Shown here: positions 1-64,000 of the stretch, piece by piece
Layout: each line of letters opens with the position of its first letter
How positions within the stretch are numbered: the first letter of the stretch is position 1
DNA from: Rhodovarius lipocyclicus
GTDB lineage: Bacteria; Pseudomonadota; Alphaproteobacteria; Acetobacterales; Acetobacteraceae
Length of the DNA: 64,000 nt
Direction of reading: 5' to 3'
NCBI RefSeq assembly: GCF_009900765.1
Contig: NZ_JAAABL010000004.1
Coordinates: 62,001 to 126,000, forward strand
The notes under the pieces: model-generated
The model's input: only the letters and a program-made list of their open reading frames with translations
Told to the model about the DNA's origin: nothing
Databases searched by the model: none
Program-made: the position numbers and the translations under genes

Positions 1-920
1 GCCTGGCCTATTTCGTGGAAAAGAGCGGCCTCGGCCCCTTCGACGACGTGATCCTGTCCATCGCCGCCACCGGCCGGGTCGAGATCGTGACGGGTGCCGC
101 CTCCGTGGGCCAGGGGGTGGAGACGGTGATGGCGCAGGTCGCGGCCTCCGTGCTCGGCGTGGCGCACACGGATTGCACGGTGGTGCATGGCCAGACCGAC
201 CGCATCGCACGCGGCATGGGGGCCTTCGCCTCCCGCGTCACGGTCATGACGGGGGCCGCGGTCTCGATGGCGGCGGAGACGCTGAAGGACCGGCTGCGGG
301 CCAGGGCCGCCCTGCTGCTGCAGGCCGATGCGACGGGGCTCGTCTTCGAGGGCGGGCTGATCCGGGCGGGGGAGGCCTCCGTGCCGCTGGGCGAGGCCGC
401 GGCCGCCTGCGCGGCGGAGGACGGCACCCCCCTGCTGACCGCCGAGGCCAGCTTCACCACCGACCACATGACCTATCCCTATGGCGTGCACCTGGCCGTG
501 CTGCGGGTGGATGCCGAGACCTTCGGCATGGTCGTGGAACGCTTCGTGGTCGCCTTCGATGTCGGCCGTTCGGTGAACCCGATGCTGGTGGAGGGGCAGA
601 TCCATGGCGGCGCCGCCCAGGGCATCGGCGGCGCGCTGTTCGAGGAGTTCATCTACAGCGCGGACGGCCAGCCGCTATCCGCCAGCTTCGCCGATTACTT
701 GTTGCCCACGCTGAACGAGGTGCCGATGGTGGAGGCGCTGGTGCTGGAGGATGCGCCGAGCCCCATCAACCCGCTGGGGGTGAAGGGCGCCGGCGAGGGC
801 GGGATCACCGCCGCCGGGGCCGCCATCGCCGCGGCGGTGGAGGATGCGTTGCAGGGCCGGGTGAGCATCACTCGCCTGCCGATCACGCCCGGGCGCCTGA
901 GAATACTGCATTTGAATTGA
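1..920 (+). CDS. Xanthine dehydrogenase-family molybdopterin-binding subunit, C-terminal part (5' end outside window)
   Basis: Large catalytic subunit of a molybdenum hydroxylase (xanthine/CO/aldehyde dehydrogenase family), which binds the Mo-molybdopterin cofactor. The frame is open to the left edge of the window, so the GTG at 15 is probably internal. Visible family features are the GQG segment ([12 protein letters not shown]), the [19 protein letters not shown] stretch and, near the end, GVKGAGEGG, whose Glu is the usual catalytic base. The small FeS and FAD subunits are not in the window. Substrate cannot be told from this part. A gap of about 110 bp separates it from the next gene on the same strand. 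Confidence 0.85.
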
Positions 921-1033
921 ATGCACAGACACTTGATTTATCTCAACCCTCTGGAAAAATAGCGTTTCTGGATCACCTCCGATTAACCCCCGCCTGTGCA
1001 TTCCTGCGTCAGCAGCAGCAGTCGGAGGCCTTC

Positions 1034-2380
1034 ATGACCGGGAATATACTTCAGGAACGTCTATCCGGACTTGGTATCGATGCCGAAACGGGCCAGATCC
1101 TGCGTGAGTTCCTGCCAGTCCTGCAGCGGAACATCGATGCCATTCTCGGTGATTTCTACAATGGCGTGAAGCAGCACCCGGTCCTCAACGTCTATTTCCG
1201 GGACCCGGCGATGATGAACCACGCCCGGGATCACCAGAAACAGCACTGGGCGCGGCTGTTCTCCGGCCATTTCGACGAGGCATATTATGCCTCCGTCCGC
1301 CGCATCGGCCTAACGCACAGCCGCATCGGGCTGGACCCGCGCTGGTACATCGGCGGCTACGCGAAGGTGGCCTCGGCGCTCTATGCCATCGCGGCGCGCC
1401 AATATGCCAGCCGCCTGAACCCCCGCGCCGCGCAGGATCGCCTGTCGCGGCTGATGCGGGCGCTGAACCAGGCCATCATGCTGGACATGGAAATCGCCAT
1501 CTCCACCTATCTGGATGAGAACAAGGCGAGCTACGACAAGCGCCTGGCCCAGCTGGCCAATGGCTTCGAGGCCCAGGTGCAGGGCGTGATCACCGCCCTG
1601 GTGCAGACCGCGGGCTCCGTCCACCAGCAGGCCGGCACCATGGCGGATGTTGTCGCCACCACGCGGGGCGGGACCGAAAGCGCGGCCAGCACCTCCGCCG
1701 AGGCGGCGGAGAATGTGAACAGCGTCGCCTCCGCCGTGCAACAGCTGCTGGCCTCCATCAGCGAGATCACGGCCCAGGTGGCGCGCACGGCTGATGTGGC
1801 CCGCCGCGCCAGCGACACCGCGGCCCAGACCGACAGCGCCATCACCGCCCTGTCCGAGCGCGCGGGCCGCATCGGCGATGTGGTGCGCATGATCACGGAT
1901 ATCGCGGGCCAGACCAACCTGCTGGCGCTGAACGCCACCATCGAGGCCGCCCGCGCGGGCGAGGCCGGCAAGGGCTTCGCGGTGGTCGCCAGCGAGGTGA
2001 AGCAGCTGGCCACCCAGACCGGCCGCGCGACGGAGGATATCGGCAGCCAGGTTTCGGCCATCCGCGACGCCACCCAGGCCACGATCGACGCCATCCGCAG
2101 CCTGGGGGACATCGTGCATGAGGTGGGCGAGGCCTCCGGCGCCATCGCGGCCGCGGTGGAGCAGCAGCGCGCCGCCACCCAGGAAATCGCCCGCAGCGCC
2201 GAGCAGGTGGCCCAAGGCACCCAGCGCGTGGTGTCGGACATGCAGCAGCTGCGCGGCACCGCCGGCAGCGCCGCCCAGGCGGCCGATACGGTGCGGGACG
2301 CCGCCACGGCGCTGACCGGGCACAGCGACGCGCTCCAGGCCTCCGTGGGGCAGTTTCTGGCCGAGGTGCGGGCCGCCTGA
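1034..2380 (+). CDS. Globin-coupled methyl-accepting chemotaxis protein (HemAT-like aerotaxis sensor)
   Basis: Soluble heme-based chemoreceptor of 448 aa. Residues about 1-165 form a sensor globin with the family signature [18 protein letters not shown]; His95 is the expected proximal heme ligand. After a short helical linker, residues about 190-448 are a coiled-coil MCP signalling domain with the conserved hairpin tip [20 protein letters not shown] that contacts CheA/CheW. I see no transmembrane segment, as in HemAT proteins, so it should sense O2 (or NO/CO) in the cytoplasm. The ATG at 1034 begins the globin domain; upstream in-frame sequence only shadows the previous gene. No che genes are nearby. 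Confidence 0.9.
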
Positions 2381-2415
2381 AGCTCGGCCGGGCCTTCACG
2401 GCCCGGTCAGCTGGA

Positions 2416-2985
2416 TCAGCGCGCGGCGGGCCTGATGCGCGTGATCTTGGTGCCGTTCAGCGCCAGCGCGGCCATCAGCCCCGACTGGCTGAAGGTGATG
2501 GCGTAGACCGGCTCCCGCAGGGTGGTGCTGGTCACATTGGCCTGCACGCCCTGGTCCAGCACCGCCACCGTCGGGCCGGTGCCGATTTCCCAGCCATCGG
2601 CGTTCATCAAGGCGCGCAGCCCGGCCTCGTTCATGAAGAACATGGCAAGCCCGCCCACCTGCGCCCCGGCCAGCAGGCCGAAGGAGGCACCGGCGATGTT
2701 GAAATAGCCCTCGGTGGCGCCGTTGTGGCGCAGCGCGCCCTCTCCGAACTGGCCACCCACGATGAAGCCACCCTGGATGATGCGCGGGAAGATCAGCACC
2801 GAGCGCGCCTCACGGAACAGCGGCGCGGCGTTGGGCATGGCGCGCAGGCGGGCCTCGGCGGCCACGACCTCGGCATCGATCTCGGCGGCGGTGGCCGCCT
2901 GGGCCTGGTGGGGGATGGCGGGCAGAAGGGCGGCGGCGGCCACCAGGCCGGTCAGCCGCGCCAGATGACGGCGTTCAATGATCAC
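2416..2985 (-). CDS. SYLF (YSC84-like) lipid-binding domain protein, exported
   Basis: 189-aa protein with an N-terminal signal sequence (basic start, then LTGLVAAAALLPAIPHQAQA with an AQA cleavage site), followed by a SYLF/YSC84 domain occupying nearly all of the mature part. Typical family segments are visible: FREARSVLIFPRIIQGGFIVGG, the Gly-rich SFGLLAGAQVGGLAMFF and the C-terminal AITFSQSGLMAALALNGTKITRI. SYLF proteins bind phosphoinositides or membrane lipids in eukaryotes; in bacteria the role is unproven. It is convergent with the chemoreceptor gene (35-bp gap) and lies about 90 bp before bioY, whose transcript runs the same way. Confidence 0.85.
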   Translation of the reverse strand: MIIERRHLARLTGLVAAAALLPAIPHQAQAATAAEIDAEVVAAEARLRAMPNAAPLFREARSVLIFPRIIQGGFIVGGQFGEGALRHNGATEGYFNIAGASFGLLAGAQVGGLAMFFMNEAGLRALMNADGWEIGTGPTVAVLDQGVQANVTSTTLREPVYAITFSQSGLMAALALNGTKITRIRPAAR

Positions 2986-3073
2986 GGAAGCGACTCCTTG
3001 GATTTCCGATACCGGAATGAACGCCAGAAGCCGCGAAAGGTTGCGAGGGGAAAACGCTCCCCTCGCCCAAGAT

Positions 3074-3622
3074 TCAGCCGCGGCGCGGCATCAGCCGGCT
3101 GGCGCCCAGCAGGGCGGCGCCCAGGCCGGACTTGACCACGGCCCCCAGCAGGAAGGGCGCCACACCCAGGGCGAAGGCGCGCTCGGCGCCCAGCATGGCC
3201 GCCAGCCACGCCCAGCCCAGCGCCAGGCACAGCGCATTGCCCGCCAGCATCGCCAGGAAGCCGCGCGCCAGCGCGTGGCGGGGCGCGCCCAGCCGCACCA
3301 GCCAGCCCGTGGCCATCGCCGCCACCGGGAAGGCCCAGAGATAGCCGGCGGTCGGCCCCATCAGCTTGGCGAACCCACCCACGCCGCCCGCGAAGACCGG
3401 CAGGCCCATCGCGCCCTGCGCCAGCCAGGCCAGCACGGTCACGGCGGCCAGGCGCCAGCCGTACAGCGCGCCGATCATGGTCACGGCCAGGGTCTGCATG
3501 GTCATCGGCACCGGGATCATCGGCACCTCGACGCGCGAGGAGAGGGTCAGCAGCAGCGTGCCGCCCAGCACCATGGCAGTCTGCTGGATGCGGGTATGGG
3601 ACAGGACACCGGACAGGTTCAT
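3074..3622 (-). CDS. bioY: Biotin transporter BioY (ECF substrate-binding component)
   Basis: 182-aa hydrophobic protein with about six membrane segments, the S-component that binds biotin in the membrane. Family features include VPMIPVPMTMQTLAV near the N-terminus and the Gly-rich GLPVFAGGVGGFAKLMGPTAGYL loop characteristic of BioY. The ATG at 3622 is chosen because GGAAG lies just upstream and the protein then has the usual BioY length; an earlier in-frame start would add 20 Arg/Pro-rich residues. No bioM or bioN is adjacent, so it must either work alone, as some BioY proteins do, or share a distant energising module. I found no convincing BioR or BirA box upstream. Confidence 0.9.
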   Translation of the reverse strand: MNLSGVLSHTRIQQTAMVLGGTLLLTLSSRVEVPMIPVPMTMQTLAVTMIGALYGWRLAAVTVLAWLAQGAMGLPVFAGGVGGFAKLMGPTAGYLWAFPVAAMATGWLVRLGAPRHALARGFLAMLAGNALCLALGWAWLAAMLGAERAFALGVAPFLLGAVVKSGLGAALLGASRLMPRRG

Positions 3623-3696
3623 CGGTTGCTTCCGTATGACATTGCGTGGCCTCGGCATGAACCGTGACGGCCCCAGAGGCAAGAGGGCAGGCCGGC

Positions 3697-3945
3697 AGGC
3701 TCAGGGGCGTTGCCCCCGAATCCCCACCGAGGGGCTCCGCCAAAGGCCGAAAGGCCCTTGGAACCCAGGAGTTTGGCGCCTTACCTTGGCAAGGTCTCCG
3801 ATATTTTGATTATAAAAATCAATAAGATATACCACACCAAGGTCAGCACCAACTGATCTAGGTCCAGGACCGAGCACGGTCCTGGCGGGGGTGTCGGGGG
3901 CGGAGCCCCTGACTGGGGTTTCAGGGGCAAGGCCCCTGAGCCACC
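3697..3945. repeat. Intergenic palindromic repeats (GC-hairpin / AT-rich composite family)
   Basis: This gap between tldD and bioY holds no gene. It contains short GC hairpins (GGGGC-GTT-GCCCC near 3702, GGCC-GAAA-GGCC near 3747), then AGGAGTTTGGCGCC (about 3770) and an AT-rich stretch with TTGATT / AATCAA arms near 3810. A second GC block with GGGGGCGGAGCCCC and GGGGCAAGGCCCC lies at about 3892-3940. Similar composites occur at 10995-11236, 26414-26480 and 52925-53040. They may act as terminators or mRNA 3'-end stabilisers; none has a clear long U-run here. Confidence 0.6.
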
Positions 3946-3951
3946 GCAGCC

Positions 3952-5382
3952 TCAGACCGCCGTGCCGCCCACCGTCAGCCCGAGCATCTTCAGTGTGGGC
4001 TGGCCCACCCCTACCGGCACGCCCTGCCCGTTCTTGCCGCAGGTGCCGATGCCGGGGTCCATGGCGCTGTCATTGCCCACCATGACCACCTTGGTCAGCG
4101 CGTCCGGCCCATTGCCGATCAGGGTGGCACCCTTCACCGGCGCGCCGATCTTCCCGTCCTCGATCAGATAGGCCTCGGCGGCCGAGAAGACGAACTTGCC
4201 GCTGGTGATGTCCACCTGCCCGCCGCCGAAATTCACCGCGTACAGGCCGCGCTTCACGCTGGCGATGATCTCGGCCGGCGCGTGCTGCCCGCCCAGCATG
4301 ATGGTGTTGGTCATCCGCGGCATGGGGGCATGCGCGTGGGACTGCCGGCGCCCGTTGCCGGTGGGGGGCACGCCCATCAGCCGGGCATTCTGCCGGTCCT
4401 GGATGAAGCCGGTCAGGATGCCGTCCTCGATCATCACCGTCCGGCCGGAGGGCGTGCCCTCGTCATCCACCGTGATGCTGCCGCGCCGGTCGGGGATGGT
4501 GCCGTCATCCACCACCGTCACGCCGGGTGCGGCGATGCGCTGGCCCATCAGCCCCGAGAAGGCCGAGGTCTTCTTGCGGTTGAAATCGCCTTCGAGGCCA
4601 TGGCCGATCGCCTCATGCAGCAGGATGCCGGGCCAGCCATTGCCCAGCACCACCTCCATCTCGCCCGCGGGGGCGGGGATGCTGTCCAGGTTCACCAGCG
4701 CCTGGCGCAGCGCCTCCTCCACCGCGCCGGTCCAGACCTGGCGCGAGAGGATATGCGTGTAGCCGAACCGCCCGCCGGTGCCGTGGCCGCCGCTCTCGCG
4801 CCGGCCGTCCTGCTCGACCACCACCTGAACGCTCAGGCGCACCAGCGGCCTGAGGTCGGCCACCCGCACGCCGTCGGCGCGCATGATCTGCACCGCCTGC
4901 CATTCCCCGGTGATGGAGGCGCTGACCTGCTTCACCCGGGGGTCGCGCGCCCGGGCATAGGCGTCCAGCTCCATCAGCAGCGCGGTCTTGGCGGGGAAAT
5001 CCATCTCGCCCAGCGGGTTGGCATCGGAATACAGCCGCGCCTGGGTGGGCGGTGGCGGCGCGGCCCAGCGGCCGGAAAAGCCCGCGCGCACGGGGGCCAC
5101 CGCCTCGGCCGCGCGGGCCAGCGCCTCCTCGGTCAGTTCGCCGGCATGGGCGAAGCCAGCTGCCTCTCCGGCCACGGCGCGCAGGCCGAAGCCCTGGCTG
5201 GTGTCGAAGCTGGCCGAGCGGATACGCCCGTCATCCAGGCTGATCGCCTCGCTTTCCCGGTATTCCAGGAACAGCTCGCCATCCTCCATCCCATGCAACG
5301 CCTCGGCCACCCGCGCCTCGGCCGCCGCGCGATCGAGGCGGGAGAAGAACAGGGCATCGGTGGCGGCGAGCGGCTCGGTCAT
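3952..5382 (-). CDS. tldD: Metalloprotease TldD
   Basis: 476-aa TldD subunit of the TldD/TldE zinc protease, which degrades unfolded peptides and matures certain modified peptides in the cytoplasm. The metal-binding motif HEAIGHGLEGDFNRKKTSAF (HExxxH type) is intact, and the C-terminal section ending in TCGKNGQGVPVGVGQPTLKM is characteristic. Length is normal for the family. The start codon overlaps the stop of the histidine kinase gene (ATGA), so tldD is the last gene of a translationally coupled ctaA-kinase-tldD chain. The tldE/pmbA partner is not in the window. Confidence 0.93.
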   Translation of the reverse strand: MTEPLAATDALFFSRLDRAAAEARVAEALHGMEDGELFLEYRESEAISLDDGRIRSASFDTSQGFGLRAVAGEAAGFAHAGELTEEALARAAEAVAPVRAGFSGRWAAPPPPTQARLYSDANPLGEMDFPAKTALLMELDAYARARDPRVKQVSASITGEWQAVQIMRADGVRVADLRPLVRLSVQVVVEQDGRRESGGHGTGGRFGYTHILSRQVWTGAVEEALRQALVNLDSIPAPAGEMEVVLGNGWPGILLHEAIGHGLEGDFNRKKTSAFSGLMGQRIAAPGVTVVDDGTIPDRRGSITVDDEGTPSGRTVMIEDGILTGFIQDRQNARLMGVPPTGNGRRQSHAHAPMPRMTNTIMLGGQHAPAEIIASVKRGLYAVNFGGGQVDITSGKFVFSAAEAYLIEDGKIGAPVKGATLIGNGPDALTKVVMVGNDSAMDPGIGTCGKNGQGVPVGVGQPTLKMLGLTVGGTAV

Positions 5383-8300
5383 ACGGGCTCCGGCTTGAGC
5401 AGACGGTCGGCGGGGATGCGGACCACGGCGGTCGTGCCCTCTCCGCGCTTGCTGTGCAAGGTCAGGGTGGCACCTTGCGCCTCCGTCAGCATCCGCGCCA
5501 GCGGCAGGCCGAGCCCCGTGCCCTCGAAACGCCGGGCCAGGCTGTCATCCAGCTGCTGGAAGGGCTGGAAGGCGCGGGGGATGTCGGTGTCGTCCATGCC
5601 GATGCCGGTATCCGTCACGTAGATGGACCAGGAGCCGCTCTGCCCGGGCTCCGCCCCCAGCGTGACCTGCCCGCCGGTCGGGGTGAACTTCACCGCGTTG
5701 GACAGCAGGTTCAGCAGCACCTGGCGGAAGCGCCGGTCATCCCCGCGCAGGCGCGGCAGGTTGTCCGGCATGCGGGTGTGCAGTTGCAGCCCGGCGTGCT
5801 CGGCCTCCACCCGCATCACCCCGGCCACGCTGTGCAGCAGCTCGCGCAGGTCCACCACCCCCTCCTGCACCGGCAGGCTGCCCTGCTCGGCCTTGGCCAG
5901 GTCCAGGATGTCGTTGATGAGGGAGAGCAGATGCCGGCCGGCCTCATGGATGCTGGAGAGGTATTCCTCGCGCCGGGGGGCATCCGGATTGCGCTGCAGG
6001 GCCTCGGCGAAGCCGATCACCGCGGTCAGCGGCGTGCGCAGCTCATGGCTCATGGTGGCCAGGAAGCGGGATTTGGAGGCATTGGCCGCCTCGGCCGCGT
6101 CGCGGGCGCGTTCCAGCTCGCCGCGGATGGCCCGGTCCTCGGTCACGTCGGTATAGGTCAGCACGAAGCCGCCGCCGGGGATGGGCTGGCTCACCACCTC
6201 CAGCGTATGGCCGTTCTGGCTTTCGCGCACGACGCGGCTGGGCTTGGTGCGGTCGTCGGCGATGTAGCCGAGGGCGATGGCCGCCGCCGCCTCGCCCTCG
6301 CCATAGGCCCCGGCCGCGGCGAGTTCGGCCACATAGTCGCGGAAATGGGTGCCGGGCTGCAGCACCGCGTCGCTCAGCCCCAGCATGTCCCGCAGGGCCT
6401 GGTTCACCGCCAGCAGCCGGTGCTCGCCGTCGAACAGGCACACGCCGTGGCCGATATTCTCCAGCATGGCGCCCAGCACCTCGGCGCGGCGCTTGGCCTC
6501 CGCCTCCGCCCGGGCGAGGCGCGAGCTGTCGGTCATGGACACCACGAAGCCGCCATCGGCCGTGGGGTCGGAGGTGATCTCCAGCAGCCGCCCATCGGGG
6601 CTGACGCGCTGCAGCGCGTGGGAGACGGTGCGGTCCAGCGCCAGGAACCAGGCATGCTGGGCCTGGGCGATATCCGGCCGCCCGAAGGCCCCGCGCCGCA
6701 GCTGCTCGTCCAGCACGTCCTTCATGGTGCGGCCGGGGTTGATGTGCAGGTCGGGCACGCCGGTCATGTCGGCGGCCAGGCGGTTGGCGGCCAGAACGCG
6801 CTGGTCGGGGCCATACAGGATCACGCCATGGCGGATGTTCTCCAGCATGGTCTGCAGCAGGTTGGCGCGGGCGCGCGCTTCCTCCTGCGCGTTGTGCAGG
6901 TCGGTGATGTCGGTGACGACGCGCAGCAACTGCCCGCCCTCCAGCCGCTGCACCACCACATCCACCACCTGCCCCGATGCGCGGCGGCGGACATAATGCC
7001 CGGGCTCCAGCGCCGTGCGGCGGCCGAGCTCGATGAAGGCCAGCCGGTCCGCCTCCGTCGGGAAGCGCTCGCGCTCGGCCTGCAGGCACAGCACATCCAG
7101 CATGCTGGTGCCGGGGTGCAGTTCCTCCTCCGTCAGCTGGGCGAAGCGGTTGGCCACCCGGTTGACCGCCAGCACCACGCCCTGGGCATCGGTCAGCACC
7201 ACCGATTGCGGCAGCCCTTCCAGCATCGTGTTCATCAGCCGGGCCTGGGCGGTCAGTCGGCCCTCCGCCTCGGTGATCTCGGTGATGTCGGTATAGGTGC
7301 GCAGCACGCCGCCATCGGGCAGCGGGTCGTTCACCACCTCGATGATGCGGCCATTAGGGCGGCGGCGGACATAGCGGCCGATGTTCAGGTGCCAGTCCGT
7401 GTCCACCCGCCGCGTCATCTCGCGCGTGGCCTCGTTGTCGGGGAATTCCCCTGCCTCCAGCTGCATGATGAACAGCTGCCGCAGGGTCGTGCCCGGCGCG
7501 AACTGGCCCGGGCCCAGCCCGCACATCTCGGTCGCCAGCCGGTTGGCCGTCACCACATGCCCCGTCTGGTCGAACAGGGCCAGGCCATGGCGCATGCCCT
7601 CCAGCATCACGCGCATGCGCCCCGCCTGCTCGCCGATCTGCTGCTGGGCGGCCATCATTTCCGTGATGTCGGAATAGGTGCGCACGAAGCCGCCGCTGGG
7701 CAGCGGGTCGGTCGTGATCTCGATGGTGCGGCCATTGGGGCGGCGGCGCTGATAGCGTTCGGGGCCGCGCCAGGGCTGCTCGGGCCGGCGAGCCAGGAAT
7801 TCCTGCTTCTCCCCTTCCTCCCGGCCGAACTCGCCGGCGCGCAGTTGGGCCTCCCGGATCAGATGGAAGGGCGTGCCGGGCACCATCACCTCGGGGGGTA
7901 CGCCACTGATCTCGGCGGCCAGGCGGTTCGCCGCGATCAGCGTGCCGTCCTCGGCATACAGCGCGAGGCCGTGGCGGATGCCGTTCAGCATCTTGTCCAG
8001 CGTGTCGGCGTGCTGGGCCAGGTCCTGGCGGGCCTGGTACAGCTCCGTCAGGTCGGAGACGGTGATGACGTGCCCGCCATCGGGCAGCGGCGCGCGGCGC
8101 ACCGCGACCCAGCGCCCGTCGGGGCGGGGACGCTCCAGCATCACCGGCTGGTCCATGGCATCCAGGATGCCCTGCACGATGGCGGCGGGATCGCCGGGGC
8201 CGTATTCCCCGCCCCGGGCGCGCTCCCACAGCTTGGGCTCCATGGCCTCGCCCGGGTGGACGGGATTGTCGGAGTAGATCCGGTTATAGGCGGCATTGAC

Positions 8301-8420
8301 GAAGCGGGCGCGCCGCTCCGGCCCCCACACGATCACGCCGACGGGCAGCGCCTCCAGGATGCTCTCCGCCACGGTCTGGCTGGGCAGCGGCGGCGTGGGT
8401 CCGGCGGCGCCTTCGTTCAT
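5379..8420 (-). CDS. Cytoplasmic sensor histidine kinase with six tandem PAS domains
   Basis: 1013-aa hybrid-free histidine kinase. Six PAS-like units precede the kinase core; units 2-6 share the pattern MLExxxHGxxLxxxxxxxLAxNRLA plus a PDG/PxGGFV-TYTD strand at the end, which points to internal duplication. Then come HisKA with SHELRTPLTAVIGFAEAL (phospho-His) and an HATPase with NAVKFTPTGG (N box), DTGIGM (G1) and GTGLGLPLAR (G2). No transmembrane helix is visible, so the signal is probably cytoplasmic. No receiver domain and no response regulator gene lie alongside. The start overlaps the ctaA stop and the stop overlaps tldD, each by 4 bp. Confidence 0.9.
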   Translation of the reverse strand: MNEGAAGPTPPLPSQTVAESILEALPVGVIVWGPERRARFVNAAYNRIYSDNPVHPGEAMEPKLWERARGGEYGPGDPAAIVQGILDAMDQPVMLERPRPDGRWVAVRRAPLPDGGHVITVSDLTELYQARQDLAQHADTLDKMLNGIRHGLALYAEDGTLIAANRLAAEISGVPPEVMVPGTPFHLIREAQLRAGEFGREEGEKQEFLARRPEQPWRGPERYQRRRPNGRTIEITTDPLPSGGFVRTYSDITEMMAAQQQIGEQAGRMRVMLEGMRHGLALFDQTGHVVTANRLATEMCGLGPGQFAPGTTLRQLFIMQLEAGEFPDNEATREMTRRVDTDWHLNIGRYVRRRPNGRIIEVVNDPLPDGGVLRTYTDITEITEAEGRLTAQARLMNTMLEGLPQSVVLTDAQGVVLAVNRVANRFAQLTEEELHPGTSMLDVLCLQAERERFPTEADRLAFIELGRRTALEPGHYVRRRASGQVVDVVVQRLEGGQLLRVVTDITDLHNAQEEARARANLLQTMLENIRHGVILYGPDQRVLAANRLAADMTGVPDLHINPGRTMKDVLDEQLRRGAFGRPDIAQAQHAWFLALDRTVSHALQRVSPDGRLLEITSDPTADGGFVVSMTDSSRLARAEAEAKRRAEVLGAMLENIGHGVCLFDGEHRLLAVNQALRDMLGLSDAVLQPGTHFRDYVAELAAAGAYGEGEAAAAIALGYIADDRTKPSRVVRESQNGHTLEVVSQPIPGGGFVLTYTDVTEDRAIRGELERARDAAEAANASKSRFLATMSHELRTPLTAVIGFAEALQRNPDAPRREEYLSSIHEAGRHLLSLINDILDLAKAEQGSLPVQEGVVDLRELLHSVAGVMRVEAEHAGLQLHTRMPDNLPRLRGDDRRFRQVLLNLLSNAVKFTPTGGQVTLGAEPGQSGSWSIYVTDTGIGMDDTDIPRAFQPFQQLDDSLARRFEGTGLGLPLARMLTEAQGATLTLHSKRGEGTTAVVRIPADRLLKPEPV

Positions 8421-9484
8421 GCGGCCGGGTCTCGCAGCCGGTGCAGCGCGACCAGCCCCATGGTCAGCACCAGCACGGCCACGCCCTGGTGCAGCGTGCC
8501 CAGCCCGACCGGCACCACATGCAACAGCGTGACCACCCCCAGCGCGTATTGCAGCAGCACCGCGCCCAGCAGCCCCAGCACCGCCCCCCGCACGGCACCG
8601 GCCGGCAGGCGCTTGAACGCCGAGACCCCGGCACCGATCGCGGCCAGCAGCGTCAGCGTGGCCAGCAGCCGGTGATTGAACTGCACCGCCCCCACATTCA
8701 GCGTCAGATTGTGCCAGAAGGGGCTGAGCGAGCCGTAATCGGGCGGCAGCAGCGCGCCGTCCATCAGCGGGAAGGTGTTGTAGGTGAAGCCCGCGCGGAT
8801 ACCCGCCACGAAGCCGCCCGCCAGCATGGTCAGCACCGACAGGCCGAACGCCCAGCCCACCTGCCGGCGGATGGAGCCGCGCCTGGCCGCCGCCGGCAGG
8901 GCGGGCGGCACGGGCCAGAGCAGCCCCAGCGCCGTCCAGAGAATGGCGCCATACAGCAGGAAGGCCATGCCCAGATGCAGCACGAGGCGATAGGGGGAGA
9001 CGGCCGTGTTGCCGTCATCGAAGCCCGAGGCGACCATGAACCAGCCGATGCCGCCCTGCGCGCCGCCCAGCAGGAACAGCAGCCCCATGCGCGGCAGCAG
9101 CGTGCGCGGGATGGCGCCGCGCCACCAGAACCACAGGAAGGGCAGCAGATAGGCCATGCCGATCATCCGCCCCCACAGCCGGTGCGCCCATTCCAGCCAG
9201 AAGATCCGCTTGAACCCCTCCAGCCCGAAGCCCGCATTCACCAGCTCATATTGCGGGATGGTGCGGTACAGGTCGTAGAGGCGCCGCCACTCGGCCTCGC
9301 TCATCGGCGGCAGCACGCCGCGCAGGGGCGCCCATTCCATGATGGACAGGCCCGAACCCGTCAGCCGCGTGGCGCCGCCCAGCGCCACCATGGCCCAGAT
9401 CAGCCCGGCCACCGCCAGCAGCCAGAAGGCGACAGGGCGCAGCGAGGTTGCGGGGGCGGGAGCGGTACGGGCATCGAAGGGCAT
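8417..9484 (-). CDS. ctaA: Heme A synthase (CtaA/Cox15)
   Basis: 355-aa membrane protein that oxidises the C8 methyl of heme O to give heme A for aa3-type cytochrome oxidase. About eight membrane segments are visible. Family signatures are GGATRLTGSGLSIMEWAP at the N-terminus, FWLEWAHRLWGRMIG with its heme-ligand His, and the second-half counterparts NTFPLMDG, VQFNHRLLA and LHQGVAVLVL. It matches the type 2 alphaproteobacterial/mitochondrial Cox15 form, which lacks the extracytoplasmic Cys pair of Bacillus CtaA. It is first in a coupled chain with a PAS histidine kinase and tldD, an unusual setting. Oxidase subunit genes are not in the window. Confidence 0.95.
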   Translation of the reverse strand: MPFDARTAPAPATSLRPVAFWLLAVAGLIWAMVALGGATRLTGSGLSIMEWAPLRGVLPPMSEAEWRRLYDLYRTIPQYELVNAGFGLEGFKRIFWLEWAHRLWGRMIGMAYLLPFLWFWWRGAIPRTLLPRMGLLFLLGGAQGGIGWFMVASGFDDGNTAVSPYRLVLHLGMAFLLYGAILWTALGLLWPVPPALPAAARRGSIRRQVGWAFGLSVLTMLAGGFVAGIRAGFTYNTFPLMDGALLPPDYGSLSPFWHNLTLNVGAVQFNHRLLATLTLLAAIGAGVSAFKRLPAGAVRGAVLGLLGAVLLQYALGVVTLLHVVPVGLGTLHQGVAVLVLTMGLVALHRLRDPAA

Positions 9485-9606
9485 GACGCTATTATATAAA
9501 TTACTGCGGAGCGTTGTGCAGCCTGTGCTTGCCTGTCTCCCGGCCAGGACGGGGCGGCGCGCGGCACGGATTGTGGAGTGCCGCTTTGCCTGCTACCCGC
9601 CCCCGC

Positions 9607-10329
9607 ATGACCCTCCCGGCCGCAGCGCCCCTCATCTCCGTCGTCGTGCCCGTGCGCAACGAGGCCCCCAACATCGCGCCCCTGGTGGCCGAAATCAGGG
9701 CCGCGCTGGCGGGGGTCGCTCACGAAATTGTGTACGTGGATGACGGCAGCACCGACACCACCGGCGAGGAACTGGTCCGCGCCGGGGTGCGCTGGCTGCG
9801 CCACCAGCGCAGCTGCGGGCAATCGGCCGCGGTCATCACGGGGGTGAAGGCCGCGCGCGGCCACTGGATCGCCACGCTGGACGGCGACGGCCAGAACGAC
9901 CCGGCCGACATCCCCCGCCTGCTGGCCCGCGCCGAGACGGATGGCGGGGCCATCCTGATCGCCGGCCACCGGGTGAACCGCAAGGACACGGCGGTGAAGC
10001 GCTTTTCCAGCCGCATCGCCAACCGCGTGCGCGCCTGGCTGCTGAAGGACGCGACACCGGACACCGGCTGCGGCCTGAAGCTGTTCCCCCGCGCCCTGTT
10101 CCTGGACCTGCCGCATTTCGATCACATGCACCGCTATCTACCCGCGCTGGTGCTGCGCCAGGGCGGGCGCGTGGTCAGCGAGCCCGTGAACCACCGCCCG
10201 CGCACGCGCGGCGTGTCCAACTACGGCACGCTGGACCGGCTGGCCGTGGCTTTCATGGACCTGATTGGCGTGGCCTGGCTGCAGCGGCGCTGGAAGCGCC
10301 CGGTGGTCGAGACCTCCTCCGAGGCATGA
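9607..10329 (+). CDS. Family 2 glycosyltransferase (polyprenyl-phosphate sugar transferase type)
   Basis: 240-aa GT-A fold transferase. ISVVVPVRNEAPNI, VYVDDGSTD and LDGDGQNDPADIP give the nucleotide-sugar site and the metal-binding DxD-like motif; the layout resembles DPM1/ArnC-type enzymes that load a sugar on a polyprenyl phosphate. The membrane anchor found in ArnC is absent. The ATG at 9607 starts right before the conserved first strand. It overlaps the next gene by 4 bp (ATGA), so the pair is probably coupled with the VTT membrane protein, which suggests a lipid-linked sugar role. Sugar and acceptor are unknown. Confidence 0.85.
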   Translation: MTLPAAAPLISVVVPVRNEAPNIAPLVAEIRAALAGVAHEIVYVDDGSTDTTGEELVRAGVRWLRHQRSCGQSAAVITGVKAARGHWIATLDGDGQNDPADIPRLLARAETDGGAILIAGHRVNRKDTAVKRFSSRIANRVRAWLLKDATPDTGCGLKLFPRALFLDLPHFDHMHRYLPALVLRQGGRVVSEPVNHRPRTRGVSNYGTLDRLAVAFMDLIGVAWLQRRWKRPVVETSSEA

Positions 10330-10991
10330 ACCGCGTCTGGTCCTCGCTGCTGAAGCTGCTGGTGCTGGCCGGCGGGCTGGCGGCGGCGGGGTTGCTGCTG
10401 CGGCTGCTGGCCAGCGTGCCCGCCACATCCCAGGGGGCCGCCTGGGTCGATCGCTACATCCGCGACGAAGGCCTGCTGGGCGAGGCCATCTTCCTGCTGG
10501 CCGGCGGGTTGGCGACAGCCGTGGGCGTGCCGCGGCAATCCATCGCCTTCCTGGGCGGCTATGCCTTCGGCGCGGCACTGGGCACGGCGCTCGGCCTCGG
10601 CGCCCAGGTGCTGGGGGCGGCGCTGGCCTTCCTGTGGGCCGGGGCCGTCGGGCGCGGCTGGGCGGAACGGCGGCTGGCCGGGCGCTTCGGCCCGAAGCTG
10701 CGGCCCCTGGTGGACCGCCTGCGCCGCGACGCCTTCGCCGCCACCCTGGCGCTGCGACTGCTGCCGGTGGGCAACAACCTGGCGCTGAACCTGGTGGCGG
10801 GGCTGGCCAGCGTGGGGCTGTGGCCGTTCCTGGCGGGCTCGGCCGTGGGATACCTGCCGCAGACACTGATCTTCGCGCTGCTGGGCAAAGGCGTGCGGGT
10901 GGATGGGTTCTGGCAGATCGCGGTGGCCGGAGGGCTGTTCGTGGTCTCGGCGGCGATCGGGCTGTGGATGTTCAGGCGGCAGCCGGAATAA
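10326..10991 (+). CDS. TVP38/TMEM64-family (VTT domain) membrane protein
   Basis: 221-aa integral membrane protein with five or six hydrophobic segments and the VTT (SNARE-associated/DedA-related) core: GVPRQSIAFLGGYAFGAALGTALG is the re-entrant Gly-rich motif and ALRLLPVGNNLALNLVAG the second conserved loop. Some DedA and VTT proteins move undecaprenyl phosphate or phospholipids across membranes. Its start overlaps the upstream glycosyltransferase stop, so a joint function in polyprenyl-lipid handling is a reasonable inference but unproven. Its 3' end runs into an intergenic palindromic repeat block shared with convergent yajC. Confidence 0.85.
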   Translation: MNRVWSSLLKLLVLAGGLAAAGLLLRLLASVPATSQGAAWVDRYIRDEGLLGEAIFLLAGGLATAVGVPRQSIAFLGGYAFGAALGTALGLGAQVLGAALAFLWAGAVGRGWAERRLAGRFGPKLRPLVDRLRRDAFAATLALRLLPVGNNLALNLVAGLASVGLWPFLAGSAVGYLPQTLIFALLGKGVRVDGFWQIAVAGGLFVVSAAIGLWMFRRQPE

Positions 10992-10994
10992 CCG

Positions 10995-11236
10995 GGGAAG
11001 GCGGACCGGGGAAGGCTCTGCCTTCCCCAGACCCCATCCGCTGGGGAGATAAGATCTCCCCAGGCCCCTGCGAGGAGTTTGGGGCCAGATCTGATCTTAT
11101 ATAATTGATATTATTATATAATTTTATCAGAAATGCCTTCGCAGGCTCAAGTGCCATCCCCAAACTGACGGAAAGTAATGGGGGAGCTTGAGGGGGAAAG
11201 TCATTTCCCCCTCAACGGGAGTTTGAGGGCAGCGCC
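10995..11236. repeat. Intergenic palindromic repeat cluster between convergent genes
   Basis: A 250-bp gene-free gap packed with perfect short hairpins: GGGGAAGGC-TCT-GCCTTCCCC (about 11010), GGGGAGAT-AAG-ATCTCCCC (about 11042), an AT-rich palindromic stretch near 11090-11130, TTGAGGGGGAAA-GTCA-TTTCCCCCTCAA (about 11188) and TGAGGGC-AGC-GCCCTCA (about 11224). GAGGAGTTTGGGGCC near 11072 resembles AGGAGTTTGGCGCC of the 3697-3945 block. The hairpins could serve as a bidirectional terminator for the VTT gene and yajC. Confidence 0.6.
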
Positions 11237-11241
11237 CTCAA

Positions 11242-11577
11242 TCAGGCCTTGGTATCGTTCGCCGGCTGCGGGCGGATCACGCTCTGGATCGTGCCACGCA
11301 CCAGGGTGACGCGCACGTTCGGGGCGATATCGGCTTCGATCTCGTCGGAGCCTTCGGTCACCTTCTTCACTTCGGCCACGATGCCGCCGGCGGTCACCAC
11401 GCGGTCGCCGCGCTTCAGCTCGGCCAGCATGGCGCGGTGTTCCTTGGCCTTCTTCTGCTGTGGGCGGATGAGCAGGAAGTAGAACACCACGAAGATGAGG
11501 ACCAGCGGCGCGAGCTGCATCACCATCCCGGCGGCGCCCGGTGCGGCGTCCTGGGCGTAGGCGGGCGAGATGAACAT
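11242..11577 (-). CDS. yajC: Sec translocon accessory subunit YajC
   Basis: 111-aa small inner-membrane protein associated with SecDF-YidC. It has one N-terminal membrane segment (MVMQLAPLVLIFVVFYFLLIRPQQKKAKEH, split by the typical RPQQK motif) followed by a short cytoplasmic domain with GDRVVTAGGIVAEV, the family signature. In many alphaproteobacteria yajC is followed by secD and secF; here the minus strand runs into palindromic repeats and a convergent gene, so secDF must be elsewhere. The divergent neighbour, a DUF815 ATPase, is a frequent yajC neighbour in this class. Confidence 0.93.
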   Translation of the reverse strand: MFISPAYAQDAAPGAAGMVMQLAPLVLIFVVFYFLLIRPQQKKAKEHRAMLAELKRGDRVVTAGGIVAEVKKVTEGSDEIEADIAPNVRVTLVRGTIQSVIRPQPANDTKA

Positions 11578-11677
11578 GGTTTTTGGCTCCGGAGATTTGG
11601 GCGGAACCTAACGGCACGCCTGCCCCCGTCAAGCGCGGCCGCTTGATGAATGGCCCGATTGCCGCCAAAGCAGGGGG

Positions 11678-12532
11678 ATGAGCAGCCTGAACGACGCCCT
11701 TCTTCTCCGCATTGCCGAGGCGCTGGAGCGCATGGCGCCCCGCCAGGAGGAAACGCCCAGCCTGACCGGCGCCGATGCCTTCGTATGGCACCCGGGCCCG
11801 CCCGCGCGGCTGGCGCCGGTGCCCAGGGTGTCGCGCGTCGATCTCGTGCTGCTGAAGGGGATCGATCGGCAGAAGGAGATTCTGCTGACCAACACGCTGC
11901 GCTTCGCGCAGGGCTTCCCGGCCAACAACGCCATGCTGTGGGGCGCGCGGGGCACGGGCAAGTCCTCGCTGGTGAAGGCCGCCCACGCCGAGGCGAACGC
12001 CGCCTACCCCGGCAGCCTGGCCCTCATCGAGATCCAGCGGGAGGACATCTCCACCCTGCCGGAGCTGCTGAACATCCTGCGCGGGCAGGAGCGCCGGGCG
12101 CTGGTGTTCTGCGACGACCTGTCCTTCGAGCGCGAGGACGCCGATTACAAGGCGCTGAAATCGGTGCTGGATGGCGGGATCGAGGGGCGGCCGGCCAATG
12201 TGCTGTTCTACGCCACCTCCAACCGCCGGCACCTGATGCCGCGGGACATGATGGAGAATGAGCGCAGCACCGCCATCAACCCCGGCGAGGCGGTGGAGGA
12301 GAAGGTCTCGCTGTCCGACCGGTTCGGGCTGTGGGTGGGCTTCCACAATACGGACCAGGAAACCTTCTTTGCCATGATCGACGGCTATGCGGCGGCGCTG
12401 TCCCTGCCGATCGGGCAGGAGGAGCTGCACCGCGCGGCCGTGGAATGGTCGGTGACGCGCGGCGGGCGCTCCGGGCGCGTCGCCTGGCAGTTCATCCAGG
12501 AAATGGCGGGCCGGCTGGGCGTGAAGGGGTGA
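11678..12532 (+). CDS. DUF815-family AAA ATPase
   Basis: 284-aa P-loop ATPase of the DUF815 family. Walker A is WGARGTGKSSLVKA, Walker B is RALVFCDDLSFE, and SNRRHLMPRDMMENER is the sensor region typical of the family. The C-terminus FIQEMAGRLGVKG is also characteristic. The function is unknown; the AAA fold resembles DnaA/Hda-like loaders. The ATG at 11678 is 100 bp from the divergent yajC start. Its stop overlaps the GTG start of the metallo-hydrolase (GTGA), implying coupled translation. Confidence 0.85.
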   Translation: MSSLNDALLLRIAEALERMAPRQEETPSLTGADAFVWHPGPPARLAPVPRVSRVDLVLLKGIDRQKEILLTNTLRFAQGFPANNAMLWGARGTGKSSLVKAAHAEANAAYPGSLALIEIQREDISTLPELLNILRGQERRALVFCDDLSFEREDADYKALKSVLDGGIEGRPANVLFYATSNRRHLMPRDMMENERSTAINPGEAVEEKVSLSDRFGLWVGFHNTDQETFFAMIDGYAAALSLPIGQEELHRAAVEWSVTRGGRSGRVAWQFIQEMAGRLGVKG

Positions 12533-13479
12533 CCCTGGGGCCCGCCCCGCGCCGGAACGGGCGGTTCCTGAACCCCGATGGCAGCCGGGGCGGTCAGCCC
12601 CTGCGCGCCCTGCTGCGCATGGTGGCCGAGGGCCGCGGCACGCCCTGGCCACGCCAACTGCCCAACCGCGACCACCCGCGCCCGGACCCCGGGCCGGGCG
12701 AGGTGGCGATCACCCATGTGGGCCACGCCACCTTCCTGATCCGCACGCCGGAGGTGACGCTGCTGACGGACCCGGTGTGGTCCGAGCGGTGCTCCCCCGT
12801 CAGCTGGGCCGGGCCCCGGCGGGTGCGGGCGCCGGGCATCGCCTGGGGCGCGCTGCCGCGCATCGACGCCGTGCTGCTCTCCCACGCGCATTACGATCAT
12901 ATGGACCGGCCGACCCTGGCCGCGCTGCACCGGCGGGATGCGCCGGTGATCGCCACGGGGCTGGGCAATGCCGCGCGGCTGGCGCGCTGGGGCATCCCCG
13001 GCGCCATCGAGTTGGATTGGGGCCAGAGCACCCCCCTGCCCCATGGCGCGCGCGCCACCTTCACCCCCGCGCGGCATTTCGCGGCCCGCACGCCCTTCGA
13101 CCACAGCCGCAGCCTGTGGGGCGGTTTCGCGCTGGAACTGCCCTGCGGGTTCCGGTTGTGTTTTGTCGGAGATACCGCCTGGGGGTCGCATCTGTCAGTG
13201 ACCGGCGAGACACTGGGCCCCTTCGATGCAGCGTTGATTCCTATCGGTTCCTATGAGCCGTTCTGGTTTATGCAGGCGGTGCATATCACCCCCGAACAGG
13301 CCGTGGAGGCGCAGCGCGCGCTGCGGGCGCGGACCGCCATCGCCATGCACCACGGCGTGTTCAAACTGACCCAGGAGGCGATGGAGGAACCGGCGGAGCG
13401 TTTACAAAAGTGCAAGAATTCCGCCGATTTCCGCATCCCGGAGGTCGGTGAGACGTTGATGTTGCAGCGCGGTACGTGA
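12529..13479 (+). CDS. MBL-fold metallo-hydrolase (NAPE-PLD / UlaG-like)
   Basis: 316-aa beta-lactamase-fold hydrolase. The start is GTG at 12529, overlapping the ATPase stop. VGHATFLIRTPEVTLLTDPVW, LLSHAHYDHMDRPT (HxHxDH metal site), PARHFAART, FVGDTAWG and a late AMHHGVF supply the expected metal ligands. The order and spacing resemble the NAPE-PLD branch, which cleaves phosphodiesters or phospholipids. The substrate here is not evident. A gene-free stretch of 228 bp follows before the CHAP protein. Confidence 0.85.
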   Translation: MTLGPAPRRNGRFLNPDGSRGGQPLRALLRMVAEGRGTPWPRQLPNRDHPRPDPGPGEVAITHVGHATFLIRTPEVTLLTDPVWSERCSPVSWAGPRRVRAPGIAWGALPRIDAVLLSHAHYDHMDRPTLAALHRRDAPVIATGLGNAARLARWGIPGAIELDWGQSTPLPHGARATFTPARHFAARTPFDHSRSLWGGFALELPCGFRLCFVGDTAWGSHLSVTGETLGPFDAALIPIGSYEPFWFMQAVHITPEQAVEAQRALRARTAIAMHHGVFKLTQEAMEEPAERLQKCKNSADFRIPEVGETLMLQRGT

Positions 13480-13707
13480 GTCGCGCCGAAGCTGTGGCAT
13501 TTGCGCCACCACACTGTGGCCTTCGGGTTTAGTCCGGACGCAGTAAGGATATTGATCCTATCCCCGCAAGTTATCCACAGGGCGATCCGACAAATCACGA
13601 CGGATTTCGGCTTGTATCATTGTGCGTGGTTGCCCCCAGATGCCGCCTGTCACAAACACGTTTCCGGGAAGCGGGCCGTTTGGTCCGTGGCTTCAGAAGG
13701 GGGCTGC
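13480..13707. other. Gene-free stretch with a consensus DnaA box
   Basis: No plausible gene. It contains one perfect TTATCCACA (13571-13579), identical to the consensus DnaA box, and an interrupted repeat of GTGGCATTTGCGCCAC (about 13495). A lone DnaA box is not an origin; no cluster of boxes or AT-rich unwinding region is present. The start region of the next gene is preceded by AGAAGGGGG at about 13696, a good ribosome binding site. Confidence 0.4.
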
Positions 13708-14484
13708 ATGCGGGTTTCTATGCTGGCTTTGAGCCTTTGCCTTGGGCTTGCCATCACCACGCCGTTCAAAGCGGCGGAGGCTGCGCGGTCCGGGCAGACG
13801 ACCACCCAGCAGCAGGCCTCCCGCAACGCGGCCCGGCCACAGGCCGCCTTGCATGGCCGCCCGGCCCAGCAGCGCGGCCGCAACGCGGTGCGCCGCGCCG
13901 GCGTCACCAACTGGGGCGGCATTTCCTGCGTTCCCTATGTGCGCATGGTCACCGGCATGGATGTGCGCGGCAATGGCCGTGACTGGTGGCACAACGCCGC
14001 CGGCCGCTACGCCCGCAGCCGCCGCCCCGAAGCCGGCGCCGTGCTGGCCTTCGCCTCCTCGGGCGGGATGAGCTCCGGCCACGTCGCCGTGGTCTCCCGC
14101 GTGGTGAACAACCGCCAGATCCTGATCGACCATGCCAATTGGGGTGGCCCCGGCATCCGCCGTGGCTCCGTTATGCAGAATGTCTCGGTGATCGACGTCT
14201 CCGACGACAATAGCTGGACCCAGGTGCGGGTGCAGGTCGGCCACGACCCCTCGCTGCACGGTCGCGCCTACCCGACCTTCGGCTTCATCCACAACCGCCC
14301 GGACAATGGCGAGGCCCCGGCCTATGCCAGCCTGGACGATGGCTTCCGCCGCGTCAGCTACACCCGCCCGGCGAACCATGGCCGCGGCGCCGCGCAGCGC
14401 CCCGGCACGGCCCGTACCGCCGCCCAGGCCAGCCGCCAGGTGGCCCGGGTGCAGCAGATCACCCACCGGCGCGGCCAGCGCTGA
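13708..14484 (+). CDS. Exported CHAP-domain protein (putative cell-wall amidase/endopeptidase)
   Basis: 258 aa from ATG 13708. Residues 1-25 look like a signal peptide (VSMLALSLCLGLAITTPFKAAEA). A CHAP domain follows at about 65-180: Cys74 in GISCVPYVR, His125 in SSGHVAVVSR and Asn144 in IDHANWGG fit the Cys-His-polar triad of NlpC/P60-type amidases. The last 60 residues are basic, Gln/Arg-rich and likely disordered, which may favour wall or nucleic acid binding. An in-frame start 69 codons upstream exists, but it would bury the signal peptide. Not in an operon. Confidence 0.85.
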   Translation: MRVSMLALSLCLGLAITTPFKAAEAARSGQTTTQQQASRNAARPQAALHGRPAQQRGRNAVRRAGVTNWGGISCVPYVRMVTGMDVRGNGRDWWHNAAGRYARSRRPEAGAVLAFASSGGMSSGHVAVVSRVVNNRQILIDHANWGGPGIRRGSVMQNVSVIDVSDDNSWTQVRVQVGHDPSLHGRAYPTFGFIHNRPDNGEAPAYASLDDGFRRVSYTRPANHGRGAAQRPGTARTAAQASRQVARVQQITHRRGQR

Positions 14485-14598
14485 GACCGGACGGGAGGGC
14501 CTGTCCCTCCCGATCGCCGCGATAGGCACCGCCCTATCGCCCATGGCGCCCATGCCATGTCATGCTCCGCCTGTCCCTGAGAGGCAGGAGCCCATCCC

Positions 14599-14967
14599 AT
14601 GATCCGCACCGGTATTCTGACCCTGGCCGCCCTGGCGGGCTTCTCCGCCGCCGCGCTGGCGCAGACCGACTGCGTGCAGGCCGGCCTGCTCTCCATCGAT
14701 CAGGTGACCACCGGCACCCAGCGCGTGCCGAGGGACCCGCGCGGTTCCGATCTGGTCACGATCTCCATCGCCGTGCGCAACCTGTCGGCCGCGCAGCAGA
14801 ATTTCAGCGTGCGGTTCCAGGCGCCGCCCGTGCAGCAGAACTTCGTCGAGGGCCAGATGTTCCGCCTGCCGGCCGGGCAGCGCACCACCATCGCGCTGGC
14901 GAATGTGCTGAAGCCCGGCATGACCGACGGCACGGTGCGGGCGGTGGCGCGGCTGAGCTGCTATTGA
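14599..14967 (+). CDS. Small exported protein, unknown function
   Basis: 122-aa protein with a clear signal peptide (MIRTGILTLAALAGFSAAALAQ) and a mature domain of about 100 residues containing two Cys (TDCVQAGLL near the new N-terminus and LSCY at the C-terminus) that could form a disulphide. The middle (TISIAVRNLSAAQQNFSVRFQAP, VEGQMFRLPAGQRTTIALANV) reads as an all-beta, immunoglobulin-like fold. I do not recognise a named family. It is convergent with the MFS gene, with only 4 bp between the stops. Confidence 0.7.
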   Translation: MIRTGILTLAALAGFSAAALAQTDCVQAGLLSIDQVTTGTQRVPRDPRGSDLVTISIAVRNLSAAQQNFSVRFQAPPVQQNFVEGQMFRLPAGQRTTIALANVLKPGMTDGTVRAVARLSCY

Positions 14968-14971
14968 AACC

Positions 14972-16165
14972 CTACTCCGCCGCCACCAGCGCGCCGCGCC
15001 GGGCCGAGGCCCGGTGCTCCTGCCACAGCGCCATCGCCACGGCCAGGCCCACGCAGCCCGCCGCCGCCGCGAACATCATCGAGGGCTGGCCCCGGTCCAG
15101 CAGCCAGCCATAGCCCAGCGGCCCGATCATGCCGCCCAGGTTGAAGCCGGTGCTGACCACGCCGAACACCGCCCCCGCCTGCCCCGGGGGCGCCGCCGCG
15201 CGCACCAGCATGTCGCGCGACGGCATGATCATGCCCGACAGGAAGCCGCTGGCCCCCATCACCAGCGCCAGCGCCACCGGCGGCAGGGCGGCGAAGCCCG
15301 CGACCAGCAGCAGCAGCCCGGCCGCCAGGAAGCCCCCGGCCGCGACCAGCCCGTGCCGCCGCGTGCGGTCCGCCACCACGCCGCCCAGCAGCACGCCCGC
15401 GGCGCTCATGGCCAGCCAGGCGGTGAGGGCCGTGTTGCCGGCGGCCAGCGACAGCCCATCCAGCATCGCCCAGGCGGGCACCGCGAAATTCTGGATGCCG
15501 CTGTTGAACAGCGCGATCAGGATGAAGAAGCCGGTCAGCGCCAGCACCGTACCGTTCAGCAGGCGGGGGGCGCCGGCCACCCGGGCGGGCCGGGGCTGCG
15601 GGCGCTCGGCCAGCGCGCCGCGCAGCAGCGGCAGGGCCGCCAGCGGCCCCAGCGCCCCGGCCAGGAACAGTGCGCCCGGCACGCCCAGCGCATAGGCCGC
15701 CCCCAGCATCAACGCCGGAGAGACCGCGCCGCCGACATAGCCCGCGAAGGTGTGGAAGGAGAACGCCCGCCCCACCCGTTCCTCGGCCATGGTGGCGCCC
15801 AGGATGGCGTAGTCGGCCGGGTGGTACACGGCATTGGCCAGCCCATACATGGCAGAGGCCACCAGCAGCATCGGATAGCTGGGCGCCAGCCCCAGCAGGA
15901 CGAAGGCCGAGCCCCCCAGCAGCAGCCCCGCCATCAGCACCCGGCGCGGCCCGAGCCGGTCCACCATCATCCCCACGGCCGCCTGGGTGGCGGCGGAGAT
16001 GATATTGGCCACCGTCAGCGCGAAGCCGAGTTCGAGGAACCCCACCCCCAGCAGGTCCCGCAACAGCGGGAACAGCGGCGGGATGACCAGCAGATGGATG
16101 TGACTCACCGCATGCGCGCCGGCGATCACGCCGAGCGTTCCACGCTCCGTTCTTGTGAAGGCCAT
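14972..16165 (-). CDS. MFS transporter (fosmidomycin-resistance-like)
   Basis: 397-aa major facilitator with about 12 membrane segments. N-terminal AGAHAVSHIHLLVIPPLFPLLRDLLGVGFLELG and the MMVDRLGPRRVLMAG loop resemble the Fsr branch, as does ANAVYHPADYAILG in the fourth-fifth helix region. A drug or organic-anion proton antiporter is likely; the substrate is unknown. The start is 5 bp from the polA stop on the same strand, so it may be co-transcribed downstream of polA. Confidence 0.8.
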   Translation of the reverse strand: MAFTRTERGTLGVIAGAHAVSHIHLLVIPPLFPLLRDLLGVGFLELGFALTVANIISAATQAAVGMMVDRLGPRRVLMAGLLLGGSAFVLLGLAPSYPMLLVASAMYGLANAVYHPADYAILGATMAEERVGRAFSFHTFAGYVGGAVSPALMLGAAYALGVPGALFLAGALGPLAALPLLRGALAERPQPRPARVAGAPRLLNGTVLALTGFFILIALFNSGIQNFAVPAWAMLDGLSLAAGNTALTAWLAMSAAGVLLGGVVADRTRRHGLVAAGGFLAAGLLLLVAGFAALPPVALALVMGASGFLSGMIMPSRDMLVRAAAPPGQAGAVFGVVSTGFNLGGMIGPLGYGWLLDRGQPSMMFAAAAGCVGLAVAMALWQEHRASARRGALVAAE

Positions 16166-16169
16166 GTGC

Positions 16170-18989
16170 CTAGTGTGCTTCCGCCCAATTCTTGCCGGAG
16201 CCTACTTCCACAACCAGGGGCACGCGAAGCGCTGCCACGCCTTCCATGACATGCTTCATCAGCATGGCTGTGGCGTCCAGCTCCGCCTCCGGCACTTCCA
16301 GCACCAGCTCGTCATGCACCTGCAGCAGCATGCGGGCGGACAGCCCGGCCCGCTGCAGCGCTAGCGGCACCCGCACCATGGCGCGCTTGATGATCTCGGC
16401 GGCGCCGCCCTGGAAGGGGGCGTTGATCGCCTGGCGCTCGGCGCCCTGGCGCAGCATCGCGTCCTTGGCGCCGATATCGCGGATCCACAGCTTGCGGCCG
16501 AAGGGGCTGAGGACATGGCCCTTGATCCGGGCCTCGTCCTTCAGCCGCTCCATCTCGGCGCGGATGCCGGGGTATTGGCGGAAATAGGCGTCGATGATGG
16601 CCCGCGCCTCGCCGGGCGGCAGGCCCAGCTGGGCGCCCAGGCCAAAGGCGCTGATGCCGTAGATGATGCCGAAATTCACCGTCTTGGCGCGGCGGCGGGA
16701 TTCCTTGTCCACCGCCTCCAGCGGGATGCCGAACACATCCGACGCGGTGCGGGCGTGGATGTCCTGCCCCTTCTCGAAGGCATCGCGCAGGGCGGGCACA
16801 TCGGCCATATGCGCCAGCAGCCGCAATTCGATCTGCGAATAGTCGGCGCTCATCAGCACATGGCCGGGCTCGGCGATGAAGGCCTCGCGAATGCGCAGCC
16901 CCTCCGGCGTGCGGACCGGGATGTTCTGCAGGTTCGGCTCGGTGGAGGATAGCCGGCCGGTGCTGGTCACGGCCATGGAGAAATCGGTGTGCACCCGGCC
17001 ATCGGCGGCCAGCGCCGTGGCCAGCCCCTCCACATAGGTGGATTTCAGCTTGGCCAACTGGCGGTGCTCCAGCACCACCTTGGGCAGTTCGGCACCCTGG
17101 GCGGCCAGGTCCTCCAGCACGCGGGCATCGGTGGAATAGGCCCCGGTCTTGCCCTTCTTGCCGCCCTTCAGCCCCATCTCGTCGAACAGGATTTCCCCCA
17201 ATTGCTTGGGGGAGGCGACGTTGAAGGCGCGCCCGGCCAGGCGGTGGCACTCGGCCTCCAGCGTCGCCAGCCGGCCGGCGAAATCGTCGCCGATGCGGCG
17301 CAGCTCCACGCCGTCCACCTTGATGCCGTCCGTCTCCATGGCGGCGAGGACGGGCACCATGCGGCGCTCCACCTGCTCATACAGCGCCAGGGCGTTCTCG
17401 GTGCGCAGCAGCGGCTTCAGCTTCAGCCACAGGCGCAGCGTCACGTCCGCATCCTCGGCGGCATAGGCGGTGGCCTGGTCCAGCGGCACCAGGTCGAAGG
17501 TGATGCGCTTCACGCCCTTGCCGGTCACGCTGTCGAAGCTGACGGGGGTGTGGCCCAGATGCTGCTCGCTCAGCGGGTCCATGCCCTGGGACCAGCGGCC
17601 GGCATCCATGGAGTAGGAGATCAGCATGGTGTCATCCACCGGGCCGATCATGACGCCGCCATTCTCGGGCCGCGCCATCACTTCCAGATCGTACTTGGCG
17701 TTGTGCAGGATCTTCAGCGTGCCGGGATCGCTCAGCACCGGGCGCAGCAGGGCCAGGCACGCCTCCAGCGAGAGCTGGACGGGGGCCGGGTTCAAGATGT
17801 CGTTGCTGCCATGGCGCAGCGGGATATAGGCCGCGCGCCCGGGGGCGGAGGCGATGGAAATCCCCACCAGCCGGGCCTTCAGCGCGTCCAGGCTGTCGGT
17901 CTCGGTGTCGAAGCCCAGCACGCCCTGCACGCCCGCCAGGAAGGCCTTCAGCGCCTCCTCGGTCAGGATGGTCTCGTAGGGGCCATAGGAGGCGGCCGCC
18001 GGGTCCACCTCCACCACCGGGGCGGGGCCGGAGGACACGCGGGTGGGGATGGAGGCGCGCGCATCGCCCAGCCCCAGCCGGGCCACCAGCGAGCGGAAAT
18101 TCTGCTCCCGCAGGAAGGCGCCGAGGCGCCCGGTGTCGGGCGCGCGGGCCACCAGGCTCTCGATCGGCGCGGGCAGCGGGGCGTCGGCATCCAGCTGCAC
18201 CAGCCGGCGGGAGATACGGGCCTTCTCGGCGTTCTCCAGCAGGGTCTCGCGCCGCTTGGGCTGCTTGATCTCGCCGGCGCGGGCCAACAGGGTTTCGAGG
18301 TCCCCGTATTCGGTGATCAGCTGCGCCGCGGTCTTGATGCCGATGCCGGGCACGCCGGGCACATTGTCGGTGGCGTCGCCGGCCAGGGCCTGCACTTCCA
18401 CCACCTTGTCCGGCGTCACGCCGAACTTCTCCATCACCTCGGGGGCGCGGATGGGCTTCTGCTTGATGGGGTCCAGCAGCTGCACGGAATCGCGCACCAG
18501 CTGCATCAGGTCCTTGTCGGAGGAGACGATGGTCACGCGCCCGCCCTGGGCTTCCATCGCCTTGGCATAGGCCGCGATCAGGTCATCGGCCTCATAGCCC
18601 GCCAGTTCCAGCCCGGCCACGCCGAAGGCCTGGGTGGCCTCCCGGATCAGGGCGAATTGGGGGATCAGCTCCTCGGGCGGGTCGGGGCGGTGGGCCTTGT
18701 AGGCGGGGTAGAAATCGTTGCGGAAGGTCTGCCGCGCGGTATCGAACACCACGGCGATATGCGTGGCGGCATGCTGTTCCAGGAAGCGGCCGATCATCTG
18801 GCAGAAGCCGAACACGGCATTCACCGGCACGCCATCCGGCCGCGTCATCGGCGGCAGCGCATGGAAGGCCCGGAAGATATAGCCCGAGCCGTCGATCAGG
18901 ATCAGATGCGGGGCATCCGCCGGGCCCTTGGGGGGCTCGGGCGGGGCGTCCGCGCTGTTGGCCCCGGATGCTGGGGGCTCAGTGCCCAT
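16170..18989 (-). CDS. polA: DNA polymerase I
   Basis: 939-aa replication and repair polymerase with all three modules. The 5'-3' exonuclease (about 30-310) shows LILIDGSGYIFRAFHALPP and the helix-hairpin region GDATDNVPGVPGIGIKTAAQL. The 3'-5' exonuclease (about 340-530) keeps the DxE motif in LGFDTETDSL, so proofreading should be active. The polymerase (about 560-939) has motif A MSADYSQIELRLLAH, motif B RRRAKTVNFGIIYGIS and motif C LLQVHDELVLEVP. The ATG at 18989 overlaps the end of the upstream zinc-finger gene by 11 bp; a start 10 codons earlier is possible. Confidence 0.96.
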   Translation of the reverse strand: MGTEPPASGANSADAPPEPPKGPADAPHLILIDGSGYIFRAFHALPPMTRPDGVPVNAVFGFCQMIGRFLEQHAATHIAVVFDTARQTFRNDFYPAYKAHRPDPPEELIPQFALIREATQAFGVAGLELAGYEADDLIAAYAKAMEAQGGRVTIVSSDKDLMQLVRDSVQLLDPIKQKPIRAPEVMEKFGVTPDKVVEVQALAGDATDNVPGVPGIGIKTAAQLITEYGDLETLLARAGEIKQPKRRETLLENAEKARISRRLVQLDADAPLPAPIESLVARAPDTGRLGAFLREQNFRSLVARLGLGDARASIPTRVSSGPAPVVEVDPAAASYGPYETILTEEALKAFLAGVQGVLGFDTETDSLDALKARLVGISIASAPGRAAYIPLRHGSNDILNPAPVQLSLEACLALLRPVLSDPGTLKILHNAKYDLEVMARPENGGVMIGPVDDTMLISYSMDAGRWSQGMDPLSEQHLGHTPVSFDSVTGKGVKRITFDLVPLDQATAYAAEDADVTLRLWLKLKPLLRTENALALYEQVERRMVPVLAAMETDGIKVDGVELRRIGDDFAGRLATLEAECHRLAGRAFNVASPKQLGEILFDEMGLKGGKKGKTGAYSTDARVLEDLAAQGAELPKVVLEHRQLAKLKSTYVEGLATALAADGRVHTDFSMAVTSTGRLSSTEPNLQNIPVRTPEGLRIREAFIAEPGHVLMSADYSQIELRLLAHMADVPALRDAFEKGQDIHARTASDVFGIPLEAVDKESRRRAKTVNFGIIYGISAFGLGAQLGLPPGEARAIIDAYFRQYPGIRAEMERLKDEARIKGHVLSPFGRKLWIRDIGAKDAMLRQGAERQAINAPFQGGAAEIIKRAMVRVPLALQRAGLSARMLLQVHDELVLEVPEAELDATAMLMKHVMEGVAALRVPLVVEVGSGKNWAEAH

Positions 18990-19203
18990 GATCCTCCGCC
19001 GCGTCGGCGGCCAGCACATAGGTACGGCTGCAATAGGGGCAGGTCACCTGCTGGTCCACGATCCGCAGCGCCACGCGCGGGTGGCCCAGCGTGCCGCCGC
19101 CGCCATCGCAATTCACCACCCGGGTGGCGACGGTGATCCTGTCCTCCGGCGTCACGCCGGGGATCAGCTTCGGGCCATAGCCCGTCATGAGCGCATCACG
19201 CAT
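18979..19203 (-). CDS. Small zinc-finger (zf-CHCC) domain protein
   Basis: 74-aa protein related to the zinc-binding tail of the mitochondrial complex I subunit NDUFS6. The core RVVNCDGGGGTLGHPRVALR followed by VTCPYCSRTYVL supplies Cys, His, Cys, Cys ligands in family spacing. Such stand-alone proteins are common in alphaproteobacteria. The gene precedes and overlaps polA by 11 bp, so the two are probably co-transcribed, though no functional link is known. Confidence 0.85.
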   Translation of the reverse strand: MRDALMTGYGPKLIPGVTPEDRITVATRVVNCDGGGGTLGHPRVALRIVDQQVTCPYCSRTYVLAADAAEDHGH

Positions 19204-19274
19204 GGAGGGATTCTCCTTCTGCGCTGGTCATAGCCGGGTTTCGGCGGGCGGGGAACCGGCCCATATCCGGGGGG

Positions 19275-20333
19275 ATGCTCCGCCCTGCCCTGCTCCTCAT
19301 GCTCCTTTTGGCCGCCTGCGCGCCCCAGCGCTTCCCGGCCGGACCGGCCACCCAGGCCCCGGCGCTGCGGGCCTTCACCCCGCCGCCCCTGCCCTCGCCG
19401 CCCAGCCCCTGGGCGCTGGCGCCCGCGCCGCCCCCGCCACGCCCCGCCGGCCCCACCCCCACCGAGGCGCTGGTCATGGCCGATGGCGCGGAGCTGCCGC
19501 TGCGCAGCTGGACACCCGAAGGTGCGCCGCGCGCCATCATCCTGGCCGTCCATGGCTTCGGCGACCATGGCGGCAATGCCTGGCTGGAGGCGGCGCCGCT
19601 GCTGAATGCCGGCGGCGTGCTGCTCTATGCCTATGACCAGCGCGGCTTCGGCTATGCGCCCCATCGCGGCTACTGGCCCGGTATGGACACGCTGGTGGCC
19701 GATGCCCGCGCCGCCACCCGGCTGATCGCCGCCCGCCACCCCGGCGTGCCGCTGTTCCTGCTGGGCGAGAGCCTGGGCGGGGCCGTGGCCATCGTGGCCG
19801 CGCGGGAAGCGCTGCCGATCCAGGGCGTCATCGCCTCCGCCCCTGCCATCGCGGCCCGGCGGGAGCTGCCGGCCATCGCCCCCTGGGTGGTGGATGGGCT
19901 GGCCGCCATCGCCCCCGCCCTGGGCATGCCCGCCACCGCCGGCGGCCTGTCGGCCAGCGACAATGAGGCCGCGCTGCGCCGCTTCGGCCGCGACCCGCTG
20001 ACCATCCGCGCGCCCCGCATGGACCTGGTGACCGGCGTGCTGGACGCAATGGACGCCGCCCGCGACGCCCTGCCCGATTGCTGCGCCGTGCCCAGCCTGA
20101 TCCTGACCGGCGGGCGCGACGAGGTGATCCCGACCCGCATCGCGCGGCGCATCCTGCGCGGCCTGCCGGATCGCGCGGACCGCCGCATCCTGCATTACCC
20201 CAGCGGCTGGCACCTGCTGCTGCGCGACGCGGTGCGCCGGCAGGTGGCCCACGACGTGCTGGCCTGGATCAGCGACCCGCACGCGCCGCTGGCGTCGGAG
20301 GAGGCGGCGCGCCGCTGGCTCGCCGCCCGTTGA
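19275..20333 (+). CDS. Alpha/beta hydrolase lipoprotein (monoacylglycerol lipase-like)
   Basis: 352-aa hydrolase. The first 20 residues are a lipoprotein signal (MLRPALLLMLLLAACAPQ, lipobox LLAAC) followed by a long Pro/Ala-rich linker to about residue 60. The Hydrolase_4 core has IILAVHGFGDHGGNAW (oxyanion region), LLGESLGGAVAI (nucleophile Ser), GGRDEVIPTRIA (acid) and YPSGWHLLLRD (His), the order seen in MGL-type lipases. It is probably anchored to the outer membrane facing the periplasm. Acyl-ester substrate unknown. Its 3' end is followed by a dispersed structured repeat. Confidence 0.85.
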   Translation: MLRPALLLMLLLAACAPQRFPAGPATQAPALRAFTPPPLPSPPSPWALAPAPPPPRPAGPTPTEALVMADGAELPLRSWTPEGAPRAIILAVHGFGDHGGNAWLEAAPLLNAGGVLLYAYDQRGFGYAPHRGYWPGMDTLVADARAATRLIAARHPGVPLFLLGESLGGAVAIVAAREALPIQGVIASAPAIAARRELPAIAPWVVDGLAAIAPALGMPATAGGLSASDNEAALRRFGRDPLTIRAPRMDLVTGVLDAMDAARDALPDCCAVPSLILTGGRDEVIPTRIARRILRGLPDRADRRILHYPSGWHLLLRDAVRRQVAHDVLAWISDPHAPLASEEAARRWLAAR

Positions 20334-20373
20334 GCGCAGGGTATCCTGCCAAAGGCCCAGGGCATCGACCGCC

Positions 20374-20498
20374 GCCAAGGCCGCGAATGCGGCCCGCCGG
20401 CAGTCCGGCGAAGCCCAGCGAACCGGAGGTTCGCGCCCGGCGTTTGAGGGCGGGCAAAGGCTGATACCGGCGGTCGAAGCATTCGACCGCCGGTATCA
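20374..20498. repeat. Dispersed structured intergenic repeat, copy 1
   Basis: The core at 20374-20466 is almost identical to 22466-22559. It folds as successive hairpins: CGCCGG-CAGT-CCGGCG, CGAACC-GGA-GGTTCG, and a terminal perfect 17-bp inverted repeat (arms 20462-20478 and 20482-20498, loop GCA). The right arm includes the TGA stop codon of the sod gene (20496-20498). It sits between convergent genes. No transposase or coding capacity; REP-like element, with a possible terminator role. Confidence 0.8.
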
Positions 20499-21242
20499 AA
20501 TACGCAATGTGCCGGCCTTGGCCGCCGCGTAGCGCTCGTTGATCTTCGCCCAGTTCACCACGTTCCACCACGCGTTGAGGTAGTCGGCGCGGCGGTTCTG
20601 GTAGCGCAGGTAATAGGCATGCTCCCACACGTCGTTGCCCATCAGCACCCGCACGCCGTCCATCAGCGGCGTGTCCTGGTTCGGGCGGGTGACGAGCGCG
20701 AGCTGGCCCGCATTGGTCACCGTCACGAACACCCAACCGCTGCCGAACACGCGCAGGCCGGCGCCGTTGAAATCCTGGCGGAACTTGTCGAAACCGCCGA
20801 GGTCGCGGGTGATGGCCTCGGCCACCTCGCCGCTCGGCGCGCCGCCCTGCCCGCCCATGATCTGCCAGAACATGGTGTGGTTGGCATGCCCGCCCGCATT
20901 GTTGCGCAGGCCGGTGCGGATCGCCTCCGGCGCGCGGGACAGGTTCAGCAGCAGATCGTCCAGCGCCAGCCCCGCCAGCGCGTCCTGGCCTTGCAGCAGG
21001 GTGTTGAGGTTGCCGACATAGGCCGCGTGGTGGCGATCGTGATGGATCTCCATCGTCATGGCGTCGATGGCGGCTTCATTGGCGTTCGCGGCATAGGGCA
21101 GCGGCGCCAGGCTGTGTGGCCCGGTGGGGGCGGCGGTGGGGGCGGCTGCCTGGGCGAAGACGCGGCGGGGGGCAGCCATGACGGCGCCGGACAGCCCGGC
21201 CGCACCCAGCAGCAAGGTGCGCCGGTTCGAGGTGAAAGGCAT
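20496..21242 (-). CDS. Fe/Mn superoxide dismutase with Tat-type signal
   Basis: 248 aa from the ATG at 21242, which has a strong GGAGGAA site just upstream. Residues 1-30 carry NRRTLLLGAAGLSGAVMAAP and an AQA site, a twin-arginine type leader, so the enzyme should be exported folded. The mature part is a full Fe/Mn SOD: His in IHHDRHHAAYVGNL, His in GGHANHTMFWQIM, and Asp/His in NDVWEHAYYLRYQNRR are the metal ligands. It removes superoxide in the periplasm. Its stop codon lies inside the hairpin arm of the repeat at 20374-20498. Confidence 0.92.
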   Translation of the reverse strand: MPFTSNRRTLLLGAAGLSGAVMAAPRRVFAQAAAPTAAPTGPHSLAPLPYAANANEAAIDAMTMEIHHDRHHAAYVGNLNTLLQGQDALAGLALDDLLLNLSRAPEAIRTGLRNNAGGHANHTMFWQIMGGQGGAPSGEVAEAITRDLGGFDKFRQDFNGAGLRVFGSGWVFVTVTNAGQLALVTRPNQDTPLMDGVRVLMGNDVWEHAYYLRYQNRRADYLNAWWNVVNWAKINERYAAAKAGTLRI

Positions 21243-21394
21243 TGGTTCCTCCTTCGGAATCAGCGGGATTATGGGCACGGACACCGGATTTCCCAGAGAA
21301 GTTTCGGGAGAAGTTTTGGCAGCCCCCCGCACCGCGAAGTTTGCACCCCCGCCCCCCCATGCTACCCCAGCACCAACCAGCAAGGAGGGACCGG

Positions 21395-22411
21395 ATGTCC
21401 GAAGCGGAACTGATCATGAAGCGCGAAGGCCAGGCGGGCACGCTGCTGATGAACCGCCCCAAGGCGCTGAACGCGCTCTCGCTCGGCATGATCCGCGAAT
21501 TCCAGGGCGCGCTCGATGCCTGGAAGCATGACCCGGCGGTGAAGCTCGTCGTCCTCGAAGGCGCGGGCGGCAAGGCCTTCTGCGCGGGCGGCGACGTGCG
21601 CGCGGTGCGTGAGGCCGCGATCGCCGGCGACCGCGCCCCGGTCAGCGCCTTCTTCACCGAGGAATACGCCGTGAACCAGGGCATCGCCGAATTCGGCAAG
21701 CCCTGGATCAGCCTGATCGACGGCGTGTGCATGGGCGGGGGCATCGGCCTCGCTGTGCATAACGGCCCGCGGGTGGTGACGGAAAAGGCGCTGCTGGCGA
21801 TGCCCGAGACCGCGATCGCGCTGTTCCCCGATGTCGGCACCAGCCATGTGCTGCCGCGCCTGCCCGGGCAGCTGGGCACCTGGTTGGCGCTGACCGGCGC
21901 GCGGCTGCGGGGCGCGGATGGCGTGCACACGGGGCTGGCCACCCATTACGTCCCCTCGGCGAAACTGCCCGAGCTGCGGGAGGCCCTGACGCGGACCGGC
22001 GACGCCAGCGTACTGGATCAATTCGCCGAGAGCCCGCCGCCCGCCAGCTTCGCCGCGCACCGCGCCCTGATCGACCATGCCTTCGCCCAGGGGTCCATGC
22101 TGGCCATCATCGCGGCGCTGGAGGCGGACAGCGGCGAATGGGCGGCCGAGCAGGTGAAGACCCTGCGCCGCATGTCCCCCACCAGCCTGTCGGTGTCGCT
22201 GGAGCTGATCCGGCGCGGCGCCACCATGACGCTGCGCCAGTGCCTGGATGAGGAATTGCTGCTGACCGGCCGCGTGGTGCACGAGCACCCGGATTTCCGC
22301 GAGGGCGTGCGCAGCGTGCTGGTGGACAAGGACGGCAGCCCGGCTTGGCAGCCCGCGACGCTGGAAGCGGTGGACCCGGCCGGCGTGCAGGCGTTCTTCA
22401 GCCGGGGGTGA
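21395..22411 (+). CDS. Enoyl-CoA hydratase/isomerase family, 3-hydroxyisobutyryl-CoA hydrolase-like
   Basis: 338-aa crotonase-fold enzyme from the ATG at 21395 with AAGGAGGG upstream. FCAGGDVRAVREA and CMGGGIGLAVHNGPRVVTEK form the oxyanion hole; PETAIALFPDVGTSHVLPRLPG carries the catalytic Glu and Asp positions typical of HIBYL-CoA hydrolase in valine breakdown. The length beyond ordinary hydratases and the C-terminal FREGVRSVLVDKDGSPAWQP also fit that family. It stands alone, divergent from sod, and its 3' end meets repeat copy 2. Confidence 0.85.
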   Translation: MSEAELIMKREGQAGTLLMNRPKALNALSLGMIREFQGALDAWKHDPAVKLVVLEGAGGKAFCAGGDVRAVREAAIAGDRAPVSAFFTEEYAVNQGIAEFGKPWISLIDGVCMGGGIGLAVHNGPRVVTEKALLAMPETAIALFPDVGTSHVLPRLPGQLGTWLALTGARLRGADGVHTGLATHYVPSAKLPELREALTRTGDASVLDQFAESPPPASFAAHRALIDHAFAQGSMLAIIAALEADSGEWAAEQVKTLRRMSPTSLSVSLELIRRGATMTLRQCLDEELLLTGRVVHEHPDFREGVRSVLVDKDGSPAWQPATLEAVDPAGVQAFFSRG

Positions 22412-22445
22412 TGGCCCGGAGCAGGCTGGGGCCACTCATACCAAC

Positions 22446-22590
22446 GGCACGAGGCCTGGACTCGTGCCAAGGCCGCGGATGCGGCCCGCCGGCAGTCCGG
22501 CGAAGCCAAGCGAACCGGAGGTTCGCGCCCGGCGTTTGAGGGCAGGGCAAAGGCTGATAGCGGCGGTCGAGCAATCGACCGGTGCTATCA
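22446..22590. repeat. Dispersed structured intergenic repeat, copy 2
   Basis: The core at 22466-22559 matches 20374-20466 with only a few differences. A hairpin GGCACGAG / CTCGTGCC (22446-22468) flanks it on the left, and an imperfect inverted repeat (TGATAGC...GCTATCA) closes it at 22555-22590. As in copy 1, the outer arm contains the TGA stop codon of the minus-strand neighbour, here lrp (22588-22590). The flanking hairpins differ between copies while the core is conserved, which suggests compensatory or modular evolution. Confidence 0.8.
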
Positions 22591-23076
22591 GACCGGTTCC
22601 GGCCCCACGGGCACGCCCGCGCTCTGCTTGGCGGTGCGGATGGTCTGCAGGGTCTGCACCCGGCTGACCATGGGCGCGCCGGTCAGGCGGCTGGTCAGCT
22701 GGTTCTCATGCGCGGTGTCGCGCGCGACCAGGCGCAGCAGGAAATCCCCGCCGCCACGGATCATGTGGCACTCCCGCACCTCCGGCCAGCCGGTGACCTC
22801 GGATTCGAAGCCGTCCAGCACCGCCTGCTTCTGGCTGTCGAGCCCGACCAGCGCGAAGAAGGTGATCTCATAACCCAGCGGTTCCGGGGCCACATCGGCG
22901 TGGTAGCCGCGGATGATCCCCACCTCCTCCAGCCGGCGCATCCGGCGCAGGCATGGGGGCGCCGAGAGGCCGACGCGGCGGGCCAGTTCCACATTGGTGA
23001 TGCGTCCATCCTGCTGAAGTTCCGCGAGAATGTGCATGTCTACGTCGTCGAGTTCAGCTTCTGGTGCGTCCGCCAT
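22588..23076 (-). CDS. Lrp/AsnC family transcriptional regulator
   Basis: 162-aa regulator. An N-terminal winged helix (DDVDMHILAELQQDGRITNVELARRVGLS then PPCLRRMRRLEEVGIIRGYHA) and a C-terminal RAM ligand-binding domain (EITFFALVGLD through LTSRLTGAPMVSRVQTLQTI) are complete. It is likely an amino-acid-responsive regulator. It is divergent from trxB across about 190 bp, so it may act on the trxB-lysR promoter; this gene order is seen in other alphaproteobacteria. The stop codon is embedded in the repeat at 22446-22590. Confidence 0.9.
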   Translation of the reverse strand: MADAPEAELDDVDMHILAELQQDGRITNVELARRVGLSAPPCLRRMRRLEEVGIIRGYHADVAPEPLGYEITFFALVGLDSQKQAVLDGFESEVTGWPEVRECHMIRGGGDFLLRLVARDTAHENQLTSRLTGAPMVSRVQTLQTIRTAKQSAGVPVGPEPV

Positions 23077-23267
23077 TGTTCAACCATATTTCGTTGCGCC
23101 ACGGCGCATCCAGGCGCAATATCCTTGCGAACGCACTTCGGTTCAAGCCGATCGACCGATTCGGCTTCCAGAATCCTTGCAGGGCGGGCATGCAGGAAGA
23201 ATATTGATGATGGTCAACGATTCATCCTGTTTCATTGATCCCACCCTTCCTGCCGAGTGAAACCTCC

Positions 23268-24236
23268 GTGGCCACCACCCATCACACCCCGCTTCTCGTC
23301 ATCGGCGCCGGCCCTGCCGGCTACACGGCGGCGATCTACGCCGCGCGCGCGGGGCTGAAACCCATGCTGGTGGCCGGGCTGCAGCCCGGCGGGCAGCTGA
23401 CCATCACCACCGATGTCGAAAACTACCCGGGCTTCGCCGAAGCCGTGCAGGGCCCCTGGCTGATGGAGCAGATGCGCGCCCAGGCCGAGCACATGGGCAC
23501 GGCGATGCAGTACGACATCATCACCGCCGTGGATTTCAGCCAGCGCCCCTTCCGCTGCCAAAGCGACAGCGGCGACCTGTATGTGGCCGAGACCATCGTG
23601 ATCGCGACCGGCGCGCAGGCGCGCTGGCTGGGCATTCCGGGTGAGCAACAATTGTCCGGCTTCGGCGTTTCCGCCTGCGCGACCTGCGATGGCTTCTTTT
23701 TCCGGGGCCGGCGCGTGGCCGTGGTCGGCGGCGGCAACACCGCGACCGAGGAAGCGCTGTACCTGGCCAACCTGGCCGAGCACGTGACGCTGATCCACCG
23801 CCGCGACAGCCTGCGCAGCGAAAAGATCCTGCAGCAGCGCCTGCTCGCGCTGCCCAATGTCTCCGTGTTGTGGAACACCGAGGTGGCGGAAGCCCTGCCG
23901 ACGGACGCCGCGCGCCCCGCCCTGCGGGCGCTCAAGCTGCGCGATACCGTGACTGGTGCGTTTTCAGAGCTTTCTGTTGATGGATTGTTCGTCGCGATCG
24001 GGCATGATCCGGCCACGGCCGTGTTCAAGGGACAGATCGGGATGGATTCCGAGGGCTATCTGATCACCGAACCGGGCAGCACGCGCACGTCCGTGCCCGG
24101 CGTCTTCGCCGCGGGCGACGTGCAGGACAAGACGTATCGCCAGGCCGTGACCGCGGCTGGTACCGGATGTATGGCCGCGCTGGATGCCGAACGCTTCCTC
24201 GCCGCGGCTCATAGTGGGGAAAGACAGGCCGCCTGA
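23268..24236 (+). CDS. trxB: Thioredoxin-disulfide reductase
   Basis: 322-aa flavoprotein that reduces thioredoxin with NADPH. The FAD-binding VIGAGPAGYTAAIYAARAG, the redox-active CATCDGFF, the NADPH-binding VVGGGNTATEEALYLA and the C-terminal GVFAAGDVQDKTYRQAVTAAGTGC are all present. I choose the GTG at 23268 because it gives the usual N-terminus (TTHHTPLLVIGAG); a TTG at 23235 would add 11 residues. The stop overlaps the LysR start by one base (TGATG), so the two form an operon, as for trxB-lsrB in Sinorhizobium. Confidence 0.95.
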   Translation: MATTHHTPLLVIGAGPAGYTAAIYAARAGLKPMLVAGLQPGGQLTITTDVENYPGFAEAVQGPWLMEQMRAQAEHMGTAMQYDIITAVDFSQRPFRCQSDSGDLYVAETIVIATGAQARWLGIPGEQQLSGFGVSACATCDGFFFRGRRVAVVGGGNTATEEALYLANLAEHVTLIHRRDSLRSEKILQQRLLALPNVSVLWNTEVAEALPTDAARPALRALKLRDTVTGAFSELSVDGLFVAIGHDPATAVFKGQIGMDSEGYLITEPGSTRTSVPGVFAAGDVQDKTYRQAVTAAGTGCMAALDAERFLAAAHSGERQAA

Positions 24237-25132
24237 TGCCGCTCGACTGGGACAAGCTTCGCGTCTTCCATGCCGTCGCCGAAGCCGGCTCTTTCACCCA
24301 CGCGGGTGAGAGCCTGAACCTCAGCCAATCCGCCGTCTCGCGGCAGATTCAGGCGCTTGAGGAATCGCTCTCCGTGCCGCTGTTCCACCGGCACGCGCGG
24401 GGCCTGATCCTGACCGAGTCGGGGGAGACGCTGAACCGCACCGTGCGCGACGTCTTCGCCAAGCTCGCGATGACCGAGGCGCTGCTGACCGAGGGCCGCG
24501 AGAAAGCCGCCGGCCGGCTCAAGATCACCACCACGGCGGGCTTCGGCAGCGCGTGGCTGGCGCCCCGCCTGCACAAATTCCTGAACGCGCATCCGGAGGT
24601 GAACATCTCCGTCCTGCTGGATGACGCGGACCTCGACCTGGCGATGCGCGAGGCCGATGTGGCCATCCGCCTGCACGCGCCCAAGCAGCCGGACCTGATC
24701 CAGCGCCAGATCGCCAGCTTCAACTGGCAGATCTTCGGGTCGCCCGAATATCTAAAGCAGCACGGCATGCCCCAGCGCGCCGAGGATCTGGACGCGCACC
24801 GGGTGCTGATCTGGGGCGACTACCGCCCGCCGATCGACGGCATCAACTGGCTGGCGGAGGTGGGGCGCCGCCCCGGCGGCCCGCGCCGCCCGGCGGTGGA
24901 GATCAACAGCCTGACCGGCATCATGCGCGCCGTGCAGTCCGGCCTGGGCCTGGCCGCCCTGCCCGATTATGTGGGGAGCGATCTGCACGGGCTGGTGCAG
25001 GTGCTGCCCGACTTGAAGACGCCAAAGGTCAACGCCTATTTCGTATATCCCGAGGAAATGCGGAATTCGAAGCGCGTGGCGGTGTTCCGGGACTTCCTCA
25101 TGTCCGAACTGGCCCAATTGCACAGCAGCTGA
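24236..25132 (+). CDS. LysR-type regulator, LsrB/VtlR type
   Basis: 298-aa LysR regulator. The N-terminal helix-turn-helix (MPLDWDKLRVFHAVAEAGSF, NLSQSAVSRQIQALEESL, LFHRHARGLILTESG) closely follows the LsrB/VtlR pattern as I know it from Sinorhizobium, Brucella and Agrobacterium. Downstream is the co-inducer domain with RITTTAGFG-like and EINSLTGIMRAVQSGLGLAALPDYV segments. In those species this protein activates AbcR sRNAs and redox genes and is encoded behind trxB, exactly as here, with an AbcR-like sRNA next to it. Unlike LsrB it contains no cysteine, so thiol-based sensing is not possible in this protein. Confidence 0.85.
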   Translation: MPLDWDKLRVFHAVAEAGSFTHAGESLNLSQSAVSRQIQALEESLSVPLFHRHARGLILTESGETLNRTVRDVFAKLAMTEALLTEGREKAAGRLKITTTAGFGSAWLAPRLHKFLNAHPEVNISVLLDDADLDLAMREADVAIRLHAPKQPDLIQRQIASFNWQIFGSPEYLKQHGMPQRAEDLDAHRVLIWGDYRPPIDGINWLAEVGRRPGGPRRPAVEINSLTGIMRAVQSGLGLAALPDYVGSDLHGLVQVLPDLKTPKVNAYFVYPEEMRNSKRVAVFRDFLMSELAQLHSS

Positions 25133-25161
25133 CGCCAAGCCGCGAGCAAATGGTGAAAATT

Positions 25162-25201
25162 CAACGGCCTGGAGCATGACGCTCCAGGCCGTTGCCGTTT
25201 T
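25162..25201 (+). terminator. Rho-independent terminator of trxB-lysR
   Basis: Perfect 14-bp inverted repeat (arms 25162-25175 and 25181-25194, loop ATGAC) followed by CCGTTTT, 30 bp after the LysR stop. Confidence 0.85.
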
Positions 25202-25275
25202 CGCGCTGCAATGCGCGCACTGCATGGCAGGCGCCCGGCCTTGTCACAACCGCATGCAAACGATTGGCATTACAC

Positions 25276-25393
25276 AGTGGTCATCGGCCCTTACGGGTCG
25301 ATAGGGTCTTCGGATCCTTCGTCTCCCAGACGTGAAGCCTCCCTGTATGACTTCGCCCGCCGCCCTTCTGGGTCAGGCGGGCTTCTTTTTTTG
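25276..25393 (+). ncRNA. AbcR-like (alpha-r15 family) trans-acting small RNA
   Basis: A gene-free stretch folds into ordered hairpins: GGCCC-TTAC-GGGTC (25286-25299), GGGTC-TTCG-GATCC (25304-25317), CGTCT-CCC-AGACG (25320-25332), then a terminator (25355-25393). CTCCCA (25323-25328) lies across the third loop and CCTCCC (25338-25343) is single-stranded; both are anti-Shine-Dalgarno motifs as in the AbcR/alpha-r15 sRNAs that silence ABC-transporter mRNAs through Hfq. The position next to an LsrB/VtlR-type gene matches rhizobial and Brucella loci. The 5' end is estimated; TTGTCA at 25241 may belong to the promoter region. Confidence 0.7.
25355..25393 (+). terminator. Intrinsic terminator of the AbcR-like sRNA
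   Basis: Stem GCCCGCC (25355-25361) with GGCGGGC (25376-25382) followed by TTCTTTTTTT. It ends 31 bp before the next start codon. Confidence 0.88.
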
Positions 25394-25423
25394 GCCCCTC
25401 CCCAGCCGGGCGCAGCGCCCCAT

Positions 25424-26413
25424 ATGGCAGGGATGGTTCCCCTTTCCATCCTCGACCTGTCCCCCGTGCCCGAAGGCAGCGATGCCGGGCAGGCCCTGCG
25501 CAATTCGCGCGACCTCGCCCGCCATGCGGAGGCGCTGGGCTACAGCCGCTTCTGGATGGCCGAGCACCACAACATGCCGGGCATCGCCAGCGCCGCCACC
25601 GCGGTGGCCCTGGCCCATGTCGCGGCCGGCACCAGCACGATCAAGCTCGGCGCGGGGGGCATCATGCTGCCCAACCACGCGCCGCTGCTGATCGCGGAGC
25701 AGTTCGGCACACTGGCCGCCCTGCACCCCGGGCGCATCGAGCTGGGCCTGGGCCGCGCCCCCGGCACCGACCAGCGCACCGCCCACGCCATGCGCCGCAA
25801 CCTGGCCAGCGACGCCGACGCCTTCCCGCAGGATGTGGTGGAGCTGCTGTCCTATTTCCGCCCCGCCGAGCCGGACCAGGCGGTGCAGGCCGTGCCCGGC
25901 GCGGGGCTGGAGGTGCCGGTGTGGATCCTGGGCTCCAGCACCTTCGGCGCGCAGCTGGCGGCGGCACTGGGCCTGCCCTATGCCTTCGCCAGCCATTTCG
26001 CGCCGGCGCAGCTGCACCAGGCGGTGCAGGTGTACCGCACGCGCTTCCGTCCCTCGGAACGGCTGGCCGAACCGCGGGTGATGCTGGGCGTGAACGTCTT
26101 CGCCGCCGATTCGGATGAGGAAGCGCGGCTGCTGTTCACCTCCCTGCAGCAGGCCTTCGTGCGGCTGCGCACCGGCCGCCCCGGCAAGCTGCCCCCACCG
26201 AAGCCCGGCTATGGCGAGAGCCTGGACCCCTACGCGCGCTCCATGCTGGAGAACGCGCTGGCCTGCTCCGTGGTGGGCGGGCCGGACACGGTGCGCAAAG
26301 GGCTGGAGGAACTGGCCGCGCGCACCGGCGCGGACGAATTCATGGTGACGGCACAGATCTGGGACCATCAGGCGCGGCTGCGGTCGTTCGAGATCCTGGC
26401 CGGGTTGTGGTGA
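25424..26413 (+). CDS. LLM-class flavin-dependent oxidoreductase (MsnO8-like)
   Basis: 329-aa luciferase-like monooxygenase that would use reduced FMN and O2. [62 protein letters not shown] and [21 protein letters not shown] are the standard segments of this subgroup. Neither ATG (25424 or 25433) has a strong ribosome site; I take the first. The gene follows the sRNA terminator by about 30 bp and must have its own promoter or be leaderless. Substrate unknown. Confidence 0.85.
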
Positions 26414-26480
26414 GGGGGGGCTCCACCGAGAGGGGCTTGCCCCCCTCGGCCCCCCCCACCAAAGGCGGAATCTATGGGCG
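26414..26480. repeat. GC-rich intergenic palindrome between convergent genes
   Basis: Block of G- and C-runs (GAGGGG / CCCCTC arms near 26439-26456) between the oxidoreductase and the solute-binding protein gene. Same family style as 3697-3945 and 52925-53040 (GGGGCTTGCCCC type). No gene. Confidence 0.45.
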
Positions 26481-26500
26481 CTTCGGCCTCATACGCCCCA

Positions 26501-27469
26501 TCAAGGCACCCGCAGCCCCATCCTCTCGATCATCCCCTTCGCGTCCCGTTCTTCCTCCCTCAGCCTGACGGCGAAGGCTTCCGCCCCCAGCGGCGCCACC
26601 ACCTGGCCGATGCGTTCCATCGCGTCGCGGTAGGCTTGGCTGCCCGCGGCTTCCAGGCAGGCGGTCTCCAGCCGGCGGGCCACGTCGCGCGGCAGGCCGC
26701 GCGGGGCCCACAGCCCGCCGAAGCCGCGTGAGGTCACATTCAGGCCCAGCTCGGCGAAGGTCGGGCCGCCGGGGATGCTGGCCTGGCGCTGGTCGGCGGC
26801 CACGCCCAGCACGCGCAGCCCGCTGTCGCGCACGGTCGCCCAGGTGGTGATCACGGCGTCCAGCGCGCCAGACTGCACATCCAGCATCATCTGCCCCTGG
26901 TTGCGGTAGGGCACATGGGACATGCGCACGCCGCCCAGCTGCTCCAGCTGGCGGCCGATCAGGTTGCCGACGGTGCCCACGCCGGCATCGCCCCAGGTCA
27001 CCGTCTCTGGCCGCGCGCGGGCGGTGGCGAGCATGGAGGCGGTGTCGCGGTAGGGGGATTGGGCGCCGACGGCCAGGACGAAGATGTTCTCGAAATTCTG
27101 GCAGACGGCCTCGAACCCCTCGAAGCGATAGGGCAGGCCCTGCACCAGATGCGGCAGGGTGGTGATCATGCCGGAGGGCGCGAAGGCCACGGTGCTGCCA
27201 TCGGGGCGGGCCTGGGCCACGGCGGCGGCGCCGACGCCGCCCCCCGCACCCTCTCGGTTCAGCACCAGTACATTGGCACCGGTGCCGAGCGCCACGCGCA
27301 GCGGGTCCGCGAAGCCGCGGGCCATGATGTCCATCACGCTGCCCGGGGAGAAGGGCACGATGAGGGTGACGGTGATGGGCTGGGCCAAGGCGGGCGAGAC
27401 CAGGGCGGCGCCCAGCGCGCCCAGCAGAATGCGGCGGTTGATCCCCAGCAGCATGCGGTGGTTGATCAT
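26501..27469 (-). CDS. Bug-family (TctC-like) periplasmic solute-binding protein
   Basis: 322 aa with an N-terminal signal peptide (NRRILLGALGAALVSPALAQ). It belongs to the tripartite tricarboxylate transporter receptor family: LIVPFSPGSVMDIMARGFADPL, VLVLNREGAGGGVGAAAVAQARPDGSTV and VTWGDAGVGTVGNL are the usual ligand-loop segments. It binds a carboxylate, plausibly the aromatic acid handled by the upstream enzymes. No TctA/TctB membrane genes are here, which is common for Bug proteins. It is last in a four-gene minus-strand operon, 60 bp behind the dioxygenase gene. Confidence 0.88.
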   Translation of the reverse strand: MINHRMLLGINRRILLGALGAALVSPALAQPITVTLIVPFSPGSVMDIMARGFADPLRVALGTGANVLVLNREGAGGGVGAAAVAQARPDGSTVAFAPSGMITTLPHLVQGLPYRFEGFEAVCQNFENIFVLAVGAQSPYRDTASMLATARARPETVTWGDAGVGTVGNLIGRQLEQLGGVRMSHVPYRNQGQMMLDVQSGALDAVITTWATVRDSGLRVLGVAADQRQASIPGGPTFAELGLNVTSRGFGGLWAPRGLPRDVARRLETACLEAAGSQAYRDAMERIGQVVAPLGAEAFAVRLREEERDAKGMIERMGLRVP

Positions 27470-27528
27470 AGGGAGGTTTCCTCGTTGTTGCTTGTCCTGG
27501 ACGGGCGCGGCCCCCGCGCCGGGTCGCG

Positions 27529-28506
27529 TCAGTGCTGGCGCATGGCCTGTTCCAGCCAGGCGCAGCCGGGGCCGAATTCCACCGGCGCGCGCAGCCCCTT
27601 GGCGGCGGCGGCCAGGCGCATGTCGCGCAGGGGCTTCCGTTGCTCGGGGGACAGGTGCAGGCGTTCGTGGCCCCAGAAGCTCGGGCCGTCGAAGGTCTCG
27701 TGCGGCTGCCAGGTGGCGGGGTCGATCACCCGCCCGCCCCAGCCGTATTCCACGAAGAAGCCGGAGGGGCTGTTGGCGTAGAAGGAGGTCATGTGGTCGT
27801 TGGTGTGGCGGCCGAGCGTGTAGGCCACGCGCCCTTCCTCCAGCTGCGCCAGGTCATAGCCCTGGCCCACATCGTCCAGCATGCCCAGCTCGACCATGAA
27901 ATGGTGCATGCCCACGCGCCCGGAGCCCACCATGGCGAAGCTGTGGTGGCGGCCGTTCACATGGAAGAAGTACAGCGGATAGGGCTTCAGCCCGTAATCG
28001 CTGACATGGAAGCCCAGGATGTCGCGGTAGAAGGGCAGCAGCGCCGTGGCATCCGCCACATGCAGCACCGCATGGCCCATGCCCAGCGCCCCGGTACGGA
28101 AGCCCGAGATGGGGCGTCCGGGCTCGAAGGGCGTGTCGGCGCGGATGGCGCCGTGAAACGCCTCCAGCCGCGTGCCCGCCGGGTCGTGGAACACGATGAG
28201 GTCCGCCACCTGGCGCTCGGCGGCCAGGGCGCGGCTGCCGCGCTCCACCGCCACGCCCTGGTCGGACAGCCGGGCGGCGAAGGCGTCCAGCGCCGCCGCG
28301 TCGGCCATCTCCCAACCCAGAAAGGCCAGCCCCTCCGCCTTGTCGCGGCTGACGATCAGGCGCTGGGCCTGGTCATCCATGCGGAAGGCGCGGCTGCTGG
28401 CGGCGCTATCCAGCGCCTGCATGCCCAGCAGCCTGGTGGCGAAGCCGCCCCAATCGTCCAGATGGCCCGACCGGATGCCGATATAGCCGAGGGCGATCGG
28501 GCTCAT
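27529..28506 (-). CDS. Type I extradiol ring-cleavage dioxygenase (VOC/BphC-like)
   Basis: 325-aa two-domain vicinal-oxygen-chelate protein. The second domain keeps the Fe(II) triad: His in GMGHAVLHVAD, His in GMHHFMVELG and Glu in SGFFVEYGWGG, as in BphC-type 2,3-dihydroxybiphenyl dioxygenases; His and Asp/Tyr positions near GRHTNDHMTSFY are also typical. It should open a catechol-type ring next to the two hydroxyls. The ATG at 28506 overlaps the FAH-family stop by 4 bp, so it is coupled to the upstream gene. The exact catechol is not known. Confidence 0.88.
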   Translation of the reverse strand: MSPIALGYIGIRSGHLDDWGGFATRLLGMQALDSAASSRAFRMDDQAQRLIVSRDKAEGLAFLGWEMADAAALDAFAARLSDQGVAVERGSRALAAERQVADLIVFHDPAGTRLEAFHGAIRADTPFEPGRPISGFRTGALGMGHAVLHVADATALLPFYRDILGFHVSDYGLKPYPLYFFHVNGRHHSFAMVGSGRVGMHHFMVELGMLDDVGQGYDLAQLEEGRVAYTLGRHTNDHMTSFYANSPSGFFVEYGWGGRVIDPATWQPHETFDGPSFWGHERLHLSPEQRKPLRDMRLAAAAKGLRAPVEFGPGCAWLEQAMRQH

Positions 28507-29360
28507 GTGCCGCCCTCCTGCACCACCGGGTTGCGCAGGATGCCGATGCCGCTGACCTCGATCTCGGCCACATCGCCGGGCTTCATCCACAAGGGCGGGG
28601 TGCGCTTGGCGCCCACGCCGCCGGGGGTGCCGCTGACGATGACATCGCCCGGCAGCAGCGGCAGCACGGTGGAGATATAGGCGATCAGCTGCGGGATGGG
28701 CGTGATCAACTGCCCCACGGAGGTGTGCTGCACCACCTGCCCGTTCAGCCGGCCCTCCAGGGTTAGGGCGGTGGGGTCCGGGATCTCGTCGGCGGTGACC
28801 ATCCAGGGGCCGAAGGCGCCGGTGCCCGCGAAGGTCTTGCCCGCCAGGAACTGGCTAGTGTGGCGCTGATAGTCGCGGATCGAGCCTTCATTGTAGCAGG
28901 AATACCCCGCGACATGGGCCAGCGCGGCCTCGGCCGGGATGTGCCGCCCCCCCTTGCCGATGATGACGGCGAGTTCGGCCTCATAGTCGAACTCGTTGGA
29001 GGCATGGGGCCGCACCAGCGGCTGGCCATGGCCGATCTGGCTGCCGGCGAAGCGGGCGAACAGGGCGGGGTTGGCGGTCACGGTGCGCCCCGTCTCCTGC
29101 ACATGGTCGTGATAGTTCAGGCCCACGCAGATGATCTTGTCGGGGTCGGGGATGACGGGGGCATAGGTCAGCCCCGCCAGCGCCACGTCCGGCTGCCGCG
29201 CGGCCACCAGGGCGGCGGCGAGCGCCAGCCCATCGGGCAGGGCCAGCAGTGCGCGCAGCGTGGGGGCGGCCAGCCGGCCCGACAGCGTGACCACGCCATC
29301 GCCCTTGACGGCACCATAGGCGGCCTGGCCCTCGGCCGTGATGTAGGAAAGAAGTTTCAT
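28503..29360 (-). CDS. Fumarylacetoacetate hydrolase-family enzyme
   Basis: 285-aa FAH-superfamily enzyme. IICVGLNYHDHVQETG starts the catalytic domain; NEFDYEAELAVIIGKGGRHI holds the ExE metal-binding acids, with the Asp ligand region in the SCYNEGSIRDYQRH to KTFAGTGAFGPWMV stretch. VSGTPGGVGAKRTPPLWMKPGD is the usual C-terminal signature. In this operon it probably hydrolyses, isomerises or decarboxylates the ring-fission product. It overlaps its neighbours on both sides by 4 bp (ATGA each), indicating tight coupling. Confidence 0.88.
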   Translation of the reverse strand: MKLLSYITAEGQAAYGAVKGDGVVTLSGRLAAPTLRALLALPDGLALAAALVAARQPDVALAGLTYAPVIPDPDKIICVGLNYHDHVQETGRTVTANPALFARFAGSQIGHGQPLVRPHASNEFDYEAELAVIIGKGGRHIPAEAALAHVAGYSCYNEGSIRDYQRHTSQFLAGKTFAGTGAFGPWMVTADEIPDPTALTLEGRLNGQVVQHTSVGQLITPIPQLIAYISTVLPLLPGDVIVSGTPGGVGAKRTPPLWMKPGDVAEIEVSGIGILRNPVVQEGGT

Positions 29361-30832
29361 GCGGCGTCTCCGAACTGACGGCGGGCCTCGGCACCCGCCG
29401 GGATGGCGTTGAGAAGGGTCTGCAATTCCTGGGCATCGCGCGCGGCGCCCAGGATGTAGCGGTCGGGGCGCAGCACCACGGCAATGGCGCCGGCCTGCTC
29501 CAGAAAGGGTTGCACGGCGGGGTCGGTGATGGCGCCCGGCGCCTCGACGCCGGGGCGGGCCAGCAGGGCGAAATCGCCGCCCACCGCCTCATCCAGCAGC
29601 CGCCCGCAGGACAGGCGCGGCTGCGGCGCGATGGTGCCGCTGGCCTCGGCCCAGCCCGCGGCCAGGCCCGGGCCCAGCCGGGGCTTGATGCTGGCGATGC
29701 GGGCGGTGCCGCCGCCCAGCGCCAGGGCTTCCTCCATCGCGCGGGTGTTGATCAAGCCGCCGAGGCGCACTGCCTGCTCGATATAGGCGCGCACATGCGG
29801 GGAGCGTTCGGACTGGTAGCTGTCCAGCAGTGCCTCAGGCGCGCCGCCCAGCACGGCGGCCAGCTTCCAGGCCAGGTTCGCCACATCCCGGATGCCCGCG
29901 CACATGCCCTGCCCCAGGAAGGGCGGGGTCAGATGCGCGGCGTCGCCCGCCAGCAGCAGCCGGCCCGCCCGCCAGCGCGTGGCGATGGCGGAATGGAACA
30001 CATAGGCGGCGGCGCGCTCGATCGCCGCGTCCTCCGGCGTGATCCACGGGGCGAGCAGGCGCCACACATTCTCGGGCCGGCACATGGCGGCCGCGTCCTC
30101 TCCGGGCAGCAGCGCGATTTCCCAGCGCCGGCGGTTGCCGGTGCCGCGCACATAGGTGGCCGGGCGCGCCGGGTCGCAATGCTGCACGCTGGCATCGCCC
30201 AGATCGGGGCGCGGGCGGCTGAGCAGCACATCCACCACCAGCCAGGGTTCGTGAAAGCCCAGATCCTCCATGGCCGCGCCCATGAAACGGCGCACGGTGG
30301 AGCGCGCGCCGTCGCAGCCCACCACGTAACGGGCGGGGATGCGCAGCAGCCGGCCGCTGGCCAGATCCTCGGCGCGGATCAGCATCTGGCCGGGGGCATC
30401 GTCCAGCGCGAAGACCTCGGTGCGGGCGCGCACGGCCACGTTGGGGAAGCGCGCGGCGCCCTGGCGCAGCACCTCCTCCAGCTCCGGCTGATGGAAGCGG
30501 TAGCTCGCGTACCAATGCTGGGGCCCGCGCGTGGTGGGGCGCGGCCAGTCCAGCAGCAGCTTCCCCGTGGCGTCCACGAAGCGCATGCCGGGCGAGACAT
30601 GGGTGGTGGGCTCGATCGCCTCCGCCAGGCCGATGGACTGGAAGACGCGCATCACCTCATCGTCGAAATGCACCGCGCGCGGCAGGTGATAGGCCGCCGC
30701 CTCGCGCTCCAGCACCAGCACCGACAGGCCGCGCTGGCCCAGCATGTTCGCCAGCGTGGCGCCCACCGGGCCATAGCCGATGATGGCGACATCCACCCGC
30801 GGCAACTCATCCCACGCGCTTTCTGGCGCCAT
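29357..30832 (-). CDS. FAD-dependent aromatic monooxygenase (MhpA/PheA-like)
   Basis: 491-aa class A flavoprotein hydroxylase, first gene of the aromatic operon. The ATG at 30832 is preceded by GGAGGAAA. VAIIGYGPVGATLANMLGQRG is the FAD Rossmann motif, VGCDGARSTVRRFMG the DG motif and LLLAGDAAHLTPPFLGQGM the GD motif; NLAWKLAAVLGG follows as in MhpA (3-(3-hydroxyphenyl)propionate hydroxylase). It would add a hydroxyl to a phenolic acid using NAD(P)H and O2, giving the catechol for the dioxygenase. It is divergent from an IclR regulator that probably controls it. Confidence 0.9.
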   Translation of the reverse strand: MAPESAWDELPRVDVAIIGYGPVGATLANMLGQRGLSVLVLEREAAAYHLPRAVHFDDEVMRVFQSIGLAEAIEPTTHVSPGMRFVDATGKLLLDWPRPTTRGPQHWYASYRFHQPELEEVLRQGAARFPNVAVRARTEVFALDDAPGQMLIRAEDLASGRLLRIPARYVVGCDGARSTVRRFMGAAMEDLGFHEPWLVVDVLLSRPRPDLGDASVQHCDPARPATYVRGTGNRRRWEIALLPGEDAAAMCRPENVWRLLAPWITPEDAAIERAAAYVFHSAIATRWRAGRLLLAGDAAHLTPPFLGQGMCAGIRDVANLAWKLAAVLGGAPEALLDSYQSERSPHVRAYIEQAVRLGGLINTRAMEEALALGGGTARIASIKPRLGPGLAAGWAEASGTIAPQPRLSCGRLLDEAVGGDFALLARPGVEAPGAITDPAVQPFLEQAGAIAVVLRPDRYILGAARDAQELQTLLNAIPAGAEARRQFGDAA

Positions 30833-30903
30833 GGCGGTTTCCTCCCTGTGTTGGGGGGATGCTTCCCAGGAAGCGGGGCGCGGTGCAAAGCTTCGCTGCG
30901 GAA

Positions 30904-30920
30904 TGTCCACTGAGTGGACA
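30904..30920. promoter_or_regulatory. Palindromic operator in the iclR / aromatic operon intergenic region
   Basis: Perfect 17-bp palindrome TGTCCACTGAGTGGACA (8-bp arms, 1-bp centre) between the divergent monooxygenase and IclR genes, ending 11 bp before the regulator start. IclR proteins bind such palindromes; its place fits autorepression and control of the operon. Confidence 0.75.
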
Positions 30921-30931
30921 GGGAGGGAACC

Positions 30932-31699
30932 ATGCGACAACCCAAGCCCGTGCGCGGCTTCGCGCGCGGCCTGGCGGCGCTGGAGGCGCTGAACCGGCGC
31001 GGCGCCGCCACCGCGCTGGAACTGGCGCGCGACACGGGCATCCCCCGCCCCACCATCTACCGCCTGCTGCAGACCTTGCTGGAGGAAGGCTATGTGGCGC
31101 GCAGCCCCTCCGACGACCGCTTCAAGCCGCGGCTGAAGGTGCGCGGCCTGTCGGACGGGTTCGAGGACGAGCAATGGATCAGCGCGGTGGCGGCCCCCGC
31201 CATGCAGGCGCTGACCCGCCGCCTGCACTGGCCCTGTGACCTGATGACGCTGGAGGGCACGCATCTGGTGATCCGCGAGACCACCCACCGCATCGCGCCC
31301 TATTCGATCGACCGCAACATGGCCGGGCGCGAGATCCCGTTGCTGGAGAGCTCAGCCGGGCTGGCCTATCTGGCCGCCCTGCCGGAGGACGAGGCGCGGG
31401 AGCTGATCGGCCTGGCCACGGCGGGCTTGGCCGATGGGGCGCGCGCGGCGCTGGCGGCAGGGCGTGCCGTGGCGGTGGCGCGCCGGCGCGGGCATGGGCT
31501 GCGCCAGGGCGGCGCGCGCTGGCCGCATACGGGCTCTGTCGCGCTGCCCATCCGCCACCAGGGGCGCGTGCTGGGCGGCCTGTCCGTGATCTGGATGGCC
31601 CGGGTGGTGGGGCAGGAGGACGGGGTGGCCCGCTGCCTGGAGCCGCTGACGCAGACGGTGCGCGAGATCGAGGAGCGGCTGGCGCGGGGAGAGGGCTGA
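30932..31699 (+). CDS. IclR-family transcriptional regulator of the aromatic operon
   Basis: 255 aa from the ATG at 30932 (GGGAGGGAACC upstream). A winged helix at residues 10-70 (ARGLAALEALNRRGAATALELARDTGIPRPTIYRLLQTLLEEGYV) is followed by an IclR effector domain (MAGREIPLLESSAGLAYLAALP, SVALPIRHQGRVLGGLSVIW). It resembles MhpR-type activators by context: divergent from a flavin monooxygenase operon. It likely senses the aromatic acid and binds the palindrome at 30904-30920. Confidence 0.88.
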   Translation: MRQPKPVRGFARGLAALEALNRRGAATALELARDTGIPRPTIYRLLQTLLEEGYVARSPSDDRFKPRLKVRGLSDGFEDEQWISAVAAPAMQALTRRLHWPCDLMTLEGTHLVIRETTHRIAPYSIDRNMAGREIPLLESSAGLAYLAALPEDEARELIGLATAGLADGARAALAAGRAVAVARRRGHGLRQGGARWPHTGSVALPIRHQGRVLGGLSVIWMARVVGQEDGVARCLEPLTQTVREIEERLARGEG

Positions 31700-31711
31700 A
31701 GCCCCCCTGCC

Positions 31712-32104
31712 CTACTTGCCGCGCAGCTTGGCATCCAGGCTGATCGGCCCCGGCCCGGCGAAGACCAGGTAGAAGAAGACGAAGCTGTACAGCACTGTCA
31801 GCTCGCCGCCATTCAGGATCGGGTAGAAGCTGCGGGGCGCATGCACCATGAAATAGGCCACCGCCGTGAAACCGGAGGCCAGGAAGGCCGCCGGACGGGT
31901 GAACAGGCCCAGCGTGATCAGCACGCCACAGACGAGCTCGATGACCCCGGAGAACCACATGAGATTGCCGAAGACGACGGCGGGCGGGTGGGCGGCGGGA
32001 AAATCCAGCAGCTTCAAGGTGCCGTGCTGCAGCAGCAGCAGGCCGGAGATGGCGCGCAGCAGGCTGAGCACCAAGGATTGGTAAGCGGACAGGACAGCCG
32101 TCAT
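31712..32104 (-). CDS. DoxX-family membrane protein
   Basis: 130 aa with four membrane segments. LSLLRAISGLLLLQHGTLKLL, VVFGNLMWFSGVIELVCGVLITLGLFTRPAAFLASGFTAVAYF and the Pro-rich HAPRSFYPILNGGELTVLYSF are typical DoxX. The family is linked to quinone or thiosulphate redox and to stress resistance, with no firm role. I take the ATG at 32104; one at 32131 would add nine polar residues. It lies between the IclR gene (convergent, 12 bp) and the left end of the genomic island. Confidence 0.8.
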   Translation of the reverse strand: MTAVLSAYQSLVLSLLRAISGLLLLQHGTLKLLDFPAAHPPAVVFGNLMWFSGVIELVCGVLITLGLFTRPAAFLASGFTAVAYFMVHAPRSFYPILNGGELTVLYSFVFFYLVFAGPGPISLDAKLRGK

Positions 32105-32258
32105 GGCACGGTCTTTCAGGTCAGGGGACATCTCACGCCGGTTGGGAAGCGCGCGGGGAGCTGCGCATGACTTATCATTCAAATGGGGGATGTCGCCAGC
32201 CATTGCGGCGGGGGCCTGGGCCCATGGCGCGGCTACGCCGCGACACGGGCCGGGAGGG

Positions 32259-32277
32259 TTATTCCCACTCGATTGTC
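32259..32277. repeat. Distal att site (guaA 3'-end mimic)
   Basis: TTATTCCCACTC is identical to the guaA end at 51250, then GATTGTC versus AATCGTC (17 of 19 equal). On the minus strand it reads ACA ATC GAG TGG GAA TAA, the codons for TIEWE-stop, whereas guaA has ACG ATT GAG TGG GAA TAA. The synonymous differences mark it as the copy carried in by the element. Confidence 0.88.
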
Positions 32278-32573
32278 TGAATCTCGCATAAGTGTTTGAA
32301 AACTCGATGGTAAGTACTCGGTCCGACGGTCATTTTCCGACTGTGAGGCCGTTAAAATGCTACGCTTTTGATTTCATTGAAAAAACTGCTAGAAAAAATA
32401 TTTTCGCGGTTCCGGCATCTATCGAGGTCAATCGCCCCTCAGACCCGTTTTTTGCCTGCCCAGCGCAACTCCGGCGGCCGCCTGAAAGTACCGCCATTCC
32501 TCCATAACAGGACTCAGTCTTCGGATCGAGTAGCCCGGGAACAGCAAAGGTGGCCAGCGCACGTCCGACGCCC
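32278..32573. other. AT-richer island end without recognisable gene
   Basis: About 295 bp between the distal att site and the Argonaute stop. Base composition is clearly lower in GC than the flanking chromosome. Only short unconvincing frames occur; no transposase remnant, tRNA or repeat was recognised. Confidence 0.5.
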
Positions 32574-34130
32574 CTAAACGTAGAACTTGAACGGCTGTCG
32601 CTCTGCTCCCGTAGCGCTGCCCATAGTTAGCACTTCGCCGACCTTGTCCGCGAAACGAATGGTGACCGGCAACCCGTCGCTGAAATTGCAGGCGTTGTAA
32701 TTGATTTTCGTGAGACCCAGTATGTCTGCCAGCACCGTCTCGATGGAGGGATAGTCACCGCTCGCGCGGAGCACAGTCACGAACAACGGGTTCGGCGTCT
32801 CTGGGCCAATATAGGTGTCAATGCGTGGCGCATATCCCGTGGTCCACAGATAGGCGTCTTTATCTCCGAGTTGGATCGCCGTGCCTCGCAGGCACGGATA
32901 ATCCCCGTCGCGGAAGAGCTTGGTGTCGCCATGAGTCGATTGGATACGCACGCCCACGATGTTGGTCCCTTCGGGAGCAGCCTTGCTGAAAGCCTCCCAT
33001 TCCGCGTCGTTGAACTTGGTTCGGCCGTGAATGAACAGCTCTTTCGGGTAGGTTCCGAAACGTTGCTTGTAGGTATCTAGTACGGTCTTGATCAGCTTGC
33101 CGGCCGCCAGCTCGCTGAGGTGAAACTCTTTGTTCTCGGTCTGCCATGGCCCGTTCGCCCCCCGAAAGACGACTCCGTCTCCTTCGCTGAGGAACATCTG
33201 GGCAGCACAGCAAGCGTGATTGTCAGGGTGATTGGGAAGGAGCTTGAAAACCAAGCCGACGTAACAGACGCCTGGCCTCATGCGAGCGATCTTCCACGGG
33301 GGTTCCGCCTGCGTTTTGTAGAACAGGCCTGTAGCTAGGTTCCAAGCGACAGTGGCGGAATCCTGAGTGCCACGTTTCGGATATCCCGCCTTGTTCACGA
33401 ACTCTTCAGGAGCAAGTGTTGTTTCGCGAATAAGCTGAGATGTAATGCCCATCTTCAAAAGCTTCGCTTTGACCTGACGGTGGAAGTCGGGAATGTCATC
33501 GAACACTGCTTCAAGCGTGTCATCAATAATCCCGGCCAGTAGAGGGAGGTCGACGCGCCCCTTCTGGCGCCTAGACAATTCCCCCTTTTGGAGCTCGACC
33601 TTGCGACGCTGACCCGCAACTGGGCGGCAGGTTTCGAAGACGATTTCCGGCACAACGAAGACCCAAACGTCTACCGTCCGCTCCTCATTTTTCGCGTGGC
33701 GTTCAATAGGGTCGATGAAAAGCTTAGTTGTGGTGGCCACCGCCTCGTGATGGTTCTCGATCGCAATCGCAGCACGGATATCCGCAGGATCAATCTCGCA
33801 CTTAATCATAGCGCCGGGATCGGCGCGGATGCCGAAGGCCTCCTCGAGACCGGGAAAATCAGACAGATGAAGCCGAAACTCTTTGTCGCGCTGACCCCGA
33901 GGCGGAATTGCGACGGGGTTGCTGATCGCATCGAGCCAGCGGCAAAGAAGGTCTATGCCATGTTTTGTACCAACCGCACCTATCGTAATTTGCGGACGAT
34001 CAGGCTTTGACGCAGGCCCGTAAAGCGTAAGGCCGTCCTTCGGATGATCCGAAGCCTGTCCATGCCCGAATCCCAGCGGTGGTTCCGGAATGTAGAGAAC
34101 CGGAACGGATTTCTCAGAAAATTCGATCAA
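32574..34130 (-). CDS. Short prokaryotic Argonaute (MID-PIWI), catalytically inactive type
   Basis: 518 aa from a TTG at 34130 that overlaps the APAZ stop (TTGA) and follows a strong GGAGGAGGA site. The start LYIPEPPLGFGHGQ...DPKDGLTLYGP, the MID part DFHRQVKAKLLKMGITSQLIRETTL, and RGTQDSATVAWNLATGLFYKTQAEPPWKIA are hallmarks of short pAgos. The PIWI part runs from RPGVCYVGLVFK through AAQMFLSEGDGVVFRGANGPW to LPVTIRFADKVGEVL; the catalytic DEDX Asp is absent at VGLVFK, as expected. It should bind guide nucleic acid and, with the APAZ protein, sense invader nucleic acid. The guide-binding core looks intact. Confidence 0.92.
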   Translation of the reverse strand: MIEFSEKSVPVLYIPEPPLGFGHGQASDHPKDGLTLYGPASKPDRPQITIGAVGTKHGIDLLCRWLDAISNPVAIPPRGQRDKEFRLHLSDFPGLEEAFGIRADPGAMIKCEIDPADIRAAIAIENHHEAVATTTKLFIDPIERHAKNEERTVDVWVFVVPEIVFETCRPVAGQRRKVELQKGELSRRQKGRVDLPLLAGIIDDTLEAVFDDIPDFHRQVKAKLLKMGITSQLIRETTLAPEEFVNKAGYPKRGTQDSATVAWNLATGLFYKTQAEPPWKIARMRPGVCYVGLVFKLLPNHPDNHACCAAQMFLSEGDGVVFRGANGPWQTENKEFHLSELAAGKLIKTVLDTYKQRFGTYPKELFIHGRTKFNDAEWEAFSKAAPEGTNIVGVRIQSTHGDTKLFRDGDYPCLRGTAIQLGDKDAYLWTTGYAPRIDTYIGPETPNPLFVTVLRASGDYPSIETVLADILGLTKINYNACNFSDGLPVTIRFADKVGEVLTMGSATGAERQPFKFYV

Positions 34131-35107
34131 GCGTCCTCCTCCTCGAAGTGGCCGCCTAGCGTTGTGGGATCCGCTTCTTCCGCATCCTCTCCCAGTCTGT
34201 TGGTCTGGCGCGCGGTCACAGGCGCTGTGAACTGGATCGGCATCGCATCGAGAGTGATGCTGCCGCCCGAGCCGACGGCAAGGTCGACATACGGGCTGTC
34301 GCCAGCCAACAGCTCCATGAAGGCCATCACACGCCCATGCCAAGCCTTGTTACGCCAAGCCGAACAGATCGAACGCCGAAGGCGAAACTGAGTCTTGGGG
34401 TCTGGAATAGCGATCGGCTTGTTTTGCTCGCCGATGTCAGAGAACAGCACACGACCCTTGAGCCGCATATGAGGGTAAGGAAAGAGGCTGGGAATGACGC
34501 TTACACCGTATTCCCAGATCTTCTTGCGGGCGACACCGCGTAGCATTGAATTGCGGCTCTGACCCTGGCGCCCCCATGAGACGCGCTTCTTGAGGCCCAA
34601 TCTTTTCTCGCCAACGTGGAAGGACAGTCCGCTCGAGAACGAATGAGCAAGAAGCCCTTGGCGGGCGCAATGCTTCTCCCATGCCTGGCGCAAGAGATTC
34701 ATCATGATCGACCGGGCATCGCGACTTTCGATCCCCGCGTCTGGTGACCCGTTCTCAAGGAGATCGAGAACATCGAAGTCACGCTCGACGCGAAACGGCC
34801 CCACCGTCTCGAAATGTTCCGTCAGGTCCATCGGGCCAGCGAAAGTTAGGAATCCATCGCCGAACTCGGCCATCGGGTATTCGAAGGACGCGCCAAGCTT
34901 GCGCAGTACTGCCTCATTTGCCCGATTGTTCGGCACAAGATGATTGAGCGTGTCCGGCATCCTTAAAATCCGGAGCCAGTTGGAAGTCAGGACCTCGGGA
35001 GCCGCCTCGATTTCGACTGCGCGCCGACGCAGATGTGCGTACCATTCTGGCTGGATGATGCCGCCGCCCGCCCTGGGCACTTGCTGCCTTTCGAGAGACT
35101 TGAGCAA
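34127..35107 (-). pseudogene. APAZ-domain partner of the short Argonaute, effector domain missing
   Basis: 326 codons open from a TTG at 35107. From about residue 42 (SNWLRILRMPDTLNHLVPNN) to the end it reads as the APAZ domain that pairs with short pAgos: FLTFAGPMDLTEHF, RKKIWEYGVSVIPSLFPYPHMRLKGRVLFSD and RRSICSAWRNKAWHGRVMAFMELL. In known systems a SIR2, TIR, Mrr or DUF4365 effector precedes APAZ. Here only about 40 linker residues remain; further upstream the frame runs antisense through a helicase remnant. I infer a deletion removed the effector. It could also be a natural APAZ-only protein, which I consider less likely. Confidence 0.75.
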
Positions 35108-35109
35108 GC

Positions 35110-35637
35110 TTGCCAGAGGGATTGGATTTCCATCCTTATTGCTATCGCGTCTATCATTGGAATTTGCCAGGCAACCCGGTAGACCTCGAACAGCGGGAAG
35201 GCCGCGTCCACCGCTTCAAAGGCCACGCGGTGCGCCTCAACCTCGCCGAGCGCCAAGCTTCTGTGGTTCGGGGAAGCGGGAAATCTCCTGACGATCCGTG
35301 GAAGCTGATGTTTGAACGCGCGCGATCCGAAGCGTCGATCGACAGCGATATCATCCCATACTGGATCTACGAAGGTTCCGTGCGGATCGAACGGCGAGTG
35401 CCGATGTTGCCGTTCAGTCGGGAGGTCGCGCGTCTCGCCTGGCTAAAACGCAGTCTCACCGTTTATCGTCTGGCATTCGGACAGCCACGCCAGGATGATC
35501 TACTTAACTACCTGCAAAATCTGGCGGGCGAGGACATGGAAGCCAGTCTGCTCAGCGACTTGCAAATCCGCCTCGAGCCGGTCCTTTCTGAACTAGCCAC
35601 CGGCTTCCGCACCATGCCGCCTTCCGCTGCTTCATGA
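35110..35637 (+). pseudogene. C-terminal remnant of a superfamily 2 helicase
   Basis: The frame begins abruptly in a conserved helicase stretch: PEGLDFHPYCYRVYHWNLPG followed by NPVDLEQREGRVHRFKGHAVR, which is the motif V-VI region (arginine finger in REGRVHR) of SNF2/DEAD-type helicases. About 140 further residues complete the C-terminus to the stop at 35637. Walker motifs and everything upstream are missing. A stop at 35101-35103 lies directly before the homology. It abuts the APAZ gene head to head, so one deletion probably truncated both. Such helicases occur in restriction and defence loci. Confidence 0.78.
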
Positions 35638-35958
35638 ACGCGATGATGCACGTCTGAATCCCATCTCGCGTCATTGGGCAGGCGCTTCGGAAACCACATT
35701 TCCTTCAAGAGCAGCGACCCAGAGGTCATCTGAAGGATCGGCAGATTTGTAGTCTGCACTCCGCTGATTGGTATTGCCAGCGGGTGATATGGCACTCGAG
35801 GGGAAAGCCTTCCCCTGCGGCCGAGCCTTGTCTCTGCCGACCCCTTCTGCGGGGAGTGCCCCCCGCAACGCCCCCGAGAGTGAGAGTGTAGGCCGGCTGT
35901 GCCGTGACGGGTTGAAGGCTGGGAGAGAGGCTTCCGGCACCCGTCGCGGAGACCCGCG
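35638..35958. other. Gene-free leader of ardC with hairpin over the ribosome site
   Basis: About 320 bp without a gene. GACGGGT (35906-35912) and ACCCGTC (35939-35945) form an inverted repeat, and CGCGG-AGAC-CCGCG (35945-35958) folds directly in front of the ATG, placing the GGAG-like ribosome site in the stem and loop. Comparable leaders precede ardC in other alphaproteobacterial islands as I recall them. An oriT cannot be excluded. Confidence 0.4.
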
Positions 35959-36894
35959 ATGTCGAAACGTGATCCACGCGGCCGGCCGAACGCCGACCGG
36001 ACGAGCCTGTATGACGAAATCACCGGCAAGATCCTGGCCGAACTGGAAGCCGGGCGGCTTCCCTGGGTCCAGCCCTGGGGGACGACAGCGGCCAAGGCGC
36101 CGCTCGCCATGCCGACCAACGCGGCAACCGGGCGCGGCTATTCCGGGGTCAACGTGCTGATCCTGTGGGGCGCGGTGATCTCTCATGGTTTCCCAAGCCA
36201 AGGCTGGCTTACCTTCCGCCAGGCCCTGTCCCTCGGCGGCAATGGCCCGAACAACGCGATCCTCGACAACTGCCATGTGCGCGTGAGCTTCGCCACCAAT
36301 GACGAACGCACCGCCAAGCGCGTGAGCGACGCGCTCGGCACCGCGACCGAGATGAAGGCGATGCGGAACTATGCCGGGCATCGGCTCAGCCCCTGGCTCG
36401 GTCATCTGATGGTCTCGCGCTCGGAGACGGCACGGCCGCTCCTCACCCCTGGCGAGGTGATGCAGCTACCGGCGACGGATGAAATCGTGATGGCCGCCGG
36501 GGTCCATCCCATCCGAGCCAAGAAGGCCCGTTACTTCGAGGATCACCGCTTCAAGGAGCGCATCCTGCCATCGCCCGAGCCGGCAAAATGCGGGCGTTCA
36601 ACCCGAAAGGACGCCTGGTCCGAATTGAAGCCACAGCGGCCCGACGCGGTGCTCGCAGCTGAGCTCGACAAGGCGGAGGACGCAGCCAATGGCGGGCTGC
36701 GGCGCGAGCCGGAGCTGCCCGACCATGTCGCGATCGCCAAGGAAACAACCGGACCTGCTGCGGCCGACGAGTTCGCGATCATGCTCGATGATGAGCCAGA
36801 GGACGCGGCGCGGCAGCGGCAGGCGCTGCGGCAGCAGATGCGCGGCGTGGCGCGGCAGGTCGCGCTCGATCCCAATGACGGCATCGATCTGTGA
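35959..36894 (+). pseudogene. In-frame fusion: ArdC-like N-terminus joined to TraG (VirD4) C-terminus
   Basis: 311 codons made of two unrelated parts. Residues 1 to about 94 (YDEITGKILAELEAGRLPW, ATGRGYSGVNVLILW, QGWLTFRQALSLGGN) are the ssDNA-binding start of ArdC-type antirestriction proteins. From about 96 (GPNNAILDNCHVRVSFATND, ERTAKRVSDALGTATEMKA, GHRLSPWLGHLMVSRSETARP, LLTPGEVMQLP) the text is the C-terminal third of conjugal coupling protein TraG. The ArdC metalloprotease part, relaxase, TraF and the TraG Walker A/B regions that normally lie between are gone. Junction near 36240. Coupling function must be lost. Confidence 0.82.
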
Positions 36895-36901
36895 GGCAAC
36901 C

Positions 36902-37324
36902 ATGCGCGACCGGATGAACGTCTATTTCCCGCCCGAGATGCTCCGCCAGATCGCCGATCTCGCCGACCGCAAGAAACTCTCCCGCTCCGCGGTCGTCGAG
37001 GCAGCGGTTGCGTCATTCCTGTCACCCGATGGCGCGGACAAGCGCGAGGCCGCGTTCGCGCGCCGCCTCGATCGCCTGTCGCGCCAGGTCCAGCGCTTAG
37101 AGCGCGACCTCGGCGTCACAGCAGAGACACTCGCCCTGTTCGTCCGCTTCTGGCTGACGATCACGCCGCCCTTACCGAACGATGCTCAGGCGTCGGCGCA
37201 GGCCAAGGGGCGTGAGCGCTACGAGGGATTCATCGAAACGCTGGGGCGGCGCCTGCAGAAGGGGCAGAGCTTCTTGAGGGAGATTCCGGACGATATCAGC
37301 GGAATGGATGCACCAGATGGCTAA
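36902..37324 (+). CDS. Ribbon-helix-helix (CopG-like) protein of the conjugation cluster
   Basis: 140 aa. The N-terminal RHH (MNVYFPPEMLRQIADLADRKKLSRSAVVEAAVASFL) should bind DNA as a dimer; a helical tail with RRLDRLSRQVQRLERDLGVTAETLALFVRFWLT follows. This gene normally sits between traG and trbB in alphaproteobacterial ICEs and probably regulates the transfer genes. It starts 8 bp after the traG remnant ends. The hip genes now separate it from trbB. Confidence 0.82.
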   Translation: MRDRMNVYFPPEMLRQIADLADRKKLSRSAVVEAAVASFLSPDGADKREAAFARRLDRLSRQVQRLERDLGVTAETLALFVRFWLTITPPLPNDAQASAQAKGRERYEGFIETLGRRLQKGQSFLREIPDDISGMDAPDG

Positions 37325-37342
37325 GTTAGCCGTCGGAATGGC

Positions 37343-37879
37343 CTATCGGAGCGCTTCAAGGAGCGTTCGGTAATCGTCAATGCCATGCTGCCGCATCGCC
37401 TTAATGGCTTCGACGCGGGTCCTTCGACCCAATTCGGCATCCTCGACGGAGCGCGTGCCCCTCAGCGCGGCGACATAAGCTGTGTCCAGCCCATGATATT
37501 CGGCGCCGGCAATGACGGTCGCGAGGTACCAATCGAAAGGCCGTAATGTGTGGTCCAACGAGGTGCCCAGATAGCTGCTCGTCGGAACGGTGCTTCCCTC
37601 GACGGCGAAAGCGTCGTCGCGCCGGTAGCCAGAGCCTACTCCCTCGTGCCGGTCCAACTGCTCTCGTTCGGCCAGATCAATCTCGAAAATGACCCCCGGC
37701 ACGGCGGAATTCGGGGAGGTAACCAGGGTCGCTTTTCCTGAGCCGTCCTTACTCGCCTTCGAGAGCGCAAGATTCCAAGCGCGTGCAACTCCCGTCCCGA
37801 CGACCTTCGCCGACGGGCAGCGGCCAAGCAGTCGAGCCGGCAACATGTTGGAACCATACGCGAAGTAGAGAAATGTCAT
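37343..37879 (-). CDS. Gamma-glutamylcyclotransferase-like protein
   Basis: 178 aa from the ATG at 37879, which overlaps the hipA stop by 4 bp. FLYFAYGSNMLPARLLGRCPSA is the GGCT/AIG2 signature (YGSNM binding loop), and LDRHEGVGSGYRR holds the catalytic Glu. The family cleaves gamma-glutamyl amines or peptides to 5-oxoproline. Third gene of a hipB-hipA-ggct operon on the minus strand; a link to the toxin is not known. Confidence 0.82.
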   Translation of the reverse strand: MTFLYFAYGSNMLPARLLGRCPSAKVVGTGVARAWNLALSKASKDGSGKATLVTSPNSAVPGVIFEIDLAEREQLDRHEGVGSGYRRDDAFAVEGSTVPTSSYLGTSLDHTLRPFDWYLATVIAGAEYHGLDTAYVAALRGTRSVEDAELGRRTRVEAIKAMRQHGIDDYRTLLEALR

Positions 37880-39195
37880 TGGCCATTGCTCCCTTCGACA
37901 TTCCCTCCATCGCGCAGTTGGCTGGCCGAGCGGCCGGATTCCGCCACCGTCAGCGCGCAGCGCTCCGCTCGTTCGAGGACCATCGCGGCAAGACTTTCGA
38001 TGGCCGTCCGATCGAAGCCAGGGCGGACCAACTCGGCGGCAACCTCGCCTGTTCGCGCAATCATGCCTTTGCTGATCTCCGCAACCCGCCGTCGTATCAA
38101 GGGCAGGCCCAGTCCCGCGTCCGTCGCAAATGCTGCCCACCCCTTCGCGTCCAGTTCGGCAAGCGTCGCCCGTTTCCCGATCTTCATGGCGAATTTCGGC
38201 GAGAGATCGGGATAGGCAACGGTTGCCAGCAGGTCATACAGCGGGGCGAGGCGTGGGCCTTCGGCGTCGTAGAGGATCGAGAAATTCTTGCCGTGTGCGT
38301 CGGCGTTCCCGGCAATCACATTGAAGATCACCGCGTCGAGAAGCTTCAGCACGTCGACAGCAGGCCTTGCGGCGACACGGCGGAGCAGCGCGAAGCAATC
38401 CTTGAAGGTTGGGCCGCCTTCGCTGGCATATTTGGTCTCCGGTGGCACGCCGAGCGCCTGGCAGAAATCCTCCTGATGGATCCGGCGCACAATGCCATCA
38501 TCGCCGATGGTGCGGTCGTAGCGCTGGACCAGCAGAAACGACCGATCCTGAACGGTGCGCGCTTCGACCGGCGCAACATCGAGGCCGATTGCGGCCGCAA
38601 GGCGCATGACAAAGGCCTCATTCTCGGTCGTGGCCGTGAAACGCGATATCGGGGGCTTGAGAATATGCGTCGTCGGCTGGCCCGGCGCAGGCAGCGCCAC
38701 CGCCCCGTCCACCAGCACCACTGGCACCTTAGATTGCGCGCCGGCGAGCGAAAGGCGCAACCCTTCCTCGCCCGCGAGCAGCGGGCGGACGGGCAGCGCG
38801 TCCAGCACCCGGATCAGCCCGGCATCGGCAAGCGGGATTGGCTGCTGGTCGGGGGCCAGAGCGGTCGGTGACTCGCCGGGTGGCAGAAGCTGGAGCGCGC
38901 CCGCAACATCGCCACCGAGGCGATCAAGAAGGGCGAAATCATTGGCGCGCGACACGCCGAGTGCCTGAGCCGCGGCGTCGCGCTGGCTTTCCTCCGGCAG
39001 GAGACCGCCGAAAAACGGGCGACACTCGCGGCGACTGAACGGTTCCGCCCGCTTGGGCAGTGAGGCGGACAAGGGCTGCGCCGCCTCATCGTCAAGCCAA
39101 TCCGGCGCATAGGCAAAGCCGAGTTCACCATGCTGGTCCTGCGTCAACTGGCCCACCAGGCGCCCATCCCACCAGATATCGAGGGTGCGCGTCAT
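37876..39195 (-). CDS. hipA: HipA-family toxin kinase
   Basis: 439-aa Ser/Thr kinase toxin. The N-subdomain (MTRTLDIWWDGRLVGQLTQ, PFFGGLLPEESQRDAAAQALG) and the kinase core are complete: LSLAGAQSKVPVVL is the P-loop region that carries the regulatory Ser in Escherichia coli HipA, GNADAHGKNFSIL holds the catalytic Asp and the metal-binding Asn, and LAPLYDLLATVAY follows. HipA kinases phosphorylate aminoacyl-tRNA synthetases and slow growth. It overlaps hipB and ggct by 4 bp each. The residues look intact, so the toxin should be active and may stabilise the island. Confidence 0.9.
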   Translation of the reverse strand: MTRTLDIWWDGRLVGQLTQDQHGELGFAYAPDWLDDEAAQPLSASLPKRAEPFSRRECRPFFGGLLPEESQRDAAAQALGVSRANDFALLDRLGGDVAGALQLLPPGESPTALAPDQQPIPLADAGLIRVLDALPVRPLLAGEEGLRLSLAGAQSKVPVVLVDGAVALPAPGQPTTHILKPPISRFTATTENEAFVMRLAAAIGLDVAPVEARTVQDRSFLLVQRYDRTIGDDGIVRRIHQEDFCQALGVPPETKYASEGGPTFKDCFALLRRVAARPAVDVLKLLDAVIFNVIAGNADAHGKNFSILYDAEGPRLAPLYDLLATVAYPDLSPKFAMKIGKRATLAELDAKGWAAFATDAGLGLPLIRRRVAEISKGMIARTGEVAAELVRPGFDRTAIESLAAMVLERAERCALTVAESGRSASQLRDGGNVEGSNGQ

Positions 39196-39434
39196 CCCTT
39201 CCGCGCTCCTTTGGGGTTGGGCGGCGGTGTGATATCAAGCGAACATCCGAGCGTAGACAGGACCTGAAGCGTCTTGCCGATTTGCGCGGTTGGCTTGCCG
39301 GCCTCGAGATCAACGATGAAGCGCAGGCCGACGCCCGCTGCACCCGCAAGCTCGTCCTGCCGCAGGCCAGCGGCCTTGCGGGTGGTTCGGACGATGTCGC
39401 CGATCTCGGCGGTAGTGAGGTTGCGTCTGGCCAT
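39192..39434 (-). CDS. hipB: HipB-family antitoxin (XRE repressor)
   Basis: 80 aa from the ATG at 39434. A Cro/CI-type helix-turn-helix covers most of it (IGDIVRTTRKAAGLRQDELAGAAGVGLRFIVDLEAGKP). The C-terminus GCSLDITPPPNPKGARKG is a short flexible tail as in HipB. It should neutralise HipA and repress the operon through the three palindromes directly upstream (39439-39553). A start nine codons earlier would overlap the first palindrome. Confidence 0.88.
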   Translation of the reverse strand: MARRNLTTAEIGDIVRTTRKAAGLRQDELAGAAGVGLRFIVDLEAGKPTAQIGKTLQVLSTLGCSLDITPPPNPKGARKG

Positions 39435-39438
39435 GATA

Positions 39439-39553
39439 TTTACCGAACGGGAAAGTATCATGGATTTCTGAAGAATGTCTATAAGAATTTCCCGCTCGGG
39501 AAAGCTTGTGCCTCAGGCTAGCTCCCTAGCCTGAATTTTTCCCGCTCGGGAAA
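39439..39553. promoter_or_regulatory. Three HipB operator palindromes spaced about 50 bp
   Basis: TTTACCGAACGGGAAA (39439-39454), TTTCCCGCTCGGGAAA (39488-39503) and again TTTCCCGCTCGGGAAA (39538-39553). The last two are perfect palindromes. Starts are 49 and 50 bp apart, so they face nearly the same side of the helix. A hairpin TCAGGCTAG / CTAGCCTGA (39513-39534) lies between the second and third. Confidence 0.8.
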
Positions 39554-39736
39554 TCGTCCAAATCGGTTCACCCAGACGCTGCCGTGGCTCGACGCAGCTC
39601 CGCCGATCACCTGTCTTTATTCGCCACAGTACGATGACCCCCTGAGCGTTGTTGCAACGCCCCAATTCCTGCCTTTCTTACTCATCCCCGATCCAGGGCC
39701 GCGCGTCGCGCGGATCCGCAAGCGAACGGGGACGAC
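39554..39736. other. Gene-free region upstream of trbB
   Basis: About 180 bp between the hip operators and the trbB GTG. CGCGCGTCGCGCG (about 39702) is a short palindrome. It should hold the promoter for the trb operon, now separated from the CopG-like gene by the hip genes. I see no clear -35/-10 pair. Confidence 0.4.
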
Positions 39737-40630
39737 GTGGCGGTCAACCATCAGCAATCGGAAGCAGCCTCACGCGGCGCACGCATGTTGCGCACAGCGT
39801 TGGGGCCTGCGATCGCCCGATTCCTGGAAGACCCCGCGATCGTCGAGGTCATGCTCAACCCGGATGGGCGGCTCTGGGTCGACCGGCTCTCTGACGGACT
39901 GTCCGATACGGGGGAACGACTTTCGGCGGCCGATGGCGAACGTATCGTCCGCCTCGTCGCCCACCATGTCGGCGCCGAGGTGCATGACCGTCGGCCGCGC
40001 GTCTCGGCCGAGCTCCCCGAAACCGGCGAGCGCTTCGAAGGCCTGCTGCCGCCGGTCGTGACGGCTCCGGTCTTCGCGATCCGCAAGCCCGCCGTCGCCG
40101 TCTTCACGCTCGACGACTATGTCGCCGCCGGCATCATGACGGCAGACCAGGCCGCCATTCTCCGGCAGGCGGTCGCAGCGCGCGCCAACATCCTCGTCGC
40201 CGGCGGAACCAGCACCGGCAAGACCACGCTGACCAACGCCCTGCTGGCCGAGGTCGCGAAGACGACCGACCGCGTCATCGTCATCGAAGACACCCGCGAG
40301 CTGCAATGCCGGGCGCAGAACATCGTCGCCATGCGCACCAAGGATGGTGTTGCGACGCTGTCCGACCTGGTGCGCTCCTCACTCCGGCTGCGGCCGGATC
40401 GGATCCCGATCGGCGAAGTGCGTGGGTCAGAGGCGCTCGATCTCCTGAAGGCCTGGGGCACTGGCCATCCCGGCGGGATCGGCACGATCCACGCCGGCAC
40501 TGCGCTCGGCGCGCTGCGCCGCCTCGAACAGCTCATCCAGGAAGCCGTCGTCACCGTCCGCCGAGGACGCCGCACGGGCCGAGACCTGGCTCTACGAGGG
40601 CCGCCAACAATCCGGCGTCGATCCCCATGA
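39737..40630 (+). pseudogene. trbB: TrbB conjugation ATPase, C-terminally truncated
   Basis: GTG start at 39737. Residues 1 to about 273 are a normal TrbB/VirB11-type ATPase: [22 protein letters not shown], Walker A LVAGGTSTGKTTLTNALL, VIVIEDTRELQCRAQNIVA, RPDRIPIGEVRGSEALDLLKAW and GGIGTIHAGTALGALRRLEQLIQEAVVTV. After that the expected end (about 50-60 residues) is replaced by about 25 Arg-rich residues read out of frame from trbE. The hexamer may be affected since the C-terminal domain contributes contacts. Confidence 0.85.
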
Positions 40631-42614
40631 AGCCCTCGCGGCCTTCATTGACCGCACAAACCGGGTTCTCCAGCTCGTCGACGGTTTCATGCCGGAATGC
40701 CGGTGGCTCGATGACGCCGAGACCCTGACCTACCTGCACGCGACAGTGTCCACGAAGCGCCACCGCGTGCGCGTTCCGGAAACGCCGATCTACCTCGATG
40801 CGCTTCTCGCCGATGAGCCGCTGACCGGCGGCCTCGAGCCGCGGCTCGGCGCTGCCCATCTGCGCGTGCTGACGATCAACGGCTTTCCGACGGCGACGAC
40901 GCCTGGAATTCTCGACGATCTCAACCGGCTCGCCTTTCCCTATCGCTGGTCCACGAGGGCGATCCTGCTCGACAAGACCGACGCCACGAAACTGCTGACA
41001 CGCATCCGGCGGCAGTGGTTCGCCAAGCGCAAGTCGATCGCCGCAATCCTGAAAGAGGTAATGACCAACGAGGTCTCTGCGCTCGTTGATACGGACGCAG
41101 CGAACAAGGCGGCCGATGCCGACATGGCCTTGCAGGAACTAGGAGCCGACTTTGCCGGTCAGGCCTATGTGACCGCCACCGTCACCGTCTGGGATGCCGA
41201 TCCGCGCACCGCCGACGAGAAGCTGCGCCTCGTGGAAAAGGTGATCCAGGGCCGCGACTTCACGGCGATGGCCGAGACCATCAATGCCGTCGATGCCTGG
41301 CTCGGTTCGCTGCCCGGCCACGTCTATGCCAACGTCCGGCAGCCACCGATCTCAACCCTGAACCTCGCCCACATGATTCCGCTCTCCGCAGTCTGGGCCG
41401 GGCCGGAAGGGGACGAGCATTTCGGTGCGCCGCCGCTGCTATACGGCAAGACGGAGGGCAGCACGCCGTTTCGCTTTTCGCTGCATGTCGGCGACGTCGG
41501 CCACACGCTGGTCGTCGGACCGACCGGCGCGGGCAAGTCCGTGCTGCTCGCGCTTATCGCGCTTCAGTTCCGGCGCTATCCGGGAAGCCAAGTCTTCGCT
41601 TTCGACTTTGGCGGCTCGATCCGCGCAGCCGCGCTCGCCATGGGAGGCGATTGGCACGACCTCGGCGGTAGCCTGACGGACGGCGCCGCGTCGTCGGTGT
41701 CCCTCCAACCACTCGCGAGCGTTCACGAGACCCACGAACGCGCATGGGCAGCCGACTGGATCGCCGCCATCCTAGCCCGCGAGGGCGTCACGATCACGCC
41801 GGAGGTGAAAGAACATCTTTGGACGGCGCTGACCTCGCTGGCGTCCGCGCCGATCACAGAGCGCACCCTGACCGGCCTTGCCGTCCTTCTTCAGTCGAAT
41901 GATCTCAAGCAGGCGCTGAGACCCTATTGCGTGGGCGGTCCTTACGGGCGGCTGCTGGATGCGGAAGGCGAGCAGCTCGGGGGCGCCGCGGTCCAGGCCT
42001 TTGAAACCGAGGGGCTGATCGGCGGCGGCGCGGCGCCGGCGGTCCTCGCCTATCTCTTCCATCGGATCGGCGACCGTCTGGATGGACGGCCCACGCTCCT
42101 GATCGTCGACGAAGGCTGGCTCGCGCTCGACGACGACGGCTTCGCGGCGCAACTGCGCGAATGGCTGAAGACGCTGCGCAAGAAGAACGCGTCCGTCGTC
42201 TTCGCCACGCAGTCGCTTGCCGACATCGACGGCAGCGCGATCGCGCCGGCCATCATCGAAAGCTGCCAGACGCGTCTGCTACTGCCGAACGAACGCGCGA
42301 TCGAGCCCCAGATCACGGCGATCTACCGGCGCTTCGGCTTGAACGACCGCCAGATTGAGATCCTCAGCCGGGCGACACCCAAGCGCGACTATTACTGCCA
42401 GTCGCGGCGCGGCAACCGGCTGTTCGAGCTGGGGCTCTCCGAAGTCGCCCTCGCGCTCTGCGCGGTATCCTCGAAAACCGATCAGGCTGCCATCGAGACG
42501 ATCCTCGCCGAGCATGGCCGCGACGGCTTCCTGCCCGCCTGGCTGCGCGCCCGCGATGTCGGCTGGGCTGCCGACCTTATCCCCGATCTCACCAACCTGG
42601 AGCCCAAATCATGA
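40557..42614 (+). pseudogene. trbE: TrbE/VirB4-like ATPase, N-terminally truncated
   Basis: In-frame TrbE sequence starts inside the protein at AEDAARAETWLYEGRQQSGV (about 40560) and runs to the normal C-terminus. About 150 N-terminal residues are missing, as are trbC and trbD, which normally lie between trbB and trbE. The ATPase domain is intact: Walker A GPTGAGKSVLLALIALQ (about 41518-41568), FAFDFGGSIRAAALAMGG, and Walker B LLIVDEGWLALDDD (about 42100). An internal ATG at 40689 could start a 641-aa product. The stop overlaps trbJ (ATGA). Confidence 0.85.
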
Positions 42615-43372
42615 TGATCAGACGCTCTCGCGCGGCCCTTTGCGCCGCAACCATCCTGTCGCTGCCCGTCGCCTTCTCGCCGGTATTCGTCTCCCCGGCA
42701 GCGGCGCAGTGGGTCGTCTATGATCCGACCAACTATGTCCAGAATGTCCTGTCGGCGGCGCGGGCACTCGAGCAGATCAACAACCAGATCCAGAGCCTCC
42801 AGAACGAAGCGCAGATGCTGATCAACCAGGCCCGCAATCTCGCGAGCCTGCCCTATTCCTCGCTTCAGCAGCTCCAGCAATCGGTGCAGCGCACGCAAGC
42901 GCTTCTGGGTCAGGCACAGCGCATCGCCTTCGACGTGCAGCAGATCGATCAGGCCTTCCAGAGCCAATACGGCAACATCTCGCTGTCGACGTCAGATCAG
43001 CGGCTCGTGGCCGATGCTCGCTCGCGCTGGCAGAACACAGTCGGCGGCCTTCAGGACGCACTCCGCGTACAGGCCGGTGTCGTCGGCAACATCGACACCA
43101 ACCGCGCCGAGATCGCGGCTCTGGTCGGGCAGAGCCAGGGCGCGACCGGCGCGCTTCAGGCCACCCAAGCCGGCAACCAGCTGCTCGCGCTGCAGGCGCA
43201 GCAACTCGCAGACCTGGTCGCCGTCGTCGCCGCGAACGGCCGAGCGCAGGCACTTGTCGATGCTGAGCGGGCCGCTGCCGCCGAACAGGGCCGAGAACAG
43301 CGCCGGCGGTTCCTGACGCCCGGCTCCGGCTATCAGCCCGGAAACGCCCGAATGTTCCCGAACGGCAACTGA
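42611..43372 (+). CDS. trbJ: Conjugal transfer protein TrbJ
   Basis: 253 aa. A signal peptide (ALCAATILSLPVAFSPVFVSPAAA) is followed by the TrbJ/VirB5 start QWVVYDPTNYVQNVLSAARALEQINNQIQSLQNEAQML and long coiled-coil helices. VirB5-type proteins are minor pilus components in the periplasm or at the pilus tip. Its start overlaps trbE. It appears full length. Confidence 0.88.
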   Translation: MMIRRSRAALCAATILSLPVAFSPVFVSPAAAQWVVYDPTNYVQNVLSAARALEQINNQIQSLQNEAQMLINQARNLASLPYSSLQQLQQSVQRTQALLGQAQRIAFDVQQIDQAFQSQYGNISLSTSDQRLVADARSRWQNTVGGLQDALRVQAGVVGNIDTNRAEIAALVGQSQGATGALQATQAGNQLLALQAQQLADLVAVVAANGRAQALVDAERAAAAEQGREQRRRFLTPGSGYQPGNARMFPNGN

Positions 43373-43382
43373 GGGCGACGGG

Positions 43383-43664
43383 ATGGACGGCAAGACGCTG
43401 GCCCGCGTGGGCGCAATCATCTTCGTCTCCGTTGCGATCACGGCAACGGCGATCGAGATGACCCGGAAGGAGGAAAGGCCAGCGGTTCGGCCGACGCCCA
43501 TGCTTGAGGATGCCCCGGACCCGCTTCGCGAGGGCCAGCGTCGCTGCCAGCAAATGGGGGAAGCCGCAGCCAGGGACAGCGAGTGCCTGCGCGTCTGGGC
43601 CGAAACCCGCGACCGCTTCCTTGGCACCCGCACCGCGCCGCGTCGCGCCGACGAAGGGCGGTGA
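43383..43664 (+). CDS. TrbK-like (TrbK-alt) entry exclusion protein
   Basis: 93 aa. One N-terminal membrane segment (VGAIIFVSVAITATAIEM) and a short polar tail with two Cys (RCQQMGEAAARDSECLRVW) characteristic of the TrbK-alt family found between trbJ and trbL. TrbK proteins sit in the membrane and block repeated entry of the same element. Start 10 bp after trbJ. Confidence 0.78.
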   Translation: MDGKTLARVGAIIFVSVAITATAIEMTRKEERPAVRPTPMLEDAPDPLREGQRRCQQMGEAAARDSECLRVWAETRDRFLGTRTAPRRADEGR

Positions 43665-43667
43665 GCC

Positions 43668-45008
43668 ATGGGCGGCAGCGGCGTCATCGACAACTTCCTC
43701 GGAGTCTTCACCTCCTACATCGACAGCGGGTTCGGCCTGCTCGGCGGCGAGGTGGCGTTCATTGCGACGACGCTGATCGTCATCGACGTCACGCTGGCCG
43801 CCCTGTTCTGGAGTTGGGGCGCGGACGACGACATCATCGCGCGTCTGGTGAAGAAGACGCTGTTTGTGGGGGTCTTCGCCTACATCATCGGGAACTGGAA
43901 CAACCTCGCGCGGATCGTCTTCGAAAGCTTCGCCGGCCTCGGCCTTCAGGCCTCCGGCACGGGCTTTTCCATCCAGGACCTGATGCGGCCGGGCCGCGTC
44001 GCGCAGACGGGCCTCGATGCGGCAAGGCCGCTGCTCGAATCCATCTCGAACTTGATGGGCTGGATCGCCTTCTTCGAAAACTTCATCCAGATCGCCTGCC
44101 TGCTCTTCGCCTGGGCGCTGGTGCTGCTCGCCTTCTTCATCCTCGCGATCCAGCTCTTCATCACGCTGATCGAATTCAAGCTAACCACGCTGGCCGGCTT
44201 CGTCCTGATCCCGTTCGGCCTGTTCGGGAAGACCGCCTTCATGGCCGAGCGCGTGCTGGGCAACGTCATCTCGTCGGGGATCAAGGTTCTGGTGCTCGCC
44301 GTCATCATCGGCATCGGCTCGACTCTGTTCAGTCAGTTCACGGCAGGTTTCGGCGGTCAGCCACCGACTATCGACGACGCTATGGCCGTCGTGCTGGCCG
44401 CACTCTCTCTTCTCGGCCTCGGCATCTTCGGTCCCGGTATCGCCAACGGCATCGTGTCCGGTGGCCCGCAACTCGGCGCCGGTTCCGCCATCGGCACCGG
44501 CCTTGTGGCGGGGGGCGCGGCCATGGCTGCTGGCGGCGCGGCCGGGCTCGCCCTGCGCGGTGGCGCGAGCGCCATTTCCGGCGGCGCCGCTGCCGTGCGC
44601 GGCGGAGCCAGCGCAGCGGGAGCCGCCTCCGCGGCCTACAGTCTCGGTTCCCTCGGCCAGTCGGGCGCCGCCGGCGTCGCGTCGGGCCTCGGCGGCGTCG
44701 CACGAGCTGCCGGCGGCGCGGCAGCCTCTCCACTGCGCCGGGCCGCGCAGAGCGTTCGCTCCAGCTTCGCCGACGGCGTCAAGACCGGCTTTGGCGCCAC
44801 CGGCGGCTCCTCGAGCATGGGCACGGTCGCCAATGATGCCGCACCGCCAGCCACAGGCGCTGCCGCCAGCCCGCCGGCGTGGGCGCAGCGCATGCGGCGT
44901 GGGCAGACCATGAGCCACGGCGTCACGCTCGCGGCACACGCGATCCGATCGGGCGACAGCCACGGCGGCGGCTCTTCCATCAATCTCTCCGGAGGCGACC
45001 GCACATGA
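43668..45008 (+). CDS. trbL: Conjugal transfer inner-membrane protein TrbL
   Basis: 446-aa TrbL/VirB6-type channel protein. Residues about 20-270 hold five or more membrane segments (GEVAFIATTLIVIDVTLAALF, FVGVFAYIIGNWNNLARIVF, LLFAWALVLLAFFILAIQLF, LAGFVLIPFGLFGKTAFMAE, VLVLAVIIGIGSTLFSQF). The remainder is a long Gly/Ala/Ser-rich low-complexity tail, usual for TrbL. Starts 3 bp after the TrbK-like gene and overlaps trbF by 4 bp. Confidence 0.92.
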   Translation: MGGSGVIDNFLGVFTSYIDSGFGLLGGEVAFIATTLIVIDVTLAALFWSWGADDDIIARLVKKTLFVGVFAYIIGNWNNLARIVFESFAGLGLQASGTGFSIQDLMRPGRVAQTGLDAARPLLESISNLMGWIAFFENFIQIACLLFAWALVLLAFFILAIQLFITLIEFKLTTLAGFVLIPFGLFGKTAFMAERVLGNVISSGIKVLVLAVIIGIGSTLFSQFTAGFGGQPPTIDDAMAVVLAALSLLGLGIFGPGIANGIVSGGPQLGAGSAIGTGLVAGGAAMAAGGAAGLALRGGASAISGGAAAVRGGASAAGAASAAYSLGSLGQSGAAGVASGLGGVARAAGGAAASPLRRAAQSVRSSFADGVKTGFGATGGSSSMGTVANDAAPPATGAAASPPAWAQRMRRGQTMSHGVTLAAHAIRSGDSHGGGSSINLSGGDRT

Positions 45009-45694
45009 GCTTCTTCAAGCGACCCGCAACCCACTATGGCAAGACGCCCGAGCCCGAGACACCCTATCAGCGCGCGGCGCAGATATGGGACGATCGGATC
45101 GGATCGGCGCGTGTCCAGGCCCGAAACTGGCGTTTCATGGCCTTCGGCTGCCTGATCCTCTCCGCCGGCTTCGCCGCCGCGCTGGTCTGGCAGTCGGCGC
45201 GCGGGACCATCGTCCCGTGGGTGGTGCAAGTCGACAATCTCGGCCAGGCGCAGGCGGTCGCGCCAGCGCAGGCCGACTATCGCCCCACCGATCCGCAGGT
45301 GGCCTGGCATCTGGCGCGGTTCATCGAGCAGGTTCGCTCGATCCCGGCCGACGCCATCGTCGTGCGGCAGAATTGGCTGCGCGCCTACGAGTTCACGACC
45401 GATCGCGGTGCGGCCGCACTCAATGACTTCGCCCGGGCCAATGACCCCTTCACCCGCGTCGGCAAGCAGCAGGTGTCGATCGAGGTGTCGAGCGTGATCC
45501 GCGCTTCGCCCGACAGCTTCCGTGTCGCTTGGACCGAACGCCAGTACGAGAACGGCCAGCTCTCCACGACACAGCGCTGGACCGCCATCCTGACCATCGT
45601 GATCCAACCCCCGCGCGACGCCGAGCGGCTGCGGGCCAATCCGCTTGGGATCTACGTCAACGCCATCAACTGGTCGCGGGAGCTGGGGCAATGA
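45005..45694 (+). CDS. trbF: Conjugal transfer protein TrbF
   Basis: 229-aa VirB8-type assembly protein. A cytoplasmic N-terminus (FKRPATHYGKTPEPETPYQRAAQIWDDRIG) is followed by one membrane helix (FMAFGCLILSAGFAAALVW) and a periplasmic NTF2-like domain (IVPWVVQVDNLGQAQAV, ARANDPFTRVGKQQVSIEVSS, TQRWTAILTI). It overlaps trbL and trbG by 4 bp each (ATGA). It appears full length. Confidence 0.93.
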   Translation: MSFFKRPATHYGKTPEPETPYQRAAQIWDDRIGSARVQARNWRFMAFGCLILSAGFAAALVWQSARGTIVPWVVQVDNLGQAQAVAPAQADYRPTDPQVAWHLARFIEQVRSIPADAIVVRQNWLRAYEFTTDRGAAALNDFARANDPFTRVGKQQVSIEVSSVIRASPDSFRVAWTERQYENGQLSTTQRWTAILTIVIQPPRDAERLRANPLGIYVNAINWSRELGQ

Positions 45695-46671
45695 GAGCTC
45701 ATCTCCGCCGATCCGCGATCCGCGGCTTCCGCCTATCCGGCTCTGCGCTTTTGCTGATCTCCGGATTGGCGCTGGCCGGCTGCGCGACCAACCGACCGCC
45801 ACAGATAAGCTACGACACCGAAGTGCCGCCGCTTCCCCCTGTGCCGGCTGCCGTCACGGAGGCGCCACCACGGCCGCTTCACACGCCGCCAGCCTGGACA
45901 CCCGCGCGCGGTGGCGCTGCCGCCGGGACGCCGGCCGGTCGTGTGGAGAATGCCAATGCCGCCGCGCGCGTCGAGCCACGCCGCGAGGGCTATTACAACT
46001 CGATTCAGATCTATCCCTGGAGCGAGGGCGCGCTCTATCAGGTCTATGCAGCACCCGGGCAGATCACCAACATCGCTTTGGAACCAGGCGAAAGCCTGAC
46101 CGGCGCCGGCCCTATTGCTGCGGGCGACACGGCACGCTGGATCATCGGCGACACCGAGAGCGGCTCGGGCATCACCCGCCGCGTTCACGTGCTGGTCAAG
46201 CCGACACGGCCGGACATCACGACGAACCTGGTCATCACCACCGACCGGCGCACCTACATGATCGAGCTGCGCTCAGGCGAACGCCCCTATATGCCGGCCG
46301 TCGCCTGGGCCTATCCGCAGCCGCCCGCCTCGCAGAGACAGGCGGTGCCCGCCACGCCAGTGATCCCGGCCGTTGCGGCACGGAACTATCGCTACGGCCT
46401 CACGGGCGACACGCCGCCGTGGCGACCGATCTCGGTCTACGACGACGGGCGCCGCGTCTATGTCGAGTTTCCGCGCGGGATCGTTCAGGGCGAGATGCCG
46501 CCGCTCTTCGTCATCGGCGCGGATGGCGAACCGCAGATCGCCAACAGCCGGATCCACCAGAACATCCTGATCGTCGACCGCCTGTTCGGCGCCGCCGAGC
46601 TCCGTCTCGGCAGTGGCGAGCGCCAGCAGACGGTCCGGATCGTTCGCACCGATGGGAGGCCCGCGTCATGA
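45691..46671 (+). CDS. trbG: Conjugal transfer outer-membrane protein TrbG
   Basis: 326-aa VirB9-type lipoprotein. Signal with lipobox (LISGLALAGCATN), then a Pro-rich linker, the first beta domain (YPWSEGALYQVYAAPGQITNIALEPGESL, RRVHVLVKPTRPDITTNLVITTDRRTYMIEL) and the second (NYRYGLTGDTPPWRPISVYDDGRRVYVEFP). It forms the outer core ring with TrbI. Overlaps trbF and trbI by 4 bp each. Confidence 0.93.
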   Translation: MRAHLRRSAIRGFRLSGSALLLISGLALAGCATNRPPQISYDTEVPPLPPVPAAVTEAPPRPLHTPPAWTPARGGAAAGTPAGRVENANAAARVEPRREGYYNSIQIYPWSEGALYQVYAAPGQITNIALEPGESLTGAGPIAAGDTARWIIGDTESGSGITRRVHVLVKPTRPDITTNLVITTDRRTYMIELRSGERPYMPAVAWAYPQPPASQRQAVPATPVIPAVAARNYRYGLTGDTPPWRPISVYDDGRRVYVEFPRGIVQGEMPPLFVIGADGEPQIANSRIHQNILIVDRLFGAAELRLGSGERQQTVRIVRTDGRPAS

Positions 46672-47867
46672 GCGAGCGCGATACGCAGGGCGAAGTCGAC
46701 GCACCGCTGGTCGGCACACCAACAGGCGACGCCGCTGCACCCATGCGGCTGCGCGCCGAACCACCCCGGGTCACCCGGCTTTCACGAAAGGTGCTGGGCG
46801 GCATCAGTCTCGTCGCCGCACTCGGGGTCGGTGGCGCGCTCATCTATGCGCTTCAGACGCGCAATATCGGCCCGGCCAGTGAGGAGCTTTACTCCACGCA
46901 AAACCGGCGAACCGCAGATGGCCTTGCCGGACTGCCTCGCGACTATACCGGTCCCGTGCTCGGGCCTCCGCTGCCCGGAGATCTGGGGCGACCCATCCTC
47001 GAAGCGCAGAATCGTGGCCAGCCCGTCACGCCGCCGATGGCGGCAGCGCCCGCCGTAGATCCGGTCGAGCAGCGCAGGCGCGCGGAAGAAGAAGCTGCCC
47101 GAACGAGCCGCGTCTTCTTCCAGACGGAGGCGCGCGTCGCAGCTCCGATTGCGACAGCCGGCGGACCAGGCAGCCCGAACCTGACTGGGCTGGGTCTTCC
47201 GGGCCAGCCAGGCGCGCCCACGGCACAGGATCGCCAGCTCGCGTTCCTGAATGCGGGCGTAGACCGGCGCACGGTCTCGCCAGATCGCGTGATGGGTCCG
47301 GCATCGCCCTATGTGCTTCAGACCGGCGCCGTCATACCCGCGGCGCTGATCACTGGCATCCGGTCGGACCTGCCGGGCCAGATCACCGCGCAGGTGACGG
47401 AGCATGTCTACGACAGCCCGACCGGGCGCATCCTGCTTGTCCCGCAGGGCACGCGGCTGATCGGCGAGTACAGCAACGACGTTGGCTTCGGTCAGCGCCG
47501 GGTGTTGCTCGTCTGGAAGCGGCTCATCCTCCCGAACGGCCGTTCGATCGTCCTGGAACGTCAGCCCGGAGCCGACGCGCAAGGCTATGCGGGTCTTCAG
47601 GATGGCGTTGATTATCACTGGTGGGATCTCGCCAAGGCTGCCGGCCTGTCGACCCTGTTGTCGGTCGGCGCCGAACTGGCCGTTGACGATCAGGATCGGC
47701 TGCTCCGGGCGATCCGGAACGGTGCACAGGACACGATCAACGATGCTGGCCAGCAGATCATCCGTCGGCAGCTCAATGTCGCGCCGACCCTGACGATCCG
47801 GCCGGGATTTCCCGTCCGCGTCATCGTCACCCGCGACCTCGTGCTCGAACCGTATGGAGGGTTGTAA
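46668..47867 (+). CDS. trbI: Conjugal transfer protein TrbI
   Basis: 399-aa VirB10-type scaffold. Short cytoplasmic start, one membrane helix (VLGGISLVAALGVGGALIYAL), a Pro-rich periplasmic linker, and the conserved C-terminal barrel: SPYVLQTGAVIPAALITGIRSD, LPGQITAQVTEHVYDSPTGR, LLVPQGTRLIGEYSNDVGFGQ, QPGFPVRV-like end. It connects inner and outer membranes in the secretion channel. Overlaps trbG; its stop overlaps the next start by one base. Confidence 0.93.
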   Translation: MSERDTQGEVDAPLVGTPTGDAAAPMRLRAEPPRVTRLSRKVLGGISLVAALGVGGALIYALQTRNIGPASEELYSTQNRRTADGLAGLPRDYTGPVLGPPLPGDLGRPILEAQNRGQPVTPPMAAAPAVDPVEQRRRAEEEAARTSRVFFQTEARVAAPIATAGGPGSPNLTGLGLPGQPGAPTAQDRQLAFLNAGVDRRTVSPDRVMGPASPYVLQTGAVIPAALITGIRSDLPGQITAQVTEHVYDSPTGRILLVPQGTRLIGEYSNDVGFGQRRVLLVWKRLILPNGRSIVLERQPGADAQGYAGLQDGVDYHWWDLAKAAGLSTLLSVGAELAVDDQDRLLRAIRNGAQDTINDAGQQIIRRQLNVAPTLTIRPGFPVRVIVTRDLVLEPYGGL

Positions 47868-48121
47868 TGAGTAAGCTGAAGCTCGGCCAGATCATCGACG
47901 ACAAGCCGGTGAAGGTGACGATTGAACTCCCTGCGCCGCTGCATCGGGACCTCGTCGCCTACGCCGCAGCACTCGGCCGCGAACAAGGCCAGACCATCGG
48001 CGACCCGTTGAGGCTGATCGTGCCCATGCTCGAGCGCTTCATTGCAACCGATCGAGGGTTCGCCCGCGCGCGCCGCGAAGGCGGTCAACGCGCGGCCCGC
48101 GCCGATGCTCAGGACGGATGA
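47867..48121 (+). CDS. DUF2274 protein of the trb cluster
   Basis: 84 aa (MSKLKLGQIIDDKPVKVTIELPAPLHRDLVAYAAAL, then PLRLIVPMLERFIATDRGFARARR). It regularly closes trb operons in alphaproteobacterial ICEs. The fold looks like a small ribbon-helix-helix type protein; role unknown. Its 3' end overlaps the convergent LysR gene by 83 bp. Confidence 0.82.
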   Translation: MSKLKLGQIIDDKPVKVTIELPAPLHRDLVAYAAALGREQGQTIGDPLRLIVPMLERFIATDRGFARARREGGQRAARADAQDG

Positions 48122-49037
48122 GCCGCTGCCGGGTGAACCATGCCTGGTCTCTCTCCGATAGGGACTTCGCCAGCGTCAGCAGACGTTCGAGATCCCTTGG
48201 CAGAGACCCGCTCGGATGGACCGCGCCATAGCGAAGCATGGCGTCCTCGATCAGGCGGAAGGTGATGCCAGAAAGGCCAAAACGGACATGCGCGCTGCCC
48301 GCGATGGTGACGCCGCCGCCATGGGCGACGATTTGCATCAACGACTCCCGCGTCACGGACAATTGCTCGATGCGCAGCGCATCGCGCGGAGCCATGAGCT
48401 GCCGCTCAAGATAAGCCTTCGCGAAGTCGCCCGTCGGCAAGTCGGTCACCACGAAGTGATGATTGCGCAGATCACACCATCGAACCGCCTTCCGATCGGC
48501 GAGCGGGTCGCTCTCCGCCATCGCCAGGTAGACGGGCTCGTTCCACAGATGCGTCATGGCATAGCCCCGTCCGGGCGAAGCTTCGGCAACAACACCGACA
48601 TCCAGCTGCCTGCGCCGCACGGCTGCGATGAGCTCAGGCGAACTTGCCTCGCTGAACTGCAGCCGCGTGCCCGGCCTGTCTTGCCGAAAGGCTCCAAAGA
48701 GCTCCGACAGAAACCCCATGGTCAATGGCCCGAAGACGCCGATCCTGAGATGTCGCCCTGCAGCCGCGATCGTCCTCGCGCTTTCGAGCGCCGAACCGAT
48801 CTGATGTGCGACAGGGCTGGCTTGGCGGAGAAACTGCCTGCCGATCTCGGTCAGGTGGACACCGGCGCTGTGACGACGGAAGAGCTGGGCGCCGATCTCA
48901 TCCTCGACATCCCGGATGCGCCGGCTGATTGCCGATTGCTCGACACCGAGGTCCTGCGCGGCGCGCCGGAAGCTGCCGCTTTCCGCAGCGGCGATGATGT
49001 AACGCACATGGCGTAGCTCGATCTTCGATCTCGGCAC
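48039..49037 (-). CDS. LysR-family regulator of the island
   Basis: 332 aa. Helix-turn-helix at the start (LRHVRYIIAAAESGSFRRAAQDLGVEQSAISRRIRDVEDEIGAQLFRRHSAGVHLTEIG, given in parts) and a substrate-binding domain (HLRIGVFGPLTMGFLSELFG, VGVVAEASPGRGYAMTHLWNE, ESLMQIVAHGGGVTIAG). About 30 basic residues at the C-terminus arise from antisense reading of the DUF2274 gene, so the functional protein may end near 48120. Frequently found at this place in trb-type ICEs. Confidence 0.87.
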   Translation of the reverse strand: MPRSKIELRHVRYIIAAAESGSFRRAAQDLGVEQSAISRRIRDVEDEIGAQLFRRHSAGVHLTEIGRQFLRQASPVAHQIGSALESARTIAAAGRHLRIGVFGPLTMGFLSELFGAFRQDRPGTRLQFSEASSPELIAAVRRRQLDVGVVAEASPGRGYAMTHLWNEPVYLAMAESDPLADRKAVRWCDLRNHHFVVTDLPTGDFAKAYLERQLMAPRDALRIEQLSVTRESLMQIVAHGGGVTIAGSAHVRFGLSGITFRLIEDAMLRYGAVHPSGSLPRDLERLLTLAKSLSERDQAWFTRQRLIRPEHRRGPRVDRLRGARGRTLDRLQ

Positions 49038-49448
49038 GATGGTTCCCCATGATGCAAAGGTCTTCGCAAACGTCGCCCCATCAGCCCCGAGAACTGTTTT
49101 GATCAGAATATGGCTCTTGTCCGTCTCCTCGCTACACCCGGCAACGAACTTATTGAGTGTCGCGCAGTCGACTGTTCTTACGTTGCTCGCAAACTTCTGG
49201 ATCGCATCTCGCCAGCGCGATCAGTAAATGGTGCGTGATCTGAACATCGCAATTGCGGCGCGTTTCACTTGCGCCGAGTCGTGCAGATTCTGTGGGCTGA
49301 CGGATATCCGACTTCACTGACTGCACTGAGTTGGACCCGCCGATTTCTACGCCAGAGCCCGAAATTGCCGCACGTCACACGGCAAGGGCTTCCGGTATCG
49401 GCACCTATCGTTCTCAATCGCCAGCGACGGCCTCGAAGGAGAATGGGC
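49038..49448. other. Gene-free region between lysR and alpA
   Basis: About 410 bp with no convincing gene. It must hold the divergent promoters of the LysR gene and the AlpA-like gene. AAGGAGA (about 49436-49442) is the ribosome site of the latter. No repeats recognised. Confidence 0.4.
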
Positions 49449-49724
49449 ATGGGTCAGAGCGAGCCATTGGAGATCAGGAAGACCATCAGGCGGCACCAGC
49501 TGCGAGAGATGGTGCCACTGGCCGACAGCACGATCTACGAGATGGAGCAGCGCGGCGAATTTCCACGCCGCTTCGCGCTGTCACCGCGCTGCATCGTCTG
49601 GGATCTTGCCGAGGTCCAGGCCTGGTTGCTGGCGCGGCGCGCAAAGCCAATCCATCGCGCGCAGCATCCGGACGTCACCAAGCGCAAGTCCCGCCCGGTC
49701 AAAGGGCAGGATCGAGCGCGATAG
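49449..49724 (+). CDS. AlpA-family regulator / excisionase-like protein
   Basis: 91 aa. A winged helix of the AlpA type: EIRKTIRRHQLREMVPLADSTIYEMEQRGEFPRRFALSPRCIVWDLAEVQAWLLAR (given as one domain at residues 8-63). AlpA proteins control excision or integrase expression in P4-like islands. I choose the second ATG (49449) for its 8-bp distance to AAGGAGA. Its end overlaps the convergent integrase gene by 26 bp. Confidence 0.85.
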   Translation: MGQSEPLEIRKTIRRHQLREMVPLADSTIYEMEQRGEFPRRFALSPRCIVWDLAEVQAWLLARRAKPIHRAQHPDVTKRKSRPVKGQDRAR

Positions 49725-50955
49725 GCGGCATGACCGGCGGCAGCAGCGTCGGAACATACCTCCGGCCCTCGACCCAGGCGTCGACCGTGTCAGCCCATTC
49801 CTGCATCATGTGGCGACGCTGAACTTCGTACTCGGCCTTGTTGTAGACGCCGCGCGATGAGCGCCCATCCTCGTGCGCCAGGCACTTTTCGATCCAGTCG
49901 CGGTTGAAGCCCAGCTCGTTGAGCAGCGTCGACCCCGTGCGCCGAAGATCATGGACCGTGAACGACTCCAGCGGCAGCCCCTCCTTCTTGGCCTGTTCGA
50001 CAACGGCGTAGGTGACCCGGTTGAAGGTCGCCCGCGACATCGGCGCGTCCGCATCGTAGCGGGACGGCAGCAGATACCGGGAATTACCAGCGCAGGTCTT
50101 GAGCGCGATCATGATGTCGAGGGTCTGCCGGCACAGGTAGACATTGTGCGGCTTCGACCGCTTCATGCGCTCCTTCGGGATCGTCCAGACAGCGTTTTCG
50201 AAATCGACCTCATCCCAGATCGCGTCCTGCAGTTCGCTCTTCCGGACCATGGTGAGGAGATAGAGCTTCATGCCGAGGCGGATCGTCGGCAGGGTCGCGA
50301 CATGCTCGAGTTGCTTGAGCATGATGCGGATCTCGGTCGGCGACAGCGCACGGTCCTTGGGCGTGAAGGTAGCAATCGAAGCAGGACCGACGTCATCGGC
50401 CGGGTTCGCGACCTTCTCGCCGTGGAGGATGGCGAAGGCGTAGATCTGCTTCAGGATATCCCGCACATGAATGGCTGTCGCCGGCGCGCCCCTTTCCACG
50501 ATCTTGGCGCAGTGTGCGCGCAGGTCATCAGGCGTGATCTCGGTCAGCAACCGATTCCGCCAGACGGGCTTGAGTTCGCGCTCGAAGATGGCGCGGCGCA
50601 TGGCGCGCGTGCTGTCGGCCATGGGCGCGCCTGTCAGCCACTTCTCGCCGAACTCACCGAAGCTCTTGGCCTCCTTGATCCGACGCTTGTCCCGCTGCTT
50701 CTCGATGGCTGGTGACCGCCCCTCTGCGATCATCCGTTTGGCGTCCAGGCACAGTTCACGCGCCCGGGCGAGCGAGATCCCATCTCGGGCGTACTTGCCA
50801 AGATGGACGGTCTCGCGCCTGCCGTTCAGCCGGTAGTCGAGCCTGAACGAGATGCCGCCTGTCGGCGCGACGCGCACGTACATGCCGTCACGATCGGTCA
50901 CCTTGTACATTTTGGCTTTTGGCTTCAGGCACTTGAGTGCTGCATCCGTCAACAT
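49699..50955 (-). CDS. Tyrosine-type site-specific integrase (P4 family, DUF4102)
   Basis: 418-aa integrase. N-terminal DUF4102 arm-binding part (MLTDAALKCLKPKAKMYKVTDRDGMYVRVAPTG), core-binding SAM-like part (SFGEFGEKWLTGAPMADSTRAM), and the catalytic domain with Arg in TMVRKSELQDAIW, HDLRRTGSTLL (His-x-x-Arg), LAHEDGRSSRG (His) and the nucleophile Tyr in GVYNKAEY. All catalytic residues are present, so excision is still possible in principle. Located 295 bp from the guaA att site, pointing away from it. Confidence 0.95.
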   Translation of the reverse strand: MLTDAALKCLKPKAKMYKVTDRDGMYVRVAPTGGISFRLDYRLNGRRETVHLGKYARDGISLARARELCLDAKRMIAEGRSPAIEKQRDKRRIKEAKSFGEFGEKWLTGAPMADSTRAMRRAIFERELKPVWRNRLLTEITPDDLRAHCAKIVERGAPATAIHVRDILKQIYAFAILHGEKVANPADDVGPASIATFTPKDRALSPTEIRIMLKQLEHVATLPTIRLGMKLYLLTMVRKSELQDAIWDEVDFENAVWTIPKERMKRSKPHNVYLCRQTLDIMIALKTCAGNSRYLLPSRYDADAPMSRATFNRVTYAVVEQAKKEGLPLESFTVHDLRRTGSTLLNELGFNRDWIEKCLAHEDGRSSRGVYNKAEYEVQRRHMMQEWADTVDAWVEGRRYVPTLLPPVMPPIALDPAL

Positions 50956-51045
50956 TTGGGGCCTCCACGCAAAAAAAGACCGTCAGGCGTTTTTCGGAGG
51001 CTGTCGGCGGATATGTCTGTTTATTTTCAGCAGATTAGGCCGAAA

Positions 51046-51085
51046 AAAGTACCGTCACGAGCCTCTGTCGCTGTGACGGTACTTT
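51046..51085 (-). terminator. Strong intrinsic terminator between guaA and the integrase
   Basis: Perfect 13-bp inverted repeat: AAAGTACCGTCAC (51046-51058) and GTGACGGTACTTT (51073-51085), loop 14. On the minus strand it is followed by six T. It would stop guaA transcription entering the island; the rest of 50956-51249 holds no gene. Confidence 0.78.
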
Positions 51086-51249
51086 CGATTTTCCGGATGA
51101 TCAACGGGGGGCGGGTCCGTCACCAGATACGACAGACGCGTTCCATGCCCACCGATAGATATCGATAGGCTATGGCTTGATTATTTCTGTTTTTCAGTGG
51201 GTTAGAGCGTATTCTGGCGTAGTTTTGGATACCCTCGGATGGGCAAAAA

Positions 51250-51268
51250 TTATTCCCACTCAATCGTC
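51250..51268. repeat. guaA-proximal att site
   Basis: TTATTCCCACTCAATCGTC, the reverse complement of the last guaA codons with its stop. The first 12 bases equal 32259-32270. guaA stays intact. Confidence 0.88.
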
Positions 51269-52863
51269 CCCGGCGGCTTGCTCGTGATGTCATAGGTCAC
51301 ACGATTGATCCCGCGCACCTCATTCACGATCCGCCCCGCCACCCGGGTCAGGAACTCCATGGTGAACGGGTACACATCGGCGGTCATGCCATCCGTGCTC
51401 GTCACCGCGCGCAGGGCGCAGGCCTGGTCATAGGTCCGGCCATCGCCCATCACACCCACCGTGCGCACCGGCAGCAGCACGGCAAACGCCTGCCAGATCG
51501 CGTCATACAGCCCGGCCGCGCGGATCTCCTCCAGATAGATGCTGTCCACCTTGCGCAGCAGGTCCGCCTTCTCCCGCGTCACGTCGCCGGGGATGCGGAT
51601 CGCCAGCCCCGGCCCCGGGAAGGGATGCCGGCCCACGATCTCCTCGGGGATGGACAATTCGCGGCCCAGCGCCCGCACCTCGTCCTTGAACAGGTCCCGC
51701 AGCGGCTCCACCAGGCGCATGCGCATGCCCTCGGGCAGGCCGCCGACATTGTGGTGGGACTTGATGGTGACCGAAGGCCCGCCGGTGGCGGACACGCTCT
51801 CGATCACATCCGGGTACAGCGTGCCCTGGGCCAGGAAGTCGGCGCCGCCGAGCTTGGCCTGCTCCTCCTCGAACACCTCGATGAACAGGCGGCCGATGAT
51901 CTTGCGCTTCTGCTCGGGGTCCGTGACGCCGGCCAGCTGGCCCAGGAACAGGTCGGACGCATCGCGGTGGATCAGCTTGATGTTGAAGCGGTCGCGGAAG
52001 GTCGCCACCACCTGCGCGCTCTCATTCGCGCGCATCAGCCCGTGATCGACATAGATGCAGGTCAACTGGTCGCCGATCGCCTCATGGATCAGCACCGCCG
52101 CCACCGAGGAATCGACCCCGCCCGACAGGCCGCACACGACCTTGCCGCCGCCGACCTGGGCGCGGATGCGCGCGATGGCCTCGGCGCGATAGGCGCCCAT
52201 GGTCCAGTCGCCGCGGCAGCCGCAGACCAGGTTGGTGAAGTTCTTCAGCAGCGCCGCGCCATGCGGGGTGTGCACCACCTCCGGATGGAACATGGTGCCG
52301 TAATAGCGGCGCTCGTCATTGGCGATCAGCGCGAAGGGCGCGCCCTCGCTCTGCGCCACCACGCGGAAGCCCGGCGGCAGCACCGTGATGCGGTCGCCGT
52401 GGGACATCCACACGGTCTCCTTCGCACCCTTGGCCCACACACCCTGGGTGATGATGCACTCGCCCGTCACCTCGACCACGGCACGGCCGAATTCGCGGGC
52501 ATGCCCACCCTCCACCGTGCCGCCCAGCTGCTTGGCCAGGGTCTGCTGGCCATAGCAGATGCCCAGGATCGGCAGGCCCATCTCAAACACGCATTCCGGG
52601 GCGCGGGGGCTCTCGCCCTCCGTCACGCTGGCCGGCCCGCCGGAGAAGATGATGCCGCGCGGGGCGAAAGCGCGGATGCGCGCCTCCGGCGCGTTGTTGA
52701 AGGGCCAGACCTCGCAATAGACCCCGGCCTCCCGCAGGCGGCGCGCGATCAGCTGCGTCACCTGGCTGCCGAAATCGAGGATGAGGATCCGGTCATGGTG
52801 CTGCGCCAGGGCGGCAGCGGAACCGGGGGCGGAAGCGGGGGCGCGGGTGGCTTCGGCGTTCAT
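51250..52863 (-). CDS. guaA: GMP synthase (glutamine-hydrolysing)
   Basis: 537 aa from the ATG at 52863 (GAAGGC upstream; a GTG five codons earlier is possible). Class I amidotransferase with Cys in [12 protein letters not shown] and the His-x-Glu in [12 protein letters not shown], the ATP-pyrophosphatase P-loop [17 protein letters not shown], and the C-terminal dimerisation domain ending in PPGTIEWE. It converts XMP to GMP in the cytoplasm. The 3' end is the island's integration site and is restored in frame. guaB lies in the same cluster upstream. Confidence 0.97.
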
Positions 52864-52924
52864 GGCGCCTTCGAGCACAAGGACAGGATGGGTTCAAGAC
52901 GCGATGATGGGATGGCTGGGTGGC

Positions 52925-53040
52925 GCTGCCGGGGGGCTCCGCCCCCTCGCCCCCCGCCGGGGGAAAGGAATTTCCCCCGGAGCCCCCAATCTTTTCTTTT
53001 TGGGAGTTGGAGGTGTCTCTAAATCATCAATTATATCAAC
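52925..53040. repeat. Intergenic palindromic repeat (GC-hairpin / AT-rich composite family)
   Basis: Gap between the GNAT gene and guaA. Hairpins GGGGGC-TCC-GCCCCC and a perfect CCGGGGGAAA-GGAA-TTTCCCCCGG, then GGGAGTTGGAGG and an AT-rich tail (about 53017-53045). The order matches the blocks at 3697-3945 and 10995-11236. No gene in the gap. Confidence 0.6.
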
Positions 53041-53043
53041 ATA

Positions 53044-53628
53044 TTATTCCAGGGCGCTGCGCGCGGTGGCGTTCAGCAGCTTGTCCACCGGGTTCCACAG
53101 CATGGCCCGCTGCACCAGATCCTGACCGCCCACCCGGATGTGCTCCTCCGCCGCCACCCGGGCCCCGAGTCTTTCATAGAAGAAGCGGTTCGGATTCTCG
53201 GCCAGCACCCAGGCCATGGCACTGTGGCAATGCAGCGCGTTCAGATGCGCGGCCGCGGCGCGCAGCAGGCGCCGGCCCAAGCCCTGCTCACGCCAGTCAT
53301 CCAGCACATACAGGGTCTCCACCTCGCCCTCCGCCAGCTCCGGGCGGCGGCAGCGGCCGGTGGTGGTGAAGGCGACCACCTGGCCGCCCGGGGGCATGCG
53401 GCTGCCCGGCGGCATGTCCCCGGCCTCGGCCACCGCCACGAAGGCGGCATGGCCATGGCCGCGCTGGGTGGCGATGCCGCGCTCATAGGACGCGGCCTCT
53501 CGCAGGGCGGAAAGCCCGACCAGATAGGCATCCGGCAGGATGCCGGCATAGGTGCTGCGCCATGCCGCGACATGCACCAGCCCCATGCCCGCCGCATCCT
53601 GCGCGGTCGCACGGCGGACGCGGATCAT
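53044..53628 (-). CDS. GNAT-family N-acetyltransferase
   Basis: 194 aa. IRVRRATAQDAAGMGLVHVAAWRSTYAGILPD is the typical first strand and helices; ETLYVLDDWREQGLGRRLLRAAAAHL contains the acetyl-CoA pyrophosphate loop (R-x-x-G-x-G/L), and ENPNRFFYERLGARVAAEEHI the last motif. Acetyl acceptor unknown. It lies 7 bp after rsmB on the same strand and before guaA. Confidence 0.87.
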   Translation of the reverse strand: MIRVRRATAQDAAGMGLVHVAAWRSTYAGILPDAYLVGLSALREAASYERGIATQRGHGHAAFVAVAEAGDMPPGSRMPPGGQVVAFTTTGRCRRPELAEGEVETLYVLDDWREQGLGRRLLRAAAAHLNALHCHSAMAWVLAENPNRFFYERLGARVAAEEHIRVGGQDLVQRAMLWNPVDKLLNATARSALE

Positions 53629-53635
53629 CGGGGGC

Positions 53636-54931
53636 TCAGCCCCGCCGCATCACAGCGGCGAAGAAGCCGTCCGTGCCGTGCCGCGCGGGCGACATCAGCA
53701 GATAAGGCCCCTCCCCCGGCGGCGCGGCCGGGAGGTCCGCCTGCGCCCAGGCCTCGGCCAGGGGCAGCACGGAGAAGGCGGGATGCTCGGCAAGGAAACG
53801 GTCCACCTGACGTTCGTCCTCTTCCGGGAGAAGCGAACAGGTAGCGTAGACCAACAATCCTCCCGGTTTCACCAATTCTGCGCCAATCGAGAGAATTTCA
53901 TGTTGCTTGGCAACGAGTTCCCGCAAGTCCTCGGCGCCCATGCGGTGCCGGGCATCGGGGTTGCGGCGCCAGGTGCCGGTGCCGGTGCAGGGGGCATCGA
54001 CCAGCACACGGTCGAACTGGCCGGCGCGGCGCTTGCCCCAGCGGTCGCCATGTTCCAGCAGATGGGTCTCGGCATTGTCCACGCCGGCGCGGGCGAAGCG
54101 GCGCGCCGCCCCGGCCAGGCGCGGGGCCGACACGTCGCAGGCGGTGATCCGGCCCTTGTTGGCCATGGTCATGGCGATGGCGAGCGTCTTGCCCCCCGCC
54201 CCCGCGCACAGATCGGCCACGCGCATGCCGGGCTTGGCGCCCGTGACGGCGGCGATCAGCTGGCTGCCTTCGTCCTGCACCTCGACCAGGCCGGACTGAT
54301 AGGCCTTGGTGGACCCGATCGGCTTGCGCCCGGCCACCCGCAAACCCCAAGGGGAGAAGGGCATGGGCTCGGCCTTGATCCCCTCCCCGGCCAGGGCGGC
54401 CAGGGCCGCGGCGCGCGTGCCGCGCAGCAGGTTCACCCGCAGGTCGAGCGGCGCGGTGCCGGCCAGCGCCTCCGCCTCACGCGGCAGGGTCTCGGCGAAG
54501 CGTTCCTCCAGCCCCGGTAGCGCCCATTCCGGCAGGTTCAGCCGCGCGGTCATCGGCATGGCCGGGTGTAGCAGATCCTGGCCGCGCAGCGCCTCGGCCA
54601 CCGCGGTCTCGGCGGCGGTCAGGGCCGCGGGGGCATAGCGTTCCCCGGTGAAGACCGCGCTGGGGGATCGGCGTTCGACCAGCACCAGATGCGCCAGGAT
54701 CAGCAGGCGCGGCGAAGGCTCGGCCCCCGCCCGGCGCACCCACCAGACGAGCCGCGCGTGTTCGCGCACGGCGCCCCAGGCCAGGTCGGACACGGCGCGC
54801 CGGTCGCCGCCGCCGATGAAGCGGCGGGCGCGGAAGAAATCATGGGCGATGGCGTCGGCCGGGCGGCGGGGCTCGGCCGCCAGCGCGGCCAGCAGGTCGA
54901 TCGCGCCGGCGATGCGGGCGGCGGGCGTCAT
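53636..54931 (-). CDS. rsmB: RsmB/NOP2/Sun-family RNA (cytosine-C5) methyltransferase
   Basis: 431 aa. The N-terminal NusB-like domain (RIAGAIDLLAALAAEPRRPADAIAHDFFRARRFIGGGDRR) marks it as RsmB, which methylates C967 of 16S rRNA. The SAM site is VADLCAGAGGKTLAIAMTMAN; the two catalytic Cys lie in VDAPCTGTGTWRRNPDARHRM and VYATCSLLPEEDERQV. It belongs to the guaB-rsmB-GNAT-guaA minus-strand cluster, 30 bp behind guaB. Confidence 0.92.
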   Translation of the reverse strand: MTPAARIAGAIDLLAALAAEPRRPADAIAHDFFRARRFIGGGDRRAVSDLAWGAVREHARLVWWVRRAGAEPSPRLLILAHLVLVERRSPSAVFTGERYAPAALTAAETAVAEALRGQDLLHPAMPMTARLNLPEWALPGLEERFAETLPREAEALAGTAPLDLRVNLLRGTRAAALAALAGEGIKAEPMPFSPWGLRVAGRKPIGSTKAYQSGLVEVQDEGSQLIAAVTGAKPGMRVADLCAGAGGKTLAIAMTMANKGRITACDVSAPRLAGAARRFARAGVDNAETHLLEHGDRWGKRRAGQFDRVLVDAPCTGTGTWRRNPDARHRMGAEDLRELVAKQHEILSIGAELVKPGGLLVYATCSLLPEEDERQVDRFLAEHPAFSVLPLAEAWAQADLPAAPPGEGPYLLMSPARHGTDGFFAAVMRRG

Positions 54932-54961
54932 GCGCCGCCGCCCCGCTTGTGGGTGCTCATG

Positions 54962-57242
<2,281 letters not shown>

Positions 57243-57314
57243 GGATGGGGGGTTAGCGCAGATCGCCCCCCGGCGGAAACGCCTGAAGCGGCGAATCGGC
57301 CCGGAAAAGCGCGG

Positions 57315-58397
57315 TTAGCACCAGGGGCGGCGGGCGTGGCGGGCGTGGCGGGCGCCACGATCACCCTGGATCAGGCGCATCAGCATGCCTTCGCGCAGGC
57401 CACGGTCGGCCACCGTCAGCTTCCGCACCGGCCACAGCTGGCGGATGGCGGCATAGACGGCGCAGCCGGGCAGTACGAATTCCGCGCGCTCCGGCCCCAC
57501 GCAGGGGTGGGCGGCCAAGCCCTGGCGGCCCATGCGGAACAGGGTTTCCAGCGCCTCGTCGGCCTCCTCGGCCTCCAGGCACACGCCATCCACCCATTGG
57601 CGGCGATAGCGCGGCAGGGCCATCACGGTGCCGGCCAGGGTGGTGACGGTGCCCGACGTGCCGATCAGCCGCACGCCGCCCTGGCGAATCTCCTGACCGA
57701 TGCAATGCACGGCGTCGAAGGCCGCGAGCTTTTCCACCACCTCATCGCGCACCGCCTCGAACCCCGCGCGGGTGAAGCAACTGTCGCCCTGGCGTTCGGC
57801 CAGCGTGACCACGCCCACGGGGATGGAGATGGTGCCCGCCAGTTCCGGCACGCCGCGGGCATCCTGCGGCAGGCGCACCCAGGCGATCTCGGTGGAGCCG
57901 CCGCCGATGTCGAACAGGATGGCGCGGCGGTCGCCCTCCCGCAGCAGGGGGGAGCAGCTGGCCAGGGCGAGCTGCGCTTCCTCCCGCGCGCAGATCACGC
58001 GGGGGGAGATACCGGTTTCGCGGGTGACGCGGGCGAGGAATTCGGCGCCGTTCTCGGCCCGGCGGCAGGCCTCGGTCGCCACGGCCGCGAATCCGCGCAG
58101 GGGCCGGCGGGTGAGCTTGTCGGCGCAGGCGGTCAGCGCCGCCACGGCGCGGTCCATGGCGGGTTCGGAAAGGCGGCCGGTGCTGGTCAGACCCTCACCC
58201 AGGCGGACGATGCGGCTGAAGCTGTCCACCACGCGGAAGCCCTGGGGGCTGGGGGTGCCGACCAGCAGGCGGCAGTTGTTGGTGCCGAGGTCGAGCGCCG
58301 CGTAAAAGGCCGATTCGGATGCAGCCGGGCGCGGGGATGCCTGGGGGCTGAGCGGGAGGGTTGGCGTGCCTTCATGCCTGATCGCGATGTCGGGCAT
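57315..58397 (-). CDS. Ppx/GppA-family exopolyphosphatase / pppGpp phosphohydrolase
   Basis: 360 aa from the ATG at 58397 (GGAGGTGCAG upstream). ASKHA fold with YAALDLGTNNCRLLVG (phosphate 1), RAILFDIGGGSTEIAWV (phosphate 2) and LIGTSGTVTTLAG. It lacks the C-terminal HD part of long Ppx proteins, as is usual in alphaproteobacteria. It cuts polyphosphate or pppGpp in the stringent response. It lies 72 bp before rlmE on the same strand, a common pairing. Confidence 0.9.
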   Translation of the reverse strand: MPDIAIRHEGTPTLPLSPQASPRPAASESAFYAALDLGTNNCRLLVGTPSPQGFRVVDSFSRIVRLGEGLTSTGRLSEPAMDRAVAALTACADKLTRRPLRGFAAVATEACRRAENGAEFLARVTRETGISPRVICAREEAQLALASCSPLLREGDRRAILFDIGGGSTEIAWVRLPQDARGVPELAGTISIPVGVVTLAERQGDSCFTRAGFEAVRDEVVEKLAAFDAVHCIGQEIRQGGVRLIGTSGTVTTLAGTVMALPRYRRQWVDGVCLEAEEADEALETLFRMGRQGLAAHPCVGPERAEFVLPGCAVYAAIRQLWPVRKLTVADRGLREGMLMRLIQGDRGARHARHARRPWC

Positions 58398-58602
58398 GAT
58401 GGGGCTGCACCTCCGGCCTTTGGTCCGCGGCAAGGAATTTGCCAACTGTTTGTCATGATGCGGTGCGGGGTGGCGCAGGGGCAAGCGGATTCTGAAACCT
58501 GCCGAACGCGTGATGATTTTGTAACCGGGGCGGGTTGGACAAGCCGAATGAGGGTGCTATATGCCCCGCCGACGCCGATGGGCACCGCCCGGACAGCGCG
58601 AT

Positions 58603-58676
58603 TGGGGAATAGTTTAACGGTAGAACTCCCGACTCTGACTCGGGCAGTCTTGGTTCGAATCCAGGTTCCCCAGCCA
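58603..58676 (+). tRNA. tRNA-Gln (anticodon CTG)
   Basis: Complete cloverleaf of 74 nt with CCA encoded. Acceptor TGGGGAA (58603-58609) pairs with TTCCCCA (58666-58672); anticodon stem CCCGA / TCGGG with loop CTCTGAC, anticodon CTG; T-arm contains GGTTCGAATCC. Not used as an integration site. Confidence 0.95.
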
Positions 58677-58745
58677 ATCCTTCCAGCATCGCTGAAACGA
58701 CCAAGCCCGTAGCAGGCGCACCCTTCCGCGCGCCCTGCCTCCACG

Positions 58746-58767
58746 AAAAAGGGGGCCTCCGCCCCCT
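58746..58767 (-). terminator. Intrinsic terminator downstream of the amidohydrolase gene
   Basis: AGGGGGC-CTCC-GCCCCCT (58750-58767); on the minus strand followed by TTTTT. It lies 7 bp after the abgB-like stop. Confidence 0.8.
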
Positions 58768-58774
58768 CCCCCGC

Positions 58775-60199
58775 TCAGCCCTTCGCCATGTCCAGCGGCG
58801 GCACGTTCTCCGCCGGGATGGGGCAGTCATAGGGCGTGCCCGCCAGCCGCTTCGCCAGATCGGCCTTGGCCGCCTCGATCAGCGCCGGGTTCTCGATCGC
58901 GGCCACGGCGGTCGCGGCCATCACCTTGGCCACATGCACCATGCCCGCATGGGCGTGGCCGCTCTTGCCCTGGGCGGTCATCTGCCAGGAATGCAGCGGC
59001 GTGCCCACGGCGCAGGTCGCGCCATGCGCCTGCACCAGCGGCACCACCCAGGACACATCGCCCACATCGGTGGACCCGATCATGAACTGGCGCGGGGCGT
59101 CGCGCGGCGGCACCTGGTCGCACAAATCCATGTCGGGGTCATAGGTGCGGCCGGCGGCGCGGAAGGCGGCCTGGATATCCTCGACCGACAGCGTGGCGCG
59201 GATGGCGCGGGCGTATTCGCGGTCCGCGTCGGTGTATTCCGGCGGGCCCAGCAGCTCGAACTGCTGCTGCATCGCTTCTTCCAGCGGGGTGTTCGCCATC
59301 AGGTTCGACACGCCGGAGATGATCTCGACCTTCACCGTCGTCTCGGTCATCAGGGCAGCGCCCTGGGCGATCTTCTTCACCCGCTCCAGTAGCGCCCGCA
59401 TGCCGGGGGTGTCCGGGTGACGGATGGAGTAGCGCACCTTGGCGCGCGGCTGCACCACATTGGGCGCCACGCCGCCGGCATCCAGATAGGCGTAGTGGAT
59501 GCGCGCCGCGCTATCCATGTGCTCGCGCATGTAGTTCACGCCGACATTCATCAACTCCACGGCGTCGAGCGCGGAGCGGCCCAGATGCGGCGCGGCGGCG
59601 GCATGGCTGGCGCGGCCGGTGAAGGTGAAGTCCACGCGGGAATTGGCCAGCGAGGCCGCGGGGGCCACCTCGGTGAAGCTCTGCGAATGCCAGGTGATGG
59701 CGATGTCGGCGTCCTTGAACAGGCCCTCGCGCACCATGAAGGTCTTGGCGGCGCCGCCTTCCTCGGCCGGGCAGCCGTAGTAGCGGACGCGGCCCTTGAT
59801 GCCGCGGGCGGCCAGCCAGTCCTTCACGGCGGTGGCGGCCAGCATGGCGCCGGCGCCGAGCAGGTTGTGGCCGCAGCCATGGCCATAGCCGTTGTGATGC
59901 GCGACGGCACGGGGCTCGGCGATGCCCGCCTCCTGCGACAGGCTCGGCAGCGCGTCGTACTCGCCGAGGATGGCAATGACCGGGCCGTCCTCGCCGGCCT
60001 CGGCCATGATGGCGGTGGGGATGCCGGCCACGCCCTGCTCCACCCGGAAGCCCTGGCGGTTCAGTTCCTCCACATGTTCGGCGGCCGAGCGGAACTCGGC
60101 GTAGAGCGGCTCCGGCATATCCCAGACGCGATCGGCCAGCGCGATCAGTTCAGGGGCCTTGGCGTCAACATGGCGCCAGATCTCGGGGGTGTTCTGCAT
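58775..60199 (-). CDS. M20-family amidohydrolase (AbgB-like)
   Basis: 474 aa from the ATG at 60199. M20 peptidase fold: NGYGHGCGHNLLGAGAMLAA (metal Cys/His loop), YYGCPAEEGGAAKTFMVREG (catalytic Glu pair), ITWHSQSFTEVAPA (His) and the dimerisation domain with FTFTGRASHAAAAPHLGRSA. It is closest to AbgB, a subunit of p-aminobenzoyl-glutamate hydrolase, and to indole-acetyl-amino-acid hydrolases. No abgA partner is adjacent. Ends at the terminator at 58746-58767. Confidence 0.87.
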   Translation of the reverse strand: MQNTPEIWRHVDAKAPELIALADRVWDMPEPLYAEFRSAAEHVEELNRQGFRVEQGVAGIPTAIMAEAGEDGPVIAILGEYDALPSLSQEAGIAEPRAVAHHNGYGHGCGHNLLGAGAMLAATAVKDWLAARGIKGRVRYYGCPAEEGGAAKTFMVREGLFKDADIAITWHSQSFTEVAPAASLANSRVDFTFTGRASHAAAAPHLGRSALDAVELMNVGVNYMREHMDSAARIHYAYLDAGGVAPNVVQPRAKVRYSIRHPDTPGMRALLERVKKIAQGAALMTETTVKVEIISGVSNLMANTPLEEAMQQQFELLGPPEYTDADREYARAIRATLSVEDIQAAFRAAGRTYDPDMDLCDQVPPRDAPRQFMIGSTDVGDVSWVVPLVQAHGATCAVGTPLHSWQMTAQGKSGHAHAGMVHVAKVMAATAVAAIENPALIEAAKADLAKRLAGTPYDCPIPAENVPPLDMAKG

Positions 60200-60298
60200 G
60201 GTGAGGCTTCCCGGCGGGGCGGGCCGAAGGGCCCGTCCGCTCTCTGATGACAACCTCGTGGCGATACTCCAGCGGAGGGCGCTTGGCGACCTCTCCCC

Positions 60299-62173
60299 TC
60301 AGGCGGCGCGGGCGAAAAACGCCCGCTGCGCGGCCACGGCGCGGGCCGCGCGGTCCAGCACGGCGGCCTCCGCGCGGCCCGCACGCTCCAGCCGCGCGGC
60401 GGCCAGGGCCAGGGCGGGGCCGGCCGCGCCGGGGTCCTGGCGCATCCGCCGCAGCGCGGTCGCCACGGCGCGGGCGCAGCCAGGGGGCAGCTCCTGCCGC
60501 GCCAGGGCCTGCAGCCGCAGCGCGGCACTGCCCAGCGCCAGCACCGCCAGCCCGCCATCGCTGGCCGAGATCTCCCGCTCGGCGGTCTTTTCCGTCCAGC
60601 CCACCAGCCGCAACAGGCGGTGGTACAGCCGCGCGCGCCACAGCTCGGCGCTGGGCGTGGCGCCCGGGGCGGCCATGTCGCGCAATTCCCGCACCATCAT
60701 CGCGATCAGCACATCCATCCGCCGCCGGGCGTCGGTCGGGTAGACGAAGCGGTAGAAGCCCAGCGCCACCAGCGGCCCCGCCACCACCGCGACACCCATC
60801 GCCAGGGAGGACAGGACACTCCCCTCCAGCGGGTAGTGCGGCTGGGAGAGCAGCAGCATGACCATATTGTAGTCGAAGCTCATCGGCATGGTCCGCCGGT
60901 GGGCCACCAGCGGCGCGCCCAGCAGGATGAAGGGCATCATCATCAGAATCAGTTGCTGCGCATCCCCGGCCCAGGGCCAGGCGAGCCAGCGGCAGGCCAG
61001 CGCCCCCGCCACCCCGATCACCTGCCCCCGCGCCACGAAACGCATCATCAGCGCCGGATTGTCCATGGTGGAGAACAGCGAGGTCATCACAGCGATGCCC
61101 AGCAGCATGAAGGGCGCGCCGGGCCAGCCCGTCAGCACCCACAGCGCGCCCACGGCCAGCATGGCGCCCACGGCGCGGATCAGCGCCTGGCGCGCACCCA
61201 CCCAATCCTGGTGCAGCACCAGCGGGTGCGAGGGCCGCGCCGCGCCGGAGCCCGGCCCGCCCTCCAGCGGCCGGGCCAGGGCGGGTTCCAACCGGTCCAG
61301 CATCTCCCGCAGCGGGGCATCGGCGGCCTGGTGCGCGCGGCGCAGGGCCTCCAGCGGAGAGGCCGTGGCCTCCAGCGCCATGGCGGCCTCCTCCAGCGCC
61401 GCGGCGGCCACCGGCTGCGCGGCTTGCGGGTATTTCAGCCACAGGATCGCCGCGACCTCCGCCGTCAGCAGCCGCCGCACCGCGCGCACCGCCTGGCGGG
61501 ACCGCAGAGAGCCCGCGCCATGCGGGTCCAGCATCTCCTCGATCGCCGCCATCTCCCGCAGCAGGGCGTGGGGGTGTTCGCCCGCCGGCGCGCCGCGCAG
61601 GTGGTCGGCCATGGCGCGCAGCAGCCGCGCGGTCAGGCGGCGGCCGCGGCCCAGCACCGTGTCCTCGGCCAGGGCCGGGGTGAACAGCCAGCCGACGACC
61701 AGCGCCGTCAGCACGCCGACCAGCACGGTGGCCAGCCGGTCCGCGCCCAGCAGCAGCACATGGTCTGGGTGGGCGGTGTCCAGCAGCGCCACCATGGCCG
61801 CCGAATACCCGGCCAGGATGCTGCCATAGGCGACGAAGCCCCGCAGCACATTGCCCCAGAAGGCGCACAGCCCGATCCAGGCCGCGAGCCCCAGCACCAG
61901 CCCCAGCGGCTGCCCGCCGCTGGCCCACATCAGCCCCACCCCCGCCAGCGTGCCGGCCACGGTGCCGATGCAGCGGAACAGGCTCTTTTCCAGCAACTGC
62001 CCGCGCGTGGGCTGGGAGGTGGCCCAGACGGTCATCGCCGACCATTGCGGGTGCTCCAGCCCCAGCGCCCAGGCCAGGTACAGCGCCAGGCACGCCCCCA
62101 GCGCGGTGCGCAGCGCGAAGGCCAGGCGCGGCGGATCGAAGCCCAGCCGGGCCGCGAGGGACACGGCGCTCAT
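60299..62173 (-). CDS. FUSC-family (AaeB-like) efflux membrane protein
   Basis: 624 aa. Two sets of about five or six membrane helices (FALRTALGACLALYLAWALG, AWIGLCAFWGNVLRGFVAYG; second half VGAMLAVGALWVLTGWPGA, QVIGVAGALACRWLAW) separated by soluble helical parts, as in aromatic carboxylic acid exporter AaeB and FUSC proteins. It probably exports an aromatic or lipophilic acid. The start overlaps the MarR stop by 4 bp, so the pair forms an operon under MarR control. Confidence 0.86.
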   Translation of the reverse strand: MSAVSLAARLGFDPPRLAFALRTALGACLALYLAWALGLEHPQWSAMTVWATSQPTRGQLLEKSLFRCIGTVAGTLAGVGLMWASGGQPLGLVLGLAAWIGLCAFWGNVLRGFVAYGSILAGYSAAMVALLDTAHPDHVLLLGADRLATVLVGVLTALVVGWLFTPALAEDTVLGRGRRLTARLLRAMADHLRGAPAGEHPHALLREMAAIEEMLDPHGAGSLRSRQAVRAVRRLLTAEVAAILWLKYPQAAQPVAAAALEEAAMALEATASPLEALRRAHQAADAPLREMLDRLEPALARPLEGGPGSGAARPSHPLVLHQDWVGARQALIRAVGAMLAVGALWVLTGWPGAPFMLLGIAVMTSLFSTMDNPALMMRFVARGQVIGVAGALACRWLAWPWAGDAQQLILMMMPFILLGAPLVAHRRTMPMSFDYNMVMLLLSQPHYPLEGSVLSSLAMGVAVVAGPLVALGFYRFVYPTDARRRMDVLIAMMVRELRDMAAPGATPSAELWRARLYHRLLRLVGWTEKTAEREISASDGGLAVLALGSAALRLQALARQELPPGCARAVATALRRMRQDPGAAGPALALAAARLERAGRAEAAVLDRAARAVAAQRAFFARAA

Positions 62174-62613
62174 GCCCCACCCCGCAGCCGGGCCAGCCCG
62201 GCCTCGATGCGGGCGAAGGCATCCAGCATCCCCTCCAGCTCCCGGTCGGACAGGTCGGCCAGCATCTCGGTCTCGGCGGCGATCAGGAATTCGCGCAGCG
62301 CGGCCACCCGCTCCCGGCCGGCGGGGGTCAGGAACAGCTGGCGCGCGCGGCGGTCATGCTCGCCCGGGCGGCGCTCCACCAACCCCTGCCCGGCCAATAT
62401 GTCGATCAGCCGCACCAGGGACGACGCATCGAGCCCCAGCCGCGCGGCCAGATCCTTCTGCGTGATGCCGTCCCCGGCCTGTTGCAGATGGATCAGCGTG
62501 GTCCAGGTGGCGTCGGACAGGCCGGCGCGCAGCAGCTGTTCATCCAGGGTGCGGCGCCATTGGCGGGCCAGCACGACGAAGCGGAAGCCGAATTGGAAGC
62601 GTGGGGGCAGCAT
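62170..62613 (-). CDS. MarR-family regulator of the FUSC pump
   Basis: 147 aa. Winged helix: RAGLSDATWTTLIHLQQAGDGITQKDLAARLGLDASSLVRLIDIL (residues about 28-72), wing with VERRPGEHDRRARQLFLTPAG, then C-terminal dimer helices. MarR proteins release DNA when bound to phenolic ligands. It is the first gene of marR-FUSC and lies 15 bp from its likely operator at 62628-62651. No Cys, so redox control is unlikely. Confidence 0.9.
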   Translation of the reverse strand: MLPPRFQFGFRFVVLARQWRRTLDEQLLRAGLSDATWTTLIHLQQAGDGITQKDLAARLGLDASSLVRLIDILAGQGLVERRPGEHDRRARQLFLTPAGRERVAALREFLIAAETEMLADLSDRELEGMLDAFARIEAGLARLRGGA

Positions 62614-62627
62614 GGTCGGTGGGATAC

Positions 62628-62651
62628 AATTGATTTGTATTCAAATCAATT
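62628..62651. promoter_or_regulatory. MarR operator palindrome
   Basis: Perfect inverted repeat with 10-bp arms AATTGATTTG and CAAATCAATT around TATT, directly upstream of the marR start. AT-rich and palindromic, as MarR sites are; likely autoregulatory. Confidence 0.8.
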
Positions 62652-62901
62652 ACTGAAACCGCTTTGCCCGGATCGCGGCGCCGGAAGTAGCATCGCTCCC
62701 TCGCCATGGAGCGGCCCGATGCGTGTTCCCGTCCTGCTCGCCCTGCCGGCCCTGGCCGGCGCCGGTGGGAACTGAAACGTTCCGGCACGAAAAATAACGG
62801 GCGGCGCCTGCAACCCGCATCTCCTTCAACTGTTTACCTCCCGATCGCTCGCGCGCCAGGACAAGCCGGACGCGTTCGCATGCGATCACAGGGAGGGCAC
62901 G
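62652..62901. other. Gene-free region with a signal-peptide-like mini frame
   Basis: About 250 bp. The frame 62719-62775 encodes MRVPVLLALPALAGAGGN and stops, resembling a bare signal peptide; it may be the decayed start of an exported protein. GGGAGGG (about 62891) is the ribosome site of the next gene. No other feature recognised. Confidence 0.4.
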
Positions 62902-63351
62902 ATGACACGCCCCTTAGCTTCGTTGGCGTTCGCGGCGGCCATCCTCGGCGCCGCCCCGGCCATACCCGCCGCCATGGCCCAGACGCCCGGCGCGCCCCAG
63001 GCCGCCGTCACCCATGTCCAGACCGCGAATGAACTCGCCGCGGTCTGCGATCCCGCCGGGAACGGCGTGCCGCGGCTGGAGTCCATCGCCTATTGCCAAG
63101 GCTTCCTGACCAGCTTCGGCCAGTATCACGCGCTGCTCTATCCCCAGGGCGGCCCCACCCGGCCGCTGTTCTGCGTGCCTGTCCCGGGCCCCAGCATCGC
63201 CCAGGCCGGCATCGCCTTCGCCGCCTGGACCCGGGCCAACCCCCAGCACGGCAACGAGCCGGCGCTGGATGGCCTGCTGCGCTGGGCCCAGGCGAGCTTC
63301 CCCTGCCCGGCGGCCCCGATGCGGCCCTCGACCACCCGCAGCAGACTCTGA
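62902..63351 (+). CDS. Exported Rap1a/Tai-like domain protein
   Basis: 149 aa with a signal peptide (PLASLAFAAAILGAAPAIPAAMA). The mature part has the Rap1a/Tai pattern: NELAAVCDP, SIAYCQGFLTSFGQYHALL, RPLFCVPVP, IAQAGIAFAAWTRANPQHGNEPALDGLLRWAQASFPCP. Four Cys are spaced for two disulphides. Rap1a and Tai proteins are periplasmic immunity proteins against type VI amidases, but many family members stand alone, as this one does; no effector is nearby. Confidence 0.78.
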   Translation: MTRPLASLAFAAAILGAAPAIPAAMAQTPGAPQAAVTHVQTANELAAVCDPAGNGVPRLESIAYCQGFLTSFGQYHALLYPQGGPTRPLFCVPVPGPSIAQAGIAFAAWTRANPQHGNEPALDGLLRWAQASFPCPAAPMRPSTTRSRL

Positions 63352-63367
63352 GATCCAGGAGATGACC

Positions 63368-63676
63368 ATGCGCTCAACACCTCGCGTCTTCGCGCTCCTG
63401 GCCACCCTGGGCGCCGGCCTCGGCCTGGCGGGCTGCGAGAACATGTCGCCCACCCAGCAGAACATGGGGATCGGCGCCCTGGGCGGCGGCGCCCTGGGCG
63501 GGATCGTCGGCTCCTTCAGCGGCAATGCCGGTCTCGGCGCCCTGCTCGGCGCTGGCGTCGGCGGTGCCGGCGGCTACCTCTACAGCCAGTCCGAACAGTC
63601 CCGGCAGCCCTACGGGCGCAATGGGGGGTATCGCGGCAATTCCCGGCGCCAGGACATGCAGCAGCCCCGCTACTGA
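63368..63676 (+). CDS. Glycine-zipper lipoprotein
   Basis: 102 aa from the second ATG (63368), which has AGGAG at a proper distance; the first (63362) is too close. Lipoprotein signal VFALLATLGAGLGLAGCEN, then a glycine-zipper segment (GIGALGGGALGGIVGSFSGNAG and LGALLGAGVGGAGGYLY) and an Arg/Gln-rich tail. Related to YMGG-like outer-membrane proteins; likely an envelope component. It follows the Rap1a-like gene by 16 bp, so co-transcription is plausible. Confidence 0.85.
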   Translation: MRSTPRVFALLATLGAGLGLAGCENMSPTQQNMGIGALGGGALGGIVGSFSGNAGLGALLGAGVGGAGGYLYSQSEQSRQPYGRNGGYRGNSRRQDMQQPRY

Positions 63677-63766
63677 CGGCGGCCGGGCCGCCCGGCCCGG
63701 CAGCCCCCATTTTCACCGGCCCGCATCCGCAACACCGGAGCGGGCCAAGGATCAGGAATTCCCCTC

Positions 63767-63931
63767 ATGTCCCTCGGCCTCATTCTCCTCATCATCCTCG
63801 TCGTGGCGCTGCTTGGCGGCTTCAGCGGCGTGGGCGGCGGCTATGGCTACGGCTACGGCCACGGCAGCGTCGGCATCCTCGGCGTGCTGCTGGTCGTCGT
63901 CATCGTCCTCCTGGTGCTCGGACGCATCTGA
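63767..63931 (+). CDS. DUF3309 small membrane protein
   Basis: 54 aa: a hydrophobic start (MSLGLILLIILVVALLGG), a Gly/Tyr/His-rich middle (GGGYGYGYGHG) and a second hydrophobic segment (GILGVLLVVVIVLLVLGRI). This is the DUF3309 pattern, a common tiny membrane protein of alphaproteobacteria with no known role. Confidence 0.85.
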   Translation: MSLGLILLIILVVALLGGFSGVGGGYGYGYGHGSVGILGVLLVVVIVLLVLGRI

Positions 63932-63964
63932 AGCAGCACCATCCCAACCCGAAGGCAGGCAGGA

Positions 63965-64000
63965 ATGTCGAAGCAGAATATTCTGATGATTGCGATCGCG
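63965..64000 (+). CDS. Start of an unidentified gene, cut by the window edge
   Basis: ATG at 63965 preceded by GGCAGGA, coding MSKQNILMIAIA up to the window end. Too short to identify. Confidence 0.5.
   Translation, partial: MSKQNILMIAIA

Follow-up and report, generated by a model that had tools for sequence, protein, structure and literature searches.

A conserved trxB–LysR–sRNA unit in Rhodovarius lipocyclicus with a predicted small RNA distinct from the AbcR covariance family

The trxB–lysR locus

The locus lies in a 64,000-nucleotide stretch of the Rhodovarius lipocyclicus genome (hereafter the window) and has the order divergent lrp, trxB, lysR, small RNA (sRNA) gene. On the forward strand, trxB (23268..24236), encoding thioredoxin-disulfide reductase (TIGR01292, 391.4 bits; cut-off 343.45), is followed by lysR (24236..25132), and the Lrp/AsnC-family regulator gene (22588..23076; NF008370, 115.7 bits, under the cut-off of 233) diverges from trxB on the reverse strand. 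The ATG of lysR overlaps the trxB stop codon by one base in TGATG, so that translational coupling is likely; the original prediction had called the two genes fused, which holds for this overlap but not for the proteins, which are separate. Downstream of lysR, a forward-strand hairpin with 14-bp arms followed by CCGTTTT (25162..25202), read from the sequence, is the probable trxB–lysR terminator; it gave no match in a simple terminator scan.

The trxB–vtlR order has been described as well conserved within the class (PMC7486931). The Lrp–trxB–LysR order is also that of Sinorhizobium meliloti (L256) and Rhizobium leguminosarum (L257), which bears out the predicted agreement with rhizobia, and the Lrp/AsnC gene lies upstream in all 72 loci of named Acetobacteraceae for which 2.4 kb or more of upstream sequence is available. 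The window LysR shares 46.6% identity with its S. meliloti orthologue. In a quick tree with many deep forks open and an outgroup of four paralogues on very long branches, LsrB/VtlR-type proteins form one clade (support 85) apart from the paralogues and have the same neighbour genes; tree and synteny thus support the assignment of the window LysR, already predicted to be of LsrB/VtlR type, as an LsrB/VtlR orthologue. Redox sensing by rhizobial LsrB is reported to use cysteines C144 and C273 in the Agrobacterium numbering (PMC11975290). The window protein has no cysteine and carries valine at both sites. At the C273 site, valine is found in all 80 named Acetobacteraceae and cysteine in one of 80 class proteins, and at the C144 site cysteine occurs in 7 of 80 class proteins, which points to thiol sensing as a derived trait of LsrB.

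Structure of the predicted sRNA

The predicted sRNA spans about 108 nt of the forward strand (25283..25390), as delimited by its fold, by a match to R1, a covariance model built here for this type of RNA (25298–25390, 88.9 bits, the window being a member of the R1 training set), and by a 5′ end taken from the spacing at abcR1. By that analogy, a start near 25283, 61 nt after the GCAT of the upstream LysR box, is more likely than one at 25276. Folding of 25283–25390 gives three hairpins on the same strand, namely SL1 (25283..25302), SL2 (25303..25318; AGGGTC-TTCG-GATCCT), and SL3 (25320..25332; CGUCU-CCC-AGACG, with a 5-bp stem). SL3 carries the first anti-Shine-Dalgarno (anti-SD) motif, CUCCCA (25323–25328), its CCC being the sole unpaired part in the predicted fold. 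A linker (25333..25354), near-invariant up to CUGU, contains the second motif, CCUCCC (25338–25343), and leads into an intrinsic terminator hairpin with a T tract (25355..25392), which was recognized from sequence and fold and is absent from the output of a simple consensus scan.

The fold of 25274–25393 reaches −51.4 kcal/mol, compared with −37.3 ± 3.5 for 200 shuffled sequences, none of which was as good. SL2 covaries among relatives, with a stem of at least five pairs in 46 of 68 and 27 of 38 loci and 52 distinct arm pairs. Sequence, fold, and conservation agree with the sRNA as originally proposed, with CTCCCA in a hairpin loop, CCTCCC in a linker, and a terminator of its own. An alternative pairing between an SL2 arm and CCUCCC appears in folds starting at 25274 or 25298 and is absent from the fold starting at 25283.

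Distribution and conservation in Alphaproteobacteria

The window holds a single copy of a 25-base core of the RNA, and none of 100 shuffled sequences contains it with three mismatches allowed; with at most two mismatches, the core occurs in 114 of 385 alphaproteobacterial genomes, a reversed control pattern giving one match. Across 107 loci selected by the core itself, with up to four changes allowed, each of core positions 1–27 varies in no more than six loci and without codon periodicity, and the linker after CUGU differs in length between loci. At E <1e-4, 50 of 80 class loci have an R1 match next to the LysR orthologue (36 training members and 14 outside the training set); at this threshold such matches were absent from 30 of 80 class and 11 of 80 named loci, and none occurred at seven paralogous LysR loci of the same genome. 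In one locus (L116), the RNA has an inverted orientation and a displaced position; in Tistrella (L261), it lies 4.8 kb downstream. By sequence comparison, the predicted sRNA is a genuine, old, and separate conserved gene. Outside the class, R1 gave weak matches of 23–28 bits in five genomes. No earlier description of this core-type RNA family was found in the literature covered, which left out figures, most subscription papers, and preprints.

The LysR box and promoter

A putative LysR box, ATGCGCGCACTGCAT (ATGC-N7-GCAT), was recognized by sequence comparison at 25211..25225 on the forward strand. The published half site GCAT-N3-TG-N3-T would span 25222–25234, where two of the last three fixed bases differ, and none of 56 named Acetobacteraceae boxes matches it in full. 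The ATGC-N7-GCAT pattern is common by itself (four in the window against 2.7 expected). Within 300 nt of the LysR stop, 56 of 79 loci from named Acetobacteraceae carry it, as do 39 of 80 class loci, against 0.2–0.35 in shuffled controls and 0–4 for each of nine other spacers. Two class loci and four named loci bear the core and lack even a one-mismatch box. Conversely, the box occurs in 12 class loci that lack the core pattern, and R1 detects RNAs in several of these; R1 match and box are jointly absent from 20 Acetobacteraceae loci with a divergent LysR.

In three rhizobial loci (L256, L257, and L258), GCAT lies 61 nt before the start of the match to ar15, the Rfam model of AbcR (RF02345). 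Transferred to the window, this spacing reaches the first base of SL1. With the start so placed, 45 of the 55 named Acetobacteraceae that have both box and core show TANNNT at −12 or −13, and the window shows a weak −10 element, TACACA (25271..25276, forward strand), at that position; among class loci, the −10 pattern is indistinct. A simple consensus scan for sigma-70 promoters gave no match in this region. These comparisons support a predicted box placed, relative to the LysR gene and the −10 element, as at rhizobial abcR1. The S. meliloti LsrB is reported to bind and activate the abcR1 promoter (PMC8844928).

Relationship to AbcR/alpha-r15

The RNA had been predicted to be AbcR/alpha-r15 itself, and a poor covariance score was named in advance as a refuting result; that is the score obtained. 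The ar15 model gave no match in 24900–25900 at E values up to 10 (gathering score 40 bits). A search of the complete genome was likewise negative, although it detected both rhizobial records above the cut-off with two copies each. Three rhizobial loci used as positive controls gave two matches each at 97–127 bits, and other hits among the 12 genomes or records searched reached at most 24.1 bits, none at LysR loci. Sub-cut-off hits are regarded as noise because 8 of 14 unrelated control genomes also give them. A class-wide ar15 search (0 of 289) was not used, its positive control having gone undetected. In the other direction, R1 found no match to the rhizobial AbcR genes at E values up to 10. 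The window RNA was thus rejected as an AbcR/alpha-r15 member on covariance scores. The proposed deep extension of the circuit stands for the trxB–LysR–sRNA unit, but not for AbcR identity: given LysR orthology, a separate conserved sRNA, and the placement of the box, the unit is present in Acetobacteraceae and reaches deep into the class.

Some class RNAs have a chimera-like build, joining an AbcR-like 5′ hairpin (loop TTTCCTCCCAGAT in L157 and TTTCCTCCCCGTTTC in L156) to an R1-type 3′ part. In the tree, the relatives whose LysR is closest to that of Rhizobiaceae are L180, L196, L259, and L263; in none of them does R1 find a match downstream of LysR, so the intermediates are not adjacent to AbcR. 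In L263, R1 scores only 12.7 bits, upstream of LysR. Genomes of the family to which those relatives belong contain R1 matches of 23–31 bits, which in the single case examined lie on another contig.

A proposed circuit and its alternatives

We consider it likely that an LsrB/VtlR-type LysR, encoded with trxB, activates an adjacent anti-SD sRNA throughout much of the class. The conserved gene, its structure and terminator, the predicted box, and LysR orthology are supported by comparison, and from them we infer transcription, start site, activation, Hfq dependence, and targets. LysR would bind the box, whose centre lies about 65 bp before the sRNA start, and activate the adjacent gene; the resulting RNA of about 108 nt, ending at its own terminator, would present two anti-SD stretches, CUCCCA in SL3 and CCUCCC in the linker, for pairing with ribosome binding sites of target mRNAs, leading to silencing in which Hfq is probably involved (hfq is present in the genome). 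The targets would likely be transport genes, as for AbcR and SorX. A target scan of 610 crude ORF calls from 0.8 of the 4.6 Mb showed no transport-gene enrichment (Mann–Whitney p 0.29 to 0.83 in eight tests of transport-linked genes); its top 45 held no TctC and seven ABC-neighbour genes, against 23 and 110 in all 610, and the scan carries little weight, since many of the ORF and start calls seem to be erroneous.

Alternative accounts concern both the nature of the RNA and its control. An open frame starting at 25332 (GTG-AAG-CCU-CCC-UGU) could mark a small coding gene in place of an RNA regulator, but the lack of codon periodicity in the core and the variable linker length lead us to reject this reading as highly improbable. 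The RNA also lies between lysR and a monooxygenase gene on the same strand, and SorX of Rhodobacter is described as released from a 3′ UTR (PMC9438474), so it might be a lysR 3′ UTR or the leader of the downstream gene, not a trans-acting sRNA. We regard such a cis element as very unlikely and the leader version as rejected, because the downstream gene is not conserved: a monooxygenase gene follows in none of 71 testable named loci. Furthermore, in the window the terminator-like hairpin closes lysR, the box precedes the RNA, and the RNA has its own terminator, and the displaced copies in L116 and Tistrella argue in the same direction. A genuine sRNA might instead escape the neighbouring LysR, the box serving another regulator or lysR itself. 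According to PMC7486931, LsrB did not affect abcR of S. meliloti under the conditions of that study, and boxes without the core pattern could be read likewise, even though R1 detects RNAs at several of them; yet a later study describes LsrB binding and a more than 22-fold loss without the LsrB site (PMC8844928), the box position suits activation, and R1 match and box vanish together in the 20 divergent loci, so that we judge this reading unlikely.

A stronger contender is that divergence has carried a true AbcR/alpha-r15 orthologue past the reach of covariance models. Locus, LysR, and box type are the same, the CUCCCA loop motif is shared (PMC5461406), and the RNAs of L157 and L156 combine both types; against it stand the silence of each model at the loci of the other, the differing second motif and extra hairpin of AbcR, and the missing R1 matches at the four nearest relatives. 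We see it as possible but doubtful. The best reading is that AbcR is the rhizobial counterpart of the core-type RNA, diverged or replaced. More tentatively, with the odds somewhat below even, the core-type RNA could be the ancestral output of trxB–LysR in most Alphaproteobacteria, with SorX and AbcR as lineage-specific descendants; the redox-cysteine LsrB and the AbcR-type RNA would then be late rhizobial changes to an old circuit sensing something other than thiol oxidation, and the chimera-like RNAs of L156 and L157 remnants of the transition.

In rhizobia and Brucella, AbcR and its LysR regulator are subjects of virulence and symbiosis research. Here, the same regulator and box type appear paired with a different RNA that is far more widespread and has a near-invariant 27-nt core. 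A LysR-to-sRNA switch is thereby predicted in dozens of families for which, to our knowledge, no sRNA of the core type has been characterised; SorX gains a genomic home, and the family is a possible addition to Rfam.

Comparison with known systems

With the LsrB/VtlR systems, the window shares the LysR clade, the trxB partner, and the box, whereas all rhizobial redox-sensing cysteines are absent from its LysR. AbcR1/AbcR2 (RF02345) resemble the window RNA in the Lrp–trxB–LysR–sRNA order with an upstream LysR box, and in having CUCCCA in a hairpin loop, described for AbcR1 of Brucella, Agrobacterium, and S. meliloti (PMC5461406), a second anti-SD motif in a linker, and a terminator. They differ in that covariance matches exist in neither direction, in a second motif given as GUUCCC or UUCCCCUC where the window linker has GCCUCCC, and in an extra hairpin before the terminator (PMC5461406, PMC8844928); moreover, each of the three rhizobial loci has two tandem copies and the window one.

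Among the low-threshold Rfam matches to the window stretch, the suhB/mmgR family (RF00519, in clan CL00108 with ar15) ranked first, at 22.8 bits with the gathering score of 41 bits not reached. It shares a CUCCCU-GACUU linker before the terminator, but the first hairpin of its model lacks a CUCCC loop. SorX (RF02784) of Rhodobacter sphaeroides, whose source is described as the 3′ end of RSP_0847 (PMC9438474), shares the CCUCCCUGUU-GAC linker and terminator. The window RNA scores 19.3 bits, below the SorX gathering score of 46.6, whereas this score is passed directly after the LysR orthologue in two named Rhodobacterales (L260, 52.6 bits; L265, 52.4 bits) and by the post-LysR RNAs of L152 (47.0 bits) and L186 (52.3 bits), all four of which match R1 as well. 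In the R1 alignments of L186, L260, L264, and L265, the CUCCCA-bearing SL3 is either absent or not paired. The best reading is that Rfam covers the family of the window RNA only through SorX.

Locus organization and LysR orthology

In the genome of R. lipocyclicus (4.59 Mb, 111 contigs), the region at 22588-25392 of the window runs from a divergent Lrp/AsnC gene through trxB and lysR (24236-25132, plus strand), which share one base in TGATG, to a hairpin resembling a terminator and then a stretch with sRNA features. The layout given in the original prediction, an sRNA that follows trxB-lysR, carries CTCCCA in a hairpin and CCTCCC in a linker, and ends in its own intrinsic terminator, is seen in the sequence, and its Acetobacteraceae-like placement was right, the LysR protein being 95% identical to that of Rhodovarius crocodyli, the nearest named relative by this protein. 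Searching the 4.6 Mb for TctC domains, found in binding proteins of tripartite tricarboxylate transporters, gave 144 matches, including one in the ORF at 26501-27469 of the window.

Phylogenetic analysis of 112 LysR proteins places that of the window among its Acetobacteraceae relatives; the 108 proteins encoded at the loci (among them those of Sinorhizobium meliloti, Rhizobium leguminosarum and Shinella) fall together with a support of 85, apart from four paralogues from the window's genome. Because the tree was built by a quick method, with 45 of 107 inner branches open and the paralogues on very long branches, gene neighbourhood weighs as much as the tree for orthology with LsrB/VtlR. The Lrp-trxB-LysR order recurs in S. 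meliloti, in R. leguminosarum and in all 72 named loci whose sequence extends far enough upstream; the full set of named loci comprises the best 80 of the 510 LysR relatives recovered, and titles or neighbours place nearly all of them in Acetobacteraceae. Six of the 11 named plasmid-collection loci have trxB upstream, and five of those six also have the divergent Lrp gene. Across Alphaproteobacteria, LysR was found in 170 of 289 genomes (E up to 1e-45), from which 80 class loci of 77 other families were drawn (two loci in three families); trxB lies within 1.3 kb upstream on the same strand in 64 of them. The window LysR contains no cysteine, and the site of C273 in Agrobacterium LsrB, at which a serine substitution increased sensitivity to peroxide (PMC11975290), is valine in 80/80 named loci and cysteine in 1/80 class proteins; given the window protein's lack of cysteine and the valine at this site, LsrB-type thiol sensing is therefore not to be assumed.

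Conservation of the sRNA

The sRNA was found in 57 of the 80 named loci by a strict pattern (CCTCCC, then a T run) and in 65 by a tolerant pattern of its conserved core plus a T run. Three further loci (L041, L109 and L112) have the core and match R1, the covariance model of the window-type sRNA built here, while failing the T-run rule; in another, L116, the sRNA lies further downstream on the opposite strand (84 bits). The remaining 11 gave no R1 match, one of them, L051, ending 71 bases after LysR. R1, trained on 90 sequences (the window, 53 named loci and 36 class loci), matches 50/80 class loci at E < 1e-4, 14 of them outside the training set, with weak matches in L187 (E 0.05) and L179 (E 0.09); all matches in class loci lie 3′ of LysR on its strand. 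None was found in 20 Acetobacteraceae loci with a divergent LysR (48-63% identity).

At the genome scale, 114 of the 385 class genomes contain the 25-base core with at most two mismatches, mostly as a single copy, and the reversed control pattern gave one match in all. A phylum-wide R1 search, with strict filters and 10 candidates scored per genome, matched 65 of 398 genomes at E up to 1e-4; all matches above 30 bits fell within the class, and five genomes outside it gave 23-28 bits. Only one copy in the window's genome scores high (88.9 bits); the runner-up reaches 18.8 bits. In L116 (Caldovatus; 5183-5272, minus strand) the sRNA occupies a different position in inverted orientation, and in L261 (Tistrella; 12726-12812, plus strand) it stands 4.8 kb downstream of LysR; it is therefore able to move on its own. 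Two class genomes of 1.6-1.8 Mb (G353 and G363) carry four core copies each, with 6 and 7 LysR matches; regulator and RNA are here multiplied in parallel in small genomes.

The LysR box and predicted start

The palindrome ATGC-N7-GCAT (25211-25225 in the window) occurs exactly within 300 nt past the LysR stop in 56/79 named loci (L051 being too short) and 39/80 class loci, compared with 0.2 and 0.35 in shuffles and 0-4 for each of nine other spacers. The 20 divergent Acetobacteraceae loci have no exact box within 300 nt and one within 450 nt. Three of the 11 plasmid-collection loci have it (S. meliloti, a second Sinorhizobium with identical promoter sequence, and R. leguminosarum), or seven with one mismatch allowed. 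Where the core is present, an exact box stands upstream in 55/68 named and 28/38 class loci; four and two, respectively, lack even a one-mismatch box. The motif alone is not rare (4 in the window versus 2.7 expected); judged from sequence comparison, its conserved feature is its position, not its mere occurrence.

In PMC8844928, the LsrB/VtlR box of S. meliloti abcR1, GCAT-N3-TG-N3-T, is placed at -61 to -49, and its removal cut activity more than 22-fold; this motif overlaps the second half of the palindrome. At three rhizobial loci (S. meliloti, R. leguminosarum and a third whose box has one mismatch), GCAT lies exactly 61 nt before the start of the alpha-r15/AbcR model (ar15, RF02345), and carrying this spacing over predicts, by analogy, an sRNA start at 25283, where SL1, the first hairpin of the RNA, begins. 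At that spacing, 45 of the 55 named loci that have both box and core show TANNNT at -12 or -13, which may be taken as an independent sign for this start; the window has TACACA at the -10 place, and class loci show no clear -10 pattern. The full published box is present in 13/41 class boxes and 3/3 rhizobial boxes and in 0/56 named-locus boxes, the window missing two of its last three fixed bases.

RNA structure

A folding energy of -51.4 kcal/mol (z -4.0) was computed for 25274-25393, and 0/200 shuffles were equally stable. From the predicted start, four separate main hairpins form: SL1 (25283-25302), SL2 (25303-25318), SL3 (25320-25332), which carries CUCCCA with CCC unpaired, and the terminator (25355-25392). 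The alignment consensus includes SL3 and the terminator; both-side changes occur at 5 of 10 predicted consensus pairs, all in the terminator, and covariation is uninformative for SL3 because it hardly varies. Since MAFFT misaligns SL2, it was scanned apart from the alignment. A stem of five or more pairs abutting the core is present in 46/68 named and 27/38 class loci, with 52 distinct arm pairs (e.g. GGGTC/GACCC, GGATC/GATCC, GGGCC/GGTCC and TCCGGC/GCCGGA) and mean lengths of 5.2 (named) and 5.7 (class) versus 3.8 and 3.6 in shuffles. By this simple test the stem is absent in 33 loci; on visual inspection, many of the 22 named loci among them seem to have a hairpin that is longer but interrupted. 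In many class loci (L118-L197, e.g. L130, L131 and L135), a GATGTTGCGTTGCAGCATC-like hairpin lies between box and SL2; none was seen by eye in the Acetobacteraceae examined alongside.

A coding reading of the RNA is opposed by core positions 1-27, each of which differs in at most 6 of 107 loci without codon periodicity, these loci having been selected by the core itself with up to four changes tolerated; a cis-leader reading is opposed by the window's downstream gene, found downstream in 0/71 testable named loci. Across the loci compared, what is shown is a candidate sRNA gene under comparative constraint, with an upstream LysR box of the abcR1 kind.

Relation to AbcR and SorX

The original prediction had identified the RNA as AbcR/alpha-r15. 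The ar15 model found no match in the window stretch even at low threshold, with two copies of 97-127 bits in each of the three rhizobial control loci, where R1 in turn found none at E up to 10. Judged on both its sequence and its structure, the RNA of the window is therefore not AbcR.

At gathering scores, Rfam yields only a tRNA in the window, and SorX (RF02784), in L152 and L186, is the one sRNA it finds across all 80 class loci. At low threshold, the window's best families by E-value are suhB/mmgR (RF00519; 22.8 bits) and SorX (19.3 bits). An R1 match of 18.8 bits elsewhere in the genome (contig C5, 105716-105800, minus strand; about 517-601 of locus L268) resembles suhB/mmgR by eye, reading GGCGTTTCCTCCCTAAACTTGGCCGCC and then a terminator. 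SorX passes its gathering score directly after the LysR orthologue in four loci, all outside the R1 training set, and R1 scores there are 41.6 (L152), 28.2 (L186), 19.4 (L260, Paracoccus denitrificans) and 27.3 bits (L265, Pseudorhodobacter turbinis). In the last two, both Rhodobacterales, the start predicted from a one-mismatch box lies 4 nt upstream of the SorX model start. Because these post-LysR RNAs also match R1, and L152, which scores well with both models, links them, SorX is read as a probable branch of the window-type family.

The case for AbcR as a relative is weaker than that for SorX. AbcR may be either a diverged form of the window-type sRNA or a replacement of it. L157 has three tandem RNAs, in one of which an AbcR-like 5′ hairpin (loop TTTCCTCCCAGAT) is joined to a 3′ half of R1 type (41.8 bits), and the RNA of L156 resembles this one; a hairpin further upstream whose loop holds an anti-SD motif is seen in 7/40 class RNAs versus 1.2 expected in shuffles, and in 0/68 named RNAs versus 2.0 expected. 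The three L157 units follow trxB-LysR, at about 2300-2930 of that locus, the first two preceded by exact boxes 31 and 313 nt past the LysR stop. R1 matches of 23-31 bits occur in six genomes (G307, G622, G644, G667, G768 and G844) of f70, the family whose LysR groups nearest Rhizobiaceae, and may bear on the origin of AbcR; in G307, match and LysR are on different contigs.

Proposed function and comparison with known systems

LsrB/VtlR activates abcR1 according to PMC8844928 and PMC7486931; in S. meliloti, no LsrB effect on abcR is reported under the conditions of the latter. By analogy, LysR would activate the window sRNA. AbcR motifs pair with transport-gene mRNAs (PMC8844928 and PMC5461406), and SorX represses potA (PMC9438474). 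Following AbcR and SorX, the window RNA might pair with transport mRNAs, together with Hfq, which the genome encodes; transport genes were not enriched in a target scan of 0.8 Mb, a result that weighs neither for nor against this role. No account of the core RNA, of its box across the class or of a link to SorX turned up in searches of open papers. The trxB-vtlR order is described in PMC7486931 as well conserved in the class, and the finding is rated here as a variation on an established regulatory circuit, whose RNA output is different and much more widespread.
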